DNA of 64,000 bases from Serratia grimesii NBRC 13537. Lineage in GTDB: Bacteria; Pseudomonadota; Gammaproteobacteria; Enterobacterales; Enterobacteriaceae. Positions 1 to 64,000 of the stretch are shown in pieces; position 1 is the stretch's first letter, and each line of letters opens with the position of its first letter. Both the position numbers and the translations under genes were made by a program. The stretch spans positions 1-64,000 of the forward strand of contig NZ_BCTT01000017.1 in assembly GCF_001590905.1 (NCBI RefSeq). Reading direction: 5' to 3'. Below the pieces are notes generated by a model. That model was given only the letters and a program-made list of their open reading frames with translations. It did not search any database and was not told the DNA's origin.

Positions 1-125
1 TTTTTATTGACCAAAAATCGCCCAACCTCACAAAACACGAAGATAAAAAATCAACGGCGTTGCGCAAGAACACTTATTAACTATATGTTAATTTTTAGTT
101 TCTTAAATGTAACCAGGAGTTGATT

Positions 126-1214
126 ATGTTAACAAGAATCGGCACATCGGTCGTGGCGATCGCTGTACTGGGTGCAATGCCTGCTTACGCCCAATTCCCG
201 GCAGGTTATCCAGCCGACTATCAAAAAATTGTGGACGGTGCGAAGAAAGAGGGCAAAGTCGTGGTGTATTCCACCACCGATACCAAAGCCGCAGGCCCGC
301 TGATCCAGGGATTCGAAGCACAGTATCCAGGCGTTAAAGTCGAATATAACGACATGAACAGTACCGAGCTGTACAACCGTTATATCAGCGAACAGGCAGC
401 GGGTGGCACCAGCGGCGACGTGGTATGGAGTTCGTCGATGGACACAGCGCTGAAGCTGGCGACCGATTATGCGCAAGAATACGCCTCGCCGGAACAGGGT
501 CAACTGCCCAAGTGGGCGGTATGGAAAGAAAAAGCTTACGGAACCACCTACGAACCTGTGGTTTTCATCTATAACAAACGGCTGATCCCGCAGGGCGACG
601 TGCCGGACTCACATGCGGCACTGGCAAAACTGATCGCCGGCCAAACCGACAAGTTCAAAAAGAAAGTCACAACCTATGACATTGAAAAGTCAGGTCTGGG
701 TTTCATGCTGTCGGTGCAGGACTTCAAGGCTGATCCGAATTATTTCGCCACGTTGGCAGACATTGCCAAAGGGGGGCTGGCGGTTCAGTCATCCACCGGA
801 ACCATGATGGAAAGGGTATCGTCCGGTGAAAACCTGATTGGTTTCAACATTCTGGGTTCATACGCTGAAGCTCGCGCCAAAACCGACCCTTCACTCGGTA
901 TCTCGTATCCAAAAGACTACACCCTGGTGCTGTCGCGCGTGTCTTTTATCAGTAAAGAGGCTACCAACGCGAATGCGGCAAAACTGTGGCTTAACTATGT
1001 GTTGTCGGAAAAGGGCCAGAATATTCTTGCCAATCAGGCAGACATTCCCTCTATTCGCAATGACATCGAAGGCAAAAACGACATTGACGGCATGACCAAA
1101 ATGCTCGGTAAAGCGCTGAAACCTATCCCGGTAGATGAAAGCCTGTTGGAGTATCTGCAACCGGCTAAACGCCTCGATTACATCAAGCAATGGCGTACTG
1201 CCGCAGCGAAATAA
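126..1214 (+). CDS. ABC transporter periplasmic substrate-binding protein
   Basis: Soluble binding component of the importer encoded by the next two genes. A signal peptide is visible at residues 1-22 (hydrophobic core, cleavage after AYA), followed by a mature domain of the iron/phosphonate/sugar-phosphate binding-protein type (motif VVVYSTTDTKAAGPLIQGFE near the N-terminus). The 362-aa length suits the family. I chose ATG 126 because AGGAG at 115-119 is 6 bases upstream; an in-frame TTG at 120 abuts that site and is unlikely. The ligand cannot be read from sequence: relatives bind ferric iron, 2-aminoethylphosphonate or hexose phosphates (AfuA). The stop is followed by a 78-bp gap to the permease. 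Confidence 0.88.
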   Translation: MLTRIGTSVVAIAVLGAMPAYAQFPAGYPADYQKIVDGAKKEGKVVVYSTTDTKAAGPLIQGFEAQYPGVKVEYNDMNSTELYNRYISEQAAGGTSGDVVWSSSMDTALKLATDYAQEYASPEQGQLPKWAVWKEKAYGTTYEPVVFIYNKRLIPQGDVPDSHAALAKLIAGQTDKFKKKVTTYDIEKSGLGFMLSVQDFKADPNYFATLADIAKGGLAVQSSTGTMMERVSSGENLIGFNILGSYAEARAKTDPSLGISYPKDYTLVLSRVSFISKEATNANAAKLWLNYVLSEKGQNILANQADIPSIRNDIEGKNDIDGMTKMLGKALKPIPVDESLLEYLQPAKRLDYIKQWRTAAAK

Positions 1215-1292
1215 CACAGGATCCGGACGCGCGTCTGCCATTGTGGCGCGCGCCCTTTGGTCGTCGTCGTTTACAACCATCGGGATATATTT

Positions 1293-3062
1293 ATGGAAGC
1301 ATGGCGCAGAAAGTGGCAAAGCCTGCCGCGCGGCTTGGTCGTATTGATAACCGCACTGGTTATCTACGTGCCGCTGTCGTTTATCGTGATTCAAAGTTTC
1401 CTTTCCGCTCCCTTTTTCTCGCCCTCCAAGGTGTTCAGCCTTGAGGCGTTCCAGTTCATTTTCACCGATCCGGACTTTTATAAGGCGCTAAAAAGCGGGT
1501 TTATCCTGGCGTTCGGTCTGGTGGTAATCGCCATTCCGTTGGGAGGGATCCTGGCTTTTTTGATGATCAGAACCGACTTGCCCGGCCGCCGCTTTATTGA
1601 ACCACTGATCCTGGTGCCGATCTTTGTCTCGCCGATGGTCTTGGGTTTTGGCTATGTGGTGGCCGCTGGGCCGGTGGGTTTCTTTTCACTGTGGGCGGAA
1701 TCGTTATTTGGTTTTGTACCGTGGAATATCTACTCGATGGCCAGCATTGTGGTGATCGCCGGGTTGACGCACGTGCCGCATGCTTATCTCTATATTTCCT
1801 CAGCTTTGCGCAGTGTGGGTTCAGACGTAGAAGAAGCCGCACGAACGGCGGGGGCATCGCCTTTGCAGGTAATGACTGCCGTTAGCTTGCCGATGGTGCG
1901 GCCCTCGATTCTGTATGCCGGGGTTTTGTTGTTTTTCCTCGGGCTGGAAGTGTTCGGCCTGATGCTGGTGCTGGGCGATCCGGAAGGTAACCTGGTACTG
2001 GCGACCTACCTGTATCAACTGACCAATAAGCTGGGCACGCCGTCTTACCATCTGATGGCCGCAGTAGCGGTGGTGCTGATCTGCATCACCATTCCGCTAG
2101 TGATGTTGCAGCGCCGCCTGATGCGTACCGCTAACCGCTTCGTCACCGTCAAGGGCAAGGCGTCGCAGGCGCGGGCGTTGCCCTTGGGTAAATGGCGTTG
2201 GGTCGCCGGTGCTGTGGTGGTGTTCTGGCTGACGGTGACTATCGGTGTGCCACTGGTGGGGGTGGTGCTGCGTGCTTTTATCTCTAACTGGGGGGTGGGC
2301 GTTTCAATCTGGGACGAGCTATCGCTCAATACCTTCCGCACTATCTGGCAGCAGCCGAACCTGCTGCGAGCGATCGTCAACTCGATGGCGATTGGGGTGT
2401 TCGGTGGGGCGCTGGCGGTGGTTTGTTACCTGTTTATCGGCATCGCCATGCACCGCAAACCCGACGGTGCTACCCGTTTTCTCGATTACAGCGTGCTGGT
2501 GCCGCGTGCGGTACCGGGTCTGCTGGCGGGCTTGGCATTCTTGTGGGTCTTCCTGTTCCTGCCGATGTGGCTGGATAAGTCGTTGAAAGAAGGCTGGTTG
2601 TCGGCGCTGCCGGTAGCCGAATGGCTGCGGGAGAACCTGATCGTCTGGTTGCGCTCTTTGCGTAGCACCATCTTCAGCGTCTGGCTGGCGTACACCGTGG
2701 TGTGGATGGCCTATGGCCTGCGGCTGATATCTTCGACGCTGTTGCAAGTCGGCCCGGAGCTGGAAGAGGCAGCGCGCAGCGCTGGCGCGAGCCGGGGGCA
2801 AATCACTCGTCACGTCACCATTCCGCTGTCGCGTTACGGCCTGATTGGTTCCTGGTTGCTGATGTTCCTGATTTTCGAGCGCGAATATTCCACCGGGGTG
2901 TATCTGTTGTCTCCGGGTACCGAAACCATAGGTTCTATGTTGGTTTCTCTGTGGGCGGCGGGCGCCATTGATATCGTCGCTGCACTTTCCTTCATTAACA
3001 TCCTGTTGGTGGTGTTAGGTCTGGGTATTGCCTTGCGCTTTGGAGTGAAATTACATGATTGA
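1293..3062 (+). CDS. ABC transporter permease, two fused membrane domains
   Basis: Inner-membrane permease of about 589 aa with roughly twelve hydrophobic segments. It is a tandem fusion of two permease units: each half has an EAA loop for docking the ATPase, EEAARTAGAS near residue 180 and EEAARSAGAS near residue 490. This arrangement is typical of FbpB/AfuB/PhnV-type systems. ATG 1293 gives the natural membrane-protein start (MEAWRRKWQSL); a TTG at 1257 extends the frame but adds a non-hydrophobic tail with no ribosome site. The 3' end overlaps the ATPase start by 8 bp, so the two are probably translationally coupled. Substrate unknown. Confidence 0.88.
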   Translation: MEAWRRKWQSLPRGLVVLITALVIYVPLSFIVIQSFLSAPFFSPSKVFSLEAFQFIFTDPDFYKALKSGFILAFGLVVIAIPLGGILAFLMIRTDLPGRRFIEPLILVPIFVSPMVLGFGYVVAAGPVGFFSLWAESLFGFVPWNIYSMASIVVIAGLTHVPHAYLYISSALRSVGSDVEEAARTAGASPLQVMTAVSLPMVRPSILYAGVLLFFLGLEVFGLMLVLGDPEGNLVLATYLYQLTNKLGTPSYHLMAAVAVVLICITIPLVMLQRRLMRTANRFVTVKGKASQARALPLGKWRWVAGAVVVFWLTVTIGVPLVGVVLRAFISNWGVGVSIWDELSLNTFRTIWQQPNLLRAIVNSMAIGVFGGALAVVCYLFIGIAMHRKPDGATRFLDYSVLVPRAVPGLLAGLAFLWVFLFLPMWLDKSLKEGWLSALPVAEWLRENLIVWLRSLRSTIFSVWLAYTVVWMAYGLRLISSTLLQVGPELEEAARSAGASRGQITRHVTIPLSRYGLIGSWLLMFLIFEREYSTGVYLLSPGTETIGSMLVSLWAAGAIDIVAALSFINILLVVLGLGIALRFGVKLHD

Positions 3063-4125
3063 ACTTTCGGTAGAAAACCTGCATTTAACCTACGGCGACA
3101 ACCCGGTGTTGAAGGGCGTCTCGATGGATTTAAAACGTGGCGAGGTGGTATCGCTGTTGGGGCCATCGGGCAGCGGTAAAACCACCTTGCTGCGTGCGGT
3201 TGCCGGGCTGGAAAAACCGACTCAGGGCCGCATTATCATTGGCAGCAATACTGTTTACAACGGCAGCGCGCGCAGCGAAATTCCGGCGGAGGAGCGCAAC
3301 CTGGGGTTGGTGTTTCAGTCTTATGCCCTGTGGCCGCATAAAACGGTGTTTGAAAACGTCGCCTATCCGCTGAAATTACGCAAAGTCGCTTCGGCCGAAA
3401 TCAACCAACGGGTGCAAGGCGTGCTTGATCAACTTGGGCTGGGGCATTTGGGTAAGCGTCATCCGCATCAGTTGTCCGGTGGTCAGCAGCAGCGTGTGGC
3501 GATTGGTCGGGCGCTGGTGTACAACCCACCGGTCATTCTGCTCGATGAGCCGTTATCTAACCTTGACGCCAAGCTGCGCGAAGAGGCGCGGGTGTTCTTG
3601 CGTGAGCTGATCATCAAGCTGGGACTTTCGGCGCTGATGGTGACTCACGATCAGAACGAGGCAATGGCCATCTCCGATCGTATTTTGCTGCTCAACAACG
3701 GGAAAATCGAACAGCAGGGCACGCCGCAGGAAATGTACGGTGCACCGTCCACCCTGTTTACCGCCGAGTTTATGGGCAGCAATAATCGCCTGAACGGCAA
3801 GGTAACCGAGGTGGTTGATGGCAAAGCGCGCATTGAAGGGAAAGACTGGACGTTGTGGGGCATGGCGGGTGCCGGCGTGAAAACCGGTGAGGACGCTACG
3901 GCGGTGATCCGTGTTGAACGCGTGCGTCTGGGGGATGACCCGCAAGGCAACCAGCTCGAGTTGCCGTTGCTGACCAGCATGTATCTGGGGGATCGTTGGG
4001 AGTACCTTTTCCGTACTGTTGCTGAGGATTTTGTCGTGCGGGCCTATGGCACTGAAGTACGCGGTCAGACGCTGTGTCGACTTTCCTTACCGCCAGAGCA
4101 TCTGTGGATTTTCCCTAAAGCTTAA
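3055..4125 (+). CDS. ABC transporter ATP-binding protein (FbpC/PotA-like)
   Basis: Cytoplasmic ATPase energising the importer, 356 aa. Walker A GPSGSGKTT lies near residue 36, the signature LSGGQQQR near 140, Walker B VILLDEP near 160 and the switch histidine in THDQNEAM near 197. The remaining C-terminal part (from about 245) is a TOBE-like regulatory or substrate-specificity domain, as in the ferric iron, spermidine and phosphonate importers. It overlaps the permease gene by 8 bp and is the last gene of the three-gene operon. No hairpin with a T-tract is obvious directly after the stop. Confidence 0.9.
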   Translation: MIELSVENLHLTYGDNPVLKGVSMDLKRGEVVSLLGPSGSGKTTLLRAVAGLEKPTQGRIIIGSNTVYNGSARSEIPAEERNLGLVFQSYALWPHKTVFENVAYPLKLRKVASAEINQRVQGVLDQLGLGHLGKRHPHQLSGGQQQRVAIGRALVYNPPVILLDEPLSNLDAKLREEARVFLRELIIKLGLSALMVTHDQNEAMAISDRILLLNNGKIEQQGTPQEMYGAPSTLFTAEFMGSNNRLNGKVTEVVDGKARIEGKDWTLWGMAGAGVKTGEDATAVIRVERVRLGDDPQGNQLELPLLTSMYLGDRWEYLFRTVAEDFVVRAYGTEVRGQTLCRLSLPPEHLWIFPKA

Positions 4126-4492
4126 GGGTGCAAGTCCCATAGTTGCCAAAAAATCTGGCGCGTCACAGTGGATTGGATATGAAAAAGTGTGCGCTAGATC
4201 ATCTTATTCTCGCAAAGTGCCGTTCAGTTGTCAGGCAGGCTGTCGCATCTGTTCCTTTTGGTAAAACTTTGGTTTATGCTCGGCTGAAGCGTTTCAGTTG
4301 TGGTTGTATTCCACAGAAACGCCAGAGTGAAGGTGATGAGTGAAGGCTGGACCGAAGGAATAATGCGACGCGACGATTCACAGCAGGTGGTGCGCTAAAG
4401 TACTCTATGCGGGTTATCTAGATGACCCAGTCAGCGCCCTCTCAATAACGGTGAACGCGCCCGGGGAGAGAAGGCCCTTTTTCAGGAGCAGC
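4126..4492 (+). other. Intergenic region upstream of epd
   Basis: 367 bp without a convincing gene. It holds a predicted Cra operator (4283-4296, listed separately), a possible -10 TATGCT at 4275-4280, and a weak CRP-like half-palindrome at 4188-4203 (TGTGC, six bases, TCATC). E. coli epd-pgk is known to respond to both Cra and CRP, so these positions make sense, but the CRP-like match is poor. Short open frames here are not conserved-looking. Confidence 0.5.
4283..4296 (+). promoter_or_regulatory. Predicted Cra (FruR) operator upstream of epd
   Basis: GCTGAAGCGTTTCA matches the Cra consensus RSTGAAWCSNTHHW at all but one position (G for W). It lies about 200 bp before the epd start, just downstream of a possible -10. 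Cra control of epd-pgk-fbaA is established in E. coli; binding here is inferred. Confidence 0.55.
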
Positions 4493-5509
4493 ATGACAAT
4501 CCGCATAGCGATAAACGGTTTTGGCCGCATAGGCCGCAGCGTTTTACGCGCACTGTACGAATCGGGACGACGAGCGGAAATTTCCGTGGTGGCGATTAAC
4601 GAATTGGCTAACGCCGAGGGAATGGCCCATCTACTGAAATACGACTCTAGCCATGGTCGCTTTGCCTGGGATGTACGTCAGGAATGCGACATGCTGACCG
4701 TCGGGGACGACACCATTCGTTTACTGCATCAGCCAGCGTTGGAACAGCTTCCCTGGGGTGAGCTTGGCGTAGATGTTGTGCTGGACTGTAGCGGTGTTTA
4801 TGGCAGCCGGGCAGATGGTGAAGCCCATCTGGCGGCGGGGGCGAAAAAAGTGTTGTTCGCTCACCCTGGCGGTAACGATCTGGACGCCACTATCGTATTT
4901 GGCGTCAATCATCAGACGCTGCTGGCGGAACACCGTATCGTTTCCAATGCGTCATGCACCACCAACTGCATTATTCCAGTCATTAAGCTGCTGGACGATG
5001 CCTACAGCATCGAATCGGGCACCGTGACCACCATTCACTCTTCGATGAACGATCAGCCGGTGATAGATGCCTATCATCAGGATTTACGGCGTACTCGTGC
5101 AGCGAGCCAGTCGATTATTCCGGTCGACACCAAATTGGCTGCCGGTATCACCCGTATTTTCCCGCAGTTTTGCGATCGTTTCGAAGCGATTTCCGTACGC
5201 GTGCCGACCATCAACGTGACGGCCATTGATCTCAGTGTCAGTGTCAGTTCGGCGGTGAAAGTTGCAGAGGTCAACCAGCTGTTGCAAATGGCCGCACGGG
5301 GATCTTTTCGTGGTATAGTTGACTATACAGAACTACCATTAGTCTCGATCGATTTTAACCATGACCCGCATAGCGCTATCGTCGACGGTACGCAGACTCG
5401 GGTCAGCGGTCAGCACCTGATCAAGACCTTGGTCTGGTGTGATAATGAATGGGGCTTTGCCAACAGGATGTTGGATACAACACGGGCAATGGCCGCAAGC
5501 GGTTTCTAG
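4493..5509 (+). CDS. epd: D-erythrose-4-phosphate dehydrogenase
   Basis: Oxidises erythrose-4-phosphate to 4-phosphoerythronate with NAD, the first step of the DXP-dependent pyridoxal phosphate pathway. The 338-aa protein is a GAPDH paralogue: NAD-binding GFGRIGR at residues 8-14 and catalytic Cys155 in SNASCTTNC. Length and sequence closely follow E. coli Epd. ATG 4493 was chosen over the upstream GTG 4451 because AGGAG at 4484-4488 precedes it and E. coli Epd starts at the same residue ([13 protein letters not shown]). It is followed after 78 bp by pgk, the conserved epd-pgk-fbaA order. Confidence 0.97.
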
Positions 5510-5587
5510 TACGGCGGCATCGGCACTGGTCGATGCGCCGCTCAGGCAACTTTATAGTTTCTAGAGAATCAACCAAGAGGGTTCACC

Positions 5588-6751
5588 ATGTCTGTAATTA
5601 ACATGTCCGATCTGGATCTGGCAGGTAAACGCGTTCTGATCCGCTCCGATCTGAACGTTCCAGTGAAAGACGGTAAAGTGACTTCCGATGCACGTATCCG
5701 TGCCTCCCTGCCGACTATTGAAGCTGCGCTGAAACAAGGCGCCCGCGTGATGGTAACCTCCCACCTGGGTCGTCCTACCGAAGGCGAGTACAACGAAGAA
5801 TTCTCCCTGCTGCCAGTTGTTAACTATCTGAAAGAACACCTGAAAAACCCGGTTCGTCTGGCGAAAGACTACCTGGATGGCGTTGACGTTGCAGAAGGTG
5901 AACTGGTTGTGCTGGAAAACGTCCGTTTCAACAAGGGCGAGAAAAAAGACGACGAAACCCTGTCCAAGAAATATGCGGCGCTGTGCGACGTGTATGTGAT
6001 GGATGCTTTCGGTACCGCACACCGTGCGCAGGCGTCTACCCACGGTGTAGGCAAGTTCGCACCTGTAGCCTGTGCAGGTCCACTGCTGTCTGCAGAATTG
6101 GAAGCACTGGGTAAAGCCCTTGGCAACCCGGCCCGTCCGATGGTAGCTATCGTGGGTGGTTCTAAAGTGTCCACCAAACTGACCGTACTGGATTCCCTGT
6201 CTAAAATCGCCGATCAGCTGATCGTGGGTGGCGGTATTGCCAACACCTTCGTGGCGGCTCAGGGCAACAATGTTGGCCAGTCACTGTACGAAGCAGACCT
6301 GATCCCGAACGCCAAGAAACTGCTGGAAACCTGCGATATTCCGGTTCCGACCGACGTGCGCGTGGCGACCGAGTTCTCTGAAACTGCGGTTGCGACCGTG
6401 AAGCAGGCAAACGAGATCCAAGACAACGAGCAAATTCTGGATATGGGCGACGTCTCAGCAGAGCGTCTGGCCGTTATCCTGAAGAACGCCAAAACCATTC
6501 TGTGGAATGGCCCGGTTGGCGTATTCGAGTTCCCTAACTTCCGTCGGGGCACCGAAATTGTCGCGCGTGCTATCGCAGACAGCGAAGCCTTCTCTATCGC
6601 AGGCGGCGGCGACACCCTGGCAGCAATCGACCTGTTCGGCATTGCTGACAAGATCTCCTACATCTCAACCGGCGGCGGCGCCTTCCTGGAATTCGTGGAA
6701 GGTAAAGCGTTGCCAGCGGTAGTGATGCTGGAAGAGCGCGCTAAGCAGTAA
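5588..6751 (+). CDS. pgk: Phosphoglycerate kinase
   Basis: Cytoplasmic glycolytic enzyme transferring phosphate from 1,3-bisphosphoglycerate to ADP. It is 387 aa, the standard bacterial length. The N-terminal substrate motif RSDLNVPV is near residue 20, GGSKVSTK lies at the domain interface and GGGDTLAAI is near the C-terminus. AAGAGGG precedes the ATG. Codon use is strongly biased, as expected for a highly expressed gene. A hairpin with T-rich tail (6761-6790) follows directly, separating it from fbaA. Confidence 0.98.
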
Positions 6752-6760
6752 TTCAGACAG

Positions 6761-6790
6761 CGGGAGGCGAAAGCCGCCCGTTTGTTTTAT
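6761..6790 (+). terminator. Rho-independent terminator after pgk
   Basis: CGGGAGGC-GAAA-GCCGCCCG hairpin followed by TTTGTTTTAT, 10 bp behind the pgk stop. The stem has a GNRA-type tetraloop and one bulged base. Confidence 0.75.
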
Positions 6791-6911
6791 ACCCTTCAGA
6801 CTTGACGTTGCATCTGTGTTGGCTGCGAGCCTTCCCGGGCCACTTACTTGAGTAAGCTTCTGGGGATTCACGCTCTTACCGCCTTGATGCAACTCCAATT
6901 ATTTTGGGTAG
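6788..6911 (-). repeat. Miniature palindromic repeat, copy 1
   Basis: About 124 bp with related ends: TATACCCTTCAG on the left and CCAATTATTTTGGGTA on the right, and a central palindromic block CTTACTTGAGTAAG. The same ends and core recur at 27213-27407 and, in opposite orientation, at 37295-37414. No open frame is present. It resembles the non-autonomous elements common between genes in Serratia and Yersinia (recollection, not searched). It occupies most of the pgk-fbaA gap. Confidence 0.75.
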
Positions 6912-7051
6912 ATACCGTGTGGCATAATGCGGCACGGCATGAAAAAATCGATTTACATCCATCTTTACCCAATAGATTTCAAGGTGTAGTCAACAGTGTT
7001 ACGGCTTGAGAAATAAAGGGTATAACGGCCAACGAAACAGGACAAAGTCAC

Positions 7052-8131
7052 ATGTCTAAAATTTTTGATTTCGTAAAACCGGGTGTCATCACTGGTGATG
7101 ACGTTCAGAAAGTATTCGCAGTAGCTAAAGAGAACAACTTTGCTCTGCCAGCAGTGAACTGCGTAGGTACCGACTCTATCAACGCCGTGCTGGAAACAGC
7201 AGCGAAGGTACGTGCTCCGGTTATCGTTCAGTTCTCTAACGGCGGTGCCGCGTTTATCGCCGGTAAAGGCGTGAAGACTGACGTTCCTCAGGGTGCAGCA
7301 ATTCTGGGCGCTATCTCTGGTGCACATCATGTTCACCAGTTGGCTGAACATTACGGCGTGCCTGTTATTCTGCACACTGACCACTGTGCCAAGAAACTGT
7401 TGCCATGGCTGGACGGCCTGTTGGACGCTGGCGAAAAACACTTCGCAGCGACCGGCAAACCCCTGTTCTCTTCTCACATGATCGATCTGTCTGAAGAGTC
7501 TCTGGAAGAAAACATCGAAATTTGCAGCAAATACCTGACTCGCATGGCGAAGATCGGTATGACCCTGGAAATCGAACTGGGCTGCACCGGCGGTGAAGAA
7601 GATGGCGTGGACAACAGCCATATGGACGCATCAGCTCTGTACACCCAACCAGAAGATGTGGCTTACGCGTACGAAAAACTGAACGCGATCAGCCCACGCT
7701 TCACTATCGCAGCGTCCTTCGGTAACGTGCACGGCGTTTATAAGCCAGGCAACGTTAAACTGACTCCGACCATTCTGCGTGATTCTCAGGACTACGTGTC
7801 CAAGAAATTCAATCTGCCACACAACAGCCTGAACTTCGTGTTCCACGGCGGTTCCGGTTCTACCGATGCAGAGATCAAAGAATCCGTAGGTTACGGCGTG
7901 ATCAAGATGAACATCGATACCGATACCCAATGGGCAACCTGGGACGGTATTCTGCAGTACTACAAAGCGAACGAAGCTTACCTGCAGGGCCAGTTGGGCA
8001 ACCCGAAAGGCGCCGACCAGCCGAACAAGAAATACTACGATCCACGCGTATGGCTGCGTTCAGCTCAGACTTCCATGATTACTCGTCTGGAACAGGCTTT
8101 CAAAGATCTGAACGCAGTAGACGTTCTGTAA
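7052..8131 (+). CDS. fbaA: Fructose-bisphosphate aldolase, class II
   Basis: Zinc-dependent aldolase splitting fructose-1,6-bisphosphate into dihydroxyacetone phosphate and glyceraldehyde-3-phosphate. The 359-aa length equals E. coli FbaA. The catalytic Asp and first zinc ligand lie in LHTDHCAKK (Asp110, His111 counting Met), the second glutamate and histidine ligands in ELGCTGGEEDGVDNSH and GNVHGVYKPGN, and the phosphate-binding loop in FHGGSGST. The 300-bp gap from pgk contains a terminator and a repeat, so an own promoter is likely. A strong bidirectional terminator follows. Confidence 0.98.
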   Translation: MSKIFDFVKPGVITGDDVQKVFAVAKENNFALPAVNCVGTDSINAVLETAAKVRAPVIVQFSNGGAAFIAGKGVKTDVPQGAAILGAISGAHHVHQLAEHYGVPVILHTDHCAKKLLPWLDGLLDAGEKHFAATGKPLFSSHMIDLSEESLEENIEICSKYLTRMAKIGMTLEIELGCTGGEEDGVDNSHMDASALYTQPEDVAYAYEKLNAISPRFTIAASFGNVHGVYKPGNVKLTPTILRDSQDYVSKKFNLPHNSLNFVFHGGSGSTDAEIKESVGYGVIKMNIDTDTQWATWDGILQYYKANEAYLQGQLGNPKGADQPNKKYYDPRVWLRSAQTSMITRLEQAFKDLNAVDVL

Positions 8132-8153
8132 TCTTGCCTGGCTGTTAGTCATA

Positions 8154-8180
8154 AAGGCTCCCTTCGGGGAGCCTTTTTTG
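8154..8180. terminator. Bidirectional terminator between fbaA and the DUF1345 gene
   Basis: AAGGCTCC-CTTC-GGGGAGCCTT followed by TTTT; an A-rich run on the left lets it also stop the convergent gene. Confidence 0.9.
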
Positions 8181-8183
8181 TTT

Positions 8184-8852
8184 CTAACTTAGCAAACTGG
8201 CGCCGACGTTGATCGACAATCCCAAAATTACCAGGTTGAAGACAAAGGAAATCACCGATTGCAGCAGTGCGACTTTGCGTACTTCTGCCGCGCCGACCGC
8301 CACGTCGGCGGTTTGCGACGCCACGGCAATGGTGAATGAGAAATAGGCGAAGTCCCAATAGGTGGGCTCTTTGAGGTTACCGGGAAACAGCAAAGGCAAA
8401 GGATCTTGCTGTGCGCCCTGGCGGTAAAACTGATGGGCATAATGCATGGTGAATGCGGTCGGTAGCAGCAGCCATGACACCACCAGCGTGGTGCCGGTTA
8501 ACACCAGATGCAATGTTCTCAGTGAGTCACTGACCTGCTTGGCTGTACTCAGTTCAAACAGAATGGACAAAATGCTCACCAGGCAGCCGATGCTGACCAA
8601 CGCCAGAACCATGCTGGCGCTTTCGTCCTGTGCGCGAGCTAGCTGACGAATGTGTTTGGGTGTACTGACCAGCATCAACCGCCATAGAAACAGCAGGTAG
8701 AGCCAGGCCAGTGTGTTCCAGCCGAGCATTAACCGTTGCAGTTGGGAGAGTTGGGCGGGGAGTAACAGATAGCACAGAATACCTGCGCCCACAGAAAGTA
8801 ACAGCCGCGGACGAACCTGCCAGTAGTGCCTGAGCGGGGAGAGAATATGCAT
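8184..8852 (-). CDS. DUF1345 family inner-membrane protein
   Basis: A 222-aa protein with about five hydrophobic segments and the family-typical stretch around EPTYWDFAYFSFTIAVASQT, followed by a final membrane helix. It matches the DUF1345 family as I recall it; no biochemical function is established. It is convergent with fbaA and divergent from mscS, an insertion relative to the E. coli order, where fbaA is followed directly by mscS. Membrane location is the only property that can be supported. Confidence 0.8.
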   Translation of the reverse strand: MHILSPLRHYWQVRPRLLLSVGAGILCYLLLPAQLSQLQRLMLGWNTLAWLYLLFLWRLMLVSTPKHIRQLARAQDESASMVLALVSIGCLVSILSILFELSTAKQVSDSLRTLHLVLTGTTLVVSWLLLPTAFTMHYAHQFYRQGAQQDPLPLLFPGNLKEPTYWDFAYFSFTIAVASQTADVAVGAAEVRKVALLQSVISFVFNLVILGLSINVGASLLS

Positions 8853-9058
8853 AACGGACAGGTTCCTTGTCTTAATAAAGTGAGAGTGCTGTGTTCAGCA
8901 TAGAAGATGCCGGGCCGCCGTTTTGGCTATTTTTAGCGCTTACGCTTGGCATGCTGCGTGAATGTTGGTTAACCTAGGGCGGTGGTTTCCTACTGACATC
9001 TGATGTCGGTGTATTTTTGAGAGTTTATCCCTTTAGGGGCTGAGTTAGGACGACACGA

Positions 9059-9925
9059 ATGAAAGATCTGAACGTAGTAGATGGCATTAATGGTGCCGGT
9101 AACTGGCTTGTGCAGAACCAGGATTTATTGATTCAGTATGCAGTGAACATCGTTGCGGCGATCGTTATTTTCATCATCGGTTCGATCATTGCACGCGTAG
9201 TTAGCAATGCGGTAAACCGCGTGATGAAGCTGCGCGGTATCGATGCCACGGTAGCAGATTTCCTGTCGGCAATGGCGCGTTACGGCATTCTGGCCTTCAC
9301 CTTTATCGCTGTACTGGGGCGCGTTGGCGTACAGACCACCTCAGTGATCGCCGTGCTGGGTGCCGCCGGTTTGGCCGTGGGTCTGGCGCTGCAAGGCTCG
9401 CTGTCCAACTTCGCCGCAGGCGTGTTGCTGGTGGCCTTCCGTCCGTTGCGTGCCGGTGAGTATGTCGATTTGGGCGGCGTGGCCGGTACCGTCGACCAGG
9501 TGCAGATTTTCTCCACCACGCTGCGCACCGCAGACAACAAGACCATCGTCGTGCCGAATGGCAAAATTATCGCTGGTAACATCATCAACTATTCCCGCGA
9601 ACCAAACCGCCGTGTGGATATCGTGGTTGGCGTGGCGTATAACGCTGATATCGACGTGGTGAAAAAGGTTCTGGGTGACGTGATTGCTGCCGACAAGCGC
9701 ATCATGCACGCCAAAGGCGTGACCGTGCGTCTGAACGAGATGGCACCGTCTTCACTGAACTTTGTGACCCGCTCCTGGACCACAAATGCTGAATACTGGA
9801 ACGTGTACTTTGATCTGATGGAAAACTTCAAGCGCGCGCTGGATGCCAACAACATCGGCATTCCGTTCCCGCAGATGGATGTTCATCTGTACCGTACTGA
9901 GGAAGCTACCGCGAAAGCGGAATAA
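9059..9925 (+). CDS. mscS: Small-conductance mechanosensitive channel MscS
   Basis: Inner-membrane heptameric channel opened by membrane tension on hypo-osmotic shock. The 288-aa protein closely follows E. coli MscS (286 aa): N-terminal helices, the glycine/alanine-rich pore helix TM3 ([19 protein letters not shown]) around residues 95-115, then the beta domain [11 protein letters not shown]-type (here [16 protein letters not shown]) and the C-terminal alpha-beta cage. Start ATG 9059 is preceded by AGGA. Two hairpins with T-tracts follow the gene. Confidence 0.97.
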
Positions 9926-9937
9926 TGAATAATAGAG

Positions 9938-9961
9938 AAGGGGGCCAAGGCCCCTTTTTTT
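9938..9961 (+). terminator. Terminator after mscS
   Basis: GGGGCC-AA-GGCCCC stem with a run of seven T, 13 bp past the stop. Confidence 0.85.
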
Positions 9962-9968
9962 ATGGCTG

Positions 9969-10008
9969 GCCGAGTCGACATCACTGAGATGGCGGCTCGG
10001 CTTTTTTA
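9969..10008. terminator. Second hairpin with T-tract between mscS and the MFS gene
   Basis: GCCGAG and CTCGGC flank a 21-base loop and are followed by TTTTTT. It sits 5 bp from the end of the convergent MFS gene and may back up the mscS terminator. Confidence 0.55.
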
Positions 10009-10013
10009 TTGGG

Positions 10014-11363
10014 TCAGTTAGGTAATACAGAGCCAGACGCCCTTGTCCGGGGGCTCACACTAAGCCGATAGAGCAGGAAGATGGCGGCAGAGCCCACCAG
10101 CACCGGCAGCGCCAGCCAGATAAAGAACATCTCAGTAGAGCCTGAGGCGACAATCATCCAGGCACCGAGCATCGAGCCAATGATGGAGCCGAAGCGGCCG
10201 CTCGCCATTGCCCAACTGACCCCGGTTACGCGAGCTGCTGTGGGGTAGATAGTGGCAGAGACCAGGTTCAGGCCGTTCTGCGCGCCAGCCACACCAAAAC
10301 CGATAAGGAACACCGTGGCCGCCAGGGTGTAGACGTCCCCCATCAGGTAACCGGTGGCACCGACAACCAGCGCGGCACCCAGGTAGGACAGAGCAAGTAC
10401 CCGGTATGGCCCGACACGGTCCATCAGCAGCGCCATAAGGATGGCACCGAGAGTCCCGCCTAATGGCACCATCGCCCCAATGCGCGACGCCTGGACGATA
10501 TCGTAACCGACGTCCTTTAGAATGCTTGGTAGCCAACTGGTGAGCTGGTAAAAGACGAACAGCGAACAGAAAAACGCCACCCACAACAGCAGGGTGCGTA
10601 CTGCACGACCTTCTATAAACAGGTGCGATATCGGTGAATTGGCCTTTACTGGCCGTTCGTCATCGGCAATTGTCACACCTGCCCAGCTTTTGCCGGTGAT
10701 ACGCTCGACTACCTTACGCAAGTTATCGGCATGTTTCGGGCTGGAAGTCATAAAGCGAACTGATTCGGGCATTTGCCAGGCCAGCAACGGCAGCAACAGC
10801 AACGGCGCAATGCCACCGAGCATTAACACGCCACGCCAGCCGAAGGCAGGGATAATTTGTCCTGCGAGTATGCCGCCCAAAGCCAAGCCAGCGGTGAAGC
10901 CACTCCAACTCAGTGTGACCATGATCATCCTGCGACGTACCGGAGAGTATTCCGAACTGAGGGTGATGCAGGTGGGCATCGCACCACCTAAACCGATGCC
11001 GGTGATGAACCGCAGCAGGATCAACGACTCGATTGAATGGGTATACGCCGAGGCCAGGGTTCCCCCGCCAAAAATCAGTATCGAAACGAGCAGCACGCGT
11101 TTGCGGCCTATGGCATCGGCGACCGGACCGAATATCAGGCTGCCGATCAACAGACCAAACAATCCTGCACCAAAGGCAGGTGATAACTGTGCCGGCAACA
11201 ACTGCCACTCTTCGCGTAAGGCCGGGGCGATATAGCCGATGATTGCGGTATCAAAACCGTCCAGCAAGACGATCAGAAAACACAGAGTAAGAATCAGTAT
11301 CTGGTAAGGCGAGATCTTGGCGTTGTCGATGATCTCACTGATACGAGCGGTGTTTTGGCTCAT
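10014..11363 (-). CDS. MFS transporter, aromatic acid:H+ symporter type
   Basis: Inner-membrane proton symporter of 449 aa with about twelve transmembrane helices. The first helix carries DGFDTAIIGYIAPAL and the 2-3 loop GPVADAIGRKR, both characteristic of the AAHS subfamily (PcaK, MhpT, BenK). An RFITGIGLGGAMPT motif lies in the first half. The substrate is probably an aromatic or related carboxylate, but no catabolic enzyme for such a compound is adjacent. It is on the same strand as the GntR regulator, with a 270-bp gap. Start ATG 11363 has GTGGAA upstream. Confidence 0.85.
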   Translation of the reverse strand: MSQNTARISEIIDNAKISPYQILILTLCFLIVLLDGFDTAIIGYIAPALREEWQLLPAQLSPAFGAGLFGLLIGSLIFGPVADAIGRKRVLLVSILIFGGGTLASAYTHSIESLILLRFITGIGLGGAMPTCITLSSEYSPVRRRMIMVTLSWSGFTAGLALGGILAGQIIPAFGWRGVLMLGGIAPLLLLPLLAWQMPESVRFMTSSPKHADNLRKVVERITGKSWAGVTIADDERPVKANSPISHLFIEGRAVRTLLLWVAFFCSLFVFYQLTSWLPSILKDVGYDIVQASRIGAMVPLGGTLGAILMALLMDRVGPYRVLALSYLGAALVVGATGYLMGDVYTLAATVFLIGFGVAGAQNGLNLVSATIYPTAARVTGVSWAMASGRFGSIIGSMLGAWMIVASGSTEMFFIWLALPVLVGSAAIFLLYRLSVSPRTRASGSVLPN

Positions 11364-11633
11364 AAGAGTTCCACTTAATTAGGCTGGTGTGGAGCTGGCT
11401 GGAGGGCAGAGTAGGCGTCAGGTTCCTGTTGAAACGGGCCTGATCCAAAGCCGCTTTGGCTGGCATGGTGTAGATACCCGAGTATACATCAGAGCCAAGG
11501 GCTTGAGGCGATGTGACGGCTTACCCAGTGAGTTTTTACGTAAGGGGAAAGAAGAGAGCCAGCGCGCTGTATGACGAATTTGTAGTGGTTTGTATTTTGC
11601 CTGACACTCATAAGCTATTTCTTTCCGTGGCGT

Positions 11634-12281
11634 TCAACGAGTATGGCTTCTGATGAATTCTTTCAACATTTTTCCGGCAGCATTAATATGCTTAATTACT
11701 TCTCTACTTGCCACATCGGGGTTTCTCTGTCTGCAAGCAACTAAAATACTTGCATGATCATCCTGGAACTTACTCGTATTAGCCAGTAGCTGCCGTTGAA
11801 GATATTCGTATCTTTCTATCTGATTTCGCAATTCATCTATCATTGCCAGCAGTCGTTTGTTTTTACATCCACTATATAAAAGATGATGAAACTCATGATT
11901 ATATAACCCCTGTTTTTCAAAATCGGGGGTATTAGCGAGAAGTTTATGGGTGAGTTCAGCTCTCTCCAGAGTATCCATATCCAAGTTCTGCACGCTCTGA
12001 GAGATAGCATCTCCTTCTAACAAGGCTCGTAGCTGATAGATCTCGTCAATATCATCACATGAAAGCGTCCTGACGATAGCGCCACGGTTTCTAAAAATCT
12101 CAACCAGACCATCACGCTCCAGTTGCCTGATTGCCTCTCTCATCGGAATTCGGCTAACAGAAAAATGGCTGGCAAGCTCCCTCTCAACCAATCGTTCACC
12201 GTCTGGAAGGGTTCCGTTGTTAATCATCTTTCTTAACTCATCAGCAAGCATGCCCGCAGTTGATTGACCCGTCAGGTTCAT
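11634..12281 (-). CDS. GntR-family transcriptional regulator with FCD domain
   Basis: A 215-aa DNA-binding regulator. The N-terminal winged helix-turn-helix (about residues 8-75) includes ELASHFSVSRIPMREAIRQL, the classic GntR recognition region. The C-terminal helical FCD ligand domain follows, with histidines in NHEFHHLLY and HINAAGKM that could bind metal. ATG 12281 has AGGAGA five bases upstream. The gene is noticeably more AT-rich than its neighbours, suggesting acquisition. It probably controls itself, the divergent OsmC-like gene and perhaps the MFS gene; effector unknown. Confidence 0.87.
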   Translation of the reverse strand: MNLTGQSTAGMLADELRKMINNGTLPDGERLVERELASHFSVSRIPMREAIRQLERDGLVEIFRNRGAIVRTLSCDDIDEIYQLRALLEGDAISQSVQNLDMDTLERAELTHKLLANTPDFEKQGLYNHEFHHLLYSGCKNKRLLAMIDELRNQIERYEYLQRQLLANTSKFQDDHASILVACRQRNPDVASREVIKHINAAGKMLKEFIRSHTR

Positions 12282-12307
12282 AAATTTCTCCTTTATTTTA
12301 TGGTATA

Positions 12308-12319
12308 ATGGTATACCAT
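12308..12319. promoter_or_regulatory. Predicted operator of the GntR regulator
   Basis: ATGGTATACCAT is a perfect 12-bp palindrome fitting the FadR/FCD-type pattern T-N-GTATAC-N-A. A second half-site TGGTATA lies at 12301-12307. It is 27 bp from the GntR start and within the divergent region shared with the OsmC-like gene. Confidence 0.6.
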
Positions 12320-12405
12320 CTTGCGAGATGAGTCCAGAATCGCAGAAACAGGCAGGGCTCTATCACCAGAAAATCCATTGTTGTAACTGCTCAGGAGCAA
12401 TAGAA

Positions 12406-12873
12406 ATGGCCCATCGCGAACATCACTACCAAGTTAACGTTGAGTGGCAAGGCAACAAAGGTAGCGGCACAGAATCCTACAAAGCATATGATCGTAATTA
12501 TGAAATTACGGCAGGTGACAAACCCAGTATTTTAGGGTCATCGGATCCCGCGTTTCTGGGGGATGCCACTCGTTGGAATCCAGAGGATCTTCTTGTTGCT
12601 TCGGCATCTGCCTGTCACAAATTATGGTATCTGCATCTTTGTGCTGAAGCGGGGATAAGTGTTTGTACTTATATTGACCGGGCTGAGGGGACAATGCGTG
12701 AGGGGGAAAAAGGGTGTTTCACAGAAATTATTCTAAAACCTGAAATAACCATTCGACCAGGAGATGATATTAAACGTGCTCTGGATCTTCATCACCGCGC
12801 GCATGAGCTCTGTTTCATTGCTAACTCCCTTAATTTTCCGATTACCTGTCAACCGGTAATAACGCAAATGTGA
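12406..12873 (+). CDS. OsmC/Ohr family protein
   Basis: A 155-aa protein of the OsmC-like peroxidase fold. Two cysteines occupy the family's redox positions: Cys70 in ASASACHKLWYLHL and Cys136 in HELCFIANSLNFP. Members reduce organic hydroperoxides, though many OsmC relatives are uncharacterised. ATG 12406 was selected because AGGAG lies 8 bases upstream and the family N-terminus begins there; upstream in-frame codons have no ribosome site. Divergent from the GntR regulator, sharing its operator region. A strong inverted-repeat terminator follows. Confidence 0.85.
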   Translation: MAHREHHYQVNVEWQGNKGSGTESYKAYDRNYEITAGDKPSILGSSDPAFLGDATRWNPEDLLVASASACHKLWYLHLCAEAGISVCTYIDRAEGTMREGEKGCFTEIILKPEITIRPGDDIKRALDLHHRAHELCFIANSLNFPITCQPVITQM

Positions 12874-12904
12874 GAGCGATAAACCACCCATTGGGCATAA
12901 TTTG

Positions 12905-12938
12905 TTTTCACCAGATATCTCAAAACATCTGGTGAAAA
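12905..12938. terminator. Bidirectional terminator between osmC-like gene and sgbE
   Basis: TTTTCACCAGAT and ATCTGGTGAAAA form a perfect 12-bp inverted repeat around a 10-base loop, giving T-tracts on both strands. It closes the OsmC transcript and the long minus-strand catabolic operon. Confidence 0.8.
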
Positions 12939-12973
12939 CTATTCATACTGGAACTGAGGCCTGCCAACTCACT

Positions 12974-13675
12974 CTATTGCCCGTAGTAGGCATGCTTGCC
13001 GTGTTTGCGCAGATAATGTTTGTCCAGTAGCGCGGGTTGCATGCTGTTAATACCCGGCGTCAGCTGGCGCGAGAAAATCCCCATATAAGCAATTTCTTCC
13101 AGCACCACTGCATTATGCACCGCGCTATGCGCATCTTTGCCCCAGGCAAAGGGACCATGTGAATTGACCAGCACTGCCGGAATGGCATTTGGGTCGATGC
13201 CACGTCGATGGAAGGTGTCGATAATCACCTTGCCGGTTTCGAGTTCGTAATCATGCGCAATTTCGTCTTCGGTCATGAGGCGGGTGCAGGGAATCGCGCC
13301 GTAGAAGTAATCGGCGTGAGTGGTACCCCAGGCGGGAATATCCAGTCCGGCCTGCGCCCAGATGGTGGCGTGGCGTGAATGGGTATGTACGATGCCGCCG
13401 ATCTCAGCAAATTCACGGTATAGCGCCAGGTGGGTAGCGGTGTCTGAAGAGGGCTTTTTGTTACCCTCGACAGTTTGGCCGTTGGCGAGGCTGACCACCA
13501 CCATGTCCTCGGCCACCATATGTTCATATTCCACGCCGGAAGGCTTGATCACCACCAGCCCGCGTTCGCGATCCACTGCGCTCACATTGCCCCAGGTGAA
13601 GGTCACCAGATTGTGGCGCGGCAGGTCGAGGTTGGCTTCCAGTACCTGCTGTTTCAGTTGCGGCAGCGTTAGCAT
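12974..13675 (-). CDS. sgbE: L-ribulose-5-phosphate 4-epimerase
   Basis: Converts L-ribulose-5-phosphate to D-xylulose-5-phosphate, the exit of the pathway into the pentose phosphate route. The 233-aa protein belongs to the class II aldolase/AraD family; zinc ligands His97 and His99 sit in [11 protein letters not shown] and His173 in NSHGPFAWG. It is the last gene of the operon and overlaps sgbU by 7 bp. ATG 13675 gives the family start [11 protein letters not shown]; a longer frame upstream overlaps sgbU and is not credible. AraD and UlaF are close paralogues, so the symbol rests on context. Confidence 0.93.
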
Positions 13676-14529
13676 GTCATACCCCCTTGTTGCATTTTTT
13701 GTTCGATCCAACGACGTGCCTGTACGATTTCGGCCACCGGTTCTTCGGCTTTCTCGGTCCACATCTCGATCAGGAAAGCGCCGCGATAGTTAAGCTGTTT
13801 CAGCGTGCGGAATACCGCGACGAAGTCGACGCAGCCTTCGCCAAAGGGCACATCGCGGAACTGTCCCGGTGAGCTTTCAGTGACCGGATAGGTGTCTTTC
13901 AGATGGATGGCGGCGATGCGGTCAATACCCAGCGCCAGCTCCTGCGCCACGTCATTGCCCCAGGCGCTGAGATTGCCGACGTCCGGATAGACCGTGAACC
14001 ACGGCGATGCCAGGCAGGCGTCCCAGGCCTTCCATTTGCTGATCGAGTTCATAAATGCGGTGTCCATGATTTCCACCGCCAGCATCACCTGGGCGGCGGC
14101 GGCGCGTTCGACGGCCCATTGCATACCCTCGGTGAAGCGGGCGAGGGTGCTTTCGTCCTGTTGTTCGTAATAGACGTCATAACCGGCGAGCTGGATGGTG
14201 CGTATACCCACATCTTTTGCCAGTTGGATCGCCTGTTCCATCACCTCAAAGGCGCGTTGGCGCAGCGCATCGTCATGGCTGCCGAACGGAAAGCGGCGGT
14301 GGCCGGACAGGCACATCGACGGGATGCTGATGCCGGTTTCCAGCATGGCGCTGACCAGCGACAGCCGCTGTTCTTTGCTCCAGCTCAGGCGTGCCAGCCG
14401 ATCGTCGCTTTCATCCACCGACATTTCGACAAAATCAAAACCGCAGGCCTTGGCCAGTGCCAGACGCTCGGGCCAGGTCAGGTGTTTCGGCAAGGCTTTT
14501 TCATAAATTCCCAGTGGGTGCTGGCGCAT
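13669..14529 (-). CDS. sgbU: L-xylulose-5-phosphate 3-epimerase
   Basis: Epimerises L-xylulose-5-phosphate to L-ribulose-5-phosphate. A 286-aa TIM-barrel of the xylose-isomerase-like family; the expected metal ligands are visible in order: Glu in AVEIMDTAF, Asp in [11 protein letters not shown], His in IHLKDTYP and Glu in FLIEMWTE. Length equals E. coli SgbU. ATG 14529 starts [14 protein letters not shown], as in UlaE/SgbU. It overlaps sgbE at the 3' end and lies one base after sgbH, implying coupled translation. Confidence 0.94.
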
Positions 14530-14530
14530 A

Positions 14531-15187
14531 TCAACTTCTCCAGATGTCATCAATGACGGTGCGGAACTGACCGGCGGCGGCCAGTGGATCGGTAGCCTCC
14601 GCCAGCGCCCGGCCGACGATAAAAGCGGTGACGGCGATGTCTTTAAACAGCGATAGGTCAGTCGGTGTGATGCCGCCGGTGATCGACAGCTCAATGCCCA
14701 GATCCGACAGTGCTTTCATCAGATCCAAATCTTGTTGGCCCCAGGTTTGTCCGCTGGCCTGCGCGTCGCGGCCACGGTGGTAGATGGCCTGGCGGATGCC
14801 GAGTTCGCGCCACTGCCTGGCATCGTCCAGCGTCCAGCGGCCGAATAGCTCAATCTGGATCTCGCCCTGATGCTGTTGCGCTACCTCCTGCGCGCTGGCC
14901 ATGGTGGCTAACGGCGCGGCGCAGATCACCGTCATCCAGTTGGCACCGTGGCTGAAGGCCTGCTGCGCCAGCGTGCCACCGGCATCGGCTACTTTCAGAT
15001 CGGCCACCAGCGTATGTTGTGGGCAGCGTTCACGCAGCGCGCGCACCGCCTGAATACCGGCGCTGATGCATAAAATGGTGCCAGCCTCGATGATGTCGAC
15101 GTGCGGTTGCAGGCGTTCCGCCGTTTGCAGTGCGGCGTCCAGCCGGGTGTGATCGAGCGCCAGTTGCAGACGTGGTTTATGACTCAT
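14531..15187 (-). CDS. sgbH: 3-keto-L-gulonate-6-phosphate decarboxylase
   Basis: Decarboxylates 3-keto-L-gulonate-6-phosphate to L-xylulose-5-phosphate using Mg2+. A 218-aa beta/alpha barrel of the OMP-decarboxylase superfamily; [12 protein letters not shown] forms the first strand, DLKVADAGG the catalytic Asp-x-Lys-x-x-Asp motif near residue 62, and SITGGITP the phosphate-binding loop. It overlaps lyxK by 4 bp. UlaD is the paralogue in the anaerobic ascorbate pathway; the operon context favours SgbH. Confidence 0.94.
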
Positions 15188-16674
15188 AGGGCCTCCTTTT
15201 CGGTGGATTGCAGCGTTTGTAATGTCGCCACCAGTGCCTGATAACGGTGATATTTCTTACCGTAAGCTTCAGTGGCGGTGGCATCCGGCAGTACCCGTTC
15301 GATGCGCGGTGCCAGTGCCCGCTGGGCGGCGGTGAAATCGCTGAATGCGCCACTGCCGACCATCGCTGCCATGGCTGCACCTAAGCAGCCGGTTTCTTCT
15401 ACCTGCGGCAGTTCCACCGGCAGGCCGCTGACGTCGGCGAACATTTGCATCCAGGGAACGGATTTTGCCGGGCCGCCGGTGACGCGCAGGGCGGTGGCCG
15501 CAGGGAAGCGTTGCCGCATGCGGTTAAGGTGAGTCATATGGCAGAACACCACGCCTTCGTAGATCGCCTGCACCAGATGTTCGCGCTGGTGGAAGGCCTG
15601 CATGCCGTGGAAGCTGGCGCTTAGGCCCAGTCCGGCGTTGGAGCCGTACAGGAAGGGAACAAACAGCAGGCTGCTGTCGGCCTTCCGCAGCGTCGTCACC
15701 CAGTCATTGAGCTGGGCGTAGTCCTGAAGCCCCCATTGACGGCAGAACCACTCCAGATTGGCGGCAGAGGTTGGGCTGGCTTCGTGCACAATGTATTTGC
15801 CGGCTTCGGCGTGGCGACCATAAACAAACGGGTGGTCGCAACCTTCGGTGATTTTGTCGGTAATGCCGCTGGTAACCGACCAGGTGCCCATCACCGCATT
15901 GAGCCGCGTCTCGTCGTGTAACCCGGCGCACAGTGCGGTGGACACCACATCGAACAGCCCGCCGACTACTGGCGTTCCCGCTAATAGCCCTGTTGCCGTC
16001 GCAGCGGCGGCATTGATCCGCCCGGCGATGTCGACCGAGCCAACAATGGGTGGCAGTGCTGGCATGATGTCGCCGATGCCTAGCAGTTGCGCCAGGGCCG
16101 GGTCATAGCAACCGTCTGCCATGTGGTAAAGATTGGATTCGGAGATATTGGTTTCTTCACAGGCTAGCTCGCCGGTCAGGCAGTAGCGCAGGTAATCGTG
16201 CGCCATCAGCACGCTGCCGATCTGGCGATAACGTTCCGGCTGGTGTTGCCGAACCCAGCGCAGCAGCGACACCGGGTGACCGGTCCACAGTGTTTGCCGG
16301 GTCTGCGGATACAGCCGCTGTGGCACGCCCTGTTTTTGCCATTCCTGTACCAGCGTCAGTGCACGCTGATCAGAAGACAGCATGGCATTGCCCAGTGGCT
16401 GTCCTTGCTTGTCCAGCAGAAACGCGCCTTTGCCCTGCGCCGAGATGCCGACGGCCTGAATATCACTGGCAGCAATGTTGTTGCGAGCCAGCAACTCGCG
16501 GATCACCTCGGCAGCGGTATGCCATAGAGCTGGCATATCCCGTTCCGCCCAACCCGGTTGGGGCGAGATAATTTCCATGTTGCGCCGGGCGATACCCAAC
16601 TCAGTTCCCTGACGGTCATACAGCCCGGCCTTGATAAAGGTGCCGCCGCAGTCCAGCCCCAGCCAATAGTCCAT
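15184..16674 (-). CDS. lyxK: L-xylulokinase / 3-keto-L-gulonate kinase
   Basis: FGGY-family sugar kinase of 496 aa. The N-terminal GLDCGGTFIKAGLYD phosphate-binding loop and the C-terminal RVTGGPAKS ATP-site motif are present. In E. coli LyxK phosphorylates L-xylulose and supplies 3-keto-L-gulonate-6-phosphate for SgbH. ATG 16674 overlaps the stop of the preceding transporter (TAATG); a longer frame from 16701 would run into that gene. The position between the transporter and sgbH matches yiaP in Klebsiella. Confidence 0.93.
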   Translation of the reverse strand: MDYWLGLDCGGTFIKAGLYDRQGTELGIARRNMEIISPQPGWAERDMPALWHTAAEVIRELLARNNIAASDIQAVGISAQGKGAFLLDKQGQPLGNAMLSSDQRALTLVQEWQKQGVPQRLYPQTRQTLWTGHPVSLLRWVRQHQPERYRQIGSVLMAHDYLRYCLTGELACEETNISESNLYHMADGCYDPALAQLLGIGDIMPALPPIVGSVDIAGRINAAAATATGLLAGTPVVGGLFDVVSTALCAGLHDETRLNAVMGTWSVTSGITDKITEGCDHPFVYGRHAEAGKYIVHEASPTSAANLEWFCRQWGLQDYAQLNDWVTTLRKADSSLLFVPFLYGSNAGLGLSASFHGMQAFHQREHLVQAIYEGVVFCHMTHLNRMRQRFPAATALRVTGGPAKSVPWMQMFADVSGLPVELPQVEETGCLGAAMAAMVGSGAFSDFTAAQRALAPRIERVLPDATATEAYGKKYHRYQALVATLQTLQSTEKEAL

Positions 16675-17969
16675 TATTCGGCCCTCGCGCTTTGGTCGCA
16701 TTTATTCGGCAGCATCAGCGCCAACACCGACGCAATGGCCAGTGATACCGCCAGGCTGTAAACGCCGACATCTTTGCTGAACAGGCTGATCAATACGCCG
16801 ACCATATAAGGGCCGCAGAACCCCCCCAGGTTGCCCAGCGCGTTGATCACACCGCGTGCACCACCGGCCACTTCAGCATTGAAAAGTTTGGGCGGAATGG
16901 TCCAGAACACCCCGGCGGCGGCCTGAATGAAGACCCCACAGCCGACCAACGCGGCATAGGACCACCAGATGTGATCTTTCAACAGCACCGACAACGCCAT
17001 GCAGATGGCGAAGCAGGCCAGCGGTAGCGCGACGAAGATTTTGCGTTTACCGGTACGATCGGAGAGTGAGGAAATCACCAGCATGCCGAAGATGGCGCCG
17101 ATGTAGGGCAGGATCGCCAGCATCCCCACCTGTTCCATATTGCCGTTGGTCAGCCCCTTGAGGATGGTTGGCAGCCACAAGGTGTAGCCGTAAATTCCGG
17201 TCTGGTAGAAGAAGTTCACCAGGATCAGCTGCCACATGATCTTGTCGCCCAGCACCCGGCGTAGCGAGGCATTGCGCACCGTTTTGCCCTTGATCAGCAG
17301 TTGTTCGTCATGCAGTGTTTTGATCAGATAGTCCCTTTCCGCTGCTGAAATCCACTTGGCTTCCTGCGGGCGGTTGCTGATGGTGAAGTACCACAGCACC
17401 ATCACCACCAGCGACAGCGCGCCTTCCACCAGGAACAACATGCGCCAGTCCCAGACGGTGATGATCCAGCCGGACAGCGGGGCGGTGAGAATACCGGCGA
17501 TGGGGACGAACATGATGACGATGGCGTTGGCGCGGCCGCGCTCCTTGTCCGGGAACCAGTTGCTGATCATGGTCAGCACCACCGGCAGCATGCCGCCCTC
17601 GGAGACGCCCAAGGCAAAGCGCAGGAACAGCAGTTGGTACTGGTTACTGACCAACCCGGTCAGCACTGAAATCACCGCCCAGGCCAGCAGTGACCAGCCG
17701 ATGAATTTTTTGCCGTTGCCGTACACTGCCAGCTTGCCGCCGGGCACCTGTAGGAACAGATAACCAATAAAGAAGATGCCGCCGGCCAGACCGGCCATCG
17801 AAGCGGTGATACCCAGTTCGGCATCCATACCACCAGGCATGGCGAAGGCGATATTTACCCGGTCCATATAGGAAATGATGCAGGTAATAAGAATCGGCGG
17901 CACGATTCGCAACCAACGTAATTTGGGGATCGCCTGGTTTTGGCTAACGGAAACAGAGGCAATATTCAT
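16674..17969 (-). CDS. MFS transporter of the anion:cation symporter family (YiaX2-like)
   Basis: A 431-aa inner-membrane permease with about twelve helices. YMDRVNIAFAMPGG in the first helix and LGVSEGGMLPVVLTM in helix 4-5 are typical of the ACS family (sugar acid transporters such as GudP, DgoT). It replaces the TRAP transporter yiaMNO of the E. coli operon; Klebsiella carries an MFS gene (yiaX2) in this place. Probable cargo is a sugar acid such as 2,3-diketogulonate or 3-ketogulonate (inference). Its stop overlaps lyxK by one base. Confidence 0.87.
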   Translation of the reverse strand: MNIASVSVSQNQAIPKLRWLRIVPPILITCIISYMDRVNIAFAMPGGMDAELGITASMAGLAGGIFFIGYLFLQVPGGKLAVYGNGKKFIGWSLLAWAVISVLTGLVSNQYQLLFLRFALGVSEGGMLPVVLTMISNWFPDKERGRANAIVIMFVPIAGILTAPLSGWIITVWDWRMLFLVEGALSLVVMVLWYFTISNRPQEAKWISAAERDYLIKTLHDEQLLIKGKTVRNASLRRVLGDKIMWQLILVNFFYQTGIYGYTLWLPTILKGLTNGNMEQVGMLAILPYIGAIFGMLVISSLSDRTGKRKIFVALPLACFAICMALSVLLKDHIWWSYAALVGCGVFIQAAAGVFWTIPPKLFNAEVAGGARGVINALGNLGGFCGPYMVGVLISLFSKDVGVYSLAVSLAIASVLALMLPNKCDQSARAE

Positions 17970-18076
17970 ATATACACCTGTAGGGTCAGATTTTATTGTT
18001 TTGGTGGTTTAAGGCGCAGGGGCACCCGCACAGGCCCGAAGGCCCATGTTGTTGATCGTTATAAAATCAGCGTTGC

Positions 18077-19562
<1,486 letters not shown>

Positions 19563-19604
19563 GCTGATTCTCCGCTACGGCGCATTTGTTTGTTTTGTGT
19601 TCTT

Positions 19605-19635
19605 TAAATTTCATTATGCGAAATCGCATTTCAAA
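19605..19635. promoter_or_regulatory. Predicted YiaJ-type operator at the yiaK promoter
   Basis: A 31-bp block identical at 26 of 31 positions to 24502-24532 upstream of the ABC operon. Its core GAAAT-CGC-ATTTC (19620-19632) is an inverted repeat resembling IclR-family sites. It lies 3 bp downstream of the predicted -10 box, where a repressor would overlap the transcription start. Confidence 0.65.
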
Positions 19636-19638
19636 TAA

Positions 19639-19667
19639 ATGCTATACCTGCGTTTAAACGAAGTCAA
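19639..19667 (-). promoter_or_regulatory. Predicted sigma-70 promoter of yiaK
   Basis: On the minus strand -35 TTGACT (19662-19667), 17-bp spacer, -10 TAGCAT (19639-19644), followed directly by the operator. A weak CRP-like sequence (TGTGA, six bases, GCACG) at 19726-19741 lies roughly 100 bp upstream of the presumed start. Confidence 0.5.
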
Positions 19668-19817
19668 AGCGACGGGAGAGAAAGTTATTTATATAAAACA
19701 GTGTGTTAAATTAACTTGATGAATTTGTGATCGACGGCACGTTTTGGGCCGTTGGCGTGCTTCAGACGTGGCAAAGCAGAGCGGAACAGGCCCGCTCTGC
19801 GAACATCATTTTCCCCG

Positions 19818-20678
19818 TTATCCGCGAGTATTCAGTACGATGCGGTATAACGAAGTGGTGGCGGTAATGTACAACTCATTACCGCCCGGCCCGCCGAAAG
19901 TGCAGTTAGAGACGCGTTCTGGCACCTCAATCTTACCGAGCTGTTTTCCTTGGCTGTCGAAGATCAGCACTCCTTCTGCACAGCTGCAAAACAAATTACC
20001 GGCTTTATCGACACAGAAGCCGTCCGGGAAGCCTGGTGTCACGCAGGTAAAGCGCCGACCGGCATCCAGTTCACGCCCGTTGACCGAATACACTCGCAGT
20101 TCACTGCGTCCAAGCGTGGGGAAGTCGACAATCGACATGTCTGCCACATACAGCAGAGACTCATCCGGTGAGAACGCCAGGCCATTTGGTCGCTGTAGAT
20201 CACTGGCGGCAATGTTCAGTGAGCCGTCACGCGGATCAAAGCAGTAGAGGTAGCAGCCAATCACCTGGCTTTCCGACTTATAGCCCTCTTCGTCACCGGT
20301 AATGCCGTAGGGGGGATCGGTAAACCAGATTGTGCCGTCGGAACGCACCGCCAGATCATTGGGGGAGTTGAAACGCTTGCCGTCGACCCGATCGATCAGC
20401 ATCTGCACTTCGCCGTTATGGTCGGTTCGGCTGATGCCGCGCCGACCGTGCTCGCAACTGATCACTCGGCCTTCAGCATCACGTGCATTGCCGTTGGCAT
20501 AGTGAGACGGGGAGCGCCAAAGGCTGAGCTCCCCCTGTCGCGACCAGCGGAACATGCGGTTGCCCTTCACATCGCTGAACACCACGGCATCCTGTTGCGG
20601 CAGCCACACCGGCCCCTCGGCCCAGATGGCCGGTGAGCACAGGCGTTCAAGCTGATGGTCTGCCATCAGTTCATTCAT
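19818..20678 (-). CDS. SMP-30/gluconolactonase family lactonase
   Basis: A 286-aa six-bladed beta-propeller of the SMP-30/regucalcin type, which hydrolyses sugar lactones using a divalent metal. Metal-site motifs are visible: Glu in AEGPVWLP, Asn in NSPNDLAVRSDG, Asn in RPNGLAFSPD and Asp in YVADMS. No signal peptide, so cytoplasmic. GGAGG precedes ATG 20678. It is the last gene of the ABC operon, 12 bp after the binding protein, and lies upstream of yiaK on the same strand. The substrate is inferred to be a lactone imported by the ABC system. Confidence 0.88.
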   Translation of the reverse strand: MNELMADHQLERLCSPAIWAEGPVWLPQQDAVVFSDVKGNRMFRWSRQGELSLWRSPSHYANGNARDAEGRVISCEHGRRGISRTDHNGEVQMLIDRVDGKRFNSPNDLAVRSDGTIWFTDPPYGITGDEEGYKSESQVIGCYLYCFDPRDGSLNIAASDLQRPNGLAFSPDESLLYVADMSIVDFPTLGRSELRVYSVNGRELDAGRRFTCVTPGFPDGFCVDKAGNLFCSCAEGVLIFDSQGKQLGKIEVPERVSNCTFGGPGGNELYITATTSLYRIVLNTRG

Positions 20679-20690
20679 GCTGACCTCCGC

Positions 20691-21791
20691 TTACTTCACA
20701 CCCCAGATGGCTTTGTAGTGACCTTGATAATCATTCTGCGGGTCATACAGGTTGTTGCTGCCACCATCGGCAGTAATATTGTCGCGGGTTACCAGATGCG
20801 CCGGAGTGACATAACCGGAAGGCGGTTGCTTGGCAAAGGCGCGGTTAAATTCATCCAGCAGTTGCCAGCCGTGCAATTTGAGCGGTTCCGGCACCGTGGC
20901 TGACTGGCTGCCGCCGGAGCGGATGCGTTGATAGGCGGAAATAGAGCCATCACCAGCAGAAATACTGTAGGGGGCATTTTTGCCGCCTTTACCGGCAGTT
21001 TTCAGGGCGGGCGCCATAAAATCAAAATACAGATCGTTAATGGCCAGTGCGTACTGGAACTGATCGCCGTATTTTTGCAGCAAGCTGAAGGTCATGGCCG
21101 GCATACGGTTGGCGGTATCCGCCAGCGGGGTGTCGATAAACTCGATCACCTTACAACCGCTGCATTTACCGATTTCCTCTTTCATCACGTTGGCCTTGTC
21201 CAGCGCGATTTGGTATAGCGAATCGGTAAAGATCAACACATTGGCCTTACCGCCGGACTGGACAACGGCATATTGGGCAGCAATACGTGCCACGTCGTTG
21301 GAGTCAGAAGTGACGTTATAAAACACGTTATATTTGGCGATCGGCCCCGGTTCCGGTACTGCGTGCCAGGCGGTGAGTATGATGCCCTGCTGAATAGCCT
21401 TTTTCAGCGGGATCTTGGCCACGTTGGGGTTCCAACCACCGATCACGATGCCATCCGGTTTCTGGGCGATTGCCTGATTCAGCGACGCCAGCTGATCTTT
21501 CACCGAGCCGCCGCCATCCAGGGTTTCCAGTTTCCACCCGGCCGCTTTTGCTGCTTCACTTAGTCCTTCCTGCACTCCCTGCACACCGCCGTTTTTCATG
21601 TCTGATGCAATAAAGATGATTTTCTTATTGACCTGCAATTTTGGCCCGCTGGTGGGGCCATCCCACTGGGTTACGCTGGCGGTGGCTTTGGCAACGGCCG
21701 CCGTGGCCTGCTCGAGATAGGCATCGGCCCAGGCGGGGGAGACGGTGCTGGCCAGCAGCAGGGTTGTGGGTAATATCCAAAGACGTTTCAT
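20691..21791 (-). CDS. Sugar ABC transporter periplasmic binding protein
   Basis: A 366-aa type 1 periplasmic binding protein (RbsB/Peripla_BP_4 class). Signal peptide at residues 1-22, cleavage after AWA. The KIIFIASDMKNGGVQGVQEG strand and GIVIGGWNP motif mark the sugar-binding fold. It is longer than RbsB (about 296 aa) and has a CSGC motif in the middle, a possible disulfide. It lies 15 bp after the permease gene. Ligand unknown; context suggests a sugar acid, lactone or ketose. Confidence 0.88.
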   Translation of the reverse strand: MKRLWILPTTLLLASTVSPAWADAYLEQATAAVAKATASVTQWDGPTSGPKLQVNKKIIFIASDMKNGGVQGVQEGLSEAAKAAGWKLETLDGGGSVKDQLASLNQAIAQKPDGIVIGGWNPNVAKIPLKKAIQQGIILTAWHAVPEPGPIAKYNVFYNVTSDSNDVARIAAQYAVVQSGGKANVLIFTDSLYQIALDKANVMKEEIGKCSGCKVIEFIDTPLADTANRMPAMTFSLLQKYGDQFQYALAINDLYFDFMAPALKTAGKGGKNAPYSISAGDGSISAYQRIRSGGSQSATVPEPLKLHGWQLLDEFNRAFAKQPPSGYVTPAHLVTRDNITADGGSNNLYDPQNDYQGHYKAIWGVK

Positions 21792-21806
21792 TCGGTGAGC
21801 TCCTGG

Positions 21807-22889
21807 TTAAGGATTGATCGCTTTTGGGTTATTTTTATCAGCCGTGGTGGCTGGAGTGCGTTGTACCGCTTTTTGGTTGAGCAACCGGCGGCGCTGGGCA
21901 TAGCCCGCCAGAGTGATGGACAGCAGCAGTGTTGCGCCGTTGAACAGCGGTTCGACCCAGAATTCACCGCCGAACTGCTGAATACCGGCAATGCCGATGG
22001 CAAGAATGGCGATACCGACCACGGTACCCCAGACGTTAACCCGACCGGGGCGGATGGTGGTGCTACCGAGGAAAGCGCCGACCAGCGCCGGTAACAGGTA
22101 ATCCATACCGACGCTGGCTTGACCCACGCCCTGTTCGGCGGCGATCAGTACACCGCTAAAACCGGTCAGTACGCTGGAGGCAATAAAGGCACCGATAGTA
22201 AAGCGATTGACCGAAATACCGTTCAGCCGCGCTGCTGCCGGGTTGCCACCGACAGCGTACATACAACGACCCAGCGGAGTGTGTTCAGTGATCAACCACA
22301 GTACGATGGCGACGATCAGTACGTAGAATGCCACGATCGGGATCCCGCCGATCTCGGTATGGTGCAGAGCGATAAAGGCGTCGGGTAGATCGCCGACGAT
22401 CTGCCGGCCGCCGGAATGCCACAGGGCTATGGCATACAGCACGGTGCCGGATCCAAGAGTCGCAACAAAGCTGTCAATATCCGCCAGTGCGACCAGAATC
22501 CCGTTCAACAGGCCGTACAACGCAGAGATCGCGAGTACGGTTAGCACCGCCATCTGCCATGAAAAACCGTATTCCACCTGTAATGTAATAGCCAGGATAT
22601 GCCACAGCACGATGCCGAAGCCGACATTAAGGTCAATTTTCCCGACGATCATCGGGATGGTTGCCGCCAGTGCCAACAGAGCGATCTTGGCCTTACTGGA
22701 GAGGATCGCTTGCAGTGTTAGCATCGACGCGAACGACGGTGTTATCAGTGAAAACAAGATCACCAGCGCAATGCACAGCAGCAGCAGGCCGTAGCGGGTA
22801 AGGATCTGCATCAGCCACGGGCCGGTACCGTCTTGTGACAGGCTGACTCTTTGCTCCAGTGCTGTTGATTTAACCGATGTTTTAGACAT
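21807..22889 (-). CDS. Sugar ABC transporter permease (RbsC-like)
   Basis: A 360-aa inner-membrane protein with 8-10 hydrophobic helices of the ribose/branched-chain permease family. KIALLALAATIPMIVGKIDLNVG and VGGNPAAARLNGISV are signature stretches of RbsC-type permeases. The N-terminal 30 residues are hydrophilic and cytoplasmic. The start overlaps the ATPase gene by 8 bp. It forms the channel through which the binding protein delivers its ligand. Confidence 0.9.
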   Translation of the reverse strand: MSKTSVKSTALEQRVSLSQDGTGPWLMQILTRYGLLLLCIALVILFSLITPSFASMLTLQAILSSKAKIALLALAATIPMIVGKIDLNVGFGIVLWHILAITLQVEYGFSWQMAVLTVLAISALYGLLNGILVALADIDSFVATLGSGTVLYAIALWHSGGRQIVGDLPDAFIALHHTEIGGIPIVAFYVLIVAIVLWLITEHTPLGRCMYAVGGNPAAARLNGISVNRFTIGAFIASSVLTGFSGVLIAAEQGVGQASVGMDYLLPALVGAFLGSTTIRPGRVNVWGTVVGIAILAIGIAGIQQFGGEFWVEPLFNGATLLLSITLAGYAQRRRLLNQKAVQRTPATTADKNNPKAINP

Positions 22890-24438
22890 GGCCCACCTCA
22901 GATTCTAACGTTGTCACGAGCGTTTCCCCGGCGCTGGCAGAAGCCAGTTCCAATAAATTGGCGAATGACACCTGCTGATTTTTCAGCTCGCCGACTACTT
23001 TTCCCCGGTTAAACACCAGTGCGCGGTTGCAGATATGGGCGATCTCCTCAAAGTCGTTGGAGATCACCAATACAGCCACGCCTTCCTCCAGGGATTTATT
23101 TAACAGATGATAGATTTCAGCCCGTGCACCAACGTCTACGCCAGCAGTAGGGTCTTCCAGGATCAGCAACGGAGCGCCCAGGTGCATCCAGCGCGCCATC
23201 ACTACCTTTTGTTGGTTACCGCCGGACAGGGCGCTGATATCGATATTGACGTCCTTGGGTCGCACGTCGAACAATTGTACTTTCCACCAGCTGGCGCCGA
23301 TCTCGGCCCGGCGACTGTAGCGTGACAGCAGCTTGTGGCCGCTGGCACAGGGGTTGATAAACAGGTTTTCACGCACGCTCATCGACATCACCAGGCTCTC
23401 GCCGGTGCGATCGCCCGCGACCAGCGATACGCCGCAAGCCATGGCTTGTTGGGGGCTTCTGGCGGTGTAGCTTTGGTCGCGAAAACGGATTTCGCCCTCA
23501 TCAGCGTGGCGCAGGCCGAACAGCAACCGGCCAATTTCTTCCTGCCCGGCGCCGCGTAGGCCTGCCAGTGCCAACATTTCGCCAGGTTGCAGATTGAAGC
23601 TGACCGGGCCGATATCGCCCACCGTTACCTTATTGAGCTGCAATACAGGTGGTCGATTTTCTGGCAAGGGTTCGCGCTGATCGTCCGCCATGGCTTCACC
23701 TACGATCATCTGCACCAGATCACGCAGTGAGTAGTCGGCGGTATTACCACCTGCTACGTAGCGCCCGTCACGCATGACACAGACCCGGTCGGCAATTTCG
23801 ATCACTTCGTCCAGTCGGTGGGTGACGTAAATCATGCCGACCTTTTTGTCACGCAGCCGGTTAATCACTGCGAACAAGTGGCGTACGTCGTTGGCGGGCA
23901 GCGAGGCGGTGGGTTCATCCAGCACCAGCAGTTCGGCGTTAACCGCCACGGCACGGGCTATCGCCAGCAACGATTTTTCAGTGCGCGACAGTTCGAATAC
24001 TCTGGCATCGGGATCCAACGCTATGCCGACATCCTGAAGTGCCTGAACAGCACTGCGGCGGATAGCACGCCAGTCGATCAGGCCGAAGCGGCGTGGAAAA
24101 CCCATCACCATCGCCATGTTTTCCGCTACCGTCATCCATTCGATCAGCCCAAGATCCTGATGAATAAAGGCAATAGGCTGGCGGCTGTCACTTTTTATCG
24201 CTGCGGCGGAGGCTATGCTGGCCCCTTGAAACTGGATGTCGCCGCTATCGCGTGGGTAAACCCCGGCCAGCACTTTGATCAGTGTCGATTTGCCTGCGCC
24301 ATTTTCGCCCAGCAGGGCCAGCACTTCACCTGGCATCACCTGCAGGCTCACGTCATTCACGGCGACGTTGCCGCCAAAGCGTTTAACAATATGGCTGAGG
24401 GTAAGGATGGGTTGTTCCGCATTATCTGGTGTTGTCAT
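22882..24438 (-). CDS. Sugar ABC transporter ATP-binding protein, duplicated (RbsA-like)
   Basis: A 518-aa fusion of two nucleotide-binding domains. Domain 1 has Walker A GENGAGKST at residues 44-52 and LLVLDEPTASL; its signature loop reads LSRTEKSLLAIARA rather than LSGGQ. Domain 2 has a degenerate Walker A (GLRGAGQEE), a good signature LSGGNQQKV and LILEDPTAGVD. This asymmetry is normal for RbsA-type importers. ATG 24438 has AGGGGC upstream; ATG 24462 has no ribosome site. First gene of the ABC-lactonase operon. Confidence 0.9.
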   Translation of the reverse strand: MTTPDNAEQPILTLSHIVKRFGGNVAVNDVSLQVMPGEVLALLGENGAGKSTLIKVLAGVYPRDSGDIQFQGASIASAAAIKSDSRQPIAFIHQDLGLIEWMTVAENMAMVMGFPRRFGLIDWRAIRRSAVQALQDVGIALDPDARVFELSRTEKSLLAIARAVAVNAELLVLDEPTASLPANDVRHLFAVINRLRDKKVGMIYVTHRLDEVIEIADRVCVMRDGRYVAGGNTADYSLRDLVQMIVGEAMADDQREPLPENRPPVLQLNKVTVGDIGPVSFNLQPGEMLALAGLRGAGQEEIGRLLFGLRHADEGEIRFRDQSYTARSPQQAMACGVSLVAGDRTGESLVMSMSVRENLFINPCASGHKLLSRYSRRAEIGASWWKVQLFDVRPKDVNIDISALSGGNQQKVVMARWMHLGAPLLILEDPTAGVDVGARAEIYHLLNKSLEEGVAVLVISNDFEEIAHICNRALVFNRGKVVGELKNQQVSFANLLELASASAGETLVTTLESEVGHV

Positions 24439-24501
24439 GTGATGCGCCCCTGGTGCCTGCATACGCGATCGGCGTGTGCGAATTGGTGTTTATATCATCA
24501 T

Positions 24502-24532
24502 TAAATTTCAACATGCGAAATTCAATTTCAAA
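24502..24532. promoter_or_regulatory. Predicted YiaJ-type operator at the ABC operon promoter
   Basis: Second copy of the 31-bp operator seen before yiaK (26 of 31 identical). Core GAAAT-TCA-ATTTC at 24517-24529 keeps the inverted repeat although the spacer differs, which suggests selection on the arms. It is one base downstream of the predicted -10. Confidence 0.65.
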
Positions 24533-24533
24533 A

Positions 24534-24562
24534 ATAATATGCCGAACGCCGATCTAAAGCAA
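24534..24562 (-). promoter_or_regulatory. Predicted sigma-70 promoter of the ABC-lactonase operon
   Basis: Minus strand -35 TTGCTT (24557-24562), 17-bp spacer, -10 TATTAT (24534-24539), followed by the operator: the same layout as the yiaK promoter. Confidence 0.55.
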
Positions 24563-24582
24563 AGCCAGAGGTGTTTTAATTA

Positions 24583-24596
24583 TTGTTTTAAAACAA
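24583..24596. promoter_or_regulatory. Perfect palindrome in the yiaJ-ABC divergent region
   Basis: TTGTTTTAAAACAA is a perfect 14-bp palindrome about 20 bp upstream of the ABC -35 box. It could be a further regulator site or simply an AT-rich curve; it has no counterpart at yiaK. Confidence 0.35.
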
Positions 24597-24799
24597 ATGG
24601 TTATTTATCTCTTTGCGGAATTGTGACGTATAACTCACTTCGGAAGTTAGCGAAATGTTGCGCATTTTTAACCCGCTACGGACAATGAAACGGCGTTCCG
24701 TCTTCACCTGATGCGGGCCTTGGGGTAACATTCTTGGCAAAGAGCCCGTTTACTACGCCGTGGCGTTGGCTGGCGGCTCGATACTGGAGAAATTGCGCT

Positions 24800-25618
24800 A
24801 TGAGCCTGAAAGCTGTCGACGAGAAAGATGACAAGAAAGACAAACCCTTGGGCAGCCAAAGCCTGTTCCGTGGTTTGCAACTGATTGAGATCCTGAGCAA
24901 CTTCCCTAACGGCTGCCCACTGGCGCACCTGTCTGAGCTGGCCGGCATGAACAAAAGCACTGTCCATCGTTTGCTGCAAGGGCTGCATACCAGCGGTTAT
25001 GTCACCCAGGCACCTTCGCCCGGCAGTTATCGACTGACCACCAAGTTTATTTCTGTCGGGCAAAAGGCGCTTTCTTCGCTGAATATCATCCATGTTGCTG
25101 CGCCCCATCTGGAACAGCTCAATCTGGAAGTCGGGGAGACGGTAAACTTCTCCAGCCGCGAAGATGATCATGTCATTTTGATCTACAAGCTGGAGCCGAC
25201 GACTGGCATGATGCGTACCCGTGCCTATATTGGCCAGCATATGCCGCTGTATTGCTCGGCGATGGGCAAGATTTTTATGGCCTACGGCAACAGTGATTAT
25301 CCCGATCACTATTGGCAGACACATCAGCATGAAATCCAGACGCTAACGCGCAATACCATCACCGAACTGCCAAAGATGTATGACGAACTGGCCGATATTC
25401 GTCTGCGCGGCATGGCAATGGATCGTGAAGAGAATGAGCTGGGTGTATCCTGCGTGGCGGCACCGGTGTTCGATATCCAGCAACGGGTTCCCTACGCCGT
25501 ATCCGTTTCGTTACCCACCGCCAAACTGCAACAGATTGGTGTTAATGCCTTGATTAAACCCGTGTTGGCGACCGCCCAACGCATTTCTCAAGAGCTGGGG
25601 TTTGTCATTCCTGCCTAG
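24800..25618 (+). CDS. yiaJ: IclR-family repressor of the yia regulon (YiaJ/PlaR-like)
   Basis: A 272-aa IclR-type regulator: N-terminal winged helix (about residues 20-80) and C-terminal effector domain. Stretches such as GSQSLFRGL, NGCPLAHLSELAG and LNIIHVAAPHLE match E. coli YiaJ (PlaR), the repressor of yiaK-S, over almost the whole length. ATG 24800 has GGAGA upstream; the longer frame from 24734 lacks one. It is divergent from the ABC operon, whose promoter carries an operator shared with yiaK, so it most likely represses both. Confidence 0.92.
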   Translation: MSLKAVDEKDDKKDKPLGSQSLFRGLQLIEILSNFPNGCPLAHLSELAGMNKSTVHRLLQGLHTSGYVTQAPSPGSYRLTTKFISVGQKALSSLNIIHVAAPHLEQLNLEVGETVNFSSREDDHVILIYKLEPTTGMMRTRAYIGQHMPLYCSAMGKIFMAYGNSDYPDHYWQTHQHEIQTLTRNTITELPKMYDELADIRLRGMAMDREENELGVSCVAAPVFDIQQRVPYAVSVSLPTAKLQQIGVNALIKPVLATAQRISQELGFVIPA

Positions 25619-25739
25619 GTATTAGTATTTCTGATAGTTGATTAGAAATATCAATTTCACCTAATAATTTTTTCCTCATATGATGCGCGTGTTGACCGAC
25701 ACGCGCCGCTGAATGGCGTTTTTTTCTGTGAGGAATTCC

Positions 25740-26357
25740 ATGTTAGCTGTCTTTTTGCAGGGTTTTGCCCTGAGCGCGGCGATGATCCTGCCGCTGGGCC
25801 CGCAAAACGTTTTTGTGATGAATCAGGGGATACGCCGTCAGTATCATCTGATGATCGCGTCACTGTGCGCATTGAGCGACATTGTGTTGATCTGCGGCGG
25901 TATTTTTGGCGGTAGCGCCTTACTGAGCCGTTCGCCGTTGCTGCTGGCATTGGTCACCTGGGGCGGTGTGGCTTTTCTTTTATGGTACGGCTGGGGCGCA
26001 TTTCGCACCGCATTCAGTCGTCACTTGACGCTGGCGACGGCGGAGGAGTTGAAGCAGAGCCGTTGGCGACTGGTGGTCACCATGTTGGCAGTGACCTGGC
26101 TGAACCCGCATGTTTACCTTGATACTTTTGTTGTGCTGGGCAGCCTGGGGGGACAACTGGCCCCGGATGTGCGTTCCTGGTTTGCACTGGGGGCGGTGAG
26201 TGCTTCCATCGTTTGGTTTTTCGCGCTGGCGTTGCTGGCCTCTTGGCTGGCACCGTGGCTGAAAACTCAAATGGCGCAACGTGTCATCAATACGCTGGTC
26301 GGCGTGGTGATGTGGGGCATCGCCTTGCAGTTGGCCTGGCAGGGGGCAAGTTTATAA
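25740..26357 (+). CDS. argO: Arginine exporter ArgO
   Basis: LysE-family inner-membrane exporter of arginine (and canavanine), 205 aa, about six helices. [18 protein letters not shown] at the N-terminus and [19 protein letters not shown] in the centre are diagnostic. ATG 25740 has GAGGAA directly upstream; the frame start at 25713 lacks one. In E. coli it is activated by ArgP, encoded two genes downstream here. The AT-rich 120 bp upstream would hold the ArgP and Lrp sites; no exact consensus was picked out. Confidence 0.95.
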
Positions 26358-26479
26358 GAATTTGTCACTAATCCGAATTCAAAAGCCCGTGCGTTATGCT
26401 ACGTTTGATGCCAAGGAACCGGCTGCTCTCGGTAGAGAAAGGTCGGTAATCAGTTACAGCCTGTCATCAAGGAGACACT

Positions 26480-27211
26480 GTGAAGCTTAAAGCATTGGCT
26501 ATGGCCGCAATGATTGGATTAGGGACATTACCTCTGGCGCTGCAAGCGGCTGAAGTGCCGGAAGGGCCGCACGTGGTGACCTCAGGCACATCTAGCGTTG
26601 ATGCGACACCAGACATCGCCACTCTGGCGATCGAGGTCAGCGTATCCTCCAAAGACGCTGCACAGGCGAAAAAGCAGGTCGATGAGCGTGTCGCGCAGTA
26701 CTTTGATTTCCTGCAAAAAAACAACATTGAAAAGAAAGACATCAGTGCTGCTAACCTGCGTACTCAGCCAGAATATGATTACCTGAAAACCGGTGAGTCA
26801 GTGCTGAAAGGCTACCGTGCGGTACGCCAGGTACAGGTGACGCTACGTCAGTTGGATAAGTTGAATGAGCTGCTGGACGGTGCACTGAAATCTGGCCTGA
26901 ATGAGATCCGCGCCGTGGAATTGGGTGTGGCAAAACCGGATGTGTACCGCGAGCAAGCACGTCAAAAAGCTATCGAGAACGCGACGCAACAGGCAGCTTC
27001 ATTGGCAAAAGGCTTTAACGCTAAACTGGGGCCGGTTTACAGCATTCGTTACCATGTCGCTAACTACCAGCCGATGCCAGTAGCGCGTATGTATAAATCT
27101 GCGGGGGCAGCAGCGGAATCTGACGCAGCGCAAACCTACGAACAGCAGAGCATTCACTTTGATGATCAGGTGGATGTGGTGTTTGAGCTGCAGCGTAACG
27201 CAGCACAATAA
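26480..27211 (+). CDS. yggE: Periplasmic SIMPL-domain protein YggE
   Basis: A 243-aa protein with a signal peptide (residues 1-23, cleavage after LQA) and a SIMPL/DUF541 domain covering most of the mature chain (PHVVTSGTSSVDATPDIATL, VQVTLRQLDKLNEL). E. coli YggE is linked to reduced oxidative stress; the mechanism is unknown. Translation starts with GTG 26480, supported by AAGGAGA. Its position between argO and argP is conserved. A palindromic repeat begins right after the stop. Confidence 0.92.
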   Translation: MKLKALAMAAMIGLGTLPLALQAAEVPEGPHVVTSGTSSVDATPDIATLAIEVSVSSKDAAQAKKQVDERVAQYFDFLQKNNIEKKDISAANLRTQPEYDYLKTGESVLKGYRAVRQVQVTLRQLDKLNELLDGALKSGLNEIRAVELGVAKPDVYREQARQKAIENATQQAASLAKGFNAKLGPVYSIRYHVANYQPMPVARMYKSAGAAAESDAAQTYEQQSIHFDDQVDVVFELQRNAAQ

Positions 27212-27212
27212 T

Positions 27213-27407
27213 ATACCCGTTATACTTGAAGCAGCATCTGTGTTGGCTACAGGCAGTCACCCCAGTCACTTACTTGAGTAAGCTCCTGGGGACTCCTGCC
27301 TTGGCCGCGTTACTCGGCAAAGCCTCGCCCCGTTGGGGCCAGCGCAAGCGCTGTTCAACAAAACTGTGGTTTTGTTGTGATGCAACTCCAATTATTTAGG
27401 GTATAAG
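27213..27407 (-). repeat. Miniature palindromic repeat, copy 2 with internal insertion
   Basis: Same ends and central CTTACTTGAGTAAG block as copy 1, but about 70 bp longer. The extra segment lies inside the right arm and contains two small hairpins (AGCGCAAGCGCT and ACAAAACTGTGGTTTTGT). It starts 2 bp after the yggE stop, so it may form the 3' end of that transcript. Confidence 0.75.
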
Positions 27408-27452
27408 ATTGGTTTTTCAGACGACGGATTAAGCCGCGTAAGGGCTAAACCT

Positions 27453-27525
27453 GTAGGGGTCGAACATGTTCGACCTGATTTGACCTATTGATTATGCAAT
27501 AGGGCGCAGCATGCTGCGCCCCTAC
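27453..27525. repeat. Twin-hairpin repeat between yggE and argP
   Basis: Outer inverted repeat GTAGGGG / CCCCTAC encloses two perfect palindromes: GGTCGAACATGTTCGACC (27458-27475) and GGGCGCAGCATGCTGCGCCC (27502-27521), separated by 26 AT-rich bases. A diverged relative of the second palindrome is at 35580-35599. Likely a REP-like extragenic element. Confidence 0.65.
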
Positions 27526-27554
27526 CATGAAATAACCGCACAACCTTTTCTATT

Positions 27555-28448
27555 TTAGTCCTGGCGCAGAACCTGGCGGCCGTGCTCAAGCAGGGCATCT
27601 GTCACTTTACGCATCATGCGGCTTTCCGGCGCGAAGCGGTGCCAGAACAGCATGCGGCGCTGGAACAAGCCCGGTGTCAGATCGATAAGCTCGCCTGAAT
27701 CCAACTCTTTCTCAATCTGCAGATGCGGAATCATGCAGCAGGTGGTGCCCTGGCGTGCCAGCTGCACGAAGGCTTCCGATGAGTTCACGATATGGCAGGG
27801 GACGCTGCCCGGCGACAGATCAAAGTTTTGCTGTAGGAAGGCCTGATGCATATCGTCGAGATGATCGAACGCGACCGCAGGCGCTTTTAGCAGCGCGGAG
27901 CGCGTAACGCCATTCGGGAAGTAACGCTCGGCAAAGCCTTTTGAGGCGACAAACAGATAATCCAGTGCACCCAGTTGATCTACCAGACAGCTTGGCAGCG
28001 GCTGTGGCTGAATACTCACTGCGCCCACCACTTCGCCGCGCCGCAGTCGTTCCTGAGTACGTGTTTCGTCTTCTACCTGGAGATTGAGACGGATAGGGGA
28101 GTCGGTCAGTACCGGTTTTAGGGCCGGCAGCAGCCAGGTCGCCAGGCTGTCGGCGTTGACCGCCAGCGACAGCAGCAGCGGCGTATCAATGCCGGTGTCG
28201 TTACCCAGCCATTCTTCTTCCAGTAACTCAACCTGATGCAGCAACGCCAACAGTTTCTGGCCCTGTTCGGTCGGTCGTGGTGGCACGGTGCGCACCAACA
28301 GCGGTTGGCCGAACAGGTTTTCCAACTGCTTGATGCGCTGGGATACTGCCGATTGGGTGATACAAAGTTTTTGCGCGGCGCGCTCAAAGCCACGCTCACG
28401 GATCACCGCGTCCAGCGCTTGTAGCGTTCGATAGTCTGGGCGTTTCAT
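27555..28448 (-). CDS. argP: LysR-family regulator ArgP (IciA)
   Basis: A 297-aa LysR-type activator. The helix-turn-helix (residues about 4-60) reads [20 protein letters not shown] and [15 protein letters not shown], closely like E. coli ArgP. The C-terminal domain senses arginine and lysine. Known targets include argO, located nearby, and lysine biosynthesis genes. It is divergent from rpiA with about 200 bp between, as in E. coli. Confidence 0.95.
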
Positions 28449-28651
28449 CGGAAAGATATCCCTTAAAGTAAATTGATATAGGCACTATGCCACATCTCTG
28501 GTGTTTTACAGGTGGAAAATCATCGGGCTATATTGCCGCGATGCGCCTAAAAATGCGGCTTAAGGCAAAGAAGTGTGATCCTGCCTGAGTGAAAAAGAGT
28601 GATTTACCCTATAATACGCACACGTTTTCGTACAGAGGCAAGGGACATATT

Positions 28652-29308
28652 ATGACGCAGGATGAACTGAAAAAAGCGGTTGGCTGGGCAGCGTTGGATT
28701 ACGTTACCCCAGGCACCATCGTCGGTGTTGGCACTGGCTCGACCGCCGCCCATTTTATTGATGCGCTCGGCTCGATCAAGCACCAAATTGAAGGGGCGGT
28801 GTCCAGCTCTGACGCGTCCACGGCCAAGTTGAAAAGCCTTGGAATCCACGTGTTCGACAGCAATGAAGTAGATTCACTGGATATCTATGTCGACGGTGCG
28901 GATGAAATCAACCGCCAGATGCAGATGATCAAAGGCGGCGGTGCTGCGCTGACGCGTGAAAAAATCATTGCCGCCATTGCGCGCAAGTTTATTTGTATCG
29001 TCGATTCGACCAAACAGGTCGACGTGCTGGGTAAATTCCCGTTGCCGGTGGAAGTGATCCCGATGGCGCGTTCCTACGTCGCACGTGAGCTGGTGAAACT
29101 GGGCGGTCTGCCGGAGTATCGCCAGAATGTGTTGACCGATAACGGCAACGTGATCCTCGATGTACATAACCTGAGCATCGTCGATGCCATTGCGTTAGAA
29201 AACAAAATTAACGGTATCGCTGGTGTTGTCACCGTCGGTCTGTTCGCCAACCGTGGTGCTGATGTGGCGCTGGTTGGGACACCTGAGGGTGTGAAGGTCG
29301 TCCAATAA
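28652..29308 (+). CDS. rpiA: Ribose-5-phosphate isomerase A
   Basis: Interconverts ribose-5-phosphate and ribulose-5-phosphate in the pentose phosphate pathway. The 218-aa protein has the [13 protein letters not shown] phosphate loop near residue 25, YVDGADEIN with catalytic Asp near residue 80-85, and [11 protein letters not shown] with the catalytic glutamate and lysine. ATG 28652 was chosen because E. coli RpiA starts [15 protein letters not shown] at the same point; the upstream frame from 28589 is shadow. A weak hairpin follows. Confidence 0.97.
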
Positions 29309-29632
29309 CCGAAGGTGCCTTTGGGGCGTCCCCTGCATCGCCCCTTTGTATGCGGTCTTGGATCCTACCGGACCGCATAATTCACTGGCTAAAACATCTT
29401 TTATTAAAAGCGCTAAATTTGGTGACATATGTCACATTACGGGCGTTAGCTCCACGAAGCTCCTGTCTAATTCTTTCCCTTTGGCATTTTCTGCCAGAAA
29501 CCACCGACAACGCTGAGCCTTGTACTGACGGGCGGGCAATCGTTTGTATTGCCGCCTGCGTTATTTTTGTTATGTTGGATGGGTGCTGTTTAACAACAGC
29601 CGCTTCTGAAGTCTGAACATAGGGTCGGGTAA
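29309..29632 (+). other. Intergenic region rpiA-serA
   Basis: 324 bp without a gene. It contains a weak rpiA terminator-like hairpin (GGGGCG / CGCCCC, 29323-29344, then TTTGT) and a strong CRP-type palindrome (29421-29436, separate entry). No further structure was recognised. Confidence 0.6.
29421..29436. promoter_or_regulatory. Predicted CRP site upstream of serA
   Basis: GGTGA-CATATG-TCACA, matching the CRP consensus TGTGA-N6-TCACA at nine of ten positions and containing a perfect 14-bp palindrome. It is about 200 bp before serA, which in E. coli is activated by CRP-cAMP and Lrp. Confidence 0.6.
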
Positions 29633-30871
29633 ATGGCAAAAGTATCATTGGAGAAAGACAGGATTAAATTCCTGTTGGTGGAAGGGGTTCATCAGAGCAC
29701 GGTAGATAATCTGCTGGCAGCCGGATATACCAACATTGAATATCACAAAGGTGCGTTAGACACCGAATCGCTTAAGGCATCCATTCGCGATGCTCACTTC
29801 GTCGGCATCCGATCGCGTACGCATCTGACCGAAGAGGTTTTCGCTGCTGCAGAAAAGCTGGTGGCGGTGGGCTGTTTCTGTATCGGTACTAACCAGGTTG
29901 ATCTGAAGGCGGCGACCAAACGCGGCGTTCCGGTGTTTAACGCACCTTTCTCTAATACCCGATCCGTGGCCGAAATGGTGCTGGGCGAACTGCTGCTGCT
30001 GTTGCGTGGTATTCCGTCCGCTAACGCCAAGGCGCACCGCGGTGAATGGCAGAAACTGGCCGTTGGCTCGTTTGAGGCACGCGGCAAGAAGTTGGGGATT
30101 ATTGGCTACGGCCATATCGGCACCCAGTTGGGCATTCTGGCCGAAGGCTTGGGCATGAAAGTGTTCTTTTACGATATTGAGAACAAGCTGCCATTAGGCA
30201 ATGCCCAGCAGGTACGTCACCTGTCTGATCTGCTCAACATGAGCGATGTGGTGACGCTGCACGTGCCGGAAACCCTGTCGACCAAGAACATGATGGGCGC
30301 AGAAGAGTTGGCGCTAATGAAGCCTGGTTCTATTCTGATCAACGCCTCACGCGGCACTGTGGTTGATATCCCTGCGCTGTGTAACGTACTGGCCAGCAAA
30401 CATTTAGCCGGCGCGGCGATCGACGTATTCCCGGAAGAGCCTGCAACTAACAGCGAGCCGTTTAACTCACCGCTGTGCGAGTTCGATAATGTGATTCTGA
30501 CCCCGCACATTGGTGGTTCTACGCAGGAAGCGCAGGAAAATATCGGTGATGAAGTGGCTGGCAAACTGGCGAAATACTCCGACAACGGGTCGACACTGTC
30601 TGCGGTCAACTTCCCGGAAGTGTCGCTGCCTGCACACAGTGCTAACGCAAGCCGCTTGCTGCATATTCATGAAAACCGCCCTGGCATACTGACGCAAATT
30701 AACCAGATTTTCGCGGAAGAAGGGGTGAACATTGCTGCGCAGTATCTGCAAACTGGCCCGGAAATCGGTTATGTGGTCATCGACATTGACGCAGAAACTG
30801 AACGTGCCGACGCTGCACTGCAACGTATGAAGGCGATTGCCGGCACCATCCGTGCTCGCTTGCTGCTCTGA
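29633..30871 (+). CDS. serA: D-3-phosphoglycerate dehydrogenase
   Basis: Oxidises 3-phosphoglycerate to 3-phosphohydroxypyruvate, committing carbon to serine. The 412-aa enzyme has the NAD-binding GIIGYGHIGTQ loop from about residue 155, catalytic Arg in NASRGTVVD, catalytic His in LTPHIGGSTQEA near 292, and a C-terminal ACT domain (about 340-412; HENRPGILTQIN) that binds serine for feedback inhibition. Length matches E. coli SerA (410). A bidirectional terminator separates it from convergent fau. Confidence 0.98.
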   Translation: MAKVSLEKDRIKFLLVEGVHQSTVDNLLAAGYTNIEYHKGALDTESLKASIRDAHFVGIRSRTHLTEEVFAAAEKLVAVGCFCIGTNQVDLKAATKRGVPVFNAPFSNTRSVAEMVLGELLLLLRGIPSANAKAHRGEWQKLAVGSFEARGKKLGIIGYGHIGTQLGILAEGLGMKVFFYDIENKLPLGNAQQVRHLSDLLNMSDVVTLHVPETLSTKNMMGAEELALMKPGSILINASRGTVVDIPALCNVLASKHLAGAAIDVFPEEPATNSEPFNSPLCEFDNVILTPHIGGSTQEAQENIGDEVAGKLAKYSDNGSTLSAVNFPEVSLPAHSANASRLLHIHENRPGILTQINQIFAEEGVNIAAQYLQTGPEIGYVVIDIDAETERADAALQRMKAIAGTIRARLLL

Positions 30872-30888
30872 TTGAAAGCGTTGTGACA

Positions 30889-30914
30889 AAAAGGCCGGAT
30901 TACTCCGGCCTTTT
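30889..30914. terminator. Bidirectional terminator serA / fau
   Basis: AAAAGGCCGGA-TTAC-TCCGGCCTTTT, a perfect 11-bp stem with T-runs on both strands, between the convergent genes. Confidence 0.88.
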
Positions 30915-30915
30915 G

Positions 30916-31524
30916 CTATTTAGCTATCTGCCAAACCCAATTCTGCGACGGGGTCACGATCTCCGGCAGCGGGATATCCCAATGTTCCGCCGGTATTTGT
31001 TCCACTTGTTGGCAATCATGCGCCAATCCGATCGGGTAGGGACCGAGTTGTTGCCAATTTCGCAGAGTACGGTCGTAAAAACCGCCGCCCATACCTAAAC
31101 GTTGGCCCGAGCTGTCAAACGCCACCAATGGCGTCAACACCACGTCGAGTGACCCTACCGGCACGACGTTACGCACATCGAGCTGTGGCTCAAGGATATT
31201 GAAGCGGTTGCTAATCAGTGGTGTTTCCGGGGTATAGCGCAGAAATAACAGATTCCCTGGGCTAAATGGATGCAAGACCGGCAGGTAAACATGCAAACCT
31301 TGTCGCCATAGCCGTTCAATCAGCGGGCGGGTGTCTAGCTCGCCATCAAACGACAAAAATACCGCAATGCTTTGTGCTGCCAGAATACGTGGATGTACCA
31401 CAATGCGTTCAGCTGTCTGCAATGCAAAGGTGTGTTGTTGTTCAGGCGTTAAAGCGCGTCGACGCTGGCGGATTTGATGTCGGATATCTTGCCGCTGTTG
31501 GGCATATAGGGCTTGAAAAGACAT
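30916..31524 (-). CDS. fau: 5-formyltetrahydrofolate cyclo-ligase
   Basis: ATP-dependent conversion of 5-formyl-THF to 5,10-methenyl-THF; also linked to persister formation in E. coli (YgfA). The 202-aa protein shows the basic N-terminal RQRRRALTPEQQ motif and the active-site LGMGGGFYDRTL. ATG 31524 fits the family start; an in-frame upstream extension runs into the 6S RNA. It is co-oriented with and directly downstream of ssrS, the conserved ssrS-fau arrangement in which both are cotranscribed. Confidence 0.95.
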   Translation of the reverse strand: MSFQALYAQQRQDIRHQIRQRRRALTPEQQHTFALQTAERIVVHPRILAAQSIAVFLSFDGELDTRPLIERLWRQGLHVYLPVLHPFSPGNLLFLRYTPETPLISNRFNILEPQLDVRNVVPVGSLDVVLTPLVAFDSSGQRLGMGGGFYDRTLRNWQQLGPYPIGLAHDCQQVEQIPAEHWDIPLPEIVTPSQNWVWQIAK

Positions 31525-31551
31525 AGTCAGCACACATACCGCTGAGGAAGG

Positions 31552-31734
31552 GGAATCTCCGAGATGCCGTCGCAGGCTGTAACCCTTGAACCCATGGTTC
31601 AAGGTGAACGTGCTGTCGCAATCTTAAGGCTTCTCGGCGGGCCGAGCATGCACACCGATCGCGGATCATCACATTCTGTTGGTACTAAATATCGGCTCAG
31701 GGGACTGGCCCGCTGGCGAACATCTCAGAGAAAT
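31552..31734 (-). ncRNA. ssrS: 6S RNA
   Basis: About 183 nt. On the minus strand the 5' end reads ATTTCTCTGAGATGTTCGC and the 3' end GGCATCTCGGAGATTCC; these pair to form the closing stem. Internal conserved blocks GCGGGCCAGTCCCCTGAGCC and AAGGCTTCTCGGCGGGCC-type strands (read in complementary orientation) match E. coli 6S RNA. It mimics an open promoter and sequesters sigma-70 holoenzyme in stationary phase. Located between zapA and fau, the standard position. End coordinates are by homology, plus or minus a few bases. Confidence 0.95.
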
Positions 31735-31775
31735 TTTTTACTCGTTGCCGAAACCTTGGATTTCAGCAACTTAAG

Positions 31776-32105
31776 TTATTCGAATTGTGCATCCTGACGT
31801 TCAGAGATGCGACCTTGTTCAAGCAACGCTTGTTCAATGGTCTGTTGCAGCATACGAATGCGTTGTTCCATATTGGACGCATAATCACGGGTTTTCAACC
31901 GTTCTTGAGCAAGTTCGTGACAAACGTTCAATGCTGCGATGAAAACGAGCTGCTCAGTATTTGTGACTCTAGTGCGAACTTTAAGATCTTGCAACCGTTC
32001 GTTAAGATCGACCGCTGCCATGTTCAACGCATCTTGTTGTTCTGGCGGGCAATTGACTCTTAAAGAGCGACCAAAAATTTGAATATCTACTGGTTGTGCA
32101 GACAT
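31776..32105 (-). CDS. zapA: Cell division protein ZapA
   Basis: A 109-aa cytoplasmic protein that crosslinks FtsZ filaments at the Z-ring. The N-terminal FtsZ-binding part ([19 protein letters not shown]) is followed by a long C-terminal coiled coil (about residues 45-100) mediating tetramerisation. Length equals the E. coli protein. It is upstream of ssrS on the same strand and divergent from ygfB. Confidence 0.96.
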
Positions 32106-32426
32106 GCCACCTTCCTGCCTAAATTTCGCGCCAGCCCCAGCCTACCCTTACCGGGCCAACCAAAGCGGGCGCCACTATATATACCTCGGTACCAAGATAC
32201 AACCCCTTTTTCAGTACCTGGTTGTAATCTACTGTGACAGACATTACCAGTCAAAAAAGGGTTTCAAAATGCGTATTTAGCGTCATTTTGATCCTTGCCG
32301 GCAGTGTGTGAGTTCTGACACATCACGATTATAACTAGCCACTGAGGTGTCGCGCTTATCTGGTACAGCGACGGACCTTGGTGGTAGCATAACACGAACT
32401 TATCCTGCCAACGATGACGAATGCGC
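32106..32426. other. Divergent intergenic region zapA-ygfB
   Basis: 321 bp without a gene. It must hold promoters for zapA and ygfB. A TATATATA stretch at 32176-32183 and an AT-rich block around 32270 are possible -10 regions; no clear operator or RNA was recognised. Confidence 0.45.
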
Positions 32427-33005
32427 ATGTCTATACAGAATACATTTCCAAGTTACCAATCTTTGACCGTTGCCCTTAACCAGCAAGCGGTGGCATTAAC
32501 CGCAGCAGAAATGCACGGCCTGATCAGCGGCCTGCTGTGCGGTGGCAGCCGTGACGCCGGCTGGCAATCGCTGGTCTATGATCTGACGAATGAAGGCGTG
32601 GCCTTCCCGCAGGCGCTGAGCCTGCCATTGCAGCAACTTCATGAGATTACGCGTGAAACGTTGGAAGACGACGATTTCATGTTCCAACTGATGATGCCGG
32701 AAGGCGAAACGGTCAGCGTGTTCGACCGCGCGGATGCTCTGGCCGGTTGGGTGAATCATTTTCTCCTCGGGCTCGGCATGATGCAGCCGAAATTGGCTCA
32801 GGTGAAAGACGAAGTGGGTGAGGCGATCGACGATCTGCGCAATATCGCCCAGCTCGGTTATGACGAAGACGAAGACCAGGAAGAGCTTGAGCACTCTCTG
32901 GAGGAAGTGGTGGAGTATGTTCGTGTTGCCGCCATTTTATGCCATACCGAATTTACCCGTCGCAAACCAACGGCGCCGGAAAATGCCAAGCCGACCTTGC
33001 ACTAA
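32427..33005 (+). CDS. ygfB: UPF0149 family protein YgfB
   Basis: A 192-aa cytoplasmic helical protein. Conserved stretches include [16 protein letters not shown] near residue 30 and [20 protein letters not shown] in the centre, with an acidic [15 protein letters not shown] run. In Pseudomonas a YgfB protein modulates an AmpD-type amidase regulon; the role in enterobacteria is unclear. ATG 32427 matches the E. coli start MSIQN; ATG 32421 two codons earlier is possible. First gene of the ygfB-pepP-ubiH-ubiI cluster. Confidence 0.92.
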
Positions 33006-33067
33006 ACATCCGAATTCACGTCCTTAGATGGCCGTGAGCACAGGCAGATTGATTTCAGGAGAAGGTG

Positions 33068-34381
33068 ATGACTCAGCAGGAATTCAACAGCCGCCGTCAG
33101 GCGCTGTTGGCGAAAATGGCTCCGGCCAGCGCGGCAATTATTTTCTCTGCGCCGGAAGCAACGCGCAGTGCAGACACAGAATACCCTTACCGTCAGAACA
33201 GCGATTTCTGGTATCTGACTGGTTTCAACGAGCCGGAAGCGGTGTTGATTCTGGTGAAGAGCGACGAGACGCATAACCACAGCGTACTGTTTAACCGGGT
33301 GCGTGATCTGACGGCAGAAATCTGGTTTGGCCGCCGCCTGGGACAAGATGCTGCCCCGGCGAAACTGGGCGTGGATCGTGCGCTGTCGTTTGATGAAATC
33401 AACGAGCAATTACCCCTGCTGCTCAACGGTCTGGACGTGGTTTACCACGCGCAGGGCCAATATGCTTATGCCGATCAGATCCTGTTCACGGCGCTAGACA
33501 AGCTACGCAAGGGGTTCCGCCAAAACCTGCAGGCACCGGCGACTATGACGGACTGGCGTCCATGGCTGCATGAAATGCGTCTGTTCAAGTCGTCGGAAGA
33601 GATGGCGATAATGCGCCGCGCTGGTGAGATCAGTGCATTGGCACATACCCGTGCGATGCAGAAATGCCGTCCCGGTATGTTCGAATATCAGCTAGAGGCG
33701 GAGATTCATCATGAATTCACCCGCTCCGGCGCCCGCTATCCGTCTTACAACACCATCGTCGGTGGGGGTGAGAACGCCTGCATTCTGCACTACACCGAGA
33801 ACGAAAGTGAATTGCGCGATGGAGACCTGGTGCTGATCGACGCAGGCTGTGAGTATAAAGGTTATGCAGGTGATATCACTCGTACCTTCCCGGTCAACGG
33901 CAAATTCAGCCGACCGCAACGCGCGGTGTATGACATCGTGCTGGCGTCACTGACGCGAGCATTGGAGATGTTCAAGCCGGGTATCAGTATCCGTGTCGTG
34001 AACGACGAAGTGGTACGTATCATGATTACCGGGCTGGTTGAGCTGGGGATCTTGAAAGGCGAAGTGGAGCAGTTGATTGCCGAGCAGGCGCACCGCCAAT
34101 TCTATATGCATGGTCTGGGGCACTGGCTGGGGCTGGATGTGCATGATGTCGGCCATTATGGCACGCCAGACCGTGACCGTACGCTGGAGCCGGGCATGGT
34201 GCTGACTGTTGAGCCGGGGCTGTATATTGCGCCGGACGCAGATGTGCCAGAGGAATATCGTGGCATGGGCATTCGTATTGAAGACGACATTTTAATCACC
34301 GCGACCGGCATTGAGAACCTGACTGCCAGCGTAGTGAAAGACGCTGACGCCATAGAAGCACTGATGGCGGCGGCAAGGTAA
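33068..34381 (+). CDS. pepP: Xaa-Pro aminopeptidase P
   Basis: Manganese metallopeptidase removing N-terminal residues that precede proline. The 437-aa protein has the creatinase-like N-terminal domain and the pita-bread catalytic domain; metal ligands lie in DAGCEYKGYAGDITRT (two Asp), HGLGHWLGLDVHDVG (His), LTVEPGLYI (Glu) and GIRIEDD (Glu). ATG 33068 has AGGAGA at a good distance; GTG 33065 is too close. The stop lies 4 bp before ubiH. Confidence 0.96.
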   Translation: MTQQEFNSRRQALLAKMAPASAAIIFSAPEATRSADTEYPYRQNSDFWYLTGFNEPEAVLILVKSDETHNHSVLFNRVRDLTAEIWFGRRLGQDAAPAKLGVDRALSFDEINEQLPLLLNGLDVVYHAQGQYAYADQILFTALDKLRKGFRQNLQAPATMTDWRPWLHEMRLFKSSEEMAIMRRAGEISALAHTRAMQKCRPGMFEYQLEAEIHHEFTRSGARYPSYNTIVGGGENACILHYTENESELRDGDLVLIDAGCEYKGYAGDITRTFPVNGKFSRPQRAVYDIVLASLTRALEMFKPGISIRVVNDEVVRIMITGLVELGILKGEVEQLIAEQAHRQFYMHGLGHWLGLDVHDVGHYGTPDRDRTLEPGMVLTVEPGLYIAPDADVPEEYRGMGIRIEDDILITATGIENLTASVVKDADAIEALMAAAR

Positions 34382-34385
34382 TAGC

Positions 34386-35564
34386 ATGAGTGTAATCATC
34401 GTTGGTGGCGGTATGGCGGGCGCAACGTTGGCGCTGGCTATCTCGTCACTTACTCAGGGACGATTGGCGGTTGATTTGGTCGAAGCGACCCGGCCAGACG
34501 ACCGCAGCCATCCGGGATTTGACGCCCGTGCCATTGCCTTGGCGCAGGGCACTTGTCAGCAGTTGACGCGCATCGGCGTTTGGCCTGCGTTGCGTGACTG
34601 TGCGACGGCCATCACCCAGGTGCACGTTAGCGATCGCGGCCACGCCGGGTTCGTTAATTTGCACGCGGAGGATTATCAGGTCGACGCGTTGGGGCAGGTG
34701 ATTGAGCTGCACGATGCAGGCCAACGGCTGTTTGCGCTGCTGGCCAAGGCGCCAGGTGTTACGCTGCACTGTCCGGCCCGAGTGGTCGATGTTGTACGCA
34801 CGGCAGAGCAAGCCGAGGTGCTGCTGGATAACGGTCAGCGTATCAGCGGGAAACTGCTGGTAGCGGCAGATGGGTCGCGCTCGGCACTGGCGCAGGCCTG
34901 TAATGTGCAGTGGCAGCAAAGTGACTATCCGCAGTTTGCTACCATAGCCAATGTCACCACCGCCGAGCATCCGCAGGGGCGTGCCTTTGAACGTTTCACC
35001 CGCTACGGGCCTTTGGCGCTGTTACCCATGTCGCAGGGGCGCAGTTCTCTGGTGTGGTGCCACGCGCGTGAAGATCGCGAACAGATCGATGCGTGGGACG
35101 ATGAGCGTTTTATCAGTGAATTACAGCAGGCATTTGGCTGGCGCTTGGGACGCATCCTTCGTGCCGGTAAACGCCACAGCTATCCGCTCAGTCTGCTGAC
35201 GGCCAACCAACATGTCAGCCATCGGCTGGCACTGGTGGGGAACGCCGCACAGACGTTGCATCCGATCGCCGGTCAGGGCTTCAATCTTGGCCTGCGGGAC
35301 GTGATGTCGCTGGCGGAAACGTTGGCAGAAGCGCAGCATGCTGGGGAAGACCCTGGCGGTTATGCGTTGCTGAGCCGTTATCAGCAACGGCGGCATCAAG
35401 ATCAGCAGGCGACCATTGGTGTGACGGACGGTTTGATCCGGTTGTTTGCCAATCGTTACGGTCCCTTGGTGGTTGGCCGCAATCTGGGCCTGATGGCGAT
35501 GGCCCAGTTACCGACGGTGCGTGATGCCTTTGCCAAGCGAACCTTGGGCTGGGTAGATCGCTAA
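34386..35564 (+). CDS. ubiH: 2-octaprenyl-6-methoxyphenol 4-hydroxylase
   Basis: FAD monooxygenase of ubiquinone synthesis, 392 aa. The N-terminal dinucleotide fold begins IIVGGGMAGATLALA, and the second FAD motif reads GNAAQTLHPIAGQGFNLGLRD, with GNAAQ instead of GDAAH, characteristic of UbiH. It acts at the inner membrane in the Ubi complex. It follows pepP by 4 bp and precedes its paralogue ubiI, as in E. coli. Confidence 0.95.
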   Translation: MSVIIVGGGMAGATLALAISSLTQGRLAVDLVEATRPDDRSHPGFDARAIALAQGTCQQLTRIGVWPALRDCATAITQVHVSDRGHAGFVNLHAEDYQVDALGQVIELHDAGQRLFALLAKAPGVTLHCPARVVDVVRTAEQAEVLLDNGQRISGKLLVAADGSRSALAQACNVQWQQSDYPQFATIANVTTAEHPQGRAFERFTRYGPLALLPMSQGRSSLVWCHAREDREQIDAWDDERFISELQQAFGWRLGRILRAGKRHSYPLSLLTANQHVSHRLALVGNAAQTLHPIAGQGFNLGLRDVMSLAETLAEAQHAGEDPGGYALLSRYQQRRHQDQQATIGVTDGLIRLFANRYGPLVVGRNLGLMAMAQLPTVRDAFAKRTLGWVDR

Positions 35565-35579
35565 GCGGTTTCTAAGTTA

Positions 35580-35599
35580 GGGCGCAGCGTGCTGTGCCC
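35580..35599. repeat. Palindrome between ubiH and ubiI
   Basis: GGGCGCAGCGTGCTGTGCCC, differing at two positions from the perfect palindrome at 27502-27521. It forms a hairpin in the ubiH-ubiI mRNA, 52 bp before the ubiI start, without a T-tract. Confidence 0.55.
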
Positions 35600-35650
35600 A
35601 AATCGCTGTGCAATGGCTGCATAGCGAGTCATTTAAGGAAATTAAGCAGC

Positions 35651-36853
35651 ATGCAATCATTTGACGTGGTTATCGCCGGTGGCGGTATGGTGGGGCTGGC
35701 AATGGCCTGCGGTTTGCAGGGCAGTGGCCTGCGTGTTGCCGTGCTGGAGCATCAGCAGCCAGATATGACGCCGCCGCAGCCACAGCCAGCACTGCGTGTA
35801 TCCGCTATCAACGCCGCGAGCGAGCGTTTGCTGCAACACATTGGCGTGTGGGACGAGATCCTCAACCTGCGTGCCAGTGCCTATAACGCGATGGAAGTGT
35901 GGGATCGCGACAGCTTCGGCAAGATTGCCTTCCGCGGCGACGAGTGTGGCTTCAGCCACCTCGGCCATATCATTGAAAACTCAGTGATCCAGCAAGCCTT
36001 GTGGAAGCGGGCGGAGAGTTTGAGTGATGTCACGTTGATCACTCCGGCGAAGCTTAAACAAGTCGCCTGGGGCGAAAACGACGCTTTTATCACGCTGGAG
36101 GATGGCCGTATGCTGACCGCCCGGTTAGTGATTGGAGCCGACGGTGCCCATTCCTGGTTGCGCCAGCATGCTGATATCCCATTGACCTTCTGGGACTACC
36201 GTCATCATGCGTTAGTTGCCACCATCCGTACCGAAGAGCCACATTTGGCGACGGCGCGGCAGGTGTTTCATGGCGATGGCATTCTGGCGTTTCTGCCGTT
36301 CAACGATCCGCATTTAAGCTCGATCGTGTGGTCAGTGTCGCCGGAAGAGGCTGAACGCCTGAAACAATTGGAACCAGAGCAGTTCAACCGTGAGCTGGCG
36401 ATGGCGTTTGATTTACGCCTTGGCACCTGTACCGTGGAAAGTGAACGTCAGACCTTCCCGTTGACCGGGCGTTACGCCCGTAGTTTTGCCGCACACCGTT
36501 TGGCATTGGTAGGGGATGCAGCACATACCGTGCATCCGCTGGCTGGCCAAGGGGTCAACCTGGGCTTTATGGATGCCGCGGAGTTGATTGCTGAGCTGCG
36601 TCGTTTGCAACGTCAGGGCAAAGACATTGGTCAGCATCTGTATTTGCGTCGCTATGAGCGCCGCCGTAAGCACGGTGCCGCGGTCATGCTGGCCAGTATG
36701 CAAGGGTTCCGCGAGCTGTTCGATGGCAACCATCCCGCGAAGAAACTCCTGCGTGATGTTGGACTACGGTTGGCTGACAGCCTGCCGGGCGTGAAGCCAA
36801 AATTGGTACGTCAGGCGATGGGCCTGAACGATCTGCCAGAGTGGCTGGCCTGA
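35651..36853 (+). CDS. ubiI: 2-octaprenylphenol 5-hydroxylase UbiI (VisC)
   Basis: FAD monooxygenase for C5 hydroxylation in ubiquinone synthesis, 400 aa. It has the N-terminal VVIAGGGMVGLAMACG FAD fold, RLVIGADGAHSWLR, and GDAAHTVHPLAGQGVNLGFMD. It follows E. coli UbiI closely to the C-terminal MGLNDLPEWL. ATG 35651 was chosen from that alignment; the upstream frame is not conserved. A 9-bp hairpin follows at 36864-36885. Confidence 0.95.
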   Translation: MQSFDVVIAGGGMVGLAMACGLQGSGLRVAVLEHQQPDMTPPQPQPALRVSAINAASERLLQHIGVWDEILNLRASAYNAMEVWDRDSFGKIAFRGDECGFSHLGHIIENSVIQQALWKRAESLSDVTLITPAKLKQVAWGENDAFITLEDGRMLTARLVIGADGAHSWLRQHADIPLTFWDYRHHALVATIRTEEPHLATARQVFHGDGILAFLPFNDPHLSSIVWSVSPEEAERLKQLEPEQFNRELAMAFDLRLGTCTVESERQTFPLTGRYARSFAAHRLALVGDAAHTVHPLAGQGVNLGFMDAAELIAELRRLQRQGKDIGQHLYLRRYERRRKHGAAVMLASMQGFRELFDGNHPAKKLLRDVGLRLADSLPGVKPKLVRQAMGLNDLPEWLA

Positions 36854-36863
36854 CGACAGCCTG

Positions 36864-36885
36864 AGAGAGGCCGTCAGGCCTCTCT
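36864..36885 (+). terminator. Hairpin after ubiI, probable terminator
   Basis: AGAGAGGCC-GTCA-GGCCTCTCT, a perfect 9-bp stem 10 bp past the stop, followed by a pyrimidine-rich but not pure T tract. Confidence 0.55.
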
Positions 36886-37294
36886 GTCTCCTATCTTTGT
36901 ATGATCACACTTGCCAACAGTGCAGGCCTGCGCCTCATATTCATCGCTTTTTCCTAAATAACCCTTCATTTGAAATAATCTAATTTCAGGTCAATTTTCC
37001 CATTACTTTTTCTAATCCCATAATGAGTTATCAAAAGTCTAAATCCCGCATCAGGCCGTATATTTGTTATATAACTTCGGATTTTTGGTGCTTTAATTGT
37101 TGGTTTTGTGCCTTAAAGCGCAGTTTTACAGTTAAAAACTCTGCACACTAACCCGGATTTTTACTGGCCCTGAACGGCGTTAAGCCTATTTTAACTTATG
37201 GTTAATGTGGTCGTTCGGTGATAACGTCAGAACAAAGGTATCGTTTGCGTCGCGGCGGTTAGCCGTCTTTGGGCGCTATCATCGTAATGTTAAA
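36886..37294 (+). other. Long leader/promoter region of gcvTHP
   Basis: AT-rich region expected to hold the gcv promoter and sites for GcvA, Lrp and PurR. Two CTAAT pentamers (36980-36984 and 37012-37016) resemble GcvA half-sites; this is weak. I looked for a glycine riboswitch and saw none of its conserved blocks. No gene is evident. Confidence 0.4.
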
Positions 37295-37414
37295 TACCCT
37301 AAATAATTCGAGTTGCAACGCGGCGGCAACCGATCGAGCACGATGAGCTTATATAAGTAAGTGATTCGGGTGAGAAGAGCAGCCAACAAAGAGGCGGCTT
37401 GAATTATGACGGGG
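37295..37414 (+). repeat. Miniature palindromic repeat, copy 3, in the gcvT leader
   Basis: Begins TACCCTAAATAATTCGAG and ends GCTTGAATTATGACGGGG, the reverse orientation of copies 1 and 2, with the central palindrome CTTATATAAG. It ends about 20 bp before the gcvT start, so it is probably transcribed in the gcvTHP leader and can fold into a long hairpin next to the ribosome site. Confidence 0.75.
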
Positions 37415-37435
37415 ATTTGTGGAGTGAGGGAAAAG

Positions 37436-38533
37436 ATGGCAAAGCAAACCCCATTGTACGACCAGCACGTGGCGTGCGGTGCGCGTATGGTAGATTTTCA
37501 TGGCTGGATGATGCCACTGCATTACGGCTCCCAGATCGATGAGCACCACGCCGTGCGTCAGGATGCCGGTATGTTCGATGTCTCCCATATGACCATTGTG
37601 GATCTGCACGGCGCCCGTACCCGTGAGTTCCTGCGTTACCTGCTGGCGAACGATGTCGCCAAGCTCACTCAGCCTGGTAAAGCGCTGTATACCGGCATGT
37701 TGAATGCGTCCGGCGGCGTGATCGACGACCTGATCGTTTACTTCCTTACTGAAGATTATTTCCGCCTGGTGGTGAACTCCGCCACGCGTGACAAAGACCT
37801 GGCCTGGATCGAAGAGCATGCAGCTCCGTACGGCGTAGCCCTGACGGTGCGTGACGATCTGGCGCTGGTTGCGGTGCAAGGCCCACAGGCCAAAGAGCGT
37901 GCCGGTACCTTATTTACCCCAGAACAAAAAAATGCGGTTGAAGGTATGAAACCGTTCTTCGGCGTACAGGCCGGAGATCTGTTTATCGCGACCACCGGTT
38001 ATACCGGCGAAGCGGGTTATGAAATTGCGCTGCCAAAAGAGCAGGTCGTGGATTTCTGGCAGAAACTGCTGGCTGCTGGCGTTAAGCCTGCGGGCCTGGG
38101 CGCGCGCGACACATTGCGTCTGGAAGCGGGCATGAATCTGTACGGGCAAGAGATGGATGAAGGTATTTCGCCATTGGCTGCCAATATGGGCTGGACTATT
38201 GCCTGGCAGCCGGAAGATCGTCAGTTCATTGGCCGCGACGCGCTGGAAAAACAGCGTGAATTAGGCACAGAGCAACTGGTCGGCTTGATCATGACGGAAA
38301 AAGGCGTATTACGTAATGAGCTGCCAGTACGTTTCACTGATGCAGCAGGCCAAACGCAAGAAGGGGTGATCACCAGCGGTTCATTCTCACCGACTCTGGG
38401 GTTCAGCATTGCCCTGGCTCGCGTGCCTGCTGGTATTGGCGAACAGGCTATCGTACAGATCCGCAACCGCGAAATGCCGGTTAAGGTCACCAAGCCTGGA
38501 TTCGTGCGTGCCGGCAAGCCGCTGACTAATTAA
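37436..38533 (+). CDS. gcvT: Glycine cleavage system aminomethyltransferase (T-protein)
   Basis: Transfers the methylene carbon from aminomethyl-lipoyl GcvH to tetrahydrofolate, releasing ammonia. The 365-aa protein shows [28 protein letters not shown], and [13 protein letters not shown], all typical of the family. ATG 37436 gives [11 protein letters not shown], the conserved start, with a GTGAGGG ribosome site; an upstream ATG at 37406 lies inside the palindromic repeat. First gene of gcvTHP. Confidence 0.96.
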
Positions 38534-38631
38534 CTTTTTATTGGTTATTCCCCAAGGATTTTGTGCAGTAGCCAACAACGCTACGGTGTGAAAGACGCAG
38601 GGAAATTATTTCTTCGAAGGAGTATTGGGCG

Positions 38632-39018
38632 ATGAGCAATGTGCCAACTGAATTGAAGTATGCAACATCCCATGAGTGGGTGCGTGACGCAGGCAATGGC
38701 GAATATGTTGTAGGCATTACCGAACACGCGCAAGAACTGCTGGGTGACATGGTGTTTGTCGACCTGCCAGATGTGGGCGCGACCGTTTCCGCTGGTGAAG
38801 ACTGTGCGGTTGCCGAGTCGGTGAAAGCCGCCTCCGACATTTATGCCCCTATCAGCGGTGAAATCATCGCGGCCAACGATGCGCTGGAGAGCTCTCCGGA
38901 GCTGGTCAACAGCGATCCGTACGGCGAAGGTTGGTTGTTCCGCATTAAGGCTTCCGACCCTGCCGAGCTTGGCAACCTGCTGGATGCCGCAGCTTACCGG
39001 GCCTCGATCGACGAGTAA
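38632..39018 (+). CDS. gcvH: Glycine cleavage system H protein
   Basis: Lipoyl carrier shuttling the aminomethyl group between GcvP, GcvT and Lpd. The 128-aa protein carries the lipoylation Lys65 in [21 protein letters not shown] precedes the ATG. A GC-rich hairpin follows in the gap before gcvP and may tune the relative amounts of H and P proteins. Confidence 0.97.
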
Positions 39019-39025
39019 CCGTTGC

Positions 39026-39056
39026 AACGCCCCGGGCCTTTTGGCCGGGGCGTTTT
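39026..39056 (+). terminator. Intra-operon hairpin gcvH-gcvP
   Basis: AACGCCCCGG, 9-base loop, CCGGGGCGTT, then TTAG. Strong 10-bp stem with a short T-run: a partial terminator or mRNA-stability element inside the gcv operon. Confidence 0.6.
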
Positions 39057-39118
39057 AGTTATAGATCAAGCTATATCCCGTAATCCCGTACCACGTAAGA
39101 ATTCAGGAATTTGTAGCA

Positions 39119-41998
39119 ATGACTCAGACACTCAGCCAACTTGAACACAGCGAAGCGTTTATCGAACGTCACATCGGCTCTTCTGCAGAACAACAGCAGC
39201 AGTTGCTGGAAGCGGTGGGCGCACGCTCGCTCAACGCGCTGATCCAACAGATTGTGCCGGCAGATATTCAACTGCCTGCGCCGCCGCCGGTGGGCGATGC
39301 GGCTACTGAACATCAGGCGCTGGCCGAACTGAAGGCGATTGCCTCGCAGAATCAGCGCTACAAATCCTATATCGGTATGGGTTACAGCGCGGTGCTGACG
39401 CCTCCGGTGATCCTGCGTAATATGCTGGAAAACCCAGGCTGGTACACCGCTTATACCCCTTATCAGCCAGAAGTATCACAGGGCCGTCTTGAGGCGCTGT
39501 TGAACTTCCAGACAGTGACCCTTGATCTGACCGGTCTGGATCTGGCATCCGCTTCATTGCTGGACGAAGCCACAGCCGCAGCCGAAGCGATGGCGTTGGC
39601 CAAGCGCGCCAGCAAGCTGAAAGATGCTAACCGTTTCTTCGTCGCTGATGATGTACATCCTCAGACGCTGGACGTTGTACGCACCCGTGCTGAAACGTTT
39701 GGCTTTGAAGTCATCGTCGATAAAGCTGAAAAAGTATTGGAGCTGCAGGGCGTGTTTGGCGTGCTGCTGCAACAGGTCGGCACTACGGGTGAGCTGCACG
39801 ATTACAGCGCACTGCTGGCCGAACTGAAAAACCGTAAAATTGTCACCAGCGTGGCTGCTGACATTATGGCGTTGGTGCTGCTGACTGCACCGGGCAAACA
39901 GGGCGCAGACGTCGTATTCGGTTCCGCACAGCGCTTTGGCGTACCGATGGGCTACGGCGGTCCGCATGCTGCCTTCTTCTCTTGCCGTGATGAATTCAAA
40001 CGCTCAATGCCGGGCCGTATCATTGGGGTTTCTCGCGATGCTGCCGGTAACACCGCACTGCGTATGGCGATGCAAACCCGTGAGCAACATATTCGCCGTG
40101 AAAAGGCTAACTCGAATATCTGTACCTCGCAGGTACTGCTGGCCAATATCGCCAGCCTGTATGCGGTGTACCATGGTCCACAGGGCCTACAGCGTATCGC
40201 TGGGCGCATTCATCGTCTGACCGACATTCTGGCCGCTGGGTTGCAACAGGCTGGCCTGCAACTGCGCCACAAAACCTGGTTTGACACCCTGACGGTGGAA
40301 GTGAAAGACAAGGCTGCGGTACTGGAACGCGCGTTGAGCTTCGGTATCAACCTGCGCACCGATATTCATGGCGCAGTGGGCATCACGCTGGACGAAGCCA
40401 CCTCACGTGAAGACGTACAGACCCTGTTCGCCTTGCTGGTCGGTGACAACCACGGTCTGAACATTGACGCACTGGACGCGGCAGTGAGCAAAAACAGCCA
40501 GTCGATCCCTGCCGGTATGCTGCGTCAGGAACCTATCCTGACTCACCCCGTATTTAACCGCTACCACAGCGAAACCGAGATGATGCGTTATATGCATCGT
40601 CTGGAACGTAAAGATCTGGCACTCAATCAGGCGATGATCCCATTGGGTTCATGCACCATGAAACTGAATGCCGCTGCGGAAATGATCCCGATTACCTGGC
40701 CTGAGTTCTCCGAGCTGCATCCGTTCTGCCCACCAGAGCAGGCGGCAGGTTATCAGCAGATGATCGGTCAGCTGTCACAATGGTTGGTGCAATTAACCGG
40801 TTACGATGCGGTTTGCATGCAACCGAACTCAGGTGCGCAGGGTGAATACGCCGGTCTGCTGGCAATCCGTCGTTACCATGAAAGCCGTAACGAAGCGGGC
40901 CGTCATATCTGTCTGATCCCAAGCTCTGCCCATGGTACCAACCCGGCTTCTGCTCAGATGGCAGGCATGAGTGTGGTCGTGGTGGCGTGCGACAAGAATG
41001 GCAACATCGATCTGCACGATCTGCGCATTAAGGCAGAACAAGCGGGTGAAGAGCTGTCTTGTATTATGGTGACTTACCCGTCGACCCACGGCGTGTATGA
41101 AGAAACCATCCGTGAAGTGTGCCAGATCGTCCATCAGTTTGGCGGCCAGGTTTACCTCGACGGCGCCAACATGAACGCTCAGGTGGGTATCACTACCCCG
41201 GGTTATATCGGTGCGGATGTTTCTCACCTTAACCTGCATAAAACCTTCTGTATCCCGCACGGCGGCGGTGGCCCAGGTATGGGTCCAATCGGCGTTAAAG
41301 CACACCTGGCACCGTTTGTTCCGGGCCACAGTGTGGTGCAAATTGACGGTGTCACAACCCAACAGGGCGCGGTTTCTGCAGCACCGTTCGGTAGCGCCTC
41401 TATTCTGCCAATCAGCTGGATGTATATCCGCATGATGGGCGCGGAAGGGTTGAAGCAAGCAAGCCAGGTCGCGATTCTGAATGCTAACTACATTGCGACT
41501 CGCCTGAAAGACGCTTATCCGGTGCTGTATACCGGCCGTGATCACCGTGTGGCGCATGAATGTATTCTCGACATTCGTCCACTGAAGGAAGAGACCGGCA
41601 TCAGCGAAATGGATATTGCCAAACGTCTGATTGACTACGGTTTCCATGCACCGACCATGTCGTTCCCGGTTGCGGGTACGTTGATGGTTGAGCCAACCGA
41701 ATCAGAAAGCAAGGTGGAACTGGATCGCTTTATCGACGCGATGCTGGCTATCCGCAGCGAAATTGATCGTGTAGCGAAAGGTGAATGGCCACTGGAAGAC
41801 AACCCACTGGTGAACGCGCCACACATTCAGGCTGAGCTGGTCAGCGACTGGCAGCATGCCTATAGCCGCGAACTGGCCGTGTTCCCTATCGCCGGTGTGC
41901 GTGAGAACAAATACTGGCCGAGCGTGAAGCGTCTGGATGACGTGTACGGCGATCGTAACCTGTTCTGTTCTTGCGTGCCGATGAGCGAATACGAATAA
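39119..41998 (+). CDS. gcvP: Glycine dehydrogenase, decarboxylating (P-protein)
   Basis: PLP enzyme that decarboxylates glycine and loads the residue onto lipoyl-GcvH. A single 959-aa chain with N- and C-terminal halves of the same fold. The PLP lysine is Lys708 in [18 protein letters not shown], preceded by [10 protein letters not shown]; the glycine-rich loop follows. Length equals the enterobacterial one-piece form. A perfect-stem terminator follows at 42022-42054. Confidence 0.98.
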
Positions 41999-42021
41999 CA
42001 CATTCGGCAAAGCGGATGATC

Positions 42022-42054
42022 AAGGGACACTGCATGATGCAGTGTCCCTTTTTT
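42022..42054 (+). terminator. Terminator of the gcv operon
   Basis: AAGGGACACTGCA-TGA-TGCAGTGTCCCTT followed by TTTT; a perfect 13-bp stem. Confidence 0.92.
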
Positions 42055-42095
42055 ATTGTCGTCGCAGGATAACTCGAACGGAATAAGGAGCAATG

Positions 42096-43061
42096 ATGAA
42101 AGCAGCTATTGTAAACGTCCTGGGCCAGGCACCTGTGGCCGGTAATGTGGATGAACCGACCGCGCGCGAAGGTGAAACGCTGATCACGGTGAGTGTCGCC
42201 GGCATAAAACAGCTGGATCGTGCCATGGTGGCAGGAACCCATTACTCCAGTCCGAAGAGCTTGCCGATCGTGCCGGGTACCGACGGTGTGGGCTATGCGC
42301 CAGACGGTCAGCGGGTTTATTTTGCCTCTTTCCGCCAGCCACACGGTGCGTTAGCCGAACGCACTGTTGCTTCCTGGACCGTACCTGTGCCGAAGGGCGT
42401 GGATGACGCTACCGCAGCCGCATTGATCAATCCGGCGTTCGCTGCCTGGCTGCCGCTGCACTGGCGCGCTGAGGTTCAGGCAGGGGAAACGGTGCTGATC
42501 ATTGGTGCTACAGGGACTTCAGGCAAACTGGCAGTGGCTGCTGCGCGCCAGGCAGGAGCGGGTCGTATTGTCGCTGCCGGCCGTCGTCAAAGCGTGTTGG
42601 ATGCATTGAGTGTGGATGCCACGGTCGATCTTTCACTGGAAGGTGCGGAACTGGTGCAGGCTTTCGCCGCAGCGGCAGGCCCAAATGGGTATCAGGTTAT
42701 TGTCGATTACATCTGGGGTGCGGCCACCGAAGCCCTGCTTGCGACACTGAACAACCACGACTTGTCCTCTTACGCCGGTGGACGCGGCATTCGCTTGGTC
42801 AATGTTGGCTCGATGGCGGGGCCGGACATTCGGTTGCCCGCGGCGGTCCTGCGCAGTAATCAATTGCAGATTATGGGCAGCGGTACAGGCAATTTCCCTC
42901 CGGTGGCTGACATGCAGAGATATGCCAGTGAGATCCTGGCGCTGGCAGCAGCCGGGGAGATCTCGGTTGAGACTCAGGAACACGATTTATCCGAGATCGC
43001 CGACGTGTGGGATCTTAATAAGAAAAGCGACGTGCGTTCGGTGATCCGAATCGCCAGATAA
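42096..43061 (+). CDS. Quinone oxidoreductase-like medium-chain dehydrogenase
   Basis: A 321-aa MDR-superfamily enzyme with an N-terminal GroES-like domain and a Rossmann fold around residues 130-165 (LIIGATGTSGKLAVAAARQ). There is no cysteine in the whole protein, so the zinc sites of alcohol dehydrogenases are absent and it should be an NADPH-dependent, zinc-free quinone or enone reductase type. AAGGAG is five bases before ATG 42096 and two before ATG 42093, so 42096 is preferred. Substrate unknown. It replaces bglA found after gcvP in E. coli. Confidence 0.82.
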   Translation: MKAAIVNVLGQAPVAGNVDEPTAREGETLITVSVAGIKQLDRAMVAGTHYSSPKSLPIVPGTDGVGYAPDGQRVYFASFRQPHGALAERTVASWTVPVPKGVDDATAAALINPAFAAWLPLHWRAEVQAGETVLIIGATGTSGKLAVAAARQAGAGRIVAAGRRQSVLDALSVDATVDLSLEGAELVQAFAAAAGPNGYQVIVDYIWGAATEALLATLNNHDLSSYAGGRGIRLVNVGSMAGPDIRLPAAVLRSNQLQIMGSGTGNFPPVADMQRYASEILALAAAGEISVETQEHDLSEIADVWDLNKKSDVRSVIRIAR

Positions 43062-43069
43062 ACAGCCAA

Positions 43070-43603
43070 CTACTCGCGGTAATAGCAGGCCAGATGAATA
43101 TCTTCCGGTTCACGGACAAACAGTTCGGTATCGGGTTGGGTCATCAACTGGCAACCCTGAGACAGATAAAAATCCACGGTGTTTTTACTTGGGATAGAAG
43201 AAACATACAGCCCGAGAGCACCGTCTTGGCTGGCTTGATGTAGGCAATGGCTGAACAGACGTTTGCCCAGCCCCTTGCCACGCTGGCTGGCGCTGACATA
43301 GAAAAACAGCAACTGACGTAAGTCCTGCCGCGGCCCGCGCGGCAGGGTATCGAGCACCGCAGCTGCAAGGATTTTCTTCTCTTCGAACAGGGCGAGAAAG
43401 CGGCCCCCACGCGCAAAGCAGTGTTCATGGATCGCGCTATAGGTTTCGCGATCGTGCGGATCCCAACCCTGCAGATCGTAATGGGCGGTATAGGGCTGTA
43501 ATTTGCCATTCTGCATGCGGTAGAACGTGTCGATCACTTCACTGCGGTCAATCTGCCATAGCAAATCAAGTTGATGTTGTTGCAGCAAAATAGGTTGAGT
43601 CAT
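43070..43603 (-). CDS. GNAT-family N-acetyltransferase
   Basis: A 177-aa acetyltransferase. The acetyl-CoA motif A is visible as QRGKGLGKRLFSHCLHQA, preceded by the beta strand LLFFYVSA and followed by LGLYVSSIPSKNTVDFYLSQG (motif B). It lies 6 bp from the end of the histidine kinase gene on the same strand, so the kinase-regulator transcript may continue into it. Substrate cannot be assigned; E. coli has no obvious counterpart here. Confidence 0.8.
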   Translation of the reverse strand: MTQPILLQQHQLDLLWQIDRSEVIDTFYRMQNGKLQPYTAHYDLQGWDPHDRETYSAIHEHCFARGGRFLALFEEKKILAAAVLDTLPRGPRQDLRQLLFFYVSASQRGKGLGKRLFSHCLHQASQDGALGLYVSSIPSKNTVDFYLSQGCQLMTQPDTELFVREPEDIHLACYYRE

Positions 43604-43609
43604 CGTCGG

Positions 43610-45016
43610 TTAATTCTCTCGTGGTGCAAGGTAATTTTCGGGCAGATCGATGATAAAACCGATGCCGTGCTCATCAAGCCCTTCGGTTATCCGCAGTTGT
43701 GCGCCAATTTTATCGGCCAGGTTTTTCGCAATGGCGAGCCCGAGACCGCTGCCGCTCTGTTGCGTACCGGGTACGCGATAAAAGCGCTCGAACAGTCGTT
43801 TGTGGTACTCCCGACGGATACCGGGGCCATTATCACGCAATGTAATATAGCAGCCCAGCGGCGACAGTGACCGGATGTTAGCTTCGATTCGCCCACCGTT
43901 TGGCGCATATTTAATGGCGTTCTCCAGCAGGTTGGTGAATATCGTAATCAGCGAATGGCGATCGGTCTCAATCATCACATTTTCACTACCATCCAGAGAG
44001 AGTTCGACGTTCTTCTCCAGTGCATAGGGGACATGTTGGGCAATGCATTTGCTGATCTCTGCGTGGATATTTACCGCTTCAATCTTCAGTGGGAAGTCTT
44101 CCGATTCCAGTTTGGCCAAGTCAATCAGTTGGCGTGACAGCGATGCGGCGCGGTCCAGCCCGTGTTGCATGTCTTCAATGATCTCCTGGCGTTCGGATTT
44201 ATCAGCCACCTGGGTCAGCAGGTGCAACTGTGCCAGCACGGCAGCGATTGGGGTACGTAGCTCATGCGCCGCATCGGCCATAAAGCGCTTTTCACGCTGG
44301 TTGGCGGCATCGATACGAGCCATCAACTTATTAATTTCTAAAACGATGGGGCGAATTTCCTGATATTGCGCACGCACATTGATCGGCGATAAGTTACCCG
44401 GCTTGCGGTCAGAGATCATTCTGGCGATTTGCCGCAGTGGTCGCAGGCTGAAATAGGCCGTAACCAGCAGGGCGACAATGATTGCTGCCAGAATGACCAG
44501 CAGCGGGATCGCCGTGCTTTCCGCCGGATTGCCGAAAATAGTGGTGCGGTTGTCAAAGGACTCACCGACAATCACTCTAAATTGCTGCTTATCGCTCCAA
44601 CTGCCGGCGATATGCCACTTCACGTTGGCATAGCTGATGGTGCCGGACAGCACCGAAGGCGGTAGAATCAAGGGTTTTTCTTGGGAAGGGGAGGCGTAAA
44701 GCATCTTATTATTGTGGTCATAAACCACAAATAACGGGCGATAGTCTATTTCATCCTGCATACCGTTTTTAATGGAGTCGATATACATGACTTCGATATC
44801 TTTAATAACATCAAGATAATTGAGATCGGTAATGTCCGATTTATCAAGAATATTGGCAATGCCACGTGCAACAATGCGTTGCTGATTATCCAGATATTTT
44901 TCTGCATCGGGATAATAAAGATATTTTACCCAGCCAATCAAAACACCCCAGAGTAATAATATTGCCAATACCTGAAAAATGATGGTGCGCATAAAAAAGG
45001 ATTTAAAACTGATCAT
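43610..45016 (-). CDS. Sensor histidine kinase, QseC/PmrB-like
   Basis: A 468-aa inner-membrane sensor. TM1 is at about residues 8-30 and TM2 at about 168-190 (LLVILAAIIVALLVTAYF), bounding a roughly 135-residue periplasmic sensor region. HAMP linker, then H-box FMADAAHELRTPIAAV, N-box NLLENAIKYAPNGG, and G-boxes DNGPGI and GSGLGLAIAKN. Its start overlaps the regulator stop by 4 bp (ATGA). The signal is unknown; the periplasmic region lacks the ExxE iron motif of PmrB that I looked for. Confidence 0.88.
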   Translation of the reverse strand: MISFKSFFMRTIIFQVLAILLLWGVLIGWVKYLYYPDAEKYLDNQQRIVARGIANILDKSDITDLNYLDVIKDIEVMYIDSIKNGMQDEIDYRPLFVVYDHNNKMLYASPSQEKPLILPPSVLSGTISYANVKWHIAGSWSDKQQFRVIVGESFDNRTTIFGNPAESTAIPLLVILAAIIVALLVTAYFSLRPLRQIARMISDRKPGNLSPINVRAQYQEIRPIVLEINKLMARIDAANQREKRFMADAAHELRTPIAAVLAQLHLLTQVADKSERQEIIEDMQHGLDRAASLSRQLIDLAKLESEDFPLKIEAVNIHAEISKCIAQHVPYALEKNVELSLDGSENVMIETDRHSLITIFTNLLENAIKYAPNGGRIEANIRSLSPLGCYITLRDNGPGIRREYHKRLFERFYRVPGTQQSGSGLGLAIAKNLADKIGAQLRITEGLDEHGIGFIIDLPENYLAPREN

Positions 45017-45681
45017 CCCTGGCTCTCTTTTTTTAGTAAATAGCCGATGCCACGTACGGTAATAATTCTTTCCTTACCGATTTTTCGTCTTAAATTATGC
45101 ATATGTACCTCGAGGGAGTTGCTTTCCACGCTGTCGCCGTTACCGAATAAACTCTGTTCCAATGCGGCCTTACGTACCACTGTACCGGCACAGCGCATGA
45201 GCTCATGCAGTAAGCGGTACTCTTTTTTCGATAGCAGCAGCAGTTCGTCATCCAGCGTGACCTGGTGGTTCATCGGATCCAGATACAGATTTCCCAGGCT
45301 CCAGGTTTGGGAGGCAAATCCCGCCATGCGACGGTTCACTGCCTTCACGCGCGAGATTAATTCCGGTAGTGCAAAGGGCTTAGCCAGGAAGTCATCCGCG
45401 CCGGAGTCCAGACTATTGACCAGGCTTTCAATGCGATCTCGGGCAGTCAGAATAATGATCGGAATGTTTTGTCCGGCGGCGCGCCATTCGATCAGCTTTT
45501 GTAATCCGTCACCGTCGGGCAGAGTCAGATCCAACAGCATTAAATCGAAGCTGCCTTGCGTTAATTTATGTTGTGCATCATGGACCAACCGCACCCAGCA
45601 CAGCTCAAACCCAGCCAACTCTAATGCACGGCACAGGGCTTTGCCCAATTGCAGATCGTCTTCCACTAACAATATATTCAC
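45013..45681 (-). CDS. OmpR-family response regulator, QseB/PmrA-like
   Basis: A 222-aa regulator: receiver domain with Asp51 as the phosphoacceptor (LMLLDLTLPDGDG), acidic pair in VEDD, and switch Lys in FLAKPFAL. The C-terminal winged helix includes KKEYRLLHELMRCAG and EVHMHNLRRKIG, with ITVRGIGYLL at the end. Closest recalled relatives are QseB and PmrA/BasR. It is divergent from a small secreted-peptide gene and a MipA homologue; four TTAA-type boxes lie between. Confidence 0.88.
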   Translation of the reverse strand: MNILLVEDDLQLGKALCRALELAGFELCWVRLVHDAQHKLTQGSFDLMLLDLTLPDGDGLQKLIEWRAAGQNIPIIILTARDRIESLVNSLDSGADDFLAKPFALPELISRVKAVNRRMAGFASQTWSLGNLYLDPMNHQVTLDDELLLLSKKEYRLLHELMRCAGTVVRKAALEQSLFGNGDSVESNSLEVHMHNLRRKIGKERIITVRGIGYLLKKESQG

Positions 45682-45771
45682 GTGGTATCCGGTTTATATC
45701 ACTACGCTGGCGGCTATATAACTACAACCGTCGGGGGAAGACAACGCCGCACGGCTTTTCGCTCATACCTT

Positions 45772-45810
45772 CTTAAGCAAACCTTAATCTGCCGTTAATT
45801 TCACGTTAAG
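45772..45810. promoter_or_regulatory. Four tandem TTAA hexamers, predicted response-regulator sites
   Basis: CTTAAG (45772), CTTAAT (45783), GTTAAT (45794) and GTTAAG (45805) each start exactly 11 bp apart, separated by 5-base spacers. The first pair is a perfect match to the PmrA box YTTAAK-N5-YTTAAK; the other pair differs only in the first base. The array sits between the divergent response regulator (start 45681) and peptide gene (start 45871). Confidence 0.68.
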
Positions 45811-45870
45811 GGAGCAGCGCTTTGATTCGGGTAGGCTTCACAGCACAGTCATTACCGCAGAGTAAGCACA

Positions 45871-46104
45871 ATGCATATCAGCAATGCTTCAAATTTAGCT
45901 ATCACTGGCGGATTTATTCGCTTGTGCGCGATCTTATTTGTCGTGCTGTTCATGGTGCATTTTCACGCTGACGCGCAGGGTATAAATAGTCCAATAGCAC
46001 ATTCATCAACCTTGCAGCCCCAATTGCAGACGGTGGTTTCAGATGTCTGTAGTCGTTTCAAACCGCGAATAAAAAAACAATTGCGGCGCCTGGTGGCGCT
46101 ATAA
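45871..46104 (+). CDS. Hypothetical 77-aa secreted or membrane peptide
   Basis: Not recognised. The N-terminal half has a hydrophobic stretch (GGFIRLCAILFVVLFMVHF, about residues 13-31) followed by HADAQG, which could be a signal-peptidase site (ADA). The tail is basic (RFKPRIKKQLRRLVAL). It lies downstream of the hexamer array and 26 bp before the mipA-like gene, so cotranscription is plausible. Ribosome site is weak (AGAG). Similar small basic peptides accompany PmrA/QseB-type systems, but that is analogy only. Confidence 0.5.
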   Translation: MHISNASNLAITGGFIRLCAILFVVLFMVHFHADAQGINSPIAHSSTLQPQLQTVVSDVCSRFKPRIKKQLRRLVAL

Positions 46105-46130
46105 ACCTCATTAAATATAAGGCAAATACG

Positions 46131-46940
46131 GTGAAAAATACCCTGGGTTATTCTGCGATGACGCTGCTGATGATATTTCCCTTGCAGGGATCTGCGCAGG
46201 AGGAAGAAAAAGCGTCGTTGACGCTTAGCGGGGGCATTGCGGTGGCGCCGTTATATCAAGGGGCGTCTATTTATAGCGCGGTACCGCTGTATGATCTTCA
46301 GGCAGGTTATGACAATCCGACATGGGGAGATTTTAGTCTGGGACTGGGTGGTGCCAGTTGGCAGTTGCCGTTGTCGGGACCATTCGGTATCGCCTTATTG
46401 GCGGGTTATGATGGTGGACGAGACGAAAACATTAAAACGTTGGGGGGGCGAAATAATCGGCTCAAAGGCATGGGGGATTTGGATGGCGCGTTTGAGGCGG
46501 GTATTGAACTGAGTTATAAATTCGAACCCTTCCGCACCTATATCAGGGGAATGCAGGCGACCAAGGCGCGTCAGTATGGCGATGAAGACTTGGGGCATAC
46601 TGCCTATATCGATGTGGGGGTGGCAGCGTTGTACCCGCTAAGCGATGCGCTTAGTCTTTCAGCCGATCTGACGACCACGTGGGCCAACCAGGGTTATCAG
46701 CGTGGCTACTTCGGTGTCACCCAGCAGCAAGCGCAGCATAGCGCTTTTGATGCCTATCGCCCAGGAAGCGGCTTTAAGCAGGTGATGCTCAATACCGCGT
46801 TGAATTATCAATTGACGCGGGAAATCGCCTTCCAGGGCGGCGTCGGTATCTATACTCTGTTGGGTGATGCGGCGAACAGCCCGATCGTCGAGAAAGAGGC
46901 CGCTGGGGTGGCTTTCTTGAGCGCCAGCTACAGTTTCTGA
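46131..46940 (+). CDS. MipA/OmpV family outer-membrane protein
   Basis: A 269-aa outer-membrane beta-barrel. Signal peptide at residues 1-22 (cleavage after GSA or SAQ), then alternating amphipathic strands, ending in FLSASYSF with the terminal aromatic residue needed for outer-membrane assembly. MipA relatives scaffold murein synthesis or act as porin-like channels. Translation starts with GTG 46131 (AAGG upstream). It probably belongs to the regulon of the adjacent two-component system. Confidence 0.86.
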   Translation: MKNTLGYSAMTLLMIFPLQGSAQEEEKASLTLSGGIAVAPLYQGASIYSAVPLYDLQAGYDNPTWGDFSLGLGGASWQLPLSGPFGIALLAGYDGGRDENIKTLGGRNNRLKGMGDLDGAFEAGIELSYKFEPFRTYIRGMQATKARQYGDEDLGHTAYIDVGVAALYPLSDALSLSADLTTTWANQGYQRGYFGVTQQQAQHSAFDAYRPGSGFKQVMLNTALNYQLTREIAFQGGVGIYTLLGDAANSPIVEKEAAGVAFLSASYSF

Positions 46941-46964
46941 TTTCCCAACCAGAGAAGGAATAGC

Positions 46965-47711
46965 ATGACGAAAGTTGCATTGGTCACCGGCGCCAGCCGG
47001 GGTATTGGCCGCGCCACAGCCCTGCTTTTGGCCCAGAAGGGCTATGCGGTGGGCGTTAACTATTTGAAAGATGAGGTCGCGGCACAGCAGGTTGTGACGG
47101 AGATTGAATCACAGGGTGGTCAGGCGCTGGCGCTGCGGGCGGATATTGCCGGTGAAAGCCAGGTGGTAGCGATGTTTACCGAACTGGACGCAACCCTTGG
47201 CCCGATCAGTGCGCTGGTCAACAACGCCGGCATTCTGTTTCAACAGACAAGCATTGAACACCTCACGGCAGAGCGAATTAACAAGGTGCTGAGCACCAAC
47301 GTCACCGGCTATTTCCTTTGCTGCCGGGAGGCGGTGAAACGGATGGCGCATCGTCATGGTGGGCAGGGCGGCTCAATCGTCAACGTCTCTTCAGCCGCAG
47401 CCCGTTTAGGAGCACCCTGGGAGTATGTCGACTATGCCGCATCGAAGGGGGCGGTAGACACGTTAACCACCGGACTGGCGCTGGAAGTGGCGGCTCAGGG
47501 TATTCGTGTCAATTCTGTGCGACCAGGGTGCATTTACACCGAGATGCACGCCAGCGGCGGCGAGCCGGGACGTGTTGATCGGGTTAAGGGCAATCTGCCG
47601 ATGCAGCGTGGCGGCACCCCGGAAGAGGTCGCGGAAGCCATTACTTGGTTGCTGTCTGATGCAGCTTCTTACGTCACCGGCAGCTTTATCGAAGCGTCCG
47701 GCGGCCGCTGA
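46965..47711 (+). CDS. ygfF: Short-chain dehydrogenase YgfF-like
   Basis: A 248-aa classical SDR. Cofactor motif TGASRGIG at residues 8-15, NNAG at 86-89, catalytic Ser142/143, Tyr157 and Lys161 in YVDYAASKG. It matches E. coli YgfF, annotated as a glucose-1-dehydrogenase-like oxidoreductase, in sequence and location near gcvP. Asn in the NYLKDE region after the second strand suggests NADP preference (inference). Physiological substrate unknown. A hairpin without T-tract lies at 47761-47781. Confidence 0.85.
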   Translation: MTKVALVTGASRGIGRATALLLAQKGYAVGVNYLKDEVAAQQVVTEIESQGGQALALRADIAGESQVVAMFTELDATLGPISALVNNAGILFQQTSIEHLTAERINKVLSTNVTGYFLCCREAVKRMAHRHGGQGGSIVNVSSAAARLGAPWEYVDYAASKGAVDTLTTGLALEVAAQGIRVNSVRPGCIYTEMHASGGEPGRVDRVKGNLPMQRGGTPEEVAEAITWLLSDAASYVTGSFIEASGGR

Positions 47712-47802
47712 GGTTTCATAGTATTCTCAGTGAAGCGCACAAGCCGTTATGAGTGGCGTGCCGGGTGATGGAGCCACCCGGCTTGCTACGGTAGCCAGCG
47801 TG

Positions 47803-48411
47803 TTACTTCAGCCAGCCTTTACGTTGTGCGTCCTGCAAGTGTTGCAGCAGGTATTTCCACAACTCCGGTTGGACATCAGCGATGGTCGTGTTGCGCGCCA
47901 GTACTTGCTCAAGACTGATGCCGTTCTCGACCCAGCTTTGGCCGCCATTGTGCAGGTTCATCAGCATCGGCATCGTGCGGTCCAGCACCAGTGCAAAGCG
48001 CGCGTCGGCGCTTTCGCCATCTTCATATTCCTGCCATAAAGCGGTGAAATACTCGCGCTGAGTGTCTGGCAGCATACCGAAAAGCCGGCGCGCTGCAGCC
48101 ACTTCTACATCATGGATTGCTGCACGTGCTGCCAGATCGTAGACCAGTACATCACCGGCGTCGATCTCAACGATGTCATGCAGCAGCGCCATCTGGATCA
48201 CCCGCTGGATATCTACGCCTTCACCGGCATAGGGTGCCAGGCTCAGGGCGGCAATAGCAAAATGCCAGCTATGTTCGGCGGAGTTTTCCTGGCGTTGGGT
48301 GCCCAGCACTTTAGTGCGGCGTTGCACGCTTTTCAACTTGTCGATTTCCATCAGGAACTGGATGACCTGGGTCATGGAGCCGAAATCTAACGCGGGTACA
48401 GCGGATGACAT
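47803..48411 (-). CDS. HD-domain hydrolase (5'-nucleotidase-like)
   Basis: A 202-aa HD-superfamily phosphohydrolase of the YfbR/HDDC2 type. Metal ligands are visible: His47 in SAEHSWHF, His78-Asp79 in ALLHDIVEIDAGD, and Asp144 in LVLDRTMPM. The N-terminal segment FLMEIDKLKSVQRRT is typical. Relatives dephosphorylate deoxynucleoside monophosphates. Divergent from trhA, with a 183-bp gap containing an unusual CGTACAC repeat. Confidence 0.82.
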   Translation of the reverse strand: MSSAVPALDFGSMTQVIQFLMEIDKLKSVQRRTKVLGTQRQENSAEHSWHFAIAALSLAPYAGEGVDIQRVIQMALLHDIVEIDAGDVLVYDLAARAAIHDVEVAAARRLFGMLPDTQREYFTALWQEYEDGESADARFALVLDRTMPMLMNLHNGGQSWVENGISLEQVLARNTTIADVQPELWKYLLQHLQDAQRKGWLK

Positions 48412-48482
48412 GGTGTAAACCTCAAGGTAGATGGGTTGAAGCCGATCGATTGTAGACCAGTGGGAGAGGGATTTCGATGGTT

Positions 48483-48520
48483 ACACGCGTACACAGTTTT
48501 ATTTTGGCGTACACGTGTAC
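48483..48520. promoter_or_regulatory. Paired CGTACAC motifs upstream of trhA
   Basis: CGTACAC occurs at 48488 and again at 48508, exactly 20 bp apart; the second lies in the perfect palindrome GTACACGTGTAC (48509-48520) and the first in ACACGCGTACAC. Two dyads on one helix face suggest an operator for an unknown regulator shared by the HD-protein gene and trhA. Confidence 0.5.
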
Positions 48521-48594
48521 ACTGAAATTATTCTCAGTTAAGCTGCTTTGCGGTAATTTCGAACAATATTGGGCGTTTTGAGGGGTTGTGCATT

Positions 48595-49269
48595 ATGGGA
48601 AAAACGGGCGTAGTGAAAGCCAGTACCGACAATGTTGCCGTTGCGGCCTATCCGTGGGCGGAAGAAATCGCCAACAGTATCAGCCACGGTATCGGATTGG
48701 TTTTCGGCATCGTCGGCTTGGTATTGCTGCTGGTACAGGCCGTTGATAGCGGCGCTGGCGCAACGGCCATCGCCAGTTACAGTCTCTATGGCGGCAGTAT
48801 GATACTGCTGTTTCTTGCTTCCACGCTCTACCATGCAATCCCCCATCAAAAGGCCAAGCACTGGCTGAAAAAATTTGACCACTGTGCCATTTACCTTTTG
48901 ATTGCCGGTACCTACACGCCGTTTCTGCTCGTGGGGCTGGATTCACCGCTCGCCAAGGGACTGATGGCAGTAATCTGGGGCTTGGCGTTACTGGGCGTGT
49001 TGTTCAAACTCGCGTTTGCACACCGTTTTGAAGCCTTATCGCTGGTGACTTATCTGACGATGGGGTGGTTGTCGCTGATTGTGATTTACCAACTGGCGAC
49101 CCGTCTGGCTATTGGCGGTGTGACGTTGCTGGCGGTTGGTGGTGTGATTTATACCCTGGGGGTGATTTTCTATGCCTCTAAGCGTTTCCGCTTTGGCCAT
49201 GCTATCTGGCATGGTTTCGTACTCGGTGGCAGCCTGTGTCACTTTATGGCGATTTATCTGTACGTCTGA
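48595..49269 (+). CDS. trhA: Hemolysin III / PAQR-family membrane protein TrhA
   Basis: A 224-aa seven-helix inner-membrane protein (YqfA in E. coli). Conserved histidines and acid residues for the metal site are visible in [26 protein letters not shown] and [15 protein letters not shown]. Relatives maintain membrane-energetics homeostasis in E. coli. AGGGG lies nine bases before ATG 48595; TTG 48586 directly follows the ribosome site and is unlikely. No hemolysin activity should be assumed. Confidence 0.93.
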
Positions 49270-49432
49270 TTGCCGCCTGATGGGCGTTAATATCATGTTG
49301 ATCAAGCGTTTCTTTTAGGTTAGAAAAGAAGCGCTTGTTTCTTTCGGGTATCCAGCAAGCCCATTTTTTTCATTCCTGAGCCCGCGAACTGCACCTTCGG
49401 TGCCTACGTTAATTTTTTCAGGACTCATCACT

Positions 49433-49930
49433 ATGATCGTTCGTTTATCCAAAGCGTTGCTGGTGTGCGCGATGGCGCTATTCGCCACGTTGGTGGCATT
49501 TGGCAATATCACGGATTACGGCTCCAACTTCGCCTTTGTACGTCATGTATTTATGATGGACACTATTTTCCCTGATGCCACTATCACCTACCGTTCAATA
49601 CAGACTCCATGGCTGCATCATGCCGGCTACATTGGCATCATTACGCTGGAAAGTCTGACTGCACTGTTGTGTTGGATGGGGGGGCTGCGTCTTCTGTGCG
49701 GCTTGAAACTGCCTGCGGTGGCCTTCAATAGAAAGAAAACATTGGCGGTGGCTGGTTTGACACTGGGTTTTCTGACCTGGCAGGTGGGTTTTATGTCGGT
49801 GGGCGGCGAGTGGTTCGGCATGTGGATGTCTAAGCAATGGAACGGGGTGCCTGATGCTTTCCGGTTCTTTGTCACCCTCATTTTGGTGTTGATCTATCTG
49901 GTGCAGCGGGACGGCGAACTGGACGAGTAA
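49433..49930 (+). CDS. DUF2165 family membrane protein
   Basis: A 165-aa inner-membrane protein with four predicted helices: residues about 4-24, 65-90, 98-118 and 140-158. NITDYGSNFAFVRHVFMMD after helix 1 and QWNGVPDAFRFF before the last helix resemble DUF2165 members. Function unknown. ATG 49433 has AGGA upstream; the longer frame from 49400 lacks a hydrophobic start and ribosome site. It lies between trhA and ygfZ on the strand opposite ygfZ. Confidence 0.78.
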   Translation: MIVRLSKALLVCAMALFATLVAFGNITDYGSNFAFVRHVFMMDTIFPDATITYRSIQTPWLHHAGYIGIITLESLTALLCWMGGLRLLCGLKLPAVAFNRKKTLAVAGLTLGFLTWQVGFMSVGGEWFGMWMSKQWNGVPDAFRFFVTLILVLIYLVQRDGELDE

Positions 49931-49967
49931 GGAATCAGGCAGCAGGCTAACGCCTGCTGCCTGGGCA

Positions 49968-50960
49968 CTACTTCTCTTCCGCCAATGAGTATGGCAGTGG
50001 TTTGATAACCAGTTGGCTGGTGGCGTCGTCGCGCACCCGCAATGTGCTGTCGGCGTCCAGATCGTTGTTCAGGACAACCTGTACCCACAGTGTACCGTCG
50101 GTCAGTTTGGCTGCGCTCAGTACCGTGCCAGTACGACGCCAGTTCTCACCCAGTTTTAACTCCACGTCCTCAGCGGCCTCCGGCACTCGCCCGGCTTTGC
50201 CTTCTAACCAGTACAGCGCTCGCTTATTGGCGCCGCGGAACTTGGCACGTGCGACCATTTCCTGGCCGGTATAGCAGCCCTTGCTGAAGCTAATGCCTTC
50301 CAATGCCTGTAGATTGGTGGCCTGAGGAATTAGCTGCCCGCTGTTGGCGCTGTCAATGACCGGATAGCCGGCTTCAATATCCAGCGTTAGCCACTGTTGG
50401 CTGTCGTTCAATTCTGCTTGTTCGTGCAGTTTACTCACGAGCTGTTCAGCAATGGCAGCGGTAGTAACCAACAGAAAACGTTCTGCTGGCAGAGCGAAAT
50501 GCAGCAGGGTAGTTTCCCCGTCTTGCACGACTTGATGTTCAGCATCCGGTAGGGTGCTGAAAACGTCCGCCAGCGCCGCGCGTGCCTGAAAACCGGCCAC
50601 GCCTAGCAACACTGCTTCGCTGTCGGCGGCAATGGTGAGTTTGGAAAATACCGCGTATTTTTTGATTTCAGCCAATTGACTGTCCAGCACGCTGCGGCGT
50701 TCCAGATAGGCAAAGCCTTCACCGCGATGGAATAGACGCAGGTTGCTCCACATTTTGCCCTTGGCATCACAATGGCCACACAACACGTGCCGATCGGCGG
50801 GCAGCGCTTCGATATCGGCGGTCACCTGGCCTTGAAGGTATTTCACTGTGTCCGGCCCGTTCAACGTCACCAATGCCCAATCTTCCAGTGAGATCAGAGT
50901 CAGAGGTAGATGGGAGGAAGCGGAAGGCTGACGGGGTGGAAATGGAATTTTATACGCCAT
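49968..50960 (-). CDS. ygfZ: tRNA-modifying protein YgfZ (folate-binding)
   Basis: A 330-aa relative of GcvT that acts with tetrahydrofolate in assembly or repair of Fe-S clusters, for example in MiaB. The diagnostic motif [12 protein letters not shown] with the conserved Cys is present near residue 226. The N-terminal [17 protein letters not shown] is also typical. Length equals E. coli YgfZ (326). Position next to sdhE-cptA is conserved. Confidence 0.95.
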
Positions 50961-51423
50961 AATAAGTTCCTGCTTAACGTTTGGCTTAGAACCTATCCCA
51001 ATAGGCTATTTTATTTGCCCTTTTACGCCAGGGCGGTGCTCGTAACCGTCATGTACTCTGTGTACGTCCGGCTCTTGCGCGCAGTCGGTGCCCAAACTGC
51101 CTACAACTATTATGCCTATTGGGACAGGTTCTCAGGTGTGTTGGCTCCATGGTAAAAGAGGCGGCGGGCTTTGCAAACTGTTATTCACGCTTGCCTCCCC
51201 GGCAGCGCTTTTTTTGACATTTAGCGCTTAATTGCGTTTTACGCAGAGAACCTTCTTCCCGGCGAGTATGTCAAATTGTTACTCTATAGGCTTGCGGCCA
51301 AGGGTAACCCTTGCAGACAGATCTTTGGCTGATGGAATTATATCGCGCCGGTGTTGCCATACAGTGTGTCAGTTGAACCCTGCGATGGCGTTGCCACGCT
51401 GAAAAGAGGTTAGTCATAACAAC
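50961..51423 (+). other. Intergenic region ygfZ-sdhE
   Basis: 463 bp without a gene. The left part holds a miniature element (50986-51134). The right part holds a candidate sdhE promoter with a perfect -35 TTGACA (51214-51219), 17-bp spacer and a poor -10 (TTTTAC, 51237-51242). About 180 bp of leader would follow. Confidence 0.5.
50986..51134. repeat. Miniature element with inverted ends upstream of sdhE
   Basis: About 149 bp. Left end TTAGAACCTATCCCAATAGG and right end CCTATTGGGACAGGTTCTCA are inverted repeats with about 18 of 20 positions matching. The interior has no convincing gene. It is unrelated to the TACCC-ended family elsewhere in the window, and looks like a different non-autonomous insertion element. 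Confidence 0.65.
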
Positions 51424-51690
51424 ATGGATATTAATAACAAAGCACGTATCCACTGGGCTTGTCGCCGTGGTATGCGCGAACTGGACATCTCCATCATGCC
51501 GTTCTTCGAGTATGAATACGACCAGTTGAATGACACAGACAAAGCGCTGTTTATCCGCCTGCTGGAATCTGATGATCCCGATCTCTTCAATTGGCTGATG
51601 AATCATGGCGCTCCGCAGGACAGTGAACTGCAGAGAATGGTGACACTGATCCAGACGCGAAATAAAGACCGTGGCCCAGTGGCGATGTGA
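51424..51690 (+). CDS. sdhE: Succinate dehydrogenase flavinylation factor SdhE
   Basis: An 88-aa helical protein promoting covalent FAD attachment to SdhA and FrdA. The essential RGxxE motif is RGMRE at residues 15-19. [10 protein letters not shown] lies near the C-terminus. It overlaps cptA by 20 bp, the conserved sdhE-cptA (ygfYX) operon. This factor was characterised in Serratia, where it also affects prodigiosin production (established knowledge). Confidence 0.96.
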
Positions 51691-52093
51691 CGTCCGTATT
51701 TCCTGGCGCACCCAGTTACTTTCGCTGCTGACACACGGCGTACTGATTCTACTGATTCTGATTTCTCCCTGGCCGGAGGGTTACGGCCCAATCTGGCTGG
51801 TCCTGCTAACGCTGGTGGTGTTTGAATGTATTCGTAGCCAGAAGCGCATTGCGTCGCGGCAGGGTGAGCTACAGCTGCTGCCGAATCAACGCTTGGGTTG
51901 GCACGGGCAGGAATGGCAACTGGTAAAACAGCCTTGGATGCCGCGTTATGGCATCTTGTTGACGTTGCAGCCGACGCAAGGGAAAAAACGTCGTCGGTTG
52001 TGGTTGGCTTCGGATTCTATGGGCAAAGCCGAATGGCGGCATTTGCGTCAGGCGCTGCTGTATCCGTCCGCCAGTGATGACGAGGAATCCTGA
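51671..52093 (+). CDS. cptA: CptA/YgfX membrane protein
   Basis: A 140-aa inner-membrane protein with two adjacent helices at about residues 17-55, then a cytoplasmic domain. Translation begins at GTG 51671 inside sdhE, giving the conserved start [13 protein letters not shown]. Known as toxin-like CptA affecting FtsZ/MreB in E. coli overexpression, and as an SdhE partner in Serratia. Its stop overlaps the creB start (TGATG), an unusual link to a two-component system. Confidence 0.9.
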
Positions 52094-52788
52094 TGAAGCC
52101 GACGCTCTGGCTGGTGGAAGATGAGCCCAGCATTGCCGACACGCTGATTTATACCCTGGAAAGCGAAGGCTTTCAGGTGCGCTGGTTCGAGCGCGGTGAG
52201 CCGGCATTGCAGGCGTTGGCGCAGGGGCCTCCAGCGCTGGCTATCCTCGATGTCGGCTTGCCAGATATCAACGGTTTTGAACTGTGCCGCCGGTTGCTAT
52301 CGCAGTCGGCGGATTTACCCATCCTGTTTCTCACAGCCCGCAGCGATGAAGTTGATCGCCTGATTGGGTTAGAAATTGGTGCCGACGATTACGTTGCCAA
52401 ACCCTTTTCACCACGAGAAGTCAGTGCCCGCGTGCGCACCATTCTACGCCGCTTGCAAAAACAACAGCGTCTGCAACAGCCCGCACTGTACAGCTTTGGT
52501 CCTTTTGGGATGGATGAACAGGCCGCGGCCATCTATTACCATCAGCAACCACTGCCGCTAACCCGCTACGAATTTTTGTTGTTGAAAACCTTACTGCTGG
52601 CACCTGGCCGGGTATTTTCACGTCAGCAGTTAATGGAAAGTGTCTGGGCTCAGGCGGAAGAAAGTCTGGATCGTACCGTCGACACTCATATCAAAACGCT
52701 GCGTGCCAAATTGCGCGCGGTTGATCCCGGTGAACCACCAATCCACACCCATCGTGGGTTGGGTTACAGCGTGAGCCGTCAGCCATGA
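52093..52788 (+). CDS. creB: Response regulator CreB
   Basis: A 231-aa OmpR-family regulator. Receiver Asp53 in LAILDVGLPDINGFELCR and switch Lys in ADDYVAKPFSPREV; DNA-binding domain LTRYEFLLLKTLL and RTVDTHIKTLRAKLR. These stretches match E. coli CreB closely. The ATG overlaps the cptA stop by one base and the stop overlaps creC by 4 bp, so sdhE-cptA-creB-creC form a coupled series. CreA, upstream of creB in E. coli, is absent here. Confidence 0.94.
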   Translation: MKPTLWLVEDEPSIADTLIYTLESEGFQVRWFERGEPALQALAQGPPALAILDVGLPDINGFELCRRLLSQSADLPILFLTARSDEVDRLIGLEIGADDYVAKPFSPREVSARVRTILRRLQKQQRLQQPALYSFGPFGMDEQAAAIYYHQQPLPLTRYEFLLLKTLLLAPGRVFSRQQLMESVWAQAEESLDRTVDTHIKTLRAKLRAVDPGEPPIHTHRGLGYSVSRQP

Positions 52789-54203
52789 GAATAGGTTTGC
52801 GTCTGCTGTTGGGATATTTCCTGATTGTGGCCGTCGCGGGCTATTTCGTGTTGAGCATTTTTGTACAGGAAGTGAAACCCGGTGTGCGGCGGGCAACCGA
52901 AGGCACATTGGTCGATACCGCCAATCTGCTGGCGCAGATCGCACGTTTGGACATGCAGCGTGCCGATGTGGCGCACGGGCAACTGGCGCAGGCGTTTGCC
53001 CAGCTTAATCAACGGCCTATTGGCGCCAATATTGCCGGTATCCGTAAGGATCGCAGCGAATACCATGTCTATCTTACGGATCAACAGGGCAAGGTCATTT
53101 TTGATTCCAGCGGGCAGGCGCTCGGGCAGGATTACTCACGCTGGAATGACGTCTATTTGACGTTGCGCGGTCAATACGGTGCGCGCAGTACGCGCAGTAA
53201 TCCGCAAGATGAAAACAGTTCAGTTATGTACGTCGCCGCACCGGTGTTGGAGCAAGGCAAAATTATCGGTGTGCTCAGTGTTGGCAAACCAAACAGCACT
53301 ATGGCACCGGTAATCAAGCGCAGCGAGCGGCGCATTCTATGGGCTGGTGCGCTGTTATTGGGCATTGCACTGCTGATTGGCCTGGGTTTTGTTTGGTGGA
53401 TAAACCGTTCGATTGGGCGGTTGGTGCGTTACGCTGACGGCGTGACGCAGGGCGAAAGCACGCCGCTGCCGAAAATGGGCGGCCATGAACTAAAGCAATT
53501 AGCGCAATCGCTGGAAAGCATGCGCGTGAAGCTGGAAGGCAAGGCTTACATCGAACAGTATGTGCATACCCTAACCCATGAGCTGAAGAGCCCACTGGCG
53601 GCGATCCGTGGTGCAGCCGAGCTGCTTCAGGAATTGCCTCCGCCGGCCACGGCTCAGCGTTTTCTGACCAATATCGAACAGCAGAGTGCACGCATTCAAC
53701 AACTGGTGGATAAACTGTTGGTGCAGGCGCGGCTGGAAAGTCGGCCCGGTTTGGAATTGGCACCTTTGGTGATGGCGGTGTTGGTACGTCAGGCCGTGGC
53801 AGGTAAAGAGGCGCAAGCAGCGCAGCGTGGCGTTTTGCTACAGATTGAGGCGGTTGAGGAGATTACCTTGACCGGCGATGGGTTGCTGATCAGCCAGGCG
53901 TTGACCAACTTGCTCGACAATGCATTGGATTTCACCCCTCCGGGCGGTGCCATCAGTGTGCGCGGCGAACGGCAGGACAACCACTATAGCATCACCATCA
54001 GTGACGACGGCACGGGCATTCCCGATTATGCACTGGACAAGGTGTTCGAACGTTTTTATTCACTGGCCCGGGCCGATAAGCCTAAAAGCAGCGGTCTGGG
54101 GTTGAGTTTCGTGCAGGAGGTCGCGCGGTTGCACCGTGGCGGCATTCGCTTGCTTAACCGTCAACCGCACGGTGTGGCGGCTATTTTCACTTTATCTCTC
54201 TGA
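52785..54203 (+). CDS. creC: Sensor histidine kinase CreC
   Basis: A 472-aa inner-membrane sensor kinase. TM1 at about residues 5-27, a periplasmic region of about 155 residues, TM2 near 185-207, a HAMP linker, H-box HTLTHELKSPLAAI near 265, N-box LTNLLDNALDFTP, and G-boxes DDGTGI and SSGLGLSFVQEVA. It pairs with CreB and responds to carbon source and fermentation in E. coli. An 84-bp gap with a CreB tag separates it from creD. Confidence 0.93.
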   Translation: MRIGLRLLLGYFLIVAVAGYFVLSIFVQEVKPGVRRATEGTLVDTANLLAQIARLDMQRADVAHGQLAQAFAQLNQRPIGANIAGIRKDRSEYHVYLTDQQGKVIFDSSGQALGQDYSRWNDVYLTLRGQYGARSTRSNPQDENSSVMYVAAPVLEQGKIIGVLSVGKPNSTMAPVIKRSERRILWAGALLLGIALLIGLGFVWWINRSIGRLVRYADGVTQGESTPLPKMGGHELKQLAQSLESMRVKLEGKAYIEQYVHTLTHELKSPLAAIRGAAELLQELPPPATAQRFLTNIEQQSARIQQLVDKLLVQARLESRPGLELAPLVMAVLVRQAVAGKEAQAAQRGVLLQIEAVEEITLTGDGLLISQALTNLLDNALDFTPPGGAISVRGERQDNHYSITISDDGTGIPDYALDKVFERFYSLARADKPKSSGLGLSFVQEVARLHRGGIRLLNRQPHGVAAIFTLSL

Positions 54204-54204
54204 C

Positions 54205-54220
54205 TTCACCGTCCCTTCAC
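54205..54220. promoter_or_regulatory. CreB-binding tag upstream of creD
   Basis: TTCAC-CGTCCC-TTCAC, an exact match to the established cre tag TTCAC-N6-TTCAC, 68 bp before the creD start. A further single TTCAC lies at 54186-54190. It implies creD has its own CreB-controlled promoter. Confidence 0.8.
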
Positions 54221-54287
54221 ATAACCACATCCTGTTTTCACCAGAGGCCTTTATCGTGGCGCAATAACCTACAAGGAGCGCGCGGCG

Positions 54288-55652
54288 ATGATGAAATCGG
54301 TATTGTTTTGGAAGATAACCACTCTGCTGGGATTGATGATCTTAATGATCATTCCTGTGACACAGTTAATGAATGTGATTGAGGAGCGTAGCGGCTACCG
54401 CCAGAGCGTGGTGGGGCAGGTTAGCGAAAGCACCAGCCGGGCACAGCGCATCTTGGGGCCGCTGATTGTCATTCCTTATAGCGAACGGGAAGAGAAGACG
54501 GATGACAAGGGGCAGAAGGTGGTGCAAATGATTCGCCACCACCGTTATCTCCTGCCGGAGACTTTACAGGTCAGTGGCAAACCCAATGTCGACGTGCGTA
54601 AGTTGGGCATCTATCAGACTCAGGTGTATCAAGGGCCATTAAATTTTAAGGTGAAGTTTGGCCAGCCTGATCTGGCCGACTTGCAGCGCAGCAATGTGAT
54701 TATTGGTCAGCCATTCTTACTGGTATCACTGAGCGATTCACGCGGCATCAAAAGTATCTCACCTCTTATCAGTGAACAGTCACAGACGACCTTTGAGCCG
54801 GGTACTCAGGTCAGTGTGCTGCATCAAGGGGTTCATGCGCCGCTGACGCTGCCCACACTGCAAAAAATGGGGCTGGATGCCGAATTTACCCTCACACTGG
54901 CGGGTACCAGCAGTTTGTCATTGGTACCGCTTGGCCGCAGCAGTGAATTGACATTGCAGAGCAATTGGCCGCATCCGAATTTCCTCGGCAACTTCCTGCC
55001 GGATGAGCGTAAAGTGACGGAGAGAGGCTTCAGCGCTCGTTGGCGCAGCACTTGGTTTGCCAACAATATCAACAGTGCTTTCCATTACGATGACGAAATC
55101 ATCGGCGAAGAAAAACTGCCGACCTTTAGTACCAGCCTGATAGAACCGGTGGATCACTACCAACTGACCGAACGCGCAGTGAAATATGCAGTGTTGTTTA
55201 TCGGCCTGACGTTTATGGCGTTCTTCTTATTCGAAACTTTGACCGGCCTGCGAGTACATCCCATCCAATATCTGCTGGTTGGTGCCGCGTTGGTACTTTT
55301 CTATCTGATCTTGTTGGCATTTTCCGAGCATTTCGGTTTCGGTATGGCCTATCTGTTGGCCAGTATCGCCTGCAGTGGATTGATTGCCTTTTACCTCAGT
55401 GCGGTGCTGCGCGGCAGGCTGCGAGGGGGGATATTTGCTGTCAGTTTGTTGATGTTGTACGGCGTGCTGTATCTGCTGCTGCAATCGGAAGATAACGCAT
55501 TGGTACTCGGGGCTGGGTTGCTGTTCGCTATTTTGGCGGGAATCATGTTGCTGACGCGTAAATTAGACTGGTATCAGGTGGCTGATCCGGCACGGTTGAA
55601 CGGTGAAACACCGGCTGATGAGGGAGAAGGCCGCTTCCGGTTGTGGAAATAA
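54288..55652 (+). CDS. creD: Inner-membrane protein CreD
   Basis: A 454-aa inner-membrane protein: one N-terminal helix (about residues 8-28), a large periplasmic domain containing SNWPHPNFLGNFLPDER, and five or six C-terminal helices from about 300 (LFIGLTFMAFFLFETLTGLR). Ends in FRLWK as in E. coli CreD (RIWK). Regulated by CreBC; linked to envelope and beta-lactam or colicin tolerance in other species. AAGGAG lies nine bases before ATG 54288; ATG 54291 also possible. Confidence 0.93.
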   Translation: MMKSVLFWKITTLLGLMILMIIPVTQLMNVIEERSGYRQSVVGQVSESTSRAQRILGPLIVIPYSEREEKTDDKGQKVVQMIRHHRYLLPETLQVSGKPNVDVRKLGIYQTQVYQGPLNFKVKFGQPDLADLQRSNVIIGQPFLLVSLSDSRGIKSISPLISEQSQTTFEPGTQVSVLHQGVHAPLTLPTLQKMGLDAEFTLTLAGTSSLSLVPLGRSSELTLQSNWPHPNFLGNFLPDERKVTERGFSARWRSTWFANNINSAFHYDDEIIGEEKLPTFSTSLIEPVDHYQLTERAVKYAVLFIGLTFMAFFLFETLTGLRVHPIQYLLVGAALVLFYLILLAFSEHFGFGMAYLLASIACSGLIAFYLSAVLRGRLRGGIFAVSLLMLYGVLYLLLQSEDNALVLGAGLLFAILAGIMLLTRKLDWYQVADPARLNGETPADEGEGRFRLWK

Positions 55653-55661
55653 CAGTGGAGT

Positions 55662-55680
55662 GGGCGCGGTTACCGCGCCC
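55662..55680. terminator. Hairpin between creD and fldB
   Basis: GGGCGCGG-TTA-CCGCGCCC, 8-bp GC stem between convergent genes without a T-tract on either strand; possibly a Rho-assisted stop or stability hairpin. Confidence 0.45.
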
Positions 55681-55687
55681 ATTGGCA

Positions 55688-56206
55688 TTACAACAGCGGT
55701 TCCATCTCCAATAGGATTTGTTCACACCATTGTTGCAGACGCTCTTCACTCATGTCGTATTGGTTCACATCATCCAGTGCCAGACCGACAAAGTGTTTGC
55801 CGTCAGCGCTAAGCGGTTTCGGGCTGGTAAATTCGAAACCGTCGATCGGCCAGAAACCAATAAACTGTACGCCGAGCGGGGCAATGTGATCGTGCAGCAT
55901 ACCGAGCGCATCGAGGAACCATTCGCCATAACCGAGTTGATCGCCCATGCCATACATGGCGACAATTTTCCCCTGCAAATCCAATGTGGTCAGTTGCGGC
56001 CAGATCGCTTCCCAATCTTCCTGCAATTCACCGAAGTCCCAGGTTGGCATGCCGAGGATCAGGATGGAATACTCTTCCATTAGCTTGGGGGAGACATCTT
56101 TCAGGTTGTGCAGATCGACCAGGTCTTCACCCAGAATCTCACGGATTTTTTCTGCCGCCATTTCTGTGTAGCAGGTGCTGGAGCCGTAAAACAGACCAAT
56201 CTTCAT
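55688..56206 (-). CDS. fldB: Flavodoxin 2
   Basis: FMN electron carrier of 172 aa. Phosphate loop [15 protein letters not shown] near residue 4, FMN-contacting loops [15 protein letters not shown] and [18 protein letters not shown]. coli FldB (173 aa) is SoxRS-induced. The start is ATG 56206; upstream in-frame sequence is the antisense of xerD's promoter region and is not coding. Divergent from xerD, as in E. coli. Confidence 0.95.
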
Positions 56207-56313
56207 GTGTAAACCGTTTATATAGCCGTAGGTAGAATTGCAGCGAGTATACCCGATTTGTATCGGCTTAAGGCATAATGCCTGTGGCATAAACGTAACA
56301 AAGAGAGGACCGC

Positions 56314-57213
56314 GTGCAACAGCAAGATCATGCATTGATTGAGCAATTCCTGGATGCGCTGTGGCTCGAACGCAATCTGGCAGAAAATACGCTGGCCTCT
56401 TATCGGCTGGATCTGCAGGCGCTGGTCGCCTGGCTGAACCAACAAAATATCCCTCTGCTACAGGCGCAGGCGTTGGATCTGCAGGCATTTCTCGCCGAGC
56501 GAGTAGAGGGGGGCTACAAGGCCACCAGTTCTGCGCGTTTGCTGAGCGCCATGCGCCGTTTGTTCCAATACCTGTACCGCGAAAACATGCGCAACGACGA
56601 TCCCACTGCGCTACTCGCCTCGCCGAAGTTACCGCAACGGCTGCCGAAAGATCTGAGTGAAGCGCAGGTTGATGCGTTACTGCAGGCACCATGTGTTGAT
56701 CAACCGCTGGAACTGCGTGACAAAGCGATGCTGGAAGTGCTGTATGCCACTGGCCTTCGTGTTTCTGAGTTGGTTGGGTTGACCATCAGTGATGTCAGTC
56801 TGCGCCAAGGCGTGGTGCGTGTGATTGGTAAAGGTAACAAGGAACGACTAGTCCCACTGGGCGAAGAGGCGGTGTACTGGATAGAAAATTACCTGGAACA
56901 TGGGCGTCCGTGGATGGTTAACGGCCAGGCACTGGATGTTTTGTTCCCGAGCAACCGTTGTCAGCAAATGACTCGACAGACATTCTGGCATCGCATCAAA
57001 CACTATGCGATCCTAGCGGGCATTGATAGCGAGAGACTGTCGCCGCACGTGTTGCGTCATGCGTTTGCCACCCATTTGCTGAACCATGGTGCCGATCTCC
57101 GTGTCGTACAGATGTTATTGGGGCATAGCGACCTCTCAACAACACAAATTTATACGCATGTAGCGACTGAAAGACTGAAACAGCTACATCAACAGCACCA
57201 CCCGCGTGCCTGA
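56314..57213 (+). CDS. xerD: Tyrosine recombinase XerD
   Basis: A 299-aa recombinase resolving chromosome dimers at dif with XerC. The N-terminal core-binding domain ends around residue 105; catalytic residues are in [12 protein letters not shown] (Arg), [10 protein letters not shown] (Lys), [12 protein letters not shown] (His, Arg), [15 protein letters not shown] (His, Tyr). GTG 56314 starts at the conserved position with AGAGAGGA upstream. First gene of xerD-dsbC-recJ. Confidence 0.97.
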
Positions 57214-57240
57214 CACGCCGGGTTCAAAAGGATTGGAAGA

Positions 57241-57957
57241 ATGAAGAAAGGTTTAATGCTGCTCTCCCTGCTGGTGGCGTCTGTGACTGGCGCGGCCCAT
57301 GCTGACGATGCGGCAATCCAAAAAGCACTCGGCAGCCTGGGTATTCAGCAGGCAGACGTACAGCCTTCACCGGTCAATGGCCTGAAAACCGTGCTGACCG
57401 ATAACGGCGTATTGTACGTGACAGAAGACGGCAAACACATTCTGCAAGGCCCGCTGTACGACGTTAGTGGCAAAGAGCCAGTGAACGTCACCAACCAGTT
57501 GCTGACCACCAAGCTGGAAGCGTTGAAAGATCAAATGATCGTTTACAAAGCGCCGAAGCAAAAACACGTGATCACCGTGTTTACCGACATCACTTGCGGC
57601 TACTGCCACAAGCTGCATCAACAGATTAAAGAGTATAACGATCTGGGTATCACCGTTCGTTATCTGGCCTTCCCGCGCCAGGGACTGAATTCCCAGGCTG
57701 AGAAAGACATGCAATCTATCTGGTGTACCGCTGACAAAGCCAAGGCCTTTGACTTGGCAATGAAAGGCGACGCAGTTTCACCTGCGACCTGTAAGACCGA
57801 CATTAGCAAACACTATGCGCTTGGCGTGCAGTTCGGTATTCAGGGCACCCCCGCCATCATTCTGGAAAATGGCATGATGATCCCTGGCTATCAGGGGCCG
57901 AAAGAGATGGCCGCTATGCTGGACGCACATCAGACTGCAACCAAAACCGGTGGTTAA
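57241..57957 (+). CDS. dsbC: Thiol:disulfide isomerase DsbC
   Basis: Periplasmic homodimeric isomerase rearranging wrong disulfides. 238 aa with signal peptide 1-21 (cleavage after AHA), N-terminal dimerisation domain and a thioredoxin fold with CGYC at 119-122 and cis-Pro in QGTPAI. A second Cys pair (WCTADK and ATCKTD) matches the structural disulfide of the family. It is 6 bp before recJ. Confidence 0.96.
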   Translation: MKKGLMLLSLLVASVTGAAHADDAAIQKALGSLGIQQADVQPSPVNGLKTVLTDNGVLYVTEDGKHILQGPLYDVSGKEPVNVTNQLLTTKLEALKDQMIVYKAPKQKHVITVFTDITCGYCHKLHQQIKEYNDLGITVRYLAFPRQGLNSQAEKDMQSIWCTADKAKAFDLAMKGDAVSPATCKTDISKHYALGVQFGIQGTPAIILENGMMIPGYQGPKEMAAMLDAHQTATKTGG

Positions 57958-57963
57958 TCGCCG

Positions 57964-59697
57964 GTGAGCATCAAAACACAACTACGCCGCCGTGCGGTGA
58001 CGGACGATAGCCATTTGCCTGCCAGCCTGCACCCGCTGCTGCGCCGTTTATATGCGCTGCGCGGCGTTCAGGCCGAGCAGGAGTTGGAGCGCAGCGTGAA
58101 AGGTATGCTGCCCTGGCAGCAGTTGGATGGCATTGATGACGCTGTTGGCATTCTGCAGCAGGCGCTGGCTGATCATCGCCGCATCATGGTGGTAGGCGAT
58201 TTCGATGCTGATGGTGCCACCAGTACCGCGCTGACAGTGCTGGCATTACGCAGTATGGGTGGCAGTGCGGTCGACTACCTGGTACCGAACCGTTTCGAAG
58301 ATGGCTACGGCCTGAGCCCTGAAGTCGTGGAGCAGGCGGATGCACGTGGTGCGGAATTGATCTTGACCGTGGATAACGGCATCTCTTCTCATGCGGGCGT
58401 CGATGTGGCACACGCCAAGGGCATGCAGGTGCTGGTGACAGATCACCACCTGCCAGGGGAAACCCTGCCGGCGGCGGAAGCGATCGTCAACCCTAACCTA
58501 CGTGGCTGCGCATTCCCGTCCAAGTCTTTGGCGGGGGTCGGTGTGGCTTTCTATTTGATGCTGGCACTGCGTGCACGGCTACGTGAAAGTGGCTGGTTTG
58601 AACAACGTGCACTGGCGATGCCGAATTTGGCTGAGCTGTTGGATCTGGTGGCGCTCGGTACGGTTGCTGACGTGGTACCGCTCGACGCAAACAACCGCAT
58701 TTTGGTGTATCAGGGCCTGAACCGTATTCGCGCCGGCAAGTGTCGGCCTGGCATCCGGGCACTGTTGGAAGTGGCTAATCGCGACGCGCGTCAATTGGCG
58801 GCTAACGATCTCGGCTTTGCGCTGGGGCCGCGCCTCAATGCTGCCGGACGATTGGATGATATGTCGATCGGTGTAGCGTTATTGCTGAGCGATGACATTG
58901 CGCAGGCACGTATGCTGGCCAATGATCTTGATGCGCTCAATCTGACGCGACGTGAGATTGAACAGGGTATGCAGGTTGAAGCGCTGCAACTGTGTGACGA
59001 GCTTGAACGCAGCAGCACCACGTTGCCGTATGGGTTGGCAATGTATCACCCTGAGTGGCATCAGGGGGTCGTGGGTATTCTGGCGTCGCGTATTAAAGAA
59101 CGTTTCCACCGACCGGTGATCGCATTTGCGCCTGCAGGCGATGGCATACTGAAAGGCTCCGGGCGTTCGATAGCCGGTTTGCACATGCGTGATGCGCTGG
59201 AACGGCTGGATACGCTGAATCCGGGATTGATGATGAAGTTTGGTGGCCATGCGATGGCCGCTGGCCTGTCGCTGGAAGAGGCAAAATTCGACGAGTTTCG
59301 CCAGCGCTTTGGCGAACTGGTGGGCGAATGGCTCGATCCGGCGATGCTGGAAGGGGTAATTTGGTCTGACGGCGAATTGGCGCAGCAGGAACTCTCATTG
59401 GAAACGGCTGAACTGTTGCGGGAAGGCGGGCCCTGGGGACAAGCATTCCCTGAGCCGACGTTTGACGGAACATTCCGTATTTTACAGCAGCGGCTGGTGG
59501 GTGAGAAACACCTGAAGCTGATGGTGGAACCGCTCGGTGGCGGCCCGCTGTTGGACGGCATCGCTTTCAATGTAGATACCACTCTGTGGCCCGACAGCAG
59601 CGTGCGTGAAGTGGAACTGGCATACAAACTGGACGTTAACGAGTTCCGCGGTAACCGCAACGTGCAGTTACTGATCCAACACCTCTGGCCACGTTAA
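57964..59697 (+). CDS. recJ: Single-stranded DNA exonuclease RecJ
   Basis: 5'-3' ssDNA exonuclease in recombination and mismatch repair. The 577-aa protein has the DHH motifs DFDADGATST near residue 80, TVDNGISSHAG, TDHHLPG, and GGHAMAAGLSLEE in the DHHA1 domain. GTG 57964 is the start; length equals E. coli RecJ. It overlaps no gene and follows dsbC by 6 bp. A hairpin at 59715-59740 separates it from prfB. Confidence 0.96.
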   Translation: MSIKTQLRRRAVTDDSHLPASLHPLLRRLYALRGVQAEQELERSVKGMLPWQQLDGIDDAVGILQQALADHRRIMVVGDFDADGATSTALTVLALRSMGGSAVDYLVPNRFEDGYGLSPEVVEQADARGAELILTVDNGISSHAGVDVAHAKGMQVLVTDHHLPGETLPAAEAIVNPNLRGCAFPSKSLAGVGVAFYLMLALRARLRESGWFEQRALAMPNLAELLDLVALGTVADVVPLDANNRILVYQGLNRIRAGKCRPGIRALLEVANRDARQLAANDLGFALGPRLNAAGRLDDMSIGVALLLSDDIAQARMLANDLDALNLTRREIEQGMQVEALQLCDELERSSTTLPYGLAMYHPEWHQGVVGILASRIKERFHRPVIAFAPAGDGILKGSGRSIAGLHMRDALERLDTLNPGLMMKFGGHAMAAGLSLEEAKFDEFRQRFGELVGEWLDPAMLEGVIWSDGELAQQELSLETAELLREGGPWGQAFPEPTFDGTFRILQQRLVGEKHLKLMVEPLGGGPLLDGIAFNVDTTLWPDSSVREVELAYKLDVNEFRGNRNVQLLIQHLWPR

Positions 59698-59714
59698 TAT
59701 ACGGCGGTCCTAAT

Positions 59715-59740
59715 CCGGGGTTTGCTCTGCCAAACCCCGG
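59715..59740 (+). terminator. Hairpin after recJ
   Basis: CCGGGGTTTG-CTCTGC-CAAACCCCGG, perfect 10-bp stem, then CATGTTTTCTT. The T-run is displaced, so termination may be partial. Confidence 0.6.
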
Positions 59741-59863
59741 CATGTTTTCTTCCCCCACAAAAACTAACCAACTCGCTATAAACTGACGGCTGGATCCGCT
59801 AGAATTACCGGTTCTAATGGCATTTCGCCATCGACGCCATCAACGAAAAAGAACGCTAAAAAC

Positions 59864-60962
59864 ATGTTTGAAATTAACCCGGTAAAAAACCGAATTCAGG
59901 ACCTGTCCGCGCGGACTGCCGTTCTTAGGGGGTATCTTTGACTATGATGCCAAGAAAGAACGCCTAGAAGAAGTCAACGCAGAACTGGAACAGCCTGACG
60001 TTTGGAACGAACCTGAGCGCGCACAGGCGCTGGGTAAAGAGCGCGCTGCGCTCGAAGCCATCGTTGAAACCATTGACCAACTGGTACAGGGCGGCGAAGA
60101 CGTCACTGGCCTATTGGAATTGGCGATTGAAGCCGACGATGAAGAAACCTTTAACGAAGCGGTCGTTGAGCTTGATCAACTGTCTGCCAAGCTGGAGCAA
60201 TTAGAATTTCGTCGTATGTTCTCTGGTGAATACGACAGTGCTGATTGCTACCTGGATATCCAGGCCGGTTCCGGCGGTACAGAGGCACAGGACTGGGCGA
60301 GCATGTTGCTGCGCATGTACCTGCGCTGGGCCGAAGCCAAAGGCTTCAAGACCGAAGTCATTGAAGAGTCCGACGGCGATGTGGCTGGGCTGAAATCCGC
60401 CACCATCAAGATCATCGGCGACTACGCGTTTGGCTGGTTGCGTACTGAAACCGGCGTACATCGCCTGGTGCGCAAGAGCCCATTCGACTCCGGCGGTCGT
60501 CGTCATACTTCGTTCAGTTCGGTGTTTATCTACCCGGAAGTGGACGATGATATTGATATCGATATCAACCCGGCGGACCTGCGTATCGACGTTTACCGCG
60601 CCTCGGGTGCGGGTGGTCAGCACGTGAACAAAACTGAGTCGGCGGTGCGTATTACCCACTTACCGACCAACATCGTAGTGCAGTGCCAGAACGACCGTTC
60701 TCAGCATAAGAACAAGGATCAAGCGTTTAAACAGCTGCGAGCCAAGCTGTACGAGTTTGAGATGCAAAAGAAAAATGCTGATAAACAGATGATGGAAGAC
60801 AACAAGTCCGATATCGGTTGGGGCAGCCAAATCCGCTCTTACGTGCTGGATGACTCCCGTATCAAGGATTTGCGCACTAACGTTGAAACGCGCAACACGC
60901 AGGCCGTATTAGATGGCGACCTGGATAAATTCATTGAGGCAAGTTTGAAAGCCGGGTTATAA
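59864..60962 (+). CDS. prfB: Peptide chain release factor 2, programmed +1 frameshift
   Basis: Class I release factor for UGA and UAA, 365 aa after frameshifting. The first reading frame runs 59864-59941 and ends at an in-frame TGA (codon 26); translation continues in the +1 frame from GAC at 59940. The tripeptide SPF in [14 protein letters not shown] recognises the stop codon and GGQ in [14 protein letters not shown] triggers hydrolysis. The residue before SGAGGQ is Ala, as in most bacteria, not Thr as in E. coli K-12. It lies 9 bp before lysS, the conserved prfB-lysS operon. Confidence 0.98.
59927..59942 (+). promoter_or_regulatory. prfB programmed frameshift signal
   Basis: AGGGGG (59927-59932) acts as an internal Shine-Dalgarno, followed by TAT and the slippery CTT-TGA-C (59936-59942). 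It is the same arrangement as in E. coli: low RF2 lets the ribosome slip from CTT to TTT and read GAC. Confidence 0.97.
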
Positions 60963-60971
60963 GGAACAGAA

Positions 60972-62489
60972 ATGTCTGAGCAACAACCACAAGGCGCCGA
61001 TCAGGCGCTGGATCTCAATAACGAGTTGCAGTCACGCCGTGAGAAATTGGCCGCGCTGCGCGAGAACGGTATTGCGTTCCCGAATGATTTCCGTCGTGAC
61101 ACCACGTCCGACAAGCTGCACGCTGCATACGGCGATAAAGACAATGAAGAGCTGGAAGCGCTGGGTGTAGAAGTCACCGTTGCCGGCCGTATGATGACCC
61201 GCCGTATCATGGGTAAAGCGTCATTTGTTACGCTGCAGGACGTTGGCGGCCGTATTCAGCTGTACGTTGCGCGCGACGATCTGGCGGAAGGCGTTTATAA
61301 CGAAGAATTCAAGAAGTGGGACCTGGGTGACATCCTGGGTGCACGCGGTAAGCTGTTCAAAACCAAGACCGGCGAATTGTCTATCCACTGTACCGAACTG
61401 CGTCTGCTGACCAAGGCTCTGCGCCCGTTGCCGGACAAGTTCCACGGTCTGGCGGATCAGGAAACCCGTTATCGTCAGCGCTACCTGGATTTGATCGCTA
61501 ACGAAGAATCGCGCAAGACTTTTAAAGTGCGTTCTCAGATCATGGCGGCAATGCGTAACTTCATGGTAGAACGCGGCTTCATGGAAGTCGAAACACCAAT
61601 GATGCAGGTGATTCCGGGTGGGGCTTCCGCGCGTCCATTCGTGACTCACCACAATGCGCTGGACATTGATATGTACCTGCGTATTGCCCCAGAGCTGTAC
61701 CTGAAGCGTCTGGTCGTTGGTGGGTTCGAGCGTGTGTTCGAAATCAACCGTAACTTCCGTAACGAAGGCGTTTCTCCGCGTCATAACCCAGAGTTCACCA
61801 TGATGGAACTCTATATGGCTTACGCGGATTACAAAGACCTGATTGAACTGACCGAGTCACTGTTCCGCACCCTGACCCAGAACGTACTGGGCAATACTCA
61901 GGTGCAGTACGGTGATGAAGTGTTCGATTTCGGCAAGCCGTTTGTGAAGCTGACCATGACCGAGGCGATCAAAAAGTATCGTCCTGAAACCGATCTGGCC
62001 GATCTGGCTGATATGGATAAAGCGGTTGCGATCGCTGAATCCATCGGTATCAAGATTGAGAAGAGCTGGGGTCTGGGCCGTGTAGTGACCGAGATCTTCG
62101 AAGAAGTGGCCGAAAGTCATCTGATTCAGCCGACCTTCATTACTGAATATCCGGCGGAAGTATCTCCACTGGCGCGCCGCAACGACGTTAACCCAGAGAT
62201 CACTGACCGCTTCGAGTTCTTCATCGGTGGTCGCGAAATCGGTAACGGCTTCTCCGAGCTGAATGATGCAGAAGACCAGGCACAGCGCTTTGCTGACCAG
62301 GCTAATGCGAAAGACGCTGGCGATGACGAAGCGATGTTCTACGACGAAGACTACGTGACTGCACTGGAACACGGTCTGCCACCGACCGCAGGTCTGGGTA
62401 TCGGTATCGACCGTATGGTCATGCTGTTCACCAACAGCCATACTATTCGTGATGTGATCCTGTTCCCGGCAATGCGCCCGCAGAAATAA
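60972..62489 (+). CDS. lysS: Lysyl-tRNA synthetase, class II
   Basis: Charges tRNA-Lys. 505 aa with an N-terminal OB-fold anticodon domain ([15 protein letters not shown] region, about residues 65-150) and a class II catalytic core: motif 2 [21 protein letters not shown], motif 3 [15 protein letters not shown] near the C-terminus. AAGGAA precedes the ATG. Length equals E. coli LysS. A strong terminator follows at 62572-62604. Confidence 0.98.
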
Positions 62490-62571
62490 GATCACATACC
62501 GAAGAAACTTCCAACCGCAGGAAGGCATAACCAACGCCCCTGTGGCTTGAAAGAGAAAGGGTATTCATATC

Positions 62572-62604
62572 AACCGGCACAGGTCACTGTGCCGGTTTTT
62601 TTTT
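62572..62604 (+). terminator. Terminator of prfB-lysS
   Basis: AACCGGCACAG-GTCA-CTGTGCCGGTT followed by a run of T; perfect 11-bp stem. Confidence 0.93.
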
Positions 62605-62676
62605 GTCTGATGGGTCAGCAGAGAGGAAAGCGATAGCTAACTGCCTAAAACATCAGCAGTTACACGTTATCTCCGC

Positions 62677-62704
62677 TTGCCCAGCGGGGATAACCGGTTA
62701 TAAT
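62677..62704 (+). promoter_or_regulatory. Promoter of tRNA-Gly
   Basis: -35 TTGCCC (62677-62682), 16-bp spacer, perfect -10 TATAAT (62699-62704). A GC-rich discriminator (GACAGCCGC) follows, as usual for stable RNA promoters under stringent control. The start site would lie about 10 bp before the tRNA. Confidence 0.75.
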
Positions 62705-62721
62705 GACAGCCGCACACCGAT

Positions 62722-62795
62722 GCGGGTGTAGTTCAATGGTAGAACGGCAGCTTCCCAAGCTGCATACGAGGGTTCGATTCCCTTCACCCGCTCCA
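62722..62795 (+). tRNA. glyU: tRNA-Gly, anticodon CCC
   Basis: 74 nt including encoded CCA. Acceptor stem GCGGGTG / CACCCGC, D-arm GTTCAATGGTAGAAC, anticodon stem-loop CAGCTTCCCAAGCTG with CCC, T-arm GAGGGTTCGATTCCCTTC. Nearly identical to E. coli glyU; the changed acceptor pair and anticodon stem pairs are compensated. glyU-type genes are frequent neighbours of integrated DNA. Confidence 0.97.
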
Positions 62796-62807
62796 ATCCA
62801 ATCTGTT

Positions 62808-62847
62808 CCAAACCAAACCAAACCAAACCAAACCAAACCAAACCAAA
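62808..62847 (+). repeat. (CCAAA)8 pentanucleotide tandem repeat
   Basis: Eight perfect CCAAA units 12 bp behind the tRNA-Gly, flanked on both sides by CTGTTCC (62803-62809 and 62848-62854). It is non-coding, in the probable 3' trailer of the tRNA transcript. No similar run occurs elsewhere in the window. Confidence 0.9.
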
Positions 62848-62961
62848 CTGTTCCTTAAGTACCTTTCGCTAACACATCACAAGTCACGACGTATTTGAAC
62901 GTGTATATGCCGACAACAGCATTGTGGGAAAGACCGTCCGTCTTGCGGTTTGGTATTTTTT

Positions 62962-62990
62962 CGCCTTCATACTGCTATGAAGGCGTTTTT
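62962..62990 (+). terminator. Terminator downstream of tRNA-Gly
   Basis: CGCCTTCATA-CTGC-TATGAAGGCG followed by TTTTT; perfect 10-bp stem. It would end a transcript of about 270 nt from the tRNA promoter. Confidence 0.88.
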
Positions 62991-63028
62991 GGTTACTTGG
63001 ATAGGTGCCGTTTGCCTGGCAGGGGGGG

Positions 63029-64000
63029 TTATTCCTGAAGACATTCCCGCTGATTGGGCACAGAGACCAGCACGATGGTGTTAGCGATGCTGGAAAACAG
63101 CAGCAGGATAATCAGCATATTCACTGCGCTTACACCGAGCATCCCCATTATCCAGATATAACCGGCAGAGAACGCGATCTGGCAAATGGCAAGCACGGAA
63201 CTTGCCAAGCCGGCATTTTGCTTAAACGGGTTCAAGGCTTGGCTCATCAGTATCCCGAACCCCATAGCAAAACCAACACCTATCATAGCGAACCCTACGA
63301 GGTTTAAATACGCATTTAGGCCCAGCGTTTGTGTGAGTGCAAATATAATTGCGCAGGATAAAAATAGAATCTGTGATAACAGGAGAACCGTTTTTTGCCC
63401 AAGTTTTGACAGGAGGTAGGGCGTTAAAAATGAAGTAATCATGCTAAAACTAGCCAGTCCGGTCATCGATATTGAATACTGTCCCGTAGATAACCCCATT
63501 TGACTCATTAAGATGATTGGCGAGGTATTTACATAGGTCAATATTGCTGTGATAGACAAACAGGTAATGAATAAGCGGCTGATGAATAATGGTGAGAGTA
63601 AACTTTCATTGTCGCTTATTTCTCTATTTGGATGTGTCTCTTTATTATTATGGTACGTTTCATCAAGCCAGAATATGCAAACTAAGCATGAAATTCCTGC
63701 GAAGATAGCCATGCCGGTGAAGAGGCTTGGCCATTCAAACCTCATTAATAGTAAATAGCCAAGAACTGGCGCAATAACAGGAACGATGCAGGTAATACCA
63801 TTAATCACTGATAACACTTTTGAGCGTTTATCGTCATCCAGAGTATCCCTCAGAATGGCAAAGGTAACAACATAGCAGAAGCCGGCGCCGACACCTTGCC
63901 AGAACCGCGCAAAAAGAAATTGCTCGGCAGAAACAGTCAATGCGGCACCATATGAAGCACAAACAAAAATTAATGCACCTAATAATGCGATGGGCTTCCG
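63029..64000 (-). CDS. MFS multidrug exporter, MdtL/Bcr-CflA type (5' end beyond window)
   Basis: The last 323 residues of a 12-helix drug:H+ antiporter; the frame stays open to the right edge, so the start is outside. Visible motifs include RFWQGVGAGFCYVVTFAILRD in helix 4, NGITCIVPVIAPVLG in helix 5 (the antiporter motif region), and six later helices. Resembles E. coli MdtL (chloramphenicol export) in the N-terminal half, more loosely beyond. The gene is more AT-rich than the backbone and follows a tRNA gene, compatible with horizontal acquisition. Substrate unknown. Confidence 0.82.
   Translation of the reverse strand, partial: RKPIALLGALIFVCASYGAALTVSAEQFLFARFWQGVGAGFCYVVTFAILRDTLDDDKRSKVLSVINGITCIVPVIAPVLGYLLLMRFEWPSLFTGMAIFAGISCLVCIFWLDETYHNNKETHPNREISDNESLLSPLFISRLFITCLSITAILTYVNTSPIILMSQMGLSTGQYSISMTGLASFSMITSFLTPYLLSKLGQKTVLLLSQILFLSCAIIFALTQTLGLNAYLNLVGFAMIGVGFAMGFGILMSQALNPFKQNAGLASSVLAICQIAFSAGYIWIMGMLGVSAVNMLIILLLFSSIANTIVLVSVPNQRECLQE

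Follow-up and report, generated by a model that had tools for sequence, protein, structure and literature searches.

The window analyzed here, a 64,000-nucleotide stretch of Serratia grimesii NBRC 13537 DNA, carries an intact minus-strand cluster of 11 genes with open frames, running from 24438 to 12974, in which a CUT2 ABC importer and an SMP-30 lactonase are followed by YiaK, YiaL, an MFS carrier, LyxK, SgbH, SgbU, and SgbE; a YiaJ/PlaR ortholog diverges from the ABC genes, and yiaK has its own copy of an operator-like element. With moderate confidence, we favor the reading that this YiaJ-controlled regulon scavenges oxidized vitamin C, such that the ABC system would import dehydroascorbate, the lactonase would open it, and the yia enzymes would degrade the product. 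Extracellular vitamin C oxidizes to dehydroascorbate, which then opens to diketogulonate, and the known bacterial uptake routes are a PTS for ascorbate and a TRAP transporter for diketogulonate. If our reading is true, a dedicated importer and ring opener for dehydroascorbate fills the gap between the PTS and TRAP routes, plant- and animal-associated bacteria gain access to dehydroascorbate in air, and many annotations of "sugar ABC transporter" and "SMP-30" collapse into one testable prediction. Among the matches listed from open-license PMC texts, judged by titles and the starts of abstracts, we recognized no account of a yia cluster that includes an ABC importer and SMP-30 lactonase, nor of a bacterial importer of dehydroascorbate. 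The features are given below, with percent identities to the E. coli K-12 proteins.

24800..25618, plus strand: yiaJ/plaR ortholog, IclR-family repressor, 272 amino acids (76% to PlaR; IclR_C and HTH_IclR domains; start checked)
24505..24529, plus strand: operator-like element of YiaJ/PlaR type at the ABC promoter, adjoining a -10-like TATTAT (by eye)
22882..24438, minus strand: ABC importer ATPase, CUT2 type, two ABC domains, 518 amino acids (profile matches, start check)
21807..22889, minus strand: ABC importer permease (BPD_transp_2), 360 amino acids (profile matches, start check)
20691..21791, minus strand: periplasmic substrate-binding protein (Peripla_BP_4), 366 amino acids (profile match)
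19818..20678, minus strand: predicted lactonase of the SMP-30/gluconolactonase family, 286 amino acids (profile match, alignment)
19608..19632, plus strand: second operator-like element of YiaJ/PlaR type, at the yiaK promoter, adjoining a TTGACT-17-TAGCAT promoter-like match
18564..19562, minus strand: yiaK, 2,3-diketo-L-gulonate reductase (NCBIfam equivalog; 75%)
18077..18550, minus strand: yiaL, YhcH/YjgK/YiaL family (49%; start checked)
16674..17969, minus strand: MFS transporter at the position of Klebsiella YiaX2 (profile matches)
15184..16674, minus strand: lyxK, FGGY kinase for L-xylulose or 3-keto-L-gulonate (62%)
14531..15187, minus strand: sgbH, 3-keto-L-gulonate-6-phosphate decarboxylase (NCBIfam equivalog, 394 bits; 67%)
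13669..14529, minus strand: sgbU, L-xylulose-5-phosphate 3-epimerase (77%; NCBIfam name, L-ribulose-5-phosphate 3-epimerase)
12974..13675, minus strand: sgbE, L-ribulose-5-phosphate 4-epimerase (75%; NCBIfam)

All the genes named in the earlier note, including the divergent YiaJ-like repressor, were found with open frames on the strands it had given. Starts were corrected for yiaJ (24800), yiaL (18550), lyxK (16674), sgbU (14529), and sgbE (13675), and abcA probably starts at 24438. YiaK (622 bits versus 316) and SgbH (394 bits versus 294) exceeded their NCBIfam equivalog cutoffs, SgbU and SgbE scored above NCBIfam subfamily and equivalog cutoffs, and LyxK passed no NCBIfam equivalog cutoff; LyxK, SgbH, SgbU, and SgbE stand in the order of the yia pathway. 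No yiaMNO genes lie within the cluster, where the MFS gene takes their place; its product is 75 to 76% identical to the MFS proteins of four clusters that have a gene of 308 to 309 amino acids at the YiaX1 position, a likeness based on position.

The importer shares with the Rbs, Xyl, Ara, and YtfQRT systems the CUT2 architecture of a fused ATPase with two ABC domains, a BPD_transp_2 permease, and a Peripla_BP_4 binding protein, whereas among the families listed it scored far under the equivalog cutoffs of these named-sugar systems (ATPase, at best 408 versus 850 for YtfR, from 25 of 189 families listed; permease, 117 versus 398; binding protein, 25 versus 342). For the binding protein, the solved structures include remote relatives only. 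The scores suggest that, among the named systems listed, the importer belongs to an unassigned CUT2 clade.

The pattern ATTTCN7GAAATN3ATTTC, derived from the window's own two sites, has exactly two matches in the 5.07-Mb genome, one ahead of the ABC genes and one ahead of yiaK, versus about 0.004 per genome expected from base composition. Because the pattern was built from these two sites, the independent evidence is its recurrence elsewhere: it recurs in 18 other genomes of the genus, and the plaR-yiaK gap of E. coli contains it with one mismatch. The second copy lies in the 255 bp that separate the lactonase gene from yiaK, so the cluster probably comprises two transcription units; promoter-like matches in the region showed no excess (9 versus 8.5 in shuffles). 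With up to two mismatches, the element was found ahead of abcA in 48 of 79 loci and ahead of yiaK in 35 of 65, compared with 13 of 400 random segments, controls that were taken within these loci and may themselves include genuine sites; in L067, L070, L085, and L096 it precedes abcA although yiaK is not adjacent. Within three mismatches it was not found ahead of abcA in 28 of 79 loci or ahead of yiaK in 9 of 65, the minimal clusters L103, L105, and L112 being among those without it, which counts against the favored reading. At the same threshold, 65 matches lay away from both promoters in 1.6 Mb, and L056, L093, L102, L103, L105, and L127 to L131 had no match at all. We regard the shared element as a candidate YiaJ site, operator-like and of YiaJ/PlaR type. 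Within the genus, the element, the binding protein, and YiaK occurred in the same 19 of 30 same-genus genomes, and this identical occurrence, together with the shared element, supports the proposal of the earlier note that the ABC and lactonase genes would form one regulon with yiaK.

The lactonase falls into the SMP-30/SGL family (157 bits versus a cutoff of 26.3), and its alignment profile matches 3dr2 at 2e-85. Glu21, Asn165, and Asp219, invariant among 34 aligned sequences, may correspond to the metal-binding Glu18, Asn154, and Asp204 of the human protein, an equivalence judged by motif. All 65 yiaK-bearing loci with the ABC importer have the lactonase, versus none of 20 yiaK clusters from importer-less genomes, within the stretch fetched; these 20 were fetched from 26 genomes of the order sample that have YiaK over the cutoff and no importer-type binding protein, and two of them carry the 45% sensor-type homolog elsewhere. 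The lactonase is therefore coupled to the ABC importer. This coupling argues against a separate function in which the importer would take up a pentose or pentulose (L-xylulose, L-lyxose) for LyxK and SgbUE, with the lactonase unrelated. Such a function is in keeping with an importer of sugar type and with the annotation of E. coli LyxK as L-xylulose kinase, but L103, L105, and L112, each a unit of YiaJ, YiaK, the ABC importer, the lactonase, and an SDR, have no lyxK within the locus, and we consider it very unlikely.

The roles of YiaK, SgbHUE, and PlaR are established in E. coli, where a ligand of YiaMNO has also been reported. In the route that we favor, the substrate of the CUT2 importer would be dehydro-L-ascorbate, a neutral lactone present in aqueous solution largely as a hydrated hemiketal that resembles a sugar; the SMP-30 lactonase would convert this lactone to 2,3-diketo-L-gulonate. 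YiaK would turn this into 3-keto-L-gulonate, LyxK would phosphorylate it, decarboxylation by SgbH would give L-xylulose-5-phosphate, and SgbU and SgbE would epimerize the latter to D-xylulose-5-phosphate. The MFS carrier (TRAP in other bacteria) may bring in diketogulonate already opened outside, and both transcription units would be induced. The choice of ligand follows from the lactonase, whose product is most simply the YiaK substrate 2,3-diketo-L-gulonate, which would make dehydroascorbate the likeliest import; since dehydroascorbate opens spontaneously, the enzyme would be useful, not strictly needed.

SMP-30 enzymes open many aldonolactones, with gulono-, glucono-, and xylonolactone among their known substrates, which lends some weight to another C6 aldonolactone or keto-aldonolactone as the ligand (for example, L-gulono- or L-idonolactone), with a host dehydrogenase joining the lactonase product to the pathway. 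The idonate-type genes of a related importer clade, described below, would suit such a ligand, as would two Rouxiella genomes that keep YiaJ, the element, the ABC importer, and the lactonase and have no YiaK over the cutoff and no SgbH. We nevertheless judge this unlikely, since 65 of the 80 loci retain YiaK, the enzyme for a 2-keto acid, together with the lactonase, and no gulonate or idonate dehydrogenase was recognized as constant in yia-type clusters, where most neighbors were only clustered.

In total, 389 binding-protein loci were found, of which these 80 stand highest in similarity to the protein from the window, a ranking by which the counts favor close kin. Of the 80, 65 have yiaK, and 11 lie in genomes without YiaK over the cutoff, some of which are metagenome bins. 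In an order-wide sample of 394 genomes, YiaK over the cutoff occurred in 40 overall and in all 11 whose binding protein was 67% or more identical. Against the favored reading stand the 11 loci from genomes without YiaK over the cutoff, the two Rouxiella genomes, and Hafnia psychrotolerans, whose YiaK is weaker (392 bits) and whose SgbH is at 47%. Farther away, the importer of family f12 shares one cluster with yiaK, TRAP genes, sgbE, lyxK, sgbH, sgbU, and a transaldolase gene, the yia and ABC proteins being 31 to 63% identical to the reference proteins. Two of its three clusters show the lactonase, and in the third the contig stops at that point. The ABC-yia association is kept across several bacterial classes and in distant taxa. 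Chance adjacency is ruled out by this recurrence and the shared element, as is a Serratia specialty by the wide distribution of the module. The earlier note's idea that a ring-closed compound would be imported, opened, and fed into the keto-gulonate route is supported by the same breadth of association and by the lactonase-ABC coupling, and it can be refined in two respects: the module is widespread, not Serratia specific, and it adds to the MFS and TRAP carriers. Substitution for those carriers is ruled out, as an MFS gene accompanies the ABC genes in 39 of the 65 yiaK loci and a TRAP system in 15 (one count missed the MFS genes of L052 and L081, which another shows), with the ABC importer being the sole recognized carrier in 11. 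The recurrence of the combination in many bacteria suggests, at the level of gene content, a route for eating oxidized vitamin C. We see it as evenly balanced whether an ABC dehydroascorbate importer and a dehydroascorbate lactonase make up a complete PTS-free route for oxidized vitamin C, distributed over Enterobacterales, Pasteurellaceae, betaproteobacteria, and Pleomorphomonas, with some Pantoea carrying it on large plasmids.

All 11 loci with the ABC importer as sole recognized transporter keep yiaK, three of them without lyxK. This bears on the alternative that the importer takes up L-ascorbate itself, with the lactonase yielding 3-keto-L-gulonate (or its 2-keto tautomer) for LyxK and YiaK serving only diketogulonate from the MFS or TRAP carriers: opening of ascorbate would need no YiaK, and ascorbate, an anion, is a less usual CUT2 cargo. 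Near the importer of the divergent locus L106 (71%), in turn, lies an equivalog of UlaG, the ascorbate-6-phosphate lactonase, with no SMP-30 gene, and the related importer clade adjoins idonate-type genes, including those for a 2-hydroxyacid dehydrogenase and an L-idonate-5-dehydrogenase-like protein, so that a route could start from 2-keto-L-gulonate. These two observations are among those taken to favor dehydroascorbate, but L-ascorbate fits them too, which counts against that reading. Ascorbate is also described as a PlaR effector in E. coli in an excerpt of PMC6958661, and the ula system was not found in the window's own genome. Weighing both sides, we regard import of L-ascorbate as improbable and retain dehydroascorbate as the preferred ligand.

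The clusters of the related clade, a call that depends on midpoint rooting of the tree, are alphaproteobacterial (for example, L165 and L167) and resemble the Serratia cluster in having a related ABC importer (binding protein, 49 to 52%) and an SMP-30 protein (45 to 48%). They differ in that an L-idonate-5-dehydrogenase-like protein (375 versus an idonate dehydrogenase cutoff of 469), a 2-hydroxyacid dehydrogenase, an SDR, a gluconokinase, and a LacI regulator replace the yia genes. L169, from Leisingera, forms a long branch outside both clades, and its annotation lists no yia genes and no idonate genes.

The ulaABCDEFG system shares with the Serratia cluster the keto-gulonate-phosphate end of the route and the presence of a lactonase, and differs in importing by a PTS with phosphorylation and in using UlaG, which has a metallo-beta-lactamase fold. 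The S. grimesii genome gave no match for UlaG or for a UlaA-type EIIC (EIIC-GAT); as positive controls, 30 same-genus genomes yielded UlaG at 89 to 90% in 8 and EIIC-GAT in 26. The idea of the module as a substitute for Ula is unsupported, UlaG being present in 4 of 19 module-bearing and 4 of 11 module-less genomes of the genus. The title of a 2008 study by Campos reportedly names ascorbate-6-phosphate as the inducer in Klebsiella, with ula required; set against the 15 of 19 module-bearing genomes in which UlaG was not found, that of S. grimesii included, this raises a regulatory question.

Relative to the yiaKLMNOPQRS locus of E. coli, which is under YiaJ/PlaR, the Serratia cluster has orthologs of YiaJ, YiaK, YiaL, LyxK, SgbH, SgbU, and SgbE at 49 to 77% identity and is organized as two element-bearing units, whereas comparison with K-12 confirmed that E. 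coli has the TRAP transporter YiaMNO and neither the ABC importer nor a lactonase, as the earlier note had it for yiaMNO and the lactonase. YiaMNO is also reported as an L-xylulose carrier in an excerpt of PMC4324149. By the gene order in the same excerpt, the Klebsiella cluster yiaKLX1X2PQRS has equal enzymes and has YiaX2 at the place of the Serratia MFS gene; the Serratia cluster differs in having no YiaX1-like gene and in its additional ABC and lactonase genes. A YiaX1-like gene, which in L100 encodes a DUF4862 protein, occurs together with MFS, ABC, and lactonase genes in Raoultella, Kosakonia, Phytobacter, and Enterobacter (L094 and L097 to L100).

In Serratia grimesii NBRC 13537 (5.07 Mb in 40 contigs; the window lies on C17), a CUT2 ABC importer and an SMP-30 lactonase are joined to the yia pathway in a module that is real and conserved and is a variant of the known pathway. 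The features concerned are as follows.

24438 to 12974, minus strand: abcA, permease, binding protein, SMP-30 lactonase, yiaK, yiaL, MFS, lyxK, sgbH, sgbU and sgbE
24800 to 25618, plus strand: divergent repressor gene yiaJ (plaR)
24505 to 24529: operator-like element, ABC promoter
19608 to 19632: operator-like element, yiaK promoter
10014 to 12873: adjoining MFS transporter, GntR/FCD regulator and divergent OsmC-like protein, where the exact element is absent

All the genes that the earlier note had named are present, with open frames and ATG starts. Their products belong to the IclR (repressor), CUT2 (ATPase, permease, binding protein), SMP-30 (SGL), YiaL, MFS and FGGY kinase families; YiaK and SgbH are equivalogs, and L-ribulose-5-phosphate 3- and 4-epimerases were recognized by family. 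The yia proteins are 49-77% identical to those of E. coli, whose locus has yiaMNO and lacks a lactonase, as the earlier note had it. By binding protein, the nearest named relatives are Serratia proteamaculans, S. liquefaciens, and S. quinivorans.

A search of named genomes gave 389 loci, and neighborhoods were compared for the 80 best. yiaK was present in 65 of these 80, each time with an SMP-30 gene (65/65); the carriers were ABC plus MFS (39 loci), ABC plus TRAP (15), or ABC as the sole recognized carrier (11); in these last 11 as well, YiaK stays beside the ABC importer and the lactonase. For the converse, 20 of 26 order-sample genomes with yiaK and no importer-type binding protein were fetched, and none of their 20 yiaK clusters (stretches of 14 to 20 kb) held an SMP-30 gene. 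The lactonase accompanies the ABC importer, not TRAP or MFS. The 15 loci lacking yiaK, plus L103, L105, and L112 (18 in all), were searched genome-wide for YiaK: a strong match lay elsewhere in the genomes of L085 (Prodigiosinella, with SgbH also near the distant yiaK), L104, and L114; the L067 match is weaker (392 bits), and none over the cut-off was found for the remaining 11 of the 15, several of which are metagenome bins. In L056 (Serratia sp. Ag1), just three ABC genes stand between flanks seen in other Serratia, which looks like a decayed locus.

Gene content varies further. In Rouxiella, L070 and L096 lie next to another sugar ABC operon and retain YiaJ, ABC, lactonase, and the operator-like element, and their genomes yielded no YiaK over the cut-off and no SgbH. 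L103, L105, and L112 (betaproteobacteria) have a minimal YiaJ-YiaK-ABC-lactonase-SDR cluster without lyxK, the best SgbH match in their genomes being at most 31%. In the remote family f12 (three genomes), importer, yiaK, TRAP, sgbE, lyxK, sgbH, IclR regulator, sgbU, and transaldolase (checked in two) form one large cluster, with the lactonase seen in 2/3 and transketolase identified in 1/3. Some yia clusters include or adjoin further enzymes: transaldolase at L132 and L135, transketolase at L132 and, by similarity cluster, at L111, L115, and L120, and a HAD-family hydrolase at L132. The whole regulon is annotated on a Pantoea agglomerans plasmid of 586,810 bases (L166), and the ABC-lactonase-yiaK stretch was found in three Pantoea plasmid records.

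One element copy lies in the yiaJ-ABC gap and the other in the 255-bp lactonase-yiaK gap; on the plus strand it reads ATTTC-N7-GAAAT-N3-ATTTC and adjoins a -10-like hexamer, promoter-like matches in the region showing no excess over shuffles. Since the pattern was derived from these two sites, they are not independent evidence, whereas other genomes do count as such. The source genome has two exact matches to the pattern. Of 30 genus genomes (its own included), 19 have it, at one or two sites per genome, and no listed site is more than a few kilobases from the gene for the binding protein; the reversed pattern occurs in 0/30. The binding protein, and YiaK above its cut-off, are present in exactly these 19 genomes and in none of the rest of the 30. 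Among the best 80 of 389 named loci, the element with up to two mismatches precedes abcA in 48/79 and yiaK in 35/65, against 13/400 random segments of the same loci; allowing three mismatches still left 28/79 loci with no copy before abcA, many of them from betaproteobacteria or from Pasteurellaceae (where abcA is internal to the operon), and 9/65 with none before yiaK. The E. coli plaR-yiaK gap contains it with one mismatch, and PMC6958661 places the PlaR box in that gap, overlapping the yiaK promoter; box and element are likened at the level of the shared gap. Judged from sequence, the two units (ABC-lactonase and yiaK onward) are probably coregulated by one repressor, YiaJ.

Dehydroascorbate is the lactone of diketogulonate, which YiaK reduces. 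The ABC importer would thus take up dehydroascorbate and the lactonase open it to diketogulonate, the substrate for YiaK. With TRAP a ring-opener would be unnecessary, since YiaMNO is reported to bind open-chain 2,3-diketo-L-gulonate (PMC4324149, PMC7660916), L-xylulose also being cited as a ligand (PMC4324149). Dehydroascorbate in water is described as mostly a hemiketal hydrate (PMC11066805), a form that an importer of the sugar type could plausibly bind. The earlier note's proposal of ABC import, ring opening, and entry into the same keto-gulonate route is supported in outline, the lactonase being coupled to the ABC and the element common to both units; sharpening it, we lean slightly toward the cluster taking up and using dehydroascorbate. 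The closest solved relatives of the lactonase are annotated gluconolactonases (3dr2, 3e5z), and Glu21, Asn165, and Asp219, which we take to be metal ligands, are kept in 34/34 aligned sequences; among solved structures, the relatives of the binding protein are all remote.

A strong rival ligand is L-ascorbate itself, because of two relatives of the importer. When 98 binding proteins were placed in a maximum-likelihood tree (midpoint root), a single clade of 80 (support 100/97) took in every yia-type locus, f12 included, together with loci that lack yiaK. An adjoining clade of 10 (99/88; its position depends on the midpoint root) is of idonate type: an L-idonate-5-dehydrogenase-like protein, 2-hydroxyacid dehydrogenase, SDR, and gluconokinase are all present at four loci (L165, L167, L168, L171), some of them at three others (L129, L131, L170), and none in the stretch examined at the remaining three (L127, L128, L130), with SMP-30 within the stretch in six of the 10; the L165 idonate dehydrogenase scores 375, below the equivalog cut-off of 469. 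The second relative, L106 (candidate division KSB3), belongs to the clade of 80. Its locus has no SMP-30; about 1.3 kb downstream, past one opposite-strand gene, lies a UlaG equivalog (483 bits against a cut-off of 306; 52% identical to E. coli UlaG), and the locus is possibly another vitamin C route. Opening of ascorbate would lead straight to keto-gulonate, with no task for YiaK on that branch, a point against ascorbate. L106 (6058-14561) also encodes L-threonate-dehydrogenase-like and 3-hydroxyacyl-CoA-dehydrogenase-like proteins, both below cut-off.

In Klebsiella, ascorbate-6-phosphate is the inducer according to the title of Campos 2008, which also has both the yia and the ula systems as needed. 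Neither EIIC-GAT nor UlaG was found in the source genome, so a different inducer is likely there; of the 30 genus genomes, 8 have UlaG, and 4 of these 8 belong to the 19 that carry the module. PMC6958661 reports that E. coli PlaR came off the yiaK promoter in vitro in the presence of ascorbate or galacturonate, and that both compounds increased the activity of this promoter in vivo.

On deeper branches of the tree, the binding protein is paired with HAMP-GGDEF or GGDEF-EAL proteins in 3/3 loci checked and is therefore probably a sensor. At L137 (10432-14021), L138, L139, L141, and L143, and at L140 and L142, homologues at 42-47% adjoin HAMP-GGDEF-EAL or HAMP-GGDEF proteins (domains checked in L137, L139, and L140), and no importer genes were recognized at L137-L143; these homologues are probably periplasmic sensors driving c-di-GMP signaling.
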